Of a DNA stretch of 25,061 nucleotides, positions 1 to 25,061 are shown piece by piece. The number at the start of each line of letters is the position of its first letter. Positions within the stretch are counted from its first letter, which is position 1. The position numbers were made by a program, and so were the translations under genes. Under the pieces are notes generated by a model. It made no database searches. It saw nothing but the letters and a program-made list of their open reading frames with translations, and had not been told where the DNA came from. The stretch comes from a virus, in IMG/VR virus record IMGVR_UViG_3300025769_000779, positions 1 through 25,061 of that record; one strand, 5' to 3'.

Positions 1-600
1 CCTTTTGATATACCAACAGAGGACAAAGGCATAGTATTGCAGGACATACTAGAAGATGGCATTGCTAATGAAGCTATGACTAACAAACTAGGTAAGTCAC
101 ATTGCATTACAGCACGATACAATGGTGCTGTGTGGTGGAACAGTATACAACGTAAGCAACGTACTATGGTACAAGTAGGTGAAGCTGATAACATCAAAGG
201 CTTTGATAGTATCAAACGTATATACTCACCCAATGGGAAAGCACCCACACTTACCACGATGCAGGGTGGGCATAGAGAACCAAAGGTAGCTATTGGTAGG
301 ATAGTTAATCGTAGACTAGATAAGAATGGTACACGTAAAGATAACCAACTAGAGCTACCTTTATCTACACAGTTAGAGATAAGTGACAGTGATAAATCAA
401 ACTGTCTCACGACTGTTAACAAAGACAACGTAGTTGTTGAGGGTATGCAATGGAGAAAGCTGACACCACTAGAGTGTGAGCGATTGCAGACTGTACCTGA
501 CAACTATACTAATCATGTGTCCAACAGCCAACGATACAAGATGTTGGGTAATGGTTGGACAGTTGATGTGATTGCACACATAATGAAAGGAATAAAATAA
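1..600 (+). CDS. C5-cytosine DNA methyltransferase, C-terminal part (5' end outside window)
   Basis: The reading frame is open from base 1 to the TAA at 598-600, so this is the C-terminal 199 residues of a gene that begins upstream. The end of the protein carries the closing motifs of C5-cytosine methyltransferases. A motif IX-like stretch RKLTPLECERLQTVPDNYT is followed by motif X, with GNGWTVDVIAHI near the C-terminus. The preceding ~130 residues are variable and would belong to the target-recognition region; the catalytic PCQ and ENV motifs must lie upstream. Such phage enzymes methylate cytosine in a short site using S-adenosylmethionine, usually to protect phage DNA from host restriction. 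No partner restriction endonuclease is visible here, so a solitary protective methylase is the likelier role. Family assignment is strong; the recognised site cannot be read from the sequence. Confidence 0.87.
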   Translation, partial: PFDIPTEDKGIVLQDILEDGIANEAMTNKLGKSHCITARYNGAVWWNSIQRKQRTMVQVGEADNIKGFDSIKRIYSPNGKAPTLTTMQGGHREPKVAIGRIVNRRLDKNGTRKDNQLELPLSTQLEISDSDKSNCLTTVNKDNVVVEGMQWRKLTPLECERLQTVPDNYTNHVSNSQRYKMLGNGWTVDVIAHIMKGIK

Positions 601-604
601 TAAT

Positions 605-678
605 GAGGGTATGGCAGAGTGATTATGCGATGGATTGCAAATCCATTTATGAAGGTTTGATTCCTTCTACCCTCTCCA
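605..678 (+). tRNA. tRNA-Cys (anticodon GCA)
   Basis: A complete cloverleaf can be folded by hand. The acceptor stem is 605-611 with 668-674 (7 bp). The D stem is 614-616 with 626-628. The anticodon stem is 630-634 with 642-646, with loop 635-641 holding GCA at 637-639. The T stem is 651-655 with 663-667, with loop 656-662. The discriminator base at 675 is T, the identity base of tRNA-Cys, and CCA is encoded at 676-678. It lies between the methyltransferase stop and the next gene and is probably cotranscribed and processed. GCA reads both UGU and UGC codons. Confidence 0.95.
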
Positions 679-696
679 ACTTTATAGGAGATACTA

Positions 697-972
697 ATGT
701 GGACTAAACCAAAAGCAAAACGATGGCAGGATGCAGAGCTATATGAAGTATATTGGCAAGGTAAACTGCCACGTAGTGGATACAGAAAGACTTGGGTACT
801 GACCAAACGCAAATGGGTTTGGATACGTGAAGCAGGTAATGTGTACAGAGATGTACATAAAATGTCTATTGCCAACTTTAATATGCTACCTCATTGGACT
901 GATGAGAAGTGGCAGACTATGAGAGTTGATTGGCAAGAGGGTAACTTTAAACCAATGAGAAGGAGAAGATAA
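697..972 (+). CDS. Small basic aromatic-rich protein of unknown function
   Basis: A 91-residue protein with ATG at 697, preceded by a clear Shine-Dalgarno (TATAGGAG, about 683-690). It is rich in Trp, Arg and Lys (for example KRKWVWIREAGNVYRD) and ends in a run of four arginines, so it is strongly basic and could bind nucleic acid; that is inference from composition only. No known domain is recognised, and there is no signal peptide or membrane segment. Its stop overlaps the ATG of the next gene by one base (TAATG), so the two are probably translationally coupled. The coding call rests on the start signal, tight packing and coherent protein composition. Confidence 0.72.
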   Translation: MWTKPKAKRWQDAELYEVYWQGKLPRSGYRKTWVLTKRKWVWIREAGNVYRDVHKMSIANFNMLPHWTDEKWQTMRVDWQEGNFKPMRRRR

Positions 973-1406
973 TGTTGATAGCAGAAGCACTATTTTGTTT
1001 AGCACTTAATGTATATCACGAAGCTAAGAACCAATCTTTAATAGGACAGGTAGCAGTAGCACAAGTAGTGATGAACAGAGTGCATGATGAGCGATACCCT
1101 AACACAATATGTGAAGTGGTGGAGCAAGGACCTACCTACAGTTGGAAGCCTGACTACCCTGTTAAGAACAGGTGTCAGTTCAGTTGGTACTGTGATGGTA
1201 AGAGTGATACACCTAGAGATATGGATGCATGGGAGCAGTCAATGCTCGTGGCACATGGAGTATATCATGGCAACCTTGATGACTTTGTTGAGGGTGCAAC
1301 ACACTACCATGCATACTATGTCACACCATCTTGGGCAAGTACCAAGACATACATAGCAAGAATAGATGACCACATATTTTACAGATGGGATATTAATTAT
1401 GAGTAA
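972..1406 (+). CDS. SleB-type cell wall hydrolase (probable endolysin)
   Basis: A 144-residue protein matching the SleB/Hydrolase_2 fold of peptidoglycan hydrolases. The N-terminal helix holds NVYHEA with the conserved Glu at about residue 17, followed by QVAVAQVVMNRV (26-37). The middle has CQFSWYCDG (68-76) and the end has the conserved THYHA (110-114). Family members cleave cortex or cell-wall peptidoglycan as lytic-transglycosylase-like enzymes. The size equals a bare catalytic domain with no wall-binding module. The N-terminus is somewhat hydrophobic but belongs to the fold, so I do not call a signal peptide; export would need a holin. AAGGAG precedes the start closely. It overlaps the upstream gene by one base and the downstream gene by eight. 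It lies in the early arm, which is unusual for a lysis enzyme. Confidence 0.85.
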   Translation: MLIAEALFCLALNVYHEAKNQSLIGQVAVAQVVMNRVHDERYPNTICEVVEQGPTYSWKPDYPVKNRCQFSWYCDGKSDTPRDMDAWEQSMLVAHGVYHGNLDDFVEGATHYHAYYVTPSWASTKTYIARIDDHIFYRWDINYE

Positions 1407-1641
1407 AGTTACAAGTAATATTAAAATTACAAAACAAATAGCAAGAGAAGAATTTAATAAATTGTTTGAAAGAAGCTACGACTACGAAACAGAAAATTAT
1501 CAAGAGTTTTATAACACACCTGTACACCCTATGGATATAATGATAGAGGATTTAGAGGAAAGTAATTATAAAAATTTAAGAATAATAGATAAATATTTTA
1601 ACCCTAACTGTTGGAAAGAGGATAAGTATTTTTATGAATAG
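1399..1641 (+). CDS. Hypothetical acidic small protein
   Basis: An 80-residue protein. I choose the ATG at 1399 (MSKVTSNIKITKQ), which overlaps the hydrolase stop by eight bases. A longer in-frame reading from 1366 would run 41 bases into the hydrolase gene and has no ribosome binding site. GATGGGA lies a suitable distance upstream. The C-terminal half is rich in Asp, Glu, Tyr and Asn (MDIMIEDLEESNYKNLRI). No family is recognised and no membrane segment is present. Its own stop overlaps the next start (ATGAATAG, 1634-1641). Local base composition is more AT-rich than its neighbours, which may mean different ancestry or weak constraint. Confidence 0.65.
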   Translation: MSKVTSNIKITKQIAREEFNKLFERSYDYETENYQEFYNTPVHPMDIMIEDLEESNYKNLRIIDKYFNPNCWKEDKYFYE

Positions 1642-2134
1642 ATTTATAATAGAAGACACAACAAAAAAGATTGCTAAATCTTTGTGTGATCAGCACGTAG
1701 TAAAGATGCCACTAGAAGAAGCACAGATGTTATGCACTACACTATGGCATCATGCACCTGAATATGCAGAGGAGAAGAACTTATATAAACCTGTGCATCA
1801 GAAGCATCCTTGTACCCTATGGGCTATGGAGACAATGGCAAACTTTAACTTTGCTTTTAATCTATATGCTGATATGTTATGGGAGTATGAGGATAGATAT
1901 CACAAGACACATGGAGCAAGTAAGCACTACCATTCTATATTAGCAGGTAGAAAGTATCTACCACAAGGTAAGCTAACTAAACACCCACAATGTTTTAGTG
2001 GGATGGATGAACTAAAGACTGATGAGTTCTACCCTGTCAAAGCCTATCGTGCTTTCTACGTAGCAGACAAAGCTAGATTTGCACGATATAGATATACACA
2101 ACAACCTACTTGGATGAAAGGAGTAGCATTATGA
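1634..2134 (+). CDS. Conserved phage protein with LCDQHVVKM motif, function unknown
   Basis: A 166-residue protein. Residues 17-34 (LCDQHVVKMPLEEAQMLC) match, from memory, the hallmark of a family common in tailed phages, where it reads approximately C-D-K/Q-H-V-V-K-M followed by an acidic helix. The conserved Cys18, Asp19 and His21 look like metal- or active-site residues, but I know of no established reaction. Further conserved-looking parts are a His/Trp-rich stretch (TTLWHHAPEYAEE) and a C-terminal KAYRAFYVADKARFARY segment. It is soluble with no signal peptide. The start overlaps the previous gene by eight bases and the stop overlaps the next ATG (ATGA). The coding call is secure; the function is open. 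Confidence 0.8.
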   Translation: MNRFIIEDTTKKIAKSLCDQHVVKMPLEEAQMLCTTLWHHAPEYAEEKNLYKPVHQKHPCTLWAMETMANFNFAFNLYADMLWEYEDRYHKTHGASKHYHSILAGRKYLPQGKLTKHPQCFSGMDELKTDEFYPVKAYRAFYVADKARFARYRYTQQPTWMKGVAL

Positions 2135-2427
2135 AAGATACAAAGAACCAATTCAAGGTAAACTTGGACAACAAAGATATACTAGTAACAGAAGAGCAAC
2201 GTATGGAGCTACTACGTTTACACAATAAACTAAAGAATACTATTAGTTATATAGAGGAGTGTAAAGATATGCAGCTATCTGACATAGCTATGCTTGATGA
2301 GTTGTTACATGCATTACATTACTCACTAAGGTTTTCACCACAGAAAGACCCTAATTCTGATAGCCCAAAATATTGGGAACATTATGTACTAGATTCAGAT
2401 GAAACTGCTTGGCAACGTGCATACTAA
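2131..2427 (+). CDS. Hypothetical protein, helical
   Basis: A 98-residue protein. The ATG at 2131 is chosen because AAAGGAG sits at 2117-2123 and the start overlaps the preceding stop as ATGA; an in-frame TTG at 2110 would be buried in the previous gene. The middle (about residues 20-65) is predicted helical, with leucines and charges spaced as in an amphipathic helix bundle (LLRLHNKLKNTISYIEEC), and the tail is acidic. No known domain is recognised. It is soluble and probably cotranscribed with its neighbours. Confidence 0.7.
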   Translation: MKDTKNQFKVNLDNKDILVTEEQRMELLRLHNKLKNTISYIEECKDMQLSDIAMLDELLHALHYSLRFSPQKDPNSDSPKYWEHYVLDSDETAWQRAY

Positions 2428-2794
2428 TCTTTGGGCAAGGGCTGAAGTCGTTGCATTTTTGCAACACTCATATAGTAAATTTGAGTACAGAAATGTGGGT
2501 GTTATTTCACAAATTGTGTACGAACTTCAGCCACCAAGACTAGAGTTCAAAGATATATTTGAGTGGACTTGGGATGATGTAGATGAGAAGTGGGAGTCAC
2601 ATTTGTTACACACAATAGAACAGCAAAGGAATGACTTTGGTTTTCAAGACTACATTGCTCCACAGATAAGACCTATCAAAGGTGAGTACGTACCATACAC
2701 TAAGTTTAGATTTTCTAAAGTGGCACGAAGGATAATCAAGACAGCACCCACACTTAGAAAAGATTTACGTATGAGGTACTTGCCATTAAGTTAA
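2399..2794 (+). CDS. Hypothetical protein upstream of primase
   Basis: A 131-residue protein with ATG at 2399, overlapping the upstream gene by 29 bases, more than usual here. A later start is possible, but no better ATG with a ribosome binding site was seen. It has an aromatic and acidic middle (FEWTWDDVDEKWESHLL) and a basic C-terminus (RIIKTAPTLRKDLRMRY). No family is recognised. It is the last gene before the replication block; its 3' end contains the -35-like element of a candidate promoter for the primase. Confidence 0.68.
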   Translation: MKLLGNVHTNLWARAEVVAFLQHSYSKFEYRNVGVISQIVYELQPPRLEFKDIFEWTWDDVDEKWESHLLHTIEQQRNDFGFQDYIAPQIRPIKGEYVPYTKFRFSKVARRIIKTAPTLRKDLRMRYLPLS

Positions 2795-2815
2795 AAATAT
2801 GATATTAACTCTGTT
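2780..2815 (+). promoter_or_regulatory. Candidate sigma70-type promoter for the primase gene
   Basis: TTGCCA at 2780-2785, a 17-base spacer, then TATTAA at 2803-2808, with TG at 2800-2801 forming an extended -10. The -35 matches consensus at 5 of 6 positions, while the -10 is weaker (4 of 6). It overlaps the end of the preceding gene and fills one of the few gaps in the arm. A start near 2815 would leave a leader of about 20 bases before the primase ATG at 2837. A similarly built site precedes the SSB-like gene. Confidence 0.35.
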
Positions 2816-2836
2816 AACAGAAAGGATGTTAAACAT

Positions 2837-3631
2837 ATGGATATAGATACTATATTAAGAGATGTAGATGTAGACGTAGGTATGACAAAGAGAATGGATT
2901 GTCATTTCTGTGGTGGTAAGAATACTTTTACTATCACTAACAGTATGGGTTCTATACTATTCAATTGTTACAAAGCTAGTTGTTCAGTTAGTGGTAACAG
3001 AAGAGTGAACCTTACAGTAAATCAAATAAGAAATATTAAACAACCTACTGTAGATGAGAAGTTTGTACTGCCTGAATACATTGTACCAATTAGATCAAAC
3101 AGGTTTACCAATCCTATTGGTGGTGAACTATCGTGGAAAGAAAAGATATGGAAAGACCATTGCTTACATGATGTTAAAGAAGATAGGGCTGTGTTCTTAA
3201 TTAAAGATAGTGACAAGGGTGTAGTTGTAGATGCCATTGGTGCTGCAACAGATAAACGATTACCTAAATGGAAAAGATATGGTAGTAGCAGACATCCCTT
3301 TGTATCTTGGAATGGTAAAGGGGGAGATGGTGGTGACAATAGTTGTGTGTTAGTAGAGGATTGTTATAGTGCTTGTACTGCATCTAAGCATGGCATCACA
3401 GGTGTGGCATTACTAGGTACAAACTTATTAGATGAGCATAAAAGATTTATATGTAATAACTTTGATACAGTTGTAGTTGCACTAGACCCTGATGCACTAC
3501 AGAAAACTCTACAAATAAGAAAAGAGTTGCAAAGTTGGGTGCGTACTGCTAAGGTACTGCGATTAACAGATGACTTAAAGTATGAAGAAGATATAGATAT
3601 TAATAATTTAAAGGAGATGGTATGGAACTAG
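2837..3631 (+). CDS. DNA primase with zinc-binding and TOPRIM domains
   Basis: A 264-residue protein. The N-terminus has four cysteines in zinc-finger spacing (Cys22, Cys25, Cys44, Cys49; CHFC and CYKASC), as in primases that recognise the template start site. The C-terminal half has a TOPRIM core. VLVEDCYSA (171-179) holds the conserved Glu174, and VVVALDPDA (212-220) gives the Asp-x-Asp metal site (Asp217, Asp219). It would make short RNA primers for lagging-strand synthesis. In T7 these domains are fused to the helicase as gp4; here primase and helicase are separate genes overlapping by ten bases (3622-3631). A ribosome binding site (GAAAGGA) precedes the ATG. Assignment is good, though the family is too divergent for a precise name. 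Confidence 0.85.
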   Translation: MDIDTILRDVDVDVGMTKRMDCHFCGGKNTFTITNSMGSILFNCYKASCSVSGNRRVNLTVNQIRNIKQPTVDEKFVLPEYIVPIRSNRFTNPIGGELSWKEKIWKDHCLHDVKEDRAVFLIKDSDKGVVVDAIGAATDKRLPKWKRYGSSRHPFVSWNGKGGDGGDNSCVLVEDCYSACTASKHGITGVALLGTNLLDEHKRFICNNFDTVVVALDPDALQKTLQIRKELQSWVRTAKVLRLTDDLKYEEDIDINNLKEMVWN

Positions 3632-4845
3632 CACTATTAAGAAGTTTAATGAACAAGAAGTTCTACGATGATCATCGTGGAGCAAGGTGTCCTAACAGAC
3701 TATTCAGTAAGGATGCACAGAAAGTAAAGTCTGTCATAGACAAGGCTATGCAGAGGTATGAGAGGACAGTAACACCTGATGAAGTAGAAGCATTGTTTGT
3801 GTCAGGTAATCCTAGTATGACTACAGCACAGAAGAATGCGTACATATCTATGTTCAGACAGGTTAAGAAAGAACAACCAATGGGAGATGACATAGCACAA
3901 GAGGTGCTGTCTAAATTGTTTCAGCAGGTTATAGGAGAGGACATAGCTAACTTAGGTTTTGATTATGTCAATGGTGTTCAGAGTTCTTTAGAACCATTGC
4001 GTAATCTATTAGAACAATACAGCGATGACTTCACACCTACCTTGAATATAGAGTGGGATGATATTAGTATAGAGAATTTACTTGACAAGAATGATTTAGA
4101 AGCACGATGGACATTCAACATACCTACACTATGTAGAAAGGTGGAAGGCATTAATGCTGGACATCTGATTGAGGTAGGTGCAAGACCCAACACAGGTAAG
4201 ACATCCTTTCATGCTAGTCTTATAGCAGGTCCGGGTGGGTTTGCAGAGCAAGGTGCTAAGTGTATTATCCTATGTAATGAAGAAGGATATCATAGGGTAG
4301 GTGCAAGGTATCTTACAGCAGGTACAGGTATGAACTTACATGAGGTAAAAAAGAATCTACCAAGAGCGAATGAAATATATGCACCCTTACGTAAGAATAT
4401 ATTTATTAAGGACACGACAGGTCTTGATATGAATTGGGTTGAGTCAGCAGTAAAGAAGTCAGAACCTGATATAGTTGTACTAGATATGGGTGACAAGTTT
4501 GCTACCTACAAAGGTCATGCTAGACCTGACGAAGCTCTCAAAGCCTGTGCCATACATGCTAGACAGATAGCAAAGCAATATAACTGTGCTATATTATATA
4601 TGTCTCAGCTAAGTGCAGAAGCAGAGGGTAAGGTTATACTTAACCAAAGCATGATGGAAGGATCACGTACAGGTAAAGCAGCTGAAGCTGATCTAATGAT
4701 ACTGATAGCTAAGAACCCACAAGTAGAAGGACAAGATGAAGAGGATGCACAAAGACATCTTAACATTGTCAAGAATAAATTATCAGGTTGGCATGGTAGC
4801 GTACACTGTGAGTTAGATTATTTATTAGCTAGGTACACAGCATGA
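3622..4845 (+). CDS. Replicative DNA helicase, DnaB-like (RecA fold)
   Basis: A 407-residue hexameric-type helicase. Residues 1-140 form a helical N-terminal region like that of DnaB (ALLRSLMNKKFYDDH). The RecA-type motor follows. Walker A is GARPNTGKTS (186-195), the catalytic Glu motif is NEE (219-221), Walker B is DIVVLD (283-288), MSQLS (327-331) matches the H3 sensor, and an SR pair (348-349) with GKAAEADLMILI is the H4 region. It would unwind the fork by ATP hydrolysis and act with the adjacent primase. AAGGAG lies just upstream of the ATG inside the primase gene, and the stop overlaps the next ATG (ATGA). It lacks an attached primase, so its architecture is DnaB-like and unlike T7 gp4. 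Confidence 0.92.
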   Translation: MELALLRSLMNKKFYDDHRGARCPNRLFSKDAQKVKSVIDKAMQRYERTVTPDEVEALFVSGNPSMTTAQKNAYISMFRQVKKEQPMGDDIAQEVLSKLFQQVIGEDIANLGFDYVNGVQSSLEPLRNLLEQYSDDFTPTLNIEWDDISIENLLDKNDLEARWTFNIPTLCRKVEGINAGHLIEVGARPNTGKTSFHASLIAGPGGFAEQGAKCIILCNEEGYHRVGARYLTAGTGMNLHEVKKNLPRANEIYAPLRKNIFIKDTTGLDMNWVESAVKKSEPDIVVLDMGDKFATYKGHARPDEALKACAIHARQIAKQYNCAILYMSQLSAEAEGKVILNQSMMEGSRTGKAAEADLMILIAKNPQVEGQDEEDAQRHLNIVKNKLSGWHGSVHCELDYLLARYTA

Positions 4846-5276
4846 GGGATTTATTTGGACATGAAAAGAAAGACATAGAAGTAAGGTATACCTTGGTATG
4901 CATTAAATGCAAGACGACACAGCCTATTGATCAATTCTATTCTATAGACTATGGTAAGGGTAAAGCACCTGAAATAAAAAGAACATGCAGAACATGTGTA
5001 AGAGGGCAGATGACATTGGTTTACCAATTAAAGAAAGAGAACCCATACCCTAAAGAAGATTATAAATGTCCTATATGCGACAGAGGTATTGAGGAGATTG
5101 GTATGTACAACCAACGTAAGTTACAGAAGTGGGTGCTTGACCATGACCATGATAAGGGTACATTCAGAGGTTGGGTATGTCATCATTGTAATGTAGGACT
5201 TGGTGCGTTCAGAGATAACTTGACAAGACTAAAGAAAGCTGTCATATATATGACTAAACATATGGAGAAGCTATGA
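4842..5276 (+). CDS. Endonuclease VII-like Holliday junction resolvase (HNH/zinc)
   Basis: A 144-residue protein matching the recombination endonuclease VII family (T4 gp49 type). Its core is VLDHDHDKGTFRGWVCHHCN (98-117). The Asp-His pair at 100-103 forms the metal site, and the zinc ligands are Cys76, Cys79, Cys113 and Cys116. A separate pair of CxxC motifs at Cys20/Cys23 and Cys49/Cys52 suggests an additional N-terminal zinc ribbon. The enzyme cuts branched DNA such as Holliday junctions and clears replication or packaging intermediates. It sits between helicase and polymerase with ATGA overlaps on both sides, so it is made together with the replisome. A second, unrelated resolvase is encoded at 9058-9513. 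Confidence 0.88.
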   Translation: MRDLFGHEKKDIEVRYTLVCIKCKTTQPIDQFYSIDYGKGKAPEIKRTCRTCVRGQMTLVYQLKKENPYPKEDYKCPICDRGIEEIGMYNQRKLQKWVLDHDHDKGTFRGWVCHHCNVGLGAFRDNLTRLKKAVIYMTKHMEKL

Positions 5277-7297
5277 AAATAACAATTGATGTAGAGAACA
5301 CTGTCCAAACTCGTGATGGTAAGCTACACCTTGACCCCTTTGAGGAGAAGAATGAATTGGTTATGGTGGGTATACTGACTGAGCATGGACAAGAGTATCT
5401 ATATAGAATGAATGAAGAGAATGTATTTAATAAGATACAATCATTACTTGATGAAGCTACAGTATTGATTGGACATAATATTGTACACGACTTGATGTGG
5501 TTATGGGAGTCTAACTTTAAGTATGATGGCGATGTGTTTGACACAATGCTAGGAGAGTATGTCTTACAGGAAGGACAGAAGCAACCTCTATCATTAGAGA
5601 TGTGTGCAGAGAGATATAACCTTGATACAAAGAAACAAGATACATTGAAAGAATACTTTAAGAAGGGCTACAGTGTGGCAGACATACCACCTAATGAGCT
5701 ATCTGAATATCTTTCAGCAGACTTACATGCAACACAGGAGTTAGCAAATGAAATATACAAGAAGTTACATTCACAGGAATACAAACATCTTTTGGACACT
5801 ACTGTTCTTACTAATAGTGTTGCCCTTTGTTTGGCTAGGATATATCGTGTTGGTTTTAGTGTTGATGTTGATGGTCTTGATGAGGTACGTAATCTATTTA
5901 CTCAAGAGAAGAAAGAGATAGAGAAAGAGTTGTACAAAGAGAGTAGTTTCTTTATGGGTGACACACCTATTAATTTAAATAGCCCTGAGCAATTATCTTG
6001 GTTGATATATTCTAGGAAACCTAAAGACAAACATGATTGGGTAATGACATTCAATGCTCACATGCCGAAGCAAGACTTCCGTAGAGAGATAACAAACAAG
6101 GCTGAGATACTTAGGAAGACTAAAGCTATACAGTGTCATGTATGTAATGGACATGGTAGAATTAGAAAGACTAGAAAGAATGGACTACCCTATGCAAATG
6201 AAAACAAATGTGTAGAGTGTAATGCTCTAGGTTATAAGTTCTTACCTACATCTGAGTTAGCAGGTATGGGTTTCACTCCACCTAATGCTAAGTGGGTATC
6301 TGCTAATGGTTTTACTACAAGTAAGACAAGTCTTTTATATTTAAAGTCCGTTGCTAGGCAGAAAGAAATGCATAGAGCAGAGAACTTCTTAGAGAAAGTA
6401 ATTAGATTATCAGCATTAGATAGTTACTTATCTTCATTTGTTGAAGGTATAACATCTAACCTAAAGTCTGACGGAAAGCTACACGTTAGATTATTACAGC
6501 ATCGCACAGCCACAGGTAGGTTTAGTGGAGCAGACCCTAACATGCAGAACATGCCACGAGGTGGTACGTTTCCTGTAAAGAAAGTATTTGTTTCACGATG
6601 GGAAGGTGGTAAGGTGCTTGAAGCTGACTTTGCACAGTTAGAGTTTAGAACTGCTGCATATTTGTCACAAGATCAAGTAGCAATGAAGGAGATAGATAAT
6701 GGATTTGACGTACATAACTACACTGCCAAAGTTATTACTGAGGGTGGTCAGAAGATTAGTAGGCAAGAAGCAAAAGCCCACACGTTCGCCCCACTCTACG
6801 GAGCTACAGGGTTTGGGAGGTCGGTTGCTGAAGCAACGTATTACAAACAGTTCACGCAAAAGTACAAAGGAATCGCATCTTGGCATTCCAGATTGGCTAC
6901 GGAAGCTCTGAATGAAGGTAGGATTACGACACCATCAGGTAGATCATTTGCTTTTCCTGATGTTCAGAGAAGGTTTAATGGTACACCTACTCACTTCACA
7001 CAGATAAAGAACTTTCCTGTACAGAGTTTTGCTACAGCAGATATAGTTCCTATTACTCTGCTAGAGATAGAGAAACAACTGCAAGATATGCAATCCTGTA
7101 TAGTAAATACAGTACACGATAGTATTGTAATAGATGTACACCCTGATGAGATTGATTCAGTACTTGGTGTAATAAGAAATACTAATGATAAATTAAAAAT
7201 ACTTGTTGACAAACAGTTCAAAATAGATTTAAATGTACCATTAGTATTGGAAGCAAAAATAGGTAATAATTGGCTTGACACGAAAGATGTTAGCTGA
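5273..7297 (+). CDS. polA: DNA polymerase I family (family A) with 3'-5' exonuclease
   Basis: A 674-residue replicative polymerase. The proofreading exonuclease is intact: ITIDVEN (Asp6, Glu8), GHNIVHDLMW (Asp73) and YLSAD (Tyr146, Asp150). Polymerase motif A is LEADFAQLEFR (Asp452), motif B is RQEAKAHTFAPLYG (Arg497, Lys501, Phe505, Tyr509) and motif C is VHDS (His615, Asp616). No 5'-3' exonuclease domain is present, as in T7 gp5. Phe505 aligns with Phe762 of E. coli Pol I. Between residues 288 and 316 two CxxC pairs (Cys288/291, Cys313/316) form a zinc-ribbon-like insertion in the thumb. The gene overlaps the resolvase upstream by four bases. Family and activity are certain; the role of the insertion is unknown. 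Confidence 0.96.
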   Translation: MKITIDVENTVQTRDGKLHLDPFEEKNELVMVGILTEHGQEYLYRMNEENVFNKIQSLLDEATVLIGHNIVHDLMWLWESNFKYDGDVFDTMLGEYVLQEGQKQPLSLEMCAERYNLDTKKQDTLKEYFKKGYSVADIPPNELSEYLSADLHATQELANEIYKKLHSQEYKHLLDTTVLTNSVALCLARIYRVGFSVDVDGLDEVRNLFTQEKKEIEKELYKESSFFMGDTPINLNSPEQLSWLIYSRKPKDKHDWVMTFNAHMPKQDFRREITNKAEILRKTKAIQCHVCNGHGRIRKTRKNGLPYANENKCVECNALGYKFLPTSELAGMGFTPPNAKWVSANGFTTSKTSLLYLKSVARQKEMHRAENFLEKVIRLSALDSYLSSFVEGITSNLKSDGKLHVRLLQHRTATGRFSGADPNMQNMPRGGTFPVKKVFVSRWEGGKVLEADFAQLEFRTAAYLSQDQVAMKEIDNGFDVHNYTAKVITEGGQKISRQEAKAHTFAPLYGATGFGRSVAEATYYKQFTQKYKGIASWHSRLATEALNEGRITTPSGRSFAFPDVQRRFNGTPTHFTQIKNFPVQSFATADIVPITLLEIEKQLQDMQSCIVNTVHDSIVIDVHPDEIDSVLGVIRNTNDKLKILVDKQFKIDLNVPLVLEAKIGNNWLDTKDVS

Positions 7298-7310
7298 TAT
7301 AACTAGAACA
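7275..7310 (+). promoter_or_regulatory. Candidate sigma70-type promoter for the SSB-like gene
   Basis: A perfect TTGACA -35 (7275-7280), a 17-base spacer, and TATAAC (7298-7303) as -10, with TG at 7295-7296 making an extended -10. It overlaps the end of the polymerase gene. The predicted start near 7310 leaves about 25 bases before the ATG at 7336, with AAAGGAG at 7319-7325. This is the best match to a bacterial housekeeping promoter I found in the window. It would allow the DNA-binding protein, needed in quantity, to be expressed above the polymerase. Confidence 0.55.
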
Positions 7311-7335
7311 CTTAAAACAAAAGGAGTTTATATAT

Positions 7336-8223
7336 ATGAATATAGATACAAATAACTTTGCTGATATGGCACAGAAGATGGGCATGGGAGTAGACATGAC
7401 ACAAAAGAAACAGACAGCACAACTCGCTCGTCTAAAGATACAACACTCTCCTATTATGGGAGAGGTTGAAGTCAAGGGTAAAAAAACACAGGCTGCTATA
7501 GTCAATAGTGGTTCTTATAAGATAGATGATCTATCCAATGAGAGTGTATTTTACTCTGACGATATTACAATCAGACCTTACGTACAAAGGTTTATGTATA
7601 AGAAGTTTGTAAAGCCTGAATCAGGCAAAGGTTTTTATGTAAAGACTATCATGGCAGACAACTTAAACGTTGACCTCAAAGATAATATGGGTGGTTTTAA
7701 TTGTGGTAAACCTGCAGGATATGTTAAGGATTACCAAGCACTACCCCCAAAAACTAAAGACCTCTTGAAGAGTATCAAGAGAGTGAGGGTACTGATTGGA
7801 ACTCTATCAGCAGGGTCTGTTCTTAATGCTGATGGAAATGATGCAATGGAGATTGCTAACCTACCATTCATATGGGAAGTTGACAACAGAGATGCATTTA
7901 AAATAATGGGAGAACCTATTTCAAAGATTGGAAGTAGGAAGCACCTTCCTGTGCAGTACACAATAGGGTTAGGTTCAGAAGAAAGAAAGTTACCTAATGG
8001 TAATTCATACTACCTTCCGACAGCATCTTTAAACAAAGATATGTTAGACGTAGAGGATGACACACAAGATAACTTTACAAATTTTATGCAGTGGATTGAG
8101 AATTATAATTCTTATATATTCAATGCATGGAATGAGAAAGCTAAACCTACTGACACATTGACTACCTCTGATAGAGATATAGTCAAAGACCTTGTTGACG
8201 TAGACGATGGGATACCTTTTTAG
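7336..8223 (+). CDS. Probable single-stranded DNA-binding protein
   Basis: A 295-residue protein lying between DNA polymerase and exonuclease, the position of an SSB in many phage replication blocks. The body is not recognisable as a standard OB-fold by eye, but the last residues, DVDDGIPF (288-295), closely copy the DDDIPF tip by which bacterial SSBs recruit partner proteins. A stretch rich in Asp and Thr precedes it (residues about 270-290) and resembles the flexible acidic linker. T7 gp2.5 has an analogous acidic, Phe-ended tail. The central part contains conserved-looking basic and aromatic patches (ITIRPYVQRFMYKKF, 75-89). It has a strong ribosome binding site and its own candidate promoter. 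The SSB role is inferred from tail and context; a recombination mediator is the alternative. Confidence 0.68.
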   Translation: MNIDTNNFADMAQKMGMGVDMTQKKQTAQLARLKIQHSPIMGEVEVKGKKTQAAIVNSGSYKIDDLSNESVFYSDDITIRPYVQRFMYKKFVKPESGKGFYVKTIMADNLNVDLKDNMGGFNCGKPAGYVKDYQALPPKTKDLLKSIKRVRVLIGTLSAGSVLNADGNDAMEIANLPFIWEVDNRDAFKIMGEPISKIGSRKHLPVQYTIGLGSEERKLPNGNSYYLPTASLNKDMLDVEDDTQDNFTNFMQWIENYNSYIFNAWNEKAKPTDTLTTSDRDIVKDLVDVDDGIPF

Positions 8224-9071
8224 TGAACTCAGTTCAGGAACTAAAGATACATAGGTATCTTGATAAGGCAATAAAGGGAACTGCCACCATGAGTGATGAC
8301 ACAATTGAACAGGTTGTGTCACACATTCGTGACGCATTAAAGAAACAGTTTAGCAAAGATAAACAAGATACAAAGTTTCGTTTACGAATGTCTAATATAG
8401 GTAAGCCCTATTGCCAACTATGGTTTGAAAAGAATAAACCTGAAGCACGAGTGAAACCCCCTGCTAAATTAGTAATGAATTTTATGTTAGGGGATATCGT
8501 GGAAGCAGTCTTTAAAGGTATACTAAAAGAGTCAAAGGTAAACTATAAAGATGACGAAGGCGAAGTGTCATTAGACATTGATGACAAGACTAGTATCAAA
8601 GGCACGTATGATTTAACTATTGATGGTGCAGTTGATGATATCAAGTCAGCATCTAATTGGTCATACACAAATAAGTTTAGATCGCTTGACTCAGTTAAAG
8701 AGAGTGATCCCTTTGGTTACATAGGACAACTAGCAGGTTATGCGAAGGCATCTAAGAAAAGGATAGGTGGTTGGTGGGTAATAAATAAAAACAATGCAGA
8801 CTTTAAATACATACCTGCCACTGATTTAAACTTAGATGATGAGATAAATAAAATAAAGGCTAAGGTTAAACGTCTTGATGAGAATAAATTTGAGAGATGC
8901 TATGAAGCTGAAGACGAAATGTTTAGAGGTAAACCTACAGGCAATAAGATACTAAGTAAGGGTTGTTCCTTCTGTGACTTTCGTTTCACATGTTGGTCAA
9001 CTCTAGTAGAGAAACCACAAACAATGTCAAAGGCTAAAGAGCCTAGAATTATGCCGTATGTCAGCGTATAG
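8223..9071 (+). CDS. Cas4/RecB-type PD-(D/E)XK exonuclease with iron-sulfur cluster
   Basis: A 282-residue nuclease. Catalytic motifs occur in order: GDIVE (90-94), GTYD with Asp130, DDIKSAS (138-144) with Asp139 and Lys141, and the RecB-family QLAGY motif (169-173). One cysteine before the nuclease core (Cys64 in GKPYCQLWF) and three after it (Cys248, Cys251, Cys257 in GCSFCDFRFTCW) have the layout of the 4Fe-4S staple of Cas4 and AddB nucleases. It would resect DNA ends, degrade host DNA or process recombination intermediates, filling the place of T7 gp6. The start is a GTG overlapping the SSB-like stop (TAGTG); an ATG at 8289 is an alternative that keeps all motifs. Confidence 0.87.
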   Translation: MNSVQELKIHRYLDKAIKGTATMSDDTIEQVVSHIRDALKKQFSKDKQDTKFRLRMSNIGKPYCQLWFEKNKPEARVKPPAKLVMNFMLGDIVEAVFKGILKESKVNYKDDEGEVSLDIDDKTSIKGTYDLTIDGAVDDIKSASNWSYTNKFRSLDSVKESDPFGYIGQLAGYAKASKKRIGGWWVINKNNADFKYIPATDLNLDDEINKIKAKVKRLDENKFERCYEAEDEMFRGKPTGNKILSKGCSFCDFRFTCWSTLVEKPQTMSKAKEPRIMPYVSV

Positions 9072-9513
9072 TGCTAGACAAGTAGCACGAAAGAATGGGT
9101 ATAGGAGTGGCTTGGAAGACACTGTTGCCACTTACTTAACTAACTTGAAGGTATACTTTACCTATGAGAAGTTAAAGATTGAGTGGGAAGACCTTGCATA
9201 TCGCACCTATACCCCTGACTTTGTACTTGACAATGGTATAATAATAGAAACAAAAGGTTTGTTTATTGCATCAGATAGAAGAAAACATATAGCTATTAAG
9301 AAGCAACATCCTAAGTTAGACATACGCTTTGTGTTTACAAATAGTAAAAGAAAACTACGCAAGGGTGCTAAGTCTTCTTATGCTGAGTGGTGTATAAAAT
9401 ATGGCTTCCGTTACCATGATAGGATTATACCTGAAGATTGGTTAAAAGAAAAAGGAAAACGATTAACAAAAACATTTATCTCATACAGAGGTAGGAAAAT
9501 AAAAAGGAGTTAG
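9058..9513 (+). CDS. T7 endonuclease I-like Holliday junction resolvase
   Basis: A 151-residue protein. The active-site residues fall almost exactly where they do in T7 gp3: Glu20 (SGLED), Asp54 (TPDFVLDNG), Glu64 and Lys66 (IIIETKG). T7 has Glu20, Asp55, Glu65 and Lys67. The family cuts four-way junctions and mismatched or branched DNA, and in T7 also helps break down host DNA. The basic C-terminus (GKRLTKTFISYRGRKIKRS) fits DNA binding. It overlaps the exonuclease gene by 14 bases. Together with the endonuclease VII-like protein it gives this phage two structurally unrelated junction resolvases. Confidence 0.9.
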   Translation: MSAYSARQVARKNGYRSGLEDTVATYLTNLKVYFTYEKLKIEWEDLAYRTYTPDFVLDNGIIIETKGLFIASDRRKHIAIKKQHPKLDIRFVFTNSKRKLRKGAKSSYAEWCIKYGFRYHDRIIPEDWLKEKGKRLTKTFISYRGRKIKRS

Positions 9514-9515
9514 CT

Positions 9516-9866
9516 ATGAAAAAAATGGATACTAAATTTTTAAAAGAAGAAGACTTTATTATAAACGTAAGACCTAGCTTAGATAAGAATAGAACTTGGA
9601 CAGGTCAGGTAGAAATAAATATTCTTTCTTCAAAAGAAAATGGATTAAATAATATAGACAATGAAGCTCTGATGCATTTGTGTACATGCATGGCTAGTAT
9701 AGTTCCTATGATGGAAGTAGATAAAGACTTGATGTATGAGATAGAAGAGTTTATAAAAGAATTAAATACAACAGATACAAAAGTAAAAGATCAGTTGACA
9801 ATTAAAAGTAAAGATGGTAATGTCATCTCACTTGATTTTAAAACAAATACAGATGGGAGTGCGTAA
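9516..9866 (+). CDS. Hypothetical protein
   Basis: A 116-residue protein with ATG at 9516, preceded by AAAAAGGAG, one of the stronger ribosome binding sites of the arm. It starts with a short lysine-rich run, has a helical middle with cysteines and methionines (MHLCTCMASIVPMMEVDKD) and an acidic helix (MYEIEEFIKEL). No family is recognised. The last base of its stop is the first base of the next ATG (TAATG). It lies between the resolvase and the DUF3310 gene and is probably part of the same transcript. Confidence 0.72.
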   Translation: MKKMDTKFLKEEDFIINVRPSLDKNRTWTGQVEINILSSKENGLNNIDNEALMHLCTCMASIVPMMEVDKDLMYEIEEFIKELNTTDTKVKDQLTIKSKDGNVISLDFKTNTDGSA

Positions 9867-10156
9867 TGAATGCAACAATAAAAGAGATGATAGAGTTTGA
9901 AGGTAGCAAGAAAACTATGAAAAACAGAGAGCTTGTTGATGATATGGTAAATCATCCACCACACTATAACCAAAAAGGTATTGAGTGTATTGATGCCATA
10001 GAAGCTGCGACAGACACAGGCTTTGAGTATTACCTTCAAGGCAATATAATGAAATACATATGGAGATATAGATACAAGGATGGAATCCAAGACTTGGAGA
10101 AAGCAAGTTGGTATCTGAATAAATTAATAGAGATTACAAATGCAAATAAAAGTTAG
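9866..10156 (+). CDS. DUF3310 protein (nucleotide kinase-like)
   Basis: A 96-residue protein matching DUF3310. VNHPPHYNQKGIECIDAIEA occupies residues 28-47, and NIMKYIWRYRYKDGIQDLEK (60-79) is followed by SWYLNKL. The family is widespread in phages and corresponds to a module of T7 gp1.7, which has nucleotide kinase activity on dGMP and dTMP; whether this short form is active is unknown. Its place just before ribonucleotide reductase fits a role in nucleotide metabolism. The 3' end overlaps the next small gene by 17 bases. Confidence 0.87.
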   Translation: MNATIKEMIEFEGSKKTMKNRELVDDMVNHPPHYNQKGIECIDAIEAATDTGFEYYLQGNIMKYIWRYRYKDGIQDLEKASWYLNKLIEITNANKS

Positions 10157-10319
10157 GATGTGGTTAAACCTAGAGGTAGACCCTGAGGATTATGTTATAC
10201 CATCTGATGGGGATATAACTGAGGAATTAGAAGATGGTATTCGTGAGTATATACATGATATCAATGGAGTAAAAATTAAAACAATGAGAGTAACACAGGA
10301 GATAAAAGATGAACAATGA
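10140..10319 (+). CDS. Small hypothetical protein (59 residues) before ribonucleotide reductase
   Basis: A 59-residue gene that length filters miss. The ATG at 10140 lies inside the DUF3310 gene (17-base overlap) and the TGA at 10317-10319 overlaps the reductase start at 10309 by 11 bases, so it fills the only gap there exactly. The protein starts MQIKVRMWLNLEVDPEDYVI and has an acidic centre (ITEELEDGIREYIHD) with an alternating charged and hydrophobic pattern typical of folded proteins. No function is known. The ribosome binding site is weak, so translation is probably coupled to DUF3310. Perfect tiling and composition make it a likely gene. Confidence 0.78.
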   Translation: MQIKVRMWLNLEVDPEDYVIPSDGDITEELEDGIREYIHDINGVKIKTMRVTQEIKDEQ

Positions 10320-12279
10320 TTATAAATTACCAACAGATTACCAAAACTTTATTGCATTGTCACGTTATGCTAGATGGCTACCTGAAGAAGGCAGAAGAGA
10401 AACGTGGACAGAGACAGTAGATAGATACGTACAGTATATTGTAAAGCACGTATCAAAGAATAATAAACTTGATTTATCTTTAGACTTACAGAATAGAATG
10501 TTTGAAAGCATTGTTAATTTAAATGTGATGCCAAGTATGAGAGCATTAATGACATCAGGTAAAGCATTAGACAGATGTCATGTAGCAGGTTACAACTGTT
10601 CTTACTTACCTGTTGATAGCCCTCGTTCTTTTGATGAATGTATGTACATACTTATGTGTGGTACAGGTGTAGGTTTCTCTGTTGAAAGAGAGAACATTGA
10701 CAAGATGCCTGTAGTTAATGAACACTTTGAAGATAGCACGACTACTATTAAAGTAGGTGACTCACGTTCAGGTTGGGCTAAAGCCTTGCGTGAATTAATT
10801 GCTATGTTATATGTAGGTCAAGTGCCTGAGTTTGATGTAGAAGATGTCAGACCTGCAGGTGCTAGATTAAAAACGTTTGGTGGCAGGGCATCAGGTCCTG
10901 AACCACTCGTAGATTTGTATCGGTTTTGTGTTGCGATATTTAAAGGTGCGGCAGGTAGAAGATTGTATCCTATAGAATGTCACGATATAATGTGCAAGAT
11001 TGGTGAGGTAGTTGTCGTTGGTGGGGTTAGACGATCAGCCCTCATCAGTCTTTCAAATCTAGGAGATGACCAAATGAGACATGCTAAGTCAGGTCAATGG
11101 TGGGAGAATGAAGGTCAACGTGCTCTTGCTAATAACAGTGTAGCTTACAGAGGTAAGATAACTATGGAAACATTTATGCGTGAATGGTTATCTCTTGTAG
11201 AAAGTAAGTCAGGAGAACGTGGTATCTTTAACAGAGACTCAGCTAAGAAACAAGCAGGTAAGAGTGGAAGAAGAGATAATGATCATGCCTTTGGTTGTAA
11301 CCCTTGTAGTGAGATTATACTTAGACCTTATCAGTTCTGTAATCTATCTGAGGTAGTTGTTAGAGCAGAGGATACTGAAGAAACCCTACTAGAAAAAGTT
11401 GAGATGGCTACAGTATTAGGAACATTACAAGCTACTCTTACTGACTTTAAATATCTACGTAAGATATGGAAAGATAATACAGAGGAAGAAAGATTACTTG
11501 GTGTGTCGCTGACAGGTATCATGGATAGTAAATTGTTTAATAGTTACAACTCTATTTATATGGAAGATGGTCAGTATGTTTATGACGAGACATATGCAGG
11601 TGATATCTTAACTAAATTAAAGGAGAAAGCAATTGAGACAAACAAGAAACTTGCAAAGCAATTGGGTATACCTCAATCAACTGCCATCACTTGTGTCAAA
11701 CCTAGTGGTACTGTTTCTCAACTCGTGGATAGTGCAAGTGGCATACATAATAGATACAGCGAGTATTACATTCGCACTGTACGTGGCGACAACAAAGACC
11801 CTTTAACAGAGTTTATGAAGTCTGCAGGTATACCTAACGAACCTGATGTAATGAAGCCTGATAGCACTACAGTGTTTAGCTTTCCTATGAAAGCACCTGA
11901 AGGAGCAGAGACAGACTCAGGAGCAATAGATCAGTTACGTACATGGGCTACCTTTCAAAAGTATTGGTGTGAACATAAACCATCTGTAACTATATCTGTT
12001 AAAGAAGATGATTGGTTAGAGGTTGGAGCTTGGGTATATAAAAACTTTGATGATATATCAGGTATAAGTTTCTTACCACACAGTGATCATACCTATGCAC
12101 AAGCTCCTTATCAAGCAATTGATAAGAAGAAGTACAAACAATTAATTAAAGAAATGCCTAGCAGTGTTGATTGGGATAAGCTCTCAGAGTTTGAGAAGGG
12201 CATAGACAACACAGCAGGAAGTAAAGAACTCGCATGTACAGCAGGTGTGTGTGAAGTCGTAGACATAGTAGCAACATAG
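10309..12279 (+). CDS. nrdJ: Adenosylcobalamin-dependent (class II) ribonucleotide reductase
   Basis: A 656-residue enzyme that would reduce ribonucleotides to deoxyribonucleotides using adenosylcobalamin to form a thiyl radical. The catalytic loop is NPCSE (331-335): Asn331, Cys333 as radical site, Glu335, and Cys344 eleven residues on. The Cys-to-Cys spacing matches Lactobacillus leichmannii RTPR (Cys408/Cys419). The second active-site cysteine lies near the N-terminus (Cys90 or Cys97). The C-terminal redox pair is CTAGVC (Cys643, Cys648), also with RTPR spacing, for re-reduction by thioredoxin. Other conserved parts are CGTGVGFSVE (117-126) and KPSGTVSQL (464-472). AGGAG precedes the ATG. 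It is shorter than RTPR (739 residues). No radical-generating small subunit is present or needed. Confidence 0.95.
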   Translation: MNNDYKLPTDYQNFIALSRYARWLPEEGRRETWTETVDRYVQYIVKHVSKNNKLDLSLDLQNRMFESIVNLNVMPSMRALMTSGKALDRCHVAGYNCSYLPVDSPRSFDECMYILMCGTGVGFSVERENIDKMPVVNEHFEDSTTTIKVGDSRSGWAKALRELIAMLYVGQVPEFDVEDVRPAGARLKTFGGRASGPEPLVDLYRFCVAIFKGAAGRRLYPIECHDIMCKIGEVVVVGGVRRSALISLSNLGDDQMRHAKSGQWWENEGQRALANNSVAYRGKITMETFMREWLSLVESKSGERGIFNRDSAKKQAGKSGRRDNDHAFGCNPCSEIILRPYQFCNLSEVVVRAEDTEETLLEKVEMATVLGTLQATLTDFKYLRKIWKDNTEEERLLGVSLTGIMDSKLFNSYNSIYMEDGQYVYDETYAGDILTKLKEKAIETNKKLAKQLGIPQSTAITCVKPSGTVSQLVDSASGIHNRYSEYYIRTVRGDNKDPLTEFMKSAGIPNEPDVMKPDSTTVFSFPMKAPEGAETDSGAIDQLRTWATFQKYWCEHKPSVTISVKEDDWLEVGAWVYKNFDDISGISFLPHSDHTYAQAPYQAIDKKKYKQLIKEMPSSVDWDKLSEFEKGIDNTAGSKELACTAGVCEVVDIVAT

Positions 12280-12292
12280 AAAGGAGAATATT

Positions 12293-12451
12293 ATGACTGA
12301 AGAAACAAAACCAGTGACAGCTATAGAAGTACAGGAGATGATTATAGGATCACCTGAAAAGATGAAGCTGTTAAATATATTTAATACTTTAATGCAGGAG
12401 AATACTGCACTTAAAAAACAATTAGAGGAAAAGACCAATGCTAAAACGTAG
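12293..12451 (+). CDS. Small hypothetical protein (52 residues) with C-terminal coiled coil
   Basis: A 52-residue gene too short for common cut-offs. AAAGGAG stands about six bases before the ATG at 12293, one of the best ribosome binding sites in the window. The TAG at 12449-12451 overlaps the next start by 14 bases. The N-terminus is acidic and the C-terminal half (LMQENTALKKQLEEK) has heptad-like leucines. No family is recognised. It fills the gap after the reductase, and the start signal makes it a probable real gene, possibly a small regulatory or binding protein. Confidence 0.75.
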   Translation: MTEETKPVTAIEVQEMIIGSPEKMKLLNIFNTLMQENTALKKQLEEKTNAKT

Positions 12452-12683
12452 GCATGGTTTAAAGAAGTATGATGCACCTCTGCGTATACAATTTGATAAA
12501 GGAAGAAGTGCTTTTCATAGAGGTGTAGATTACAACAACAAACTTCTTGTGCCACCATACAGTGCAAACAGTATGCAGTATAGAGAATGGTTACGTGGAT
12601 TTAATTCTGCATTTGCACAAGGTTTAAAGAAGGTTATTAATTATGAAACTAGAAGAGGAAGCAAGGAAGTTTATGCAAGATAA
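12438..12683 (+). CDS. Small basic protein, possibly RMF/CrpP-like
   Basis: An 81-residue basic protein. Residues 22-59 follow the pattern of the ribosome modulation factor / CrpP family: GRSAFHRG, then PPYSANSMQYREWLRGF and an alanine-ended helix. That corresponds to the family's A-x-x-R/x-G ... P-Y ... R-x-x-W-L-x-G-[FW] signature, as I recall it. RMF dimerises 70S ribosomes during hibernation, and phage copies of this fold are of unknown role. The usual Cys before Pro-Tyr is a Pro here. GAGGA lies upstream of the ATG. It overlaps the small gene before it by 14 bases and MazG by up to 41. The gene is probable; the family call is tentative. Confidence 0.6.
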   Translation: MLKRRHGLKKYDAPLRIQFDKGRSAFHRGVDYNNKLLVPPYSANSMQYREWLRGFNSAFAQGLKKVINYETRRGSKEVYAR

Positions 12684-13005
12684 AAACAAATGTCTATTGG
12701 TAGCATCAGACTACCAAACAAAAGCAAAGGAGACTGCCATCTTTCCTAAAGATAAAGCTCTAGAGTATTTAAGTTTGGGGTTGGTTGGTGAAGCAGGTGA
12801 GATAGCTAACAAAGCTAAGAAGGTTATACGTGATAATAAGAAGAGTCACGATCTTGGTGGGGAAATAGGTGATGTCCTATGGTACTGTGCTATGTTAGCT
12901 GACCATTTAAAACTAGACTTAGGATCATTGATGCAATCTAATCTTGATAAGTTAAGTGATAGAAAGCAACGTGGTGTACTAGGAGGTAGTGGGGATAAGA
13001 GATAA
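12643..13005 (+). CDS. mazG: MazG-like nucleotide pyrophosphohydrolase
   Basis: A 120-residue, single-domain MazG-type enzyme. The metal-binding motif is E-x-x-E (Glu50, Glu53 in LVGEAGEIANKAKK) followed by E-x-x-D (Glu74, Asp77 in GGEIGDVLWYCAMLAD). A basic tail (NLDKLSDRKQRGVLGG) is also typical of phage and bacterial copies. These enzymes split nucleoside triphosphates to monophosphates and pyrophosphate. In phages they are thought to remove damaged nucleotides or lower alarmone levels. A second ATG at 12673 with AAGGAAG just before it would cut the overlap with the upstream gene from 41 to 11 bases and keeps every catalytic residue; I cannot decide between the two starts. It is the last gene of the rightward arm. 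Confidence 0.88.
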   Translation: MKLEEEARKFMQDKNKCLLVASDYQTKAKETAIFPKDKALEYLSLGLVGEAGEIANKAKKVIRDNKKSHDLGGEIGDVLWYCAMLADHLKLDLGSLMQSNLDKLSDRKQRGVLGGSGDKR

Positions 13006-13048
13006 TTATTCTAGACGTTGTAGAAATAATCCTATCTCTGTTCCTAGT
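12978..13048. terminator. Long imperfect hairpin at the convergent gene junction, possible bidirectional terminator
   Basis: Bases 12998-13013 pair with 13021-13039 to form a 16-bp stem (bulged at one A and at CC 13031-13032) around a 7-base loop (13014-13020). A further 7 bp, ACTAGGA at 12978-12984 with TCCTAGT at 13042-13048, can close beyond an internal loop. The structure covers the stop codons of both MazG (13003-13005) and the leftward gene (13006-13008). There is no clear U-run on either side, so intrinsic termination is uncertain; it may instead protect 3' ends. Confidence 0.5.
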
Positions 13049-16000
13049 CTATACTCTCCTAGACTTTCTACAGTAGCACCATCTCTTTGCGTATCATAGT
13101 ATTGATTGGCTAATTTCCTAACTCGTCTTGTTTGTTTAGCCCATCTTGCTCTATCAAAAGGAGTGTAAGGTTTGCCCTTGTTAACATATTTAGCTTGGGC
13201 AACCTCCTTTGCAAACTTTCTTAGTTTTATTAAATACTTTCTTATAAATACTTCTTTATTTATTTTTTTCTTTTGTTTATAAAAATCAGATTCAACAATA
13301 GTTCCTAAATGAAATTGTACTATTGATCCTAATTCTTTTTTAATTAATCTATCTGCTTCTTTATCTCCTGTAGACGGAAGCACCTGCCAATTTTTTATTC
13401 CTGCTTTTGTTATTTCTTTTTCTACAGGATTATCTCTCTCTTGAAAACGTAAACCTATAACCTGTCCTAAGAATGGAGACTGTGTTAATATCTTATCCTC
13501 TCTAGTTGGAGATTCAAACTCAGGAAGTTGTTTAGATAGAACAGGAGCGTTCTTATATATCTTTGCCAAGAAAGCATTCACTGCACGTTCTCTCATACCT
13601 GTTCCGTCAATAGAACTAGAGTCTCTAACTATTGCTTCTTCTTCATCAAAAGCAGCAACAATATCCTTAACAATTCTTGCAGGTGTTGAGAACCCTGATG
13701 TTACATCTCCAACATAGCCGCCTATTATTTCTCCAAATTTTTCTTGCCCTATTGATTCTATGCCACCTTCAGAATTTACTACTTCAAAAAACTTATCAAC
13801 AGTATATGAAGCTGCACCTGCCCTAAACTGTGCTCCTGTAAACCCATCCAAATAATCTTTAGTACTTAACTTGTCCAAATCTCCCCTACCATATTTAACT
13901 ATAGCATCTGCCACAATCATATAAGGTGCAGCAGGAAAGAAAGGTCGCATGTCTACTTTTCTTCCGTCTGATCCTTTAAGATTGTACCATTCAGTATCTT
14001 GGTTCTTAGCACGATAATATATGGCAGTTCCTAGAGCGGCACTACCCACCATGCCTTGAGATATTCTTTCACGAGCTTCTTGTTTTGCTTTTTCTGTTAC
14101 TGCCTTACCTAATTGTTCTGCACCTGCTTGAAAACTTCCTTGAAATATACCATACGCACCATTTAAAGGACTATACTTTAATTGAAAAGATAAAGCATTA
14201 GCCATAAATCTTGCAAAAGGAAATTGACCTGTACCAATAATAGGCATACCCGGAAATCTTTCTACAAACTTTACAAAGTGATATGCAGCATCTCCTTTTC
14301 TTGGGTGCAAAGCAAATGTATTTTTAAGAGCATACTCCATGCCATCTTTTAATAGCTTTGCTTCAACCTTACTACCACCCTTTTTACCAAAGACACTTGT
14401 GCCGTCTACAGCTAAGTCTTCTAGTTTAACACCAGCTCTTCTTAGTTTTCTTGTTATATGATCAGCAAAGAAAGCCCTTCTGAACATTGCATCTTGTGCT
14501 AGGTTTAATATGTTTGCATATTGTGCAAACTGTGTTAGTTGCTGTGAGTCTTCCCCTACTTCTCCAATTGTACGAAACATAATTTTATTAAGTCTTGGAT
14601 TATTTTGAAGTAAAAACTGTGATATGTCATCACTCATTCCTTGTCTTACAAAACTATAAGCTAGTCCAAAACTATCAGAAACCCAATCTTTAAACCCTGT
14701 GTTAATACCTTCAGGAGATATGCCATCTCTATACAAACCTTTAAATGCTTTACCCATGTGATATAAAGTAGCTTCCATTGTGTTTGCCATTGTTTCAAAT
14801 GACACAACAGTTAAACCTGTAGCTACGTTTCTTGCAGTAGTGGCAAGTTGTGTTACCATCAATGCTCTTCTTTCCCTGTCTATTCTTTTTAGTAAATTAT
14901 ACCCATGTCCTGTAGCACTTGTTACTTCGTCTGTCTCTCCATATAATTTATTTAATTTATCTTTTAATTCAGGGCTAATAGACAATAGTTTCTTACGCAA
15001 TTTTCCAAGATTACTTTTTGATTGTAATGTTCTACCTGCTTCACTCATTGTATAGTTTTCCATTGAAGCAAAGTCATCTACTGTAGACATAAAATCTAAG
15101 AATTGGTTTTCTGTTATATTTTCTCTTGACAAGGCGGCTTGTAGTACGTCTTCATCTATGCTGTCTATATTATTTACAATATCAGTTACTGCATCACTAA
15201 TTTTTTTATCTTTGTTGGCATCTGATATAAGTGTTATTGATTTTCCTGCTGCTTTTTCTTCCTCAGTTATATTTTCTACAATCTTAGAAACTTTTCTTGA
15301 TAGTTCAACCATTACTTTAGCATCTACAATTGGTGGTTGTCTAAGTATCTCTTGTTTAGTTATAATTTGTTCATCAAGTTTTTCTTTTGCCTGTTCAGGA
15401 TTTAATCTTTGTCTTGCATTATTAATTCTTTCTTGTGCTTCATCAAGTTGATCTTGTGTTATTGCAGGACCTTCAACAGGATCAGTAGCTACTACATCTT
15501 CATCGTCTATTTTCTTTAGAAAATCTAACTCAGATTTTTTAAACCCAAACAATTTTCTAGTACCTTCATCTGCTTTTTGTATACCTGCACCTATAATAGG
15601 TAAAGCACCTGCTACTGCTGTACCTACACCTGCACCTATTATAGAATCAAAAGCAACATCCATTAATTCTATATTTGACTCAGGTGTTTTATCATCCATA
15701 TACGCTTTTCTTCTTATGTCTTGACTAGCAACATTATAACCAGCACCAAAAGCTCCACCTGTAACTCCACCTGTTAGTAACTGTTTTGATGCCTGTGTTT
15801 TTGGAAGCATTAATTTTATTCCTTCACGCACAGCATTCTTACCTACAAGTGCAGTACCAAATTTTAAACCTGCTCTTCCTACTATGCCAACACCTAGCAA
15901 GTTTATAGGATCAAGTATTGCTGCTTTTAAATAATCTTTGGTTGCTCTTCCTACAGTGTCACCACCTTCTTGTCCTGCACTTGGCAGTTGTTCATAATAG

Positions 16001-16380
16001 TTATACAACTTACCAAACTTTCTTCTATCATCTTCTTTTGCTTTTCTTAAATAATCAATTTGCCCTGCTATAGATATGCTGTTTGTTTCAAATCTTCTAG
16101 CATGAGTAATAAATCTTTTTACATAATCTTCATCACTTTCATTTGATTGTTGCAAACCATTTTCACCTAATCTTTTAGGCAGATACTCTCTTAATGTTTC
16201 CATTTTATCTGTGTCGTTAGCAAAGTCTTCTATTGAAAATGCATTAGGAGTTGTGTCTTCATAAATAGATTTAACAACAGGAAGAGTAGATGTTTTAGAA
16301 CCTGTTCTATACTTATCAAATACAGAACCTGTGCTTACTGTTTGTTGAGCATTGTTTCTATACTTATCAAATATACTCAT
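13006..16380 (-). CDS. Very large virion protein, probable internal/ejection protein
   Basis: A 1124-residue protein, last gene of the leftward virion arm. By size and place, downstream of tail genes and a second large protein, it resembles T7 gp16-type internal core proteins that enter the host during DNA ejection. The N-terminus repeats SIFDKYR / SVFDKYR (residues 2-8 and 19-25). Glycine-rich hydrophobic stretches at about 159-180 (DPINLLGVGIVGRAG), 201-219 and 247-268 could insert in membranes. The region from ~300 to ~480 is charged and helical. I find no lytic transglycosylase motif by eye. The start overlaps the upstream stop by one base (TAATG). The virion-internal role is inferred from context and composition. 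Confidence 0.7.
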   Translation of the reverse strand: MSIFDKYRNNAQQTVSTGSVFDKYRTGSKTSTLPVVKSIYEDTTPNAFSIEDFANDTDKMETLREYLPKRLGENGLQQSNESDEDYVKRFITHARRFETNSISIAGQIDYLRKAKEDDRRKFGKLYNYYEQLPSAGQEGGDTVGRATKDYLKAAILDPINLLGVGIVGRAGLKFGTALVGKNAVREGIKLMLPKTQASKQLLTGGVTGGAFGAGYNVASQDIRRKAYMDDKTPESNIELMDVAFDSIIGAGVGTAVAGALPIIGAGIQKADEGTRKLFGFKKSELDFLKKIDDEDVVATDPVEGPAITQDQLDEAQERINNARQRLNPEQAKEKLDEQIITKQEILRQPPIVDAKVMVELSRKVSKIVENITEEEKAAGKSITLISDANKDKKISDAVTDIVNNIDSIDEDVLQAALSRENITENQFLDFMSTVDDFASMENYTMSEAGRTLQSKSNLGKLRKKLLSISPELKDKLNKLYGETDEVTSATGHGYNLLKRIDRERRALMVTQLATTARNVATGLTVVSFETMANTMEATLYHMGKAFKGLYRDGISPEGINTGFKDWVSDSFGLAYSFVRQGMSDDISQFLLQNNPRLNKIMFRTIGEVGEDSQQLTQFAQYANILNLAQDAMFRRAFFADHITRKLRRAGVKLEDLAVDGTSVFGKKGGSKVEAKLLKDGMEYALKNTFALHPRKGDAAYHFVKFVERFPGMPIIGTGQFPFARFMANALSFQLKYSPLNGAYGIFQGSFQAGAEQLGKAVTEKAKQEARERISQGMVGSAALGTAIYYRAKNQDTEWYNLKGSDGRKVDMRPFFPAAPYMIVADAIVKYGRGDLDKLSTKDYLDGFTGAQFRAGAASYTVDKFFEVVNSEGGIESIGQEKFGEIIGGYVGDVTSGFSTPARIVKDIVAAFDEEEAIVRDSSSIDGTGMRERAVNAFLAKIYKNAPVLSKQLPEFESPTREDKILTQSPFLGQVIGLRFQERDNPVEKEITKAGIKNWQVLPSTGDKEADRLIKKELGSIVQFHLGTIVESDFYKQKKKINKEVFIRKYLIKLRKFAKEVAQAKYVNKGKPYTPFDRARWAKQTRRVRKLANQYYDTQRDGATVESLGEYRLGTEIGLFLQRLE
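16305..16373 (-). repeat. 18-bp direct repeat encoding the FDKYR motif
   Basis: TTCTATACTTATCAAATA occurs exactly at 16305-16322 and 16356-16373 (plus-strand sequence), 51 bases or 17 codons apart. On the coding strand each copy encodes the FDKYR motif near the N-terminus of the 1124-residue protein. Exact identity at DNA level suggests a recent duplication or selection on both levels. Confidence 0.85.
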
Positions 16381-18701
16381 TAGTTTTCAAACCCTGTGTC
16401 TTTTGCTGTTAATAAATTATTAGTCATTCTTAATTGTCTGTCGGTTCTATTTAATGATAGGAACTGTTTTAATAATTTAAATCGCATTTTTTGTTTTTCT
16501 TCTTCAGGCACATTAATAAATGATGGTCTTTGTAACTGACCATAGTCTTGTGCTCTTCCTACTTCAGCAAAAATTTCATCAGGGTATTTTTGTTTAAATG
16601 AATTAATATCAGTATTAAATAATGTAAAGTCTTCTAGTGAATATTTGTTTGGATCAAGACCTTTATCAATCATACTAAAAAATCTTCTATCAATAGAGTA
16701 TGCATTGGCAGCTAGAAAACTGTTAATAGTTTCTGAATCCAAAGTTTGTGGTGTAATCTTTGTAAGAACAGATGAAGTTGCACTTAAATTTTGTGGCTTA
16801 TCTAGTTCATAAACATTTTTTCCACCCTTAGGATATATAAAAATTTCATCAGGAACAGTTTCTACTTTTGGTGTAGTAATATCTTCTGCTTGTTTTGTTT
16901 TTCTAAATGAGTCAAGTGCTAAACTATAATACTTATTTGCTTCTGCACGAGAGGATACTCCAAAGTCTGTTGTTATTGAATCAACTATAATATCTTTACT
17001 GTCTCCACCTTCAATTGCTTTTATAATAAGATTAAAATGTTCTTGATTAATTTCTGATGTTTCTGTTTCACTCATGGATGAAATTTCCATAGCATCTAAT
17101 TCATTTATATTAGGAATATAATTTCTAGTAATATTAAAATAATCATCGTATGCTTGATTAGGTATTTTTGGTGTGTATGTGCCATCACTAGCTATGTTTC
17201 CATAAGACTTTATTAGAAAACTCATTGCATCATTTTGTATTTTCTGTTGAATTTTTGTAAACTCAGGAGTGCCTTCATATATTTTTTTCTCTACTCCACT
17301 TTCATTTCTAGTAAAAAATTTTGTACTAGTTGTAGTGCCACCCATTGTAATGCCTTTTTGTAGCTCTGCTCCTCCTGTTACTATATCCTCTTGCCCAAAA
17401 CCATAGCGAACTTTTAAACGTGTTTCTATTTCATTTTGTAGTAAAAGTATGTTTCTTAAACCTGTTACTGGGTCTTGTGTTGCAAGATTTTTAGCCACTC
17501 TAAGGGCAGTAAAACTTTGGTACAAGCCATCTGCTTCTTCTAGTTGTGTAGTTAATCTACTTATTATTGTTGGATCAGTTTCTCCAATTAATTTATTTTT
17601 AATAAATGCATAAGATGCACCTGCATTATTTATTTCTTGGTCTATATCTACATCCTCTAACCTATTCTCTGCAAATGATGTGTTAGCTTTTTGTTCTCTT
17701 AAAACTAAATCAGCTATTTCATCTGCATTTTTTAAATCTTTTTGTTTAAGTTTAAGATCAATCTCAGACGCTGCTTTATCAATAGTTTGTTGGTCAAGAT
17801 CGCCTGTAATTTTTTTTAATTCTAGAGGATGTATAATTGATTTATGTTTTATATTCAGTCGCTGTACTTTTTGATTTAGTGCTTGTGTTTCTTGCTGTGC
17901 AATACTCTCTTCCATAGCAATCAATACATCAGTAGGAATAGCATCATAGCTTGGAGCTTTCCAACCTGTACCTTCACCTAGTTGACCTTCTACTTGCTCA
18001 GGTTTAATTATATTTAAACCTATCAACTGACTTCTTACACCACTTTGTATAAAGGAAGCTGGTATATCAAAACCACCAACTGTTTGGTATTTACCTGCTT
18101 CAGTCTGTGAGTATGCTTGTAGTTGTTTATCTACATCAGGGTATGGATTTAACCCCTGTGCATAAGCACTAGATGCTTTCTTAATGCCAAGACCTACAAA
18201 TGCCTGAGCATCAAAGTCATCTTTTTCTTTTGCTGCAAGATAATCATCGCTTCTTTGAAATGTGTTCTTTAAAAACTTTTGTTTATTCATTTGATCATAA
18301 CTAAACTCAGGTGGTTTATAGCCTAGTACACTATCAATAGACACACCTGCTTCACTAACAGCAGGTTGCTTGGTATTTTTTAAGTAATCATATTGTGCCT
18401 TAGTTTTATCTTCTTTATATGCTTCAAGAAATTCTGTAGCTCCATCTGGACCACCTAATAAAATCATTTCTATCTGACCCTTATCAAGATCAAGGTCTAA
18501 TCCTTTTAGTTTATTATAGGCATCTTGGTATTTTCTTTTATCTAGCTGAAACTGTCTATCCCAATCATCATGTTTGTTCATAAACCTTTCAGTGGCTCTA
18601 TCAATAATAGTCTCTGCTCGTCTTTCTTTATCAGCTAATTTTTCTGAACCTTTTGCCGCGGCTCCACCAAGTGCCTGTGCTGGCATAAATTTAAAACCCA
18701 T
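16380..18701 (-). CDS. Large helical virion protein, probable internal/ejection protein
   Basis: A 773-residue protein with long charged helical tracts and no signal peptide. The N-terminus (MGFKFMPAQALGGAAAKGSEK) is Ala/Gly-rich and is followed by a coiled-coil-like stretch (KERRAETIIDRATERF, 26-41). The middle (about 265-350) is rich in Gln, Lys, Leu and Asp and probably forms extended helices. No enzymatic motif is recognised. It sits directly before the 1124-residue protein with one-base overlaps at both ends (TAATG), the arrangement of T7 gp15 and gp16, which together form the ejection tube. A similar role is likely by position only. Confidence 0.65.
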   Translation of the reverse strand: MGFKFMPAQALGGAAAKGSEKLADKERRAETIIDRATERFMNKHDDWDRQFQLDKRKYQDAYNKLKGLDLDLDKGQIEMILLGGPDGATEFLEAYKEDKTKAQYDYLKNTKQPAVSEAGVSIDSVLGYKPPEFSYDQMNKQKFLKNTFQRSDDYLAAKEKDDFDAQAFVGLGIKKASSAYAQGLNPYPDVDKQLQAYSQTEAGKYQTVGGFDIPASFIQSGVRSQLIGLNIIKPEQVEGQLGEGTGWKAPSYDAIPTDVLIAMEESIAQQETQALNQKVQRLNIKHKSIIHPLELKKITGDLDQQTIDKAASEIDLKLKQKDLKNADEIADLVLREQKANTSFAENRLEDVDIDQEINNAGASYAFIKNKLIGETDPTIISRLTTQLEEADGLYQSFTALRVAKNLATQDPVTGLRNILLLQNEIETRLKVRYGFGQEDIVTGGAELQKGITMGGTTTSTKFFTRNESGVEKKIYEGTPEFTKIQQKIQNDAMSFLIKSYGNIASDGTYTPKIPNQAYDDYFNITRNYIPNINELDAMEISSMSETETSEINQEHFNLIIKAIEGGDSKDIIVDSITTDFGVSSRAEANKYYSLALDSFRKTKQAEDITTPKVETVPDEIFIYPKGGKNVYELDKPQNLSATSSVLTKITPQTLDSETINSFLAANAYSIDRRFFSMIDKGLDPNKYSLEDFTLFNTDINSFKQKYPDEIFAEVGRAQDYGQLQRPSFINVPEEEKQKMRFKLLKQFLSLNRTDRQLRMTNNLLTAKDTGFEN

Positions 18702-19180
18702 TATTGTATCTCCTTTTTAGCCATTAGACCTGTTTGTTTTTTTACTTGCTCACCTGCTTGTTTAATTTCAGGTTCGTTTTCTTTTAACTCTTCTTCCATA
18801 ACTTCTCTTATAGCTCTTATATTAACTCTATCTTTTTCAGGTACGCTTGTATCTATTGTATACTTTATATTTGCAACGTCACACATTCCTTTCATAAACT
18901 CTACAAGTAAAGGATTAAGTAGTAGCCCAACGTCTACACTATGTATCCCTTCCATAACACCACCTGTTGTCATAGACTCTGATATAATTGTTAATGGCAA
19001 TCCTGTTTTTACTACACTAAATAAATTAGTTGACTTTTCTTGAGTAGATAACATCTCAAGATAAAACTCTAAACTTTCTTCTACTGTACTGAAACGAGGT
19101 GGGTTTAACCAAGGTCTACTATTTAGACCTGCTGTCATTCCCTGTCCCGGAACAGGTGCTCTAAACCTTTGTTTTTGCAT
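18701..19180 (-). CDS. Hypothetical virion-arm protein
   Basis: A 159-residue protein with a basic, proline-rich start (QKQRFRAPVPGQG), a compact hydrophobic middle with GLPLTIISESMTTGG (60-74) and VGLLLNPLLVEFMKGM (83-98), and a charged Lys/Glu tail. No family is recognised. A purine-rich GAAGAAGGG lies about ten bases before the ATG. It overlaps its upstream neighbour by 20 bases and the next gene by one. Its place between the repeat protein and the two large proteins suggests a virion or assembly component. Confidence 0.7.
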   Translation of the reverse strand: MQKQRFRAPVPGQGMTAGLNSRPWLNPPRFSTVEESLEFYLEMLSTQEKSTNLFSVVKTGLPLTIISESMTTGGVMEGIHSVDVGLLLNPLLVEFMKGMCDVANIKYTIDTSVPEKDRVNIRAIREVMEEELKENEPEIKQAGEQVKKQTGLMAKKEIQ

Positions 19181-19418
19181 TTGTTTTAAACCCTTCTTCT
19201 ATTCTCTTTGCCATTTTAGCTACTCTCATTATTTCCTGTTGCTTTCTATTTGCTGCTAGTGTTTCATTTCTATTTATAATTCTTTGTTGGGGTCTTTGCA
19301 TTAATGTTCCTTTATAGTCATCAGCAGGATTAAAATCTGTTTGTTTCATCTGTGCTTTTAATAGCTGTATTCTTGCATATGCCATCTCTGCTGCTTTTGT
19401 TTTTCCTACTGTACTCAT
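19161..19418 (-). CDS. Small basic helical virion-arm protein
   Basis: An 85-residue protein starting MSTVGKTKAAEMAYARIQLL. The ATG at 19418 is chosen because AAAAGGAG precedes it at the right distance; a longer in-frame reading from a TTG at 19442 would put that ribosome binding site inside the gene and overlap the upstream gene. The protein is helical and strongly basic (LQRPQQRIINRNETLAANRK in the middle, KTNAKTKV at the end). It has no recognised domain. Small basic proteins in this position may be scaffolding-like or DNA-associated, which is a guess. Its end overlaps the next gene by 20 bases. Confidence 0.72.
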   Translation of the reverse strand: MSTVGKTKAAEMAYARIQLLKAQMKQTDFNPADDYKGTLMQRPQQRIINRNETLAANRKQQEIMRVAKMAKRIEEGFKTNAKTKV

Positions 19419-19431
19419 TTCTATACTCCTT

Positions 19432-21057
19432 TTATTCAGCAACTACAGGTATACCAAACATTTTACCTGCTATTGATCCACCTATTTTACTTGTAAACAA
19501 GTCCATAACAAAACCACCTATTGCACCACTTGCTTCAGCAGATAAATCTAAATGTTTTAAATCCATTTGTAATTTAGCATCAATCTCTGCAAGAGTAAGT
19601 TCATGTAATCTATCTTTACCACTCTCGCCACTTGTCCATGCCCATTCCATTAAGTCACTCATGTGTGACCACATGTTATTGTATGCTGTATTAGATATAT
19701 CTAATAATGCTTTCGCATTAAATTCATTTGAATAATTTTGTGCTGCACTATCTGTGGTTGCTATCTGTTGCTTCCATTTCTTATTAAACTGTTCTATTAC
19801 TAATTGGTTCTGTGCATTAAACTGTTCACGTTGATCTTCTAACTGTTGGTTAAACTTAGCCATTGAATTTGTTTCACCTGTGTTAAACTTCTCCATAGCA
19901 TTTACTTGTGTTGCATTAAACTGTGCTATATTGTTAGCAAGGTTAGCCATAAATTGATCTGTTTGCATTTTTGATTCTGCATTAAATTGTTTGGATGCAT
20001 TGTCAGCGGCTTGATCTGATAACATAAAATCTTGTTGGGCTTTTGTGTTAAGTATTTCTGTTTGTTGTGCGGCTTCAAAGTTAGCAAGATCAACTTCTAA
20101 AAATCTTTTAGAGTTTTCTACTGCTGCTTGTTGTCTGTTGTTTAAGTTAGCTATATTAAGGGAAGACAATGCGGCAGCTTTTGCAAGTGTAACTTGTTGT
20201 GCATTTGATGCATTTGTTAAACCATACTCTGCAAATACATTAGCATCTGCTTTTGCTATAGGTAATTGTGACTCTAGTATTGCATTAAAAACTGCACCAC
20301 TTGCCATAGTACTTGCACCTAAACCACGAGATGCCATAGCTGACATTGCCGCCCTAACGGCTGCTGTAGCATAAGAAGGTATCTGTCCTTCTTCAGCTTG
20401 AGCACTTAACATTTCTAGCTGACCTTGTACTGTAGCTTTCTTTGCTACTTCTGCTTGTCCTGCTTTTAGTGCCGCATTATATGTTGCTAGTTCTTCTGCT
20501 GACATATCTCCTTGAGCAGCTTTAACTAACATATCATCTGTTACTTCAGTTGTTTTAGCTTCAGCTTTAGGTGCATCACCTACTTTTGTTGGATCATATG
20601 TTTCTGCTTCTACATTTTTTGCAGGGTCTGTTGTTGTAGTGTCTCCTGTTTCTACTTTTACTTTTGGTTTATTTTCATCTAACTTTTCAAATGGGTCAAT
20701 AAATTGATCGTCTTGTTCATCTATTTTATTAGGTTCTAACTTACCTCCTTTAGGTATGCTAGGGTCTCCTATTTGACCTACAGTAAAATCTGTAATATTT
20801 TGTGTCTTTTTATCTTCATCTAGTTTTTTAAATGGGTCAATAGGTTGATTATCTCCTGCATCACCCCCTTCTTGCATCTTTCTAACTACACCACCTTCAG
20901 CCATCTGCATAGCCTTTGCATTATAGTTTCGCATCATATTACTCTTCTCAGGGTTAGCCATCAAGAAGTTTTCAAACTGATTCATGTCACCTGTATGACC
21001 CATTGAACGTGCTATACGTTGCATAGCTTCAGGTTTAAATGCTTTAAAAGTTGCCAT
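19432..21057 (-). CDS. Virion protein with tandem 11-residue QFN repeats
   Basis: A 541-residue protein. The N-terminus has a basic MAEGGVVRKMQEGG segment (52-65). Two copies of an IDPFxKLDE motif follow, at 71-81 and 118-128, within an acidic, Thr/Lys/Pro-rich low-complexity region to about residue 175. Residues 180-350 are Ala/Gln-rich and helical. Residues 357-455 consist of nine consecutive 11-residue units, most beginning [QKE]FN (for example QFNATQVNAME). The C-terminus is Gly/Ala-rich and hydrophobic (GAIGGFVMDLF, SIAGKMFGIPVVAE). The composition suggests an elongated helical virion component, perhaps an internal or tail-associated protein that contacts membranes at its end. Function is not known. 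Confidence 0.72.
   Translation of the reverse strand: MATFKAFKPEAMQRIARSMGHTGDMNQFENFLMANPEKSNMMRNYNAKAMQMAEGGVVRKMQEGGDAGDNQPIDPFKKLDEDKKTQNITDFTVGQIGDPSIPKGGKLEPNKIDEQDDQFIDPFEKLDENKPKVKVETGDTTTTDPAKNVEAETYDPTKVGDAPKAEAKTTEVTDDMLVKAAQGDMSAEELATYNAALKAGQAEVAKKATVQGQLEMLSAQAEEGQIPSYATAAVRAAMSAMASRGLGASTMASGAVFNAILESQLPIAKADANVFAEYGLTNASNAQQVTLAKAAALSSLNIANLNNRQQAAVENSKRFLEVDLANFEAAQQTEILNTKAQQDFMLSDQAADNASKQFNAESKMQTDQFMANLANNIAQFNATQVNAMEKFNTGETNSMAKFNQQLEDQREQFNAQNQLVIEQFNKKWKQQIATTDSAAQNYSNEFNAKALLDISNTAYNNMWSHMSDLMEWAWTSGESGKDRLHELTLAEIDAKLQMDLKHLDLSAEASGAIGGFVMDLFTSKIGGSIAGKMFGIPVVAE
19693..19989 (-). repeat. Nine tandem 33-bp units coding 11-residue repeats
   Basis: Residues 357-455 of the 541-residue protein divide without gaps into nine 11-residue units. 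Seven start with QF or KF (units at 357, 368, 379, 390, 401, 412, 423), the eighth (434) has lost the motif, and the ninth (445) starts EFN. An 11-residue period corresponds to three helical turns (hendecad), so a continuous coiled coil is expected. DNA identity between units is low, indicating an old repeat held by protein selection. Confidence 0.88.
20674..20847 (-). repeat. Pair of IDPFxKLDE repeats in the QFN-repeat protein
   Basis: Codons at 20815-20847 encode QPIDPFKKLDE and those at 20674-20706 encode QFIDPFEKLDE, 141 bases (47 codons) apart. They lie in an otherwise disordered, acidic region near the N-terminus and so look like short linear binding motifs rather than part of a fold. 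Confidence 0.8.
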
Positions 21058-21059
21058 AA

Positions 21060-21290
21060 TTATTTACCTATTAATATCTTATCTAATTTATCTTCTAATC
21101 TTTGAAGTGCATCCATTACTACATGCATGTCTTCTTTAACGTCATCACGTTTTGCATACTCTTCTCTTGTTTTATTTAACAGTATGTCAAGTCTTTTTAT
21201 CTCTACAAACATACCACGAAAGACCCATATAACAGGAGCTATTACGACTGTAAGTATTCCGTTCCAAAATAGTATAGGGTTTATTTCCAT
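21060..21290 (-). CDS. Small membrane-anchored coiled-coil protein (possible holin or spanin-like)
   Basis: A 76-residue protein with one hydrophobic segment (about residues 8-25, FWNGILTVVIAPVIWVF) followed by an arginine and a charged helical remainder with heptad-like leucines (MHVVMDALQRLEDKLDKILI). The layout is a single N-terminal membrane anchor with a coiled coil on one side. No sequence family is firmly recognised. It is the only clear single-span small membrane protein in the window, so a role in lysis is possible; a tail-assembly or membrane-contact protein is equally possible. Ribosome binding is weak (GGA). It lies between a fibre-like gene and the QFN-repeat gene with very short gaps. 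Confidence 0.68.
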   Translation of the reverse strand: MEINPILFWNGILTVVIAPVIWVFRGMFVEIKRLDILLNKTREEYAKRDDVKEDMHVVMDALQRLEDKLDKILIGK

Positions 21291-21303
21291 AGTTTAATTT
21301 CCA

Positions 21304-22110
21304 TTAATTTTTATATGTTGTTAACATATAATTATTAGCACCATTGTAACTAGAAGTGTAATCAGCAGGTGCATTACAATTCGTTGTAATATAAAGAGCA
21401 AATGCGTTAGTGCCGTACCCAGATGTAGTTATCTCAATATTTTTATTAGCTTCAAAAACAATATCAAATTCATAATAACCTGCTCCATGAGCAATAGTTT
21501 GACTAGATAAACCACCACTAATCACACCTGCTCCACCGATTGTAAGTGATCCAGCAGGACTATTACCTCCACTTACAGCCGCATTAACTCTGTATTGACC
21601 TGTTTTATTCATTTGAATTTTGCTAAATGTACCAGAAGAACCTACTTCATAAGCCTGATTTACTAGAAAAAATAGTTGAGATTCATATTGAGTATTAGCA
21701 GAAGAGATTGCTGAATAGTTAATTCCCCATCCTGAATGATATAAATTACTACTACTATTTTTTTGACCTACCCAAGGTCTTTGTGAACTACCAGTTCTTG
21801 TCCAATCTCCGTTCAAGGTTACATAGTTTGTTCCTGATCCGGGATTTATTGCTGAACAAGTTGGTGCAACAAGTTTCATTCCACCATAAAAATCATCAAA
21901 GGCTAATGCTGAACCACTTGTGCCAACATTGGAGTTAGCGTTACTTGCTAAAGTTGTTTGATATGAAGAACCATTGTAACTAGCAGGATTAGGAACATAG
22001 GATTCGCCTTTGTGTAACTCATCAAGATTAACTGAACCACTTGCTGCCTTATAAAAATTTCTAATTTGTTCAAAGGATATAGACCCTGAGGATGGTAGTT
22101 GTGTTGTCAT
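21304..22110 (-). CDS. Fibre- or tip-like virion protein
   Basis: A 268-residue protein beginning MTTQLPSSGSISFEQIRNFY. This LPSSG-[IL]SF-x-x-I opening, followed by a second short block ending FDDFYGGMKL at about 70-80, is common in marine phage tail proteins as I recall. The remainder is rich in Ser, Gly, Asn, Thr and Tyr with alternating beta-strand pattern (GQYRVNAAVSGGN, YYEFDIVFEANKNIEITTSG), resembling a jelly-roll of receptor-binding or TNF/C1q-like domains. It probably sits on the tail fibre and may contact the host. It overlaps the S74 fibre gene by four bases (ATGA), supporting joint expression with it. Confidence 0.68.
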   Translation of the reverse strand: MTTQLPSSGSISFEQIRNFYKAASGSVNLDELHKGESYVPNPASYNGSSYQTTLASNANSNVGTSGSALAFDDFYGGMKLVAPTCSAINPGSGTNYVTLNGDWTRTGSSQRPWVGQKNSSSNLYHSGWGINYSAISSANTQYESQLFFLVNQAYEVGSSGTFSKIQMNKTGQYRVNAAVSGGNSPAGSLTIGGAGVISGGLSSQTIAHGAGYYEFDIVFEANKNIEITTSGYGTNAFALYITTNCNAPADYTSSYNGANNYMLTTYKN

Positions 22111-24263
22111 TTACATTTACACCCATTTTTATGTTCGTCTAATTCATTTTTGATATCTTTGATTGCTTCTATTAATAAGGGTACAAGTTTTTCATACTGC
22201 ACAGTATAATAATTATTGTCAATAGGAGCAGGTTTAACTGCTTCAGGACATACTTCTAAAACTTCTTGTGCAGACACACCAACCTGATCTTCATCATCAA
22301 ATATATTAGCATCTAATTTTTTAGCCGTGTCGTTCCAATTAAAATTATAACCATTTAATTTAGAAACTTTTTCTAATGCTGAAGGTATTATTTCTTTAAA
22401 ATCTTTTAATCTTTTATCTGATGTTAAACCTGTAATATTTCCAGAAGCTGTTATTGCACCTGCAACTGTAAGAGTGCTACCATCAAAAGTTAGATTAGCT
22501 TCATCTGTAATAGCACTTGTACCATTGCCTGTTAAAACTCTATTGCTTGTAAGTGATGTTGCTCCTGTACCACCATTAGCAACACCTAATGTACCTGACA
22601 CACCACCTGCTCCTGATGTACCTAACGCTGTTGTTGTAGATACAGAAGCAAAACCTAAATTTCCAGATGCATCAGTTTTTAAAAATTGTCCTGCACTTCC
22701 ATCACTAGCAGGTAATGTAAAAGCTGTGTCACTAGCTGTCTTTTTTAGTGTACCTATATGTACACCTGTTGTATCGCCTGTTACATTACCTGTTACATTG
22801 CCCTCTAGATTTGCAACAAGTGTTCCTGCAGTTCCACTAAATACTTCAGAACTATTTGTCGCTTGAGTTAAAAGAGTAAACTTAGCTTCACTATCATCAT
22901 ACCCAAAGAAACCTACTCTAGCTGATCCATCGTTGTATTTAAACTCAATACCTCTATCTTTATTATCATCACTATCGCTTTCTCCTAAAGTAATAATAGG
23001 GTCTTTAAGTGTTGTTACAGTGCTATTTATTGTTGTCGTTGAACCACTAACTGTAAGGTTGCCCCCTATGGTAACATTACGACCAAATGATGCATCTCCT
23101 GCTTCTGACATATCTAAAGTTAAAGCAGTAACGTTACTACCTCCATCATTACCTTGAAATATCATATCTTTATTAGATACAAGAGATTTAATTGTTAGGT
23201 TATCATCAGTCATATCAACATGACCAATATTGGCACTACCATCTTTAAATATAACTTGTTCACCTGCAGCATCAAGAACAATGTCTGCCGCACTATCTAA
23301 TGTCATATCCCCAGAAGATAAAGCTATTGTTGTACCATCAATATTAAAATTATCAATGTTTATGCCAGAATTAATAGTAAGTTCTGTGCCAAAAGTCACT
23401 CCTGTTCCAAATGTAATTTGTGCTGTTTCTGCTCCTGCAACTATATTACTAAACACAACTTCACTGTCTTCAGTTCCGTTACTTACATCTTTAACTTGTG
23501 TTGTTATTTTTGCAATGTTTCTAGAGTTGTTACCATCACTGTCTGCTTTAAATAATATTGACCCACCTAAATCATCATCTGCAGGTGAAGCCGAATCTCT
23601 TTCAATAACAAGAACAGGACCTGCACTAGTCCCTGCTTCAGTGCTTTTAAGATGTAAAAGATTTCCTGTGTTTACAGAAGATAAAAGTAAACCAGTGTCG
23701 TGAACATGAGTAAGAACAATGTCACTGTCTGCACCAAAGTTTATAATAGCACCATCAGAAGCTAAAGTTAAGTCATCGCCAACTGTTAGATCAGTGGATA
23801 TATCTACTCGTGTGCTTGCATTAATATCTACAATAGGTGCTGTAATTTCTAATTCATCATCTGCGTCTATGTCTAGTTGACCATCTGTTGACGAATTTAT
23901 AAATATAGCAGTATCTCTAAGTTGTATTTTTTTATCTGTAGCTACAAGTATATCTTCACCTAAACCATCTATATACGCAGTTCCATCTATATATAGATCT
24001 CTAAACTTAAGAGAACTTGTTCCTAAATCTCTAGCATCATCACTGTCAGGATGAAAAGCTGTACTTGTTGTTCTATATTGTTGTCCGGGGCCTATCTTTT
24101 CTATTGCCCCACCTTCTCCTGCCGTTCCATCGTGTGTGTGTCCACTTGTTTCAAACGTAGCTTTTATGGCATCAAATTCACCATCAAGATCAGATGCATT
24201 TATTACATTACCGTCTGCTATATTATTAGAACTATCGTTTCTATTTGCGTAACCTGTACCCAT
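22107..24263 (-). CDS. Tail fibre with C-terminal S74 intramolecular chaperone
   Basis: A 718-residue protein. The N-terminus (NIADGNVINASDLDGEFDAI, 14-33) matches the attachment part of many marine phage fibres. The long middle consists of Asp/Ser/Gly/Thr-rich beta repeats such as GNVTGNVTGDTTG, typical of trimeric fibre shafts. From about residue 614 the protein has a peptidase S74 domain: SDKRLKDFKEIIPSALEKV, then LNGYNFNW, VGVSAQEV and a final YEKLVPLLIEAI. In this family the serine of the SD-x-RLK motif cleaves the chaperone from the folded trimer. The extreme C-terminus, after the domain, has two cysteines (CKC). GGGAGAAGG precedes the ATG. Confidence 0.85.
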   Translation of the reverse strand: MGTGYANRNDSSNNIADGNVINASDLDGEFDAIKATFETSGHTHDGTAGEGGAIEKIGPGQQYRTTSTAFHPDSDDARDLGTSSLKFRDLYIDGTAYIDGLGEDILVATDKKIQLRDTAIFINSSTDGQLDIDADDELEITAPIVDINASTRVDISTDLTVGDDLTLASDGAIINFGADSDIVLTHVHDTGLLLSSVNTGNLLHLKSTEAGTSAGPVLVIERDSASPADDDLGGSILFKADSDGNNSRNIAKITTQVKDVSNGTEDSEVVFSNIVAGAETAQITFGTGVTFGTELTINSGINIDNFNIDGTTIALSSGDMTLDSAADIVLDAAGEQVIFKDGSANIGHVDMTDDNLTIKSLVSNKDMIFQGNDGGSNVTALTLDMSEAGDASFGRNVTIGGNLTVSGSTTTINSTVTTLKDPIITLGESDSDDNKDRGIEFKYNDGSARVGFFGYDDSEAKFTLLTQATNSSEVFSGTAGTLVANLEGNVTGNVTGDTTGVHIGTLKKTASDTAFTLPASDGSAGQFLKTDASGNLGFASVSTTTALGTSGAGGVSGTLGVANGGTGATSLTSNRVLTGNGTSAITDEANLTFDGSTLTVAGAITASGNITGLTSDKRLKDFKEIIPSALEKVSKLNGYNFNWNDTAKKLDANIFDDEDQVGVSAQEVLEVCPEAVKPAPIDNNYYTVQYEKLVPLLIEAIKDIKNELDEHKNGCKCK

Positions 24264-24352
24264 TACCTTCTCCCATATTGACCATACTCTAATGCAATAG
24301 CATCAAATGAGTATGGGGGGTTGCTTGACTCTGAATTAAATTGTAAAGACAC
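24263..24352 (-). CDS. Candidate tiny gene (29 residues) between tail gene and fibre gene
   Basis: A GTG start overlaps the TAG stop of the upstream gene (TAGTG) and the TAA stop overlaps the fibre ATG (TAATG), so 29 codons fill the gap exactly. The peptide starts MSLQFNSESSNPPYSFD and continues AIALEYGQYGRR. Its YSFDAIALEYG part resembles the ISF-x-x-I motif at the start of the 268-residue fibre-like protein. The last codons double as the ribosome binding site of the fibre gene. It may be a real small protein, a coupling leader, or chance. Confidence 0.42.
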   Translation of the reverse strand: MSLQFNSESSNPPYSFDAIALEYGQYGRR

Positions 24353-25061
24353 TATGTTGTTTGTTGTGTAAATACAGATTTTAGTGTAGCACCACTATAC
24401 TTTGCTGTTCCGTATGTGCTTCCTGAATCTCCGTATAAAAATGTTCCTGTTGTTCCAGATGTATTTGCTATTGTTATTGTGTTTGGTTCAATAATCCCAG
24501 TTTCAGATAAGTCAAATTTTAAATTAAAATCAACACTTAATGAACCTTGAGGATCTGTATATATTATAGCCTTATATATCGTTTTACGCAAGCGTGGATC
24601 TGAAATAGGGAAATATGGAGTTGAAAAGTTTGCTGTTATGTTTGTGCCATCAAAACTATTACCTGATTCCATTTGATAAACATAACCATCTGTGTTAGCA
24701 AACACTACAAGCTCAACACCTTGACGCAAACTTGAATGTGCAACTTTAGCTTGTATGCCAGATGTTTCCGACCAATTAAACGAAACACCTTGCTGACCTA
24801 ATACTTGTGTTCCAATAAACCCTTTTGCTGATTCTTTAGTAACACTGTTAGAAAAACCAAATATTCTATATTGTGTTTTTGATCCTATAGTAACACTAGA
24901 AAACTCTGTATGTGCTTGCACAAAGTCTTCTACCTTATTCTGTATAACTTTTGATATAGATAATAAATTAAAGTCTCCAACTTTTTCTGTACCTGATATA
25001 GTTCTTAAACCATCTTTTGCTAAAAATACAATGTCTCCTGCAACTTCTTGTACAGTGTCGC
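24352..25061 (-). CDS. Tail nozzle-like protein, C-terminal part (5' end outside window)
   Basis: The frame is open from the window edge to the TAG at 24352-24354, giving the last 235 or so residues of a larger protein. An internal GTG at 24921 would give a 189-residue protein, but the frame continues upstream with coherent sequence (GDIVFLAKDGLRTISG, then GDFNLLSISKVIQNKV), so I treat it as partial. A beta-rich pattern follows (GVELVVFANTDGYVYQMESG). The FLAKDGLR ... GDF pattern and position before the fibre gene recall the tail nozzle (T7 gp12-like, tail tubular protein B) of marine podoviruses. This family call rests on memory and context. Confidence 0.55.
   Translation of the reverse strand, partial: DTVQEVAGDIVFLAKDGLRTISGTEKVGDFNLLSISKVIQNKVEDFVQAHTEFSSVTIGSKTQYRIFGFSNSVTKESAKGFIGTQVLGQQGVSFNWSETSGIQAKVAHSSLRQGVELVVFANTDGYVYQMESGNSFDGTNITANFSTPYFPISDPRLRKTIYKAIIYTDPQGSLSVDFNLKFDLSETGIIEPNTITIANTSGTTGTFLYGDSGSTYGTAKYSGATLKSVFTQQTT

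Follow-up and report, generated by a model that had tools for sequence, protein, structure and literature searches.

A "partial DnaJ domain" containing two CXXCXGXG motifs has been described as the hallmark of the polymerases of HMO-2011-type phages (PMC6918029, PMC8528129, PMC9038755), and this label has long served to identify a group that ranks among the most abundant marine phages. On the location of the domain, the passages of these papers that deal with it say only that the exonuclease and polymerase domains lie on either side, and they offer neither a structure nor a functional test; one of them draws a comparison with the part that DnaJ plays in the replication of lambda (PMC9038755). 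The GenBank record of HMO-2011 itself annotates the DnaJ central domain, PF00684, in the phage polymerase.

Insertions into the thumb are described for other family A polymerases, namely those of T7, Pol theta and plant organelles, where they contribute to holding DNA, to processivity or to the bypass of lesions (PMC5984650, PMC9962433, PMC7699545). The T7 insertion presents basic residues that hold DNA (PMC5984650) and is reported to bind the tail of the T7 single-stranded DNA-binding protein (SSB; PMC7699545); Insert 1 of Pol theta is described as required for processive synthesis (PMC9962433), and the insertions of plant organellar polymerases as lysine-rich (PMC7699545).

Here we examine the insertion in one such polymerase, encoded in a 25,061-base virus record of a marine phage (the window), and document its position, conservation, DnaJ-type motif and charge together with a confidently predicted fold. 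The zinc domain is itself not new, being the published hallmark of the HMO-2011 type, a fact overlooked by the first-pass annotation of this DNA. What we add is its address at the tip of the thumb, a presumed single-site zinc hairpin, a relaxed form of the second motif, an invariant basic tip and an acidic-tailed product of the neighbouring gene. Placement at the thumb tip, the basic hairpin and the acidic-tailed neighbour make the old label testable with respect to processivity and partner binding, and the insert may point to a compact means of raising the processivity of family A polymerases.

An HMO-2011-type polymerase with an insertion at the thumb tip

The polymerase ORF of the window (Table 1), as called earlier, is confirmed by its translation. 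Pfam scans locate an exonuclease domain in its N-terminal part (residues 26-165, E=1.2e-8) and DNA_pol_A at residues 364-668 (E=1.4e-51), and alignment with E. coli Pol I equates its catalytic residues D452 and D616 with D705 and D882. The DNA polymerase of phage HMO-2011 is 64% identical to it across 100% of the query; the other nearest named relatives are roseophages CRP-1, -2, -345 and -603, pelagiphage HTVC033P (42% identity) and CRP-3, -235, -212 and -738 (about 36%). We assign the protein to the HMO-2011 type on its combination of a family A polymerase with an exonuclease and its full-length similarity; it shares gene, domain order and paired cysteines with HMO-2011, CRP-1, -2, -3, -603 and -738 and HTVC033P, and the partial DnaJ domain is present between its exonuclease and polymerase domains as a PF00684 match below the curated cut-off. 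The same alignment with Pol I places Phe505 (6785-6787) opposite Phe762, a position used in the ecology of virioplankton polymerases.

Table 1. Positions in the window of the polymerase gene, of the elements of its thumb-tip insertion and of the following gene
Feature	Position	Strand	Basis or remark
Family A DNA polymerase with 3'-5' exonuclease, HMO-2011-type	5273..7297	+	674 aa; Pfam, identity with HMO-2011, fold match
Segment of thumb helix H1, NLNSPEQLSWLIY (residues 234-246), 5' border of the insertion	5972..6010	+	Klenow profile alignment, E. coli PolA alignment, model
Thumb-tip insertion (residues ~249-349)	6017..6319	+	Alignment with E. coli PolA and insert-free StenR_269 and L294
First stalk strand, predicted (residues 281-287)	6113..6133	+	AlphaFold secondary structure
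First putative zinc motif, CHVCNGHG (Cys288, Cys291, Gly293, Gly295)	6134..6157	+	Conservation, PF00684
Basic beta-hairpin, predicted (residues 296-312, RIRKTRKNGLPYANENK)	6158..6208	+	Conservation, charge
Second putative zinc motif, CVECNALG (Cys313, Cys316, Gly320)	6209..6232	+	Degenerate CXXCXGXG, Ala replaces middle Gly
Second stalk strand, predicted (residues 321-329)	6233..6259	+	AlphaFold secondary structure
295-aa SSB-like protein with acidic C-terminal tail DVDDGIPF, candidate hairpin partner	7336..8223	+	Directly after polymerase; tail charge

The first-pass annotation had put a zinc-ribbon-like insertion in the thumb, after the helix marked by NLNSPEQL (residues 234-241). This location is supported by alignments with Klenow and PolA and by an AlphaFold model, built from 73 natural sequences and containing no metal, in which residues 238-246 are helical. 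Since alignment pairs N234, Y246, R248 and S350 with N579, F591, K593 and S610 of E. coli Pol I, the insertion falls in the thumb-tip loop that follows helix H1, between K593 and S610, where about 101 residues stand in place of the 16 residues 594-609 of Pol I (a net difference of about +85). Its core ends near residue 331; the remainder (332-349, MGFTPPNAKWVSANGFTT) is similar to an ordinary tip loop. The model is of good overall quality (mean pLDDT 91, pTM 0.84; insert about 84-93), and its general fold is that of Bst Pol I (TM 0.80 on the target); fold searches with it returned nothing but ordinary family A polymerases. Within the insert the model predicts two strands flanking the hairpin that would, judging from their order, pair as a stalk.

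The site is distinct from that of the thioredoxin-binding insertion of T7 gp5, as had been noted from the sequence: the T7 insertion precedes the FNPSSRDH segment, on the other side of H1, whereas that of the window follows the equivalent helix. Both are thumb insertions with basic residues in phage family A polymerases, but the T7 domain lacks a zinc motif and requires host thioredoxin. Insert 1 of Pol theta and insertions 1-2 of the plant polymerases are to our knowledge unrelated in sequence to the window insert. They are likewise described as family A thumb insertions tied to DNA grip, and the accounts drawn on here describe a zinc motif for neither (PMC9962433, PMC7699545).

Conserved cysteine pairs framing a basic hairpin

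Translation returned Cys288 (codon 6134-6136), Cys291 (6143-6145), Cys313 (6209-6211) and Cys316 (6218-6220), and between the two pairs the loop IRKTRKNGLPY (residues 297-307), at exactly the positions earlier noted. The first reading supposed that a metal-stabilised basic element at the thumb tip could hold DNA and provide processivity with no need of a host factor, a proposal that would fall if the four cysteines were not kept in relatives. We aligned 203 distinct HMO-2011-type polymerases from IMG/VR, GTDB contigs and phage records, reaching down to about 36% identity, and found all four in 201, so that on the side of conservation the proposal holds. Individually, Cys288, Cys291 and Cys316 occur in 203/203 sequences and Cys313 in 201/203, and the associated glycines are nearly as constant (Gly293 and Gly295 each in 202, Gly320 in 201), whereas other cysteines of the polymerase vary (Cys111 in 154/203, Cys186 in 40/203, Cys609 in 130/203). 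The paired pattern is beyond chance, a CxxC-x10-30-CxxC arrangement arising in 1 of 20,000 shuffles of the window protein. Of the 199 sequences that match the pattern, 198 have the same spacing, C-x2-C-x-G-x-G-x17-C-x2-C; in the exception, CRP-738 (L086), x29 replaces x17, and the hairpin, 12 residues longer, is basic all the same (QKFKQVTRQKNGKKYRIQGEPYKN). In two intact polymerases Cys313 is replaced by Asp (L068, 2347-4374, NKDPACNGLG; L123, 2501-4507, NKDPSCNGLG), a residue that could remain a zinc ligand.

The second motif is less uniform than the published description implies. The window has a full CXXCXGXG in its first motif, but its second, CVECNALG, lacks the middle glycine, as against the two CXXCXGXG motifs stated in the passages on the HMO-2011 type cited above. 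This glycine is present in 119 of the 203 relatives, nearly all others having Ala, Ser or Thr; the motif is thus incomplete in about 40% of them, many close to named isolates.

Between the motifs lies the most basic 17-residue stretch of the family (residues 296-312), with a mean net charge of +5.0 and a minimum of +3 over all 203 sequences. Basic residues occupy position 299 in 202 and position 301 in all 203, Lys302 is found in 201, and Gly304 and an aromatic residue at 307 are without exception. These fixed positions stand out because conservation across the entire zinc region lies below the average for the polymerase (means of 0.62 and 0.69 over the 203 relatives).

The "DnaJ-type" label given earlier proved apt. 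PF00684 matches residues 283-321 of the whole window protein below its curated cut-off (E=0.0011; 19.6 bits against 32.7), the insert alone at E=1.9e-5, and, at E<=0.01, 67 of the 73 members of an alignment. When a profile built from the 53-residue insert was compared with solved structures, its top match was to repeats 2-3 of the zinc domain of E. coli DnaJ (1exk, E=6e-5), which has the same succession of CxxCxGxG, hairpin and CxxCxGxG; the second-best PDB match was antitermination protein Q of phage 21 (7ubj, E=0.004). Protein Q, of phage 21 and lambda, is likewise encoded by phages and has a DnaJ-like zinc element, but is a transcription factor. Judged by its sequence pattern and predicted strands, the insert would fit a DnaJ-type zinc knuckle made of two CxxC pairs and a hairpin. 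Whereas DnaJ has four repeats, two zinc sites and a J domain, the insert has two repeats and a basic tip, and one zinc site is therefore expected. An HPD triplet at residues 623-625 was considered and rejected as a J domain, as it occupies a palm position just past the catalytic motif VHDS.

Distribution of the insertion among related polymerases

Among 28 polymerases placed in a tree, the 15 that bear the zinc motif form one clade (support 100/98), and their sisters, StenR_269 and L294, lack both insert and motif; a scan with StenR_269 yielded one relative. The zinc motif is likewise absent from more distant phage polymerases, among them those of MEP402, QDWS535, ICP2-like phages, phiKT and P14, but these carry a basic loop, KxGxxxGxxK[TY]K, after the same thumb helix, H1. 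The loop, for which we have met no name, is shared by the zinc-less polymerases L089, L090, L091 and L317-L322. On sequence grounds the zinc hairpin and this loop are parallel in position and charge. A profile-profile comparison of zinc and zinc-less thumbs aligned only the common H-H1 part, stopping where the insert starts, and common descent of hairpin and loop is therefore unsupported. An AlphaFold model of the N-terminal half of a zinc-less MEP402-like polymerase, built from 13 sequences, was discarded for its low confidence (pLDDT 52).

Some minor observations concern gene organisation. The polymerase is divided between two genes, split before motif A, in several zinc-less relatives (L088, L089, L090, L323), and the ICP2_2006_A record joins two polymerase pieces around a further ORF. 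One contig of 110,914 bases (IMGVR_UViG_3300029448_000003) contains two different HMO-2011-type polymerases (L016, L020) about 59 kb apart, and is probably the result of two phage genomes having been joined during assembly.

Candidate roles and neighbouring genes

The best explanation, to which we give about an even chance, is that the insert forms a zinc-stapled basic hairpin that grips DNA from the tip of the thumb. In the loop that joins thumb helices H1 and H2, a single zinc centre of the DnaJ type would staple a basic beta-hairpin at its base, lengthening the short basic tip loop of Pol I-type enzymes (IKPLKKTPGGAP in the E. coli enzyme) into a rigid finger; the finger would lie along the newly made duplex, on its backbone or minor groove, and its grip would slow dissociation, as for the thumb insertions of other family A polymerases. 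From the position, charge and conservation of the insert, and from the precedents, we infer that it may bind zinc, contact DNA and affect processivity. We count in favour of a DNA grip the near-invariant basic residues at 299, 301 and 302, the fixed x17 spacing, the match to 1exk and the zinc-less basic loops at the same site. Counting against this reading are the two relatives without Cys313 and the fact that the charge of the hairpin could serve protein docking. A large tip element is also dispensable for polymerase activity, as the insert-free StenR_269 and L294 and the short loop of E. coli Pol I indicate. In work by Minnick and others in 1996, a 24-residue deletion at the Klenow thumb tip (590-613) reportedly reduced processivity.

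Docking is the main rival, a reading we regard as unlikely but deserving of serious weight: the hairpin would bind not DNA but a partner in the replisome, chiefly the acidic tail of the SSB-like product of the adjoining gene, or else the phage helicase/primase. In the relatives examined, the gene after the polymerase encodes a protein of 270-313 aa with an acidic end; over 145 distinct proteins the net charge of the final 20 residues averages -6.9, the highest being -1, and the window tail resembles the tip of E. coli SSB. The binding of the T7 SSB tail to the polymerase thumb insertion provides a described precedent (PMC7699545), and by the same precedent DNA grip and docking may both occur. 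Searches with the neighbouring protein of the window gave no Pfam, PHROG or PDB sequence match; it is a candidate phage SSB by virtue of its tail and gene position, a tentative identification that gives docking less force, as does the binding of acidic tails to further polymerase sites.

A broader proposal, doubtful as a whole, would combine the two activities: HMO-2011-type phages would have exchanged an external processivity factor for a zinc-stapled basic hairpin at the thumb tip, alternating between DNA and the SSB-like tail, as a metal-stabilised counterpart of the basic loops of zinc-less phages. If true, a built-in processivity element would belong to phages among the commonest in the ocean. 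Neither a thioredoxin nor a sliding clamp is named in the complete annotation of HMO-2011, which agrees with a built-in factor but is no proof of one, because most of its genes are hypothetical.

Somewhat less probable again is a purely structural role for the zinc element, which would help the enlarged thumb to fold or keep it stable and would have no specific ligand. Over the 203 relatives, conservation is poor in the N-terminal arm of the insert (251-281; mean 0.47) in comparison with the near-invariant cysteines and glycines, as would be expected of a staple that keeps the fold; folding alone would hardly explain the near-invariant Lys and Arg residues at the predicted tip (299, 301, 302).

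Recruitment of a chaperone, or a DnaK/DnaJ-like chaperone activity of the domain, is suggested by the sequence match to the DnaJ central domain and by the published comparison with DnaJ in lambda (PMC9038755), but we consider it very improbable and reject it: Pfam finds no J domain in the window polymerase or in the families matched by its 73-member alignment, the two repeats presume one zinc site, the tip is lysine-rich in place of the DnaJ hairpin QVQMRQGFF, and the domain sits within the thumb of a polymerase. A redox switch, in which the CxxC pairs would tune the polymerase by forming disulphides or as a target of thioredoxin or glutaredoxin, is scarcely credible: CxxC pairs are commonly redox-active and T7 polymerase employs thioredoxin at its thumb, but in its conserved glycines and x17 spacing the insert matches a zinc knuckle, and the change of Cys313 to Asp in two relatives preserves a possible metal ligand and not a disulphide.

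On the other side of the polymerase, between it and the helicase, the window contains a gene for an endonuclease VII (4842-5276, +; Pfam E=1.7e-14). In HMO-2011 and HTVC033P the helicase and polymerase genes overlap directly, so the endonuclease gene of the window looks inserted and is possibly mobile.
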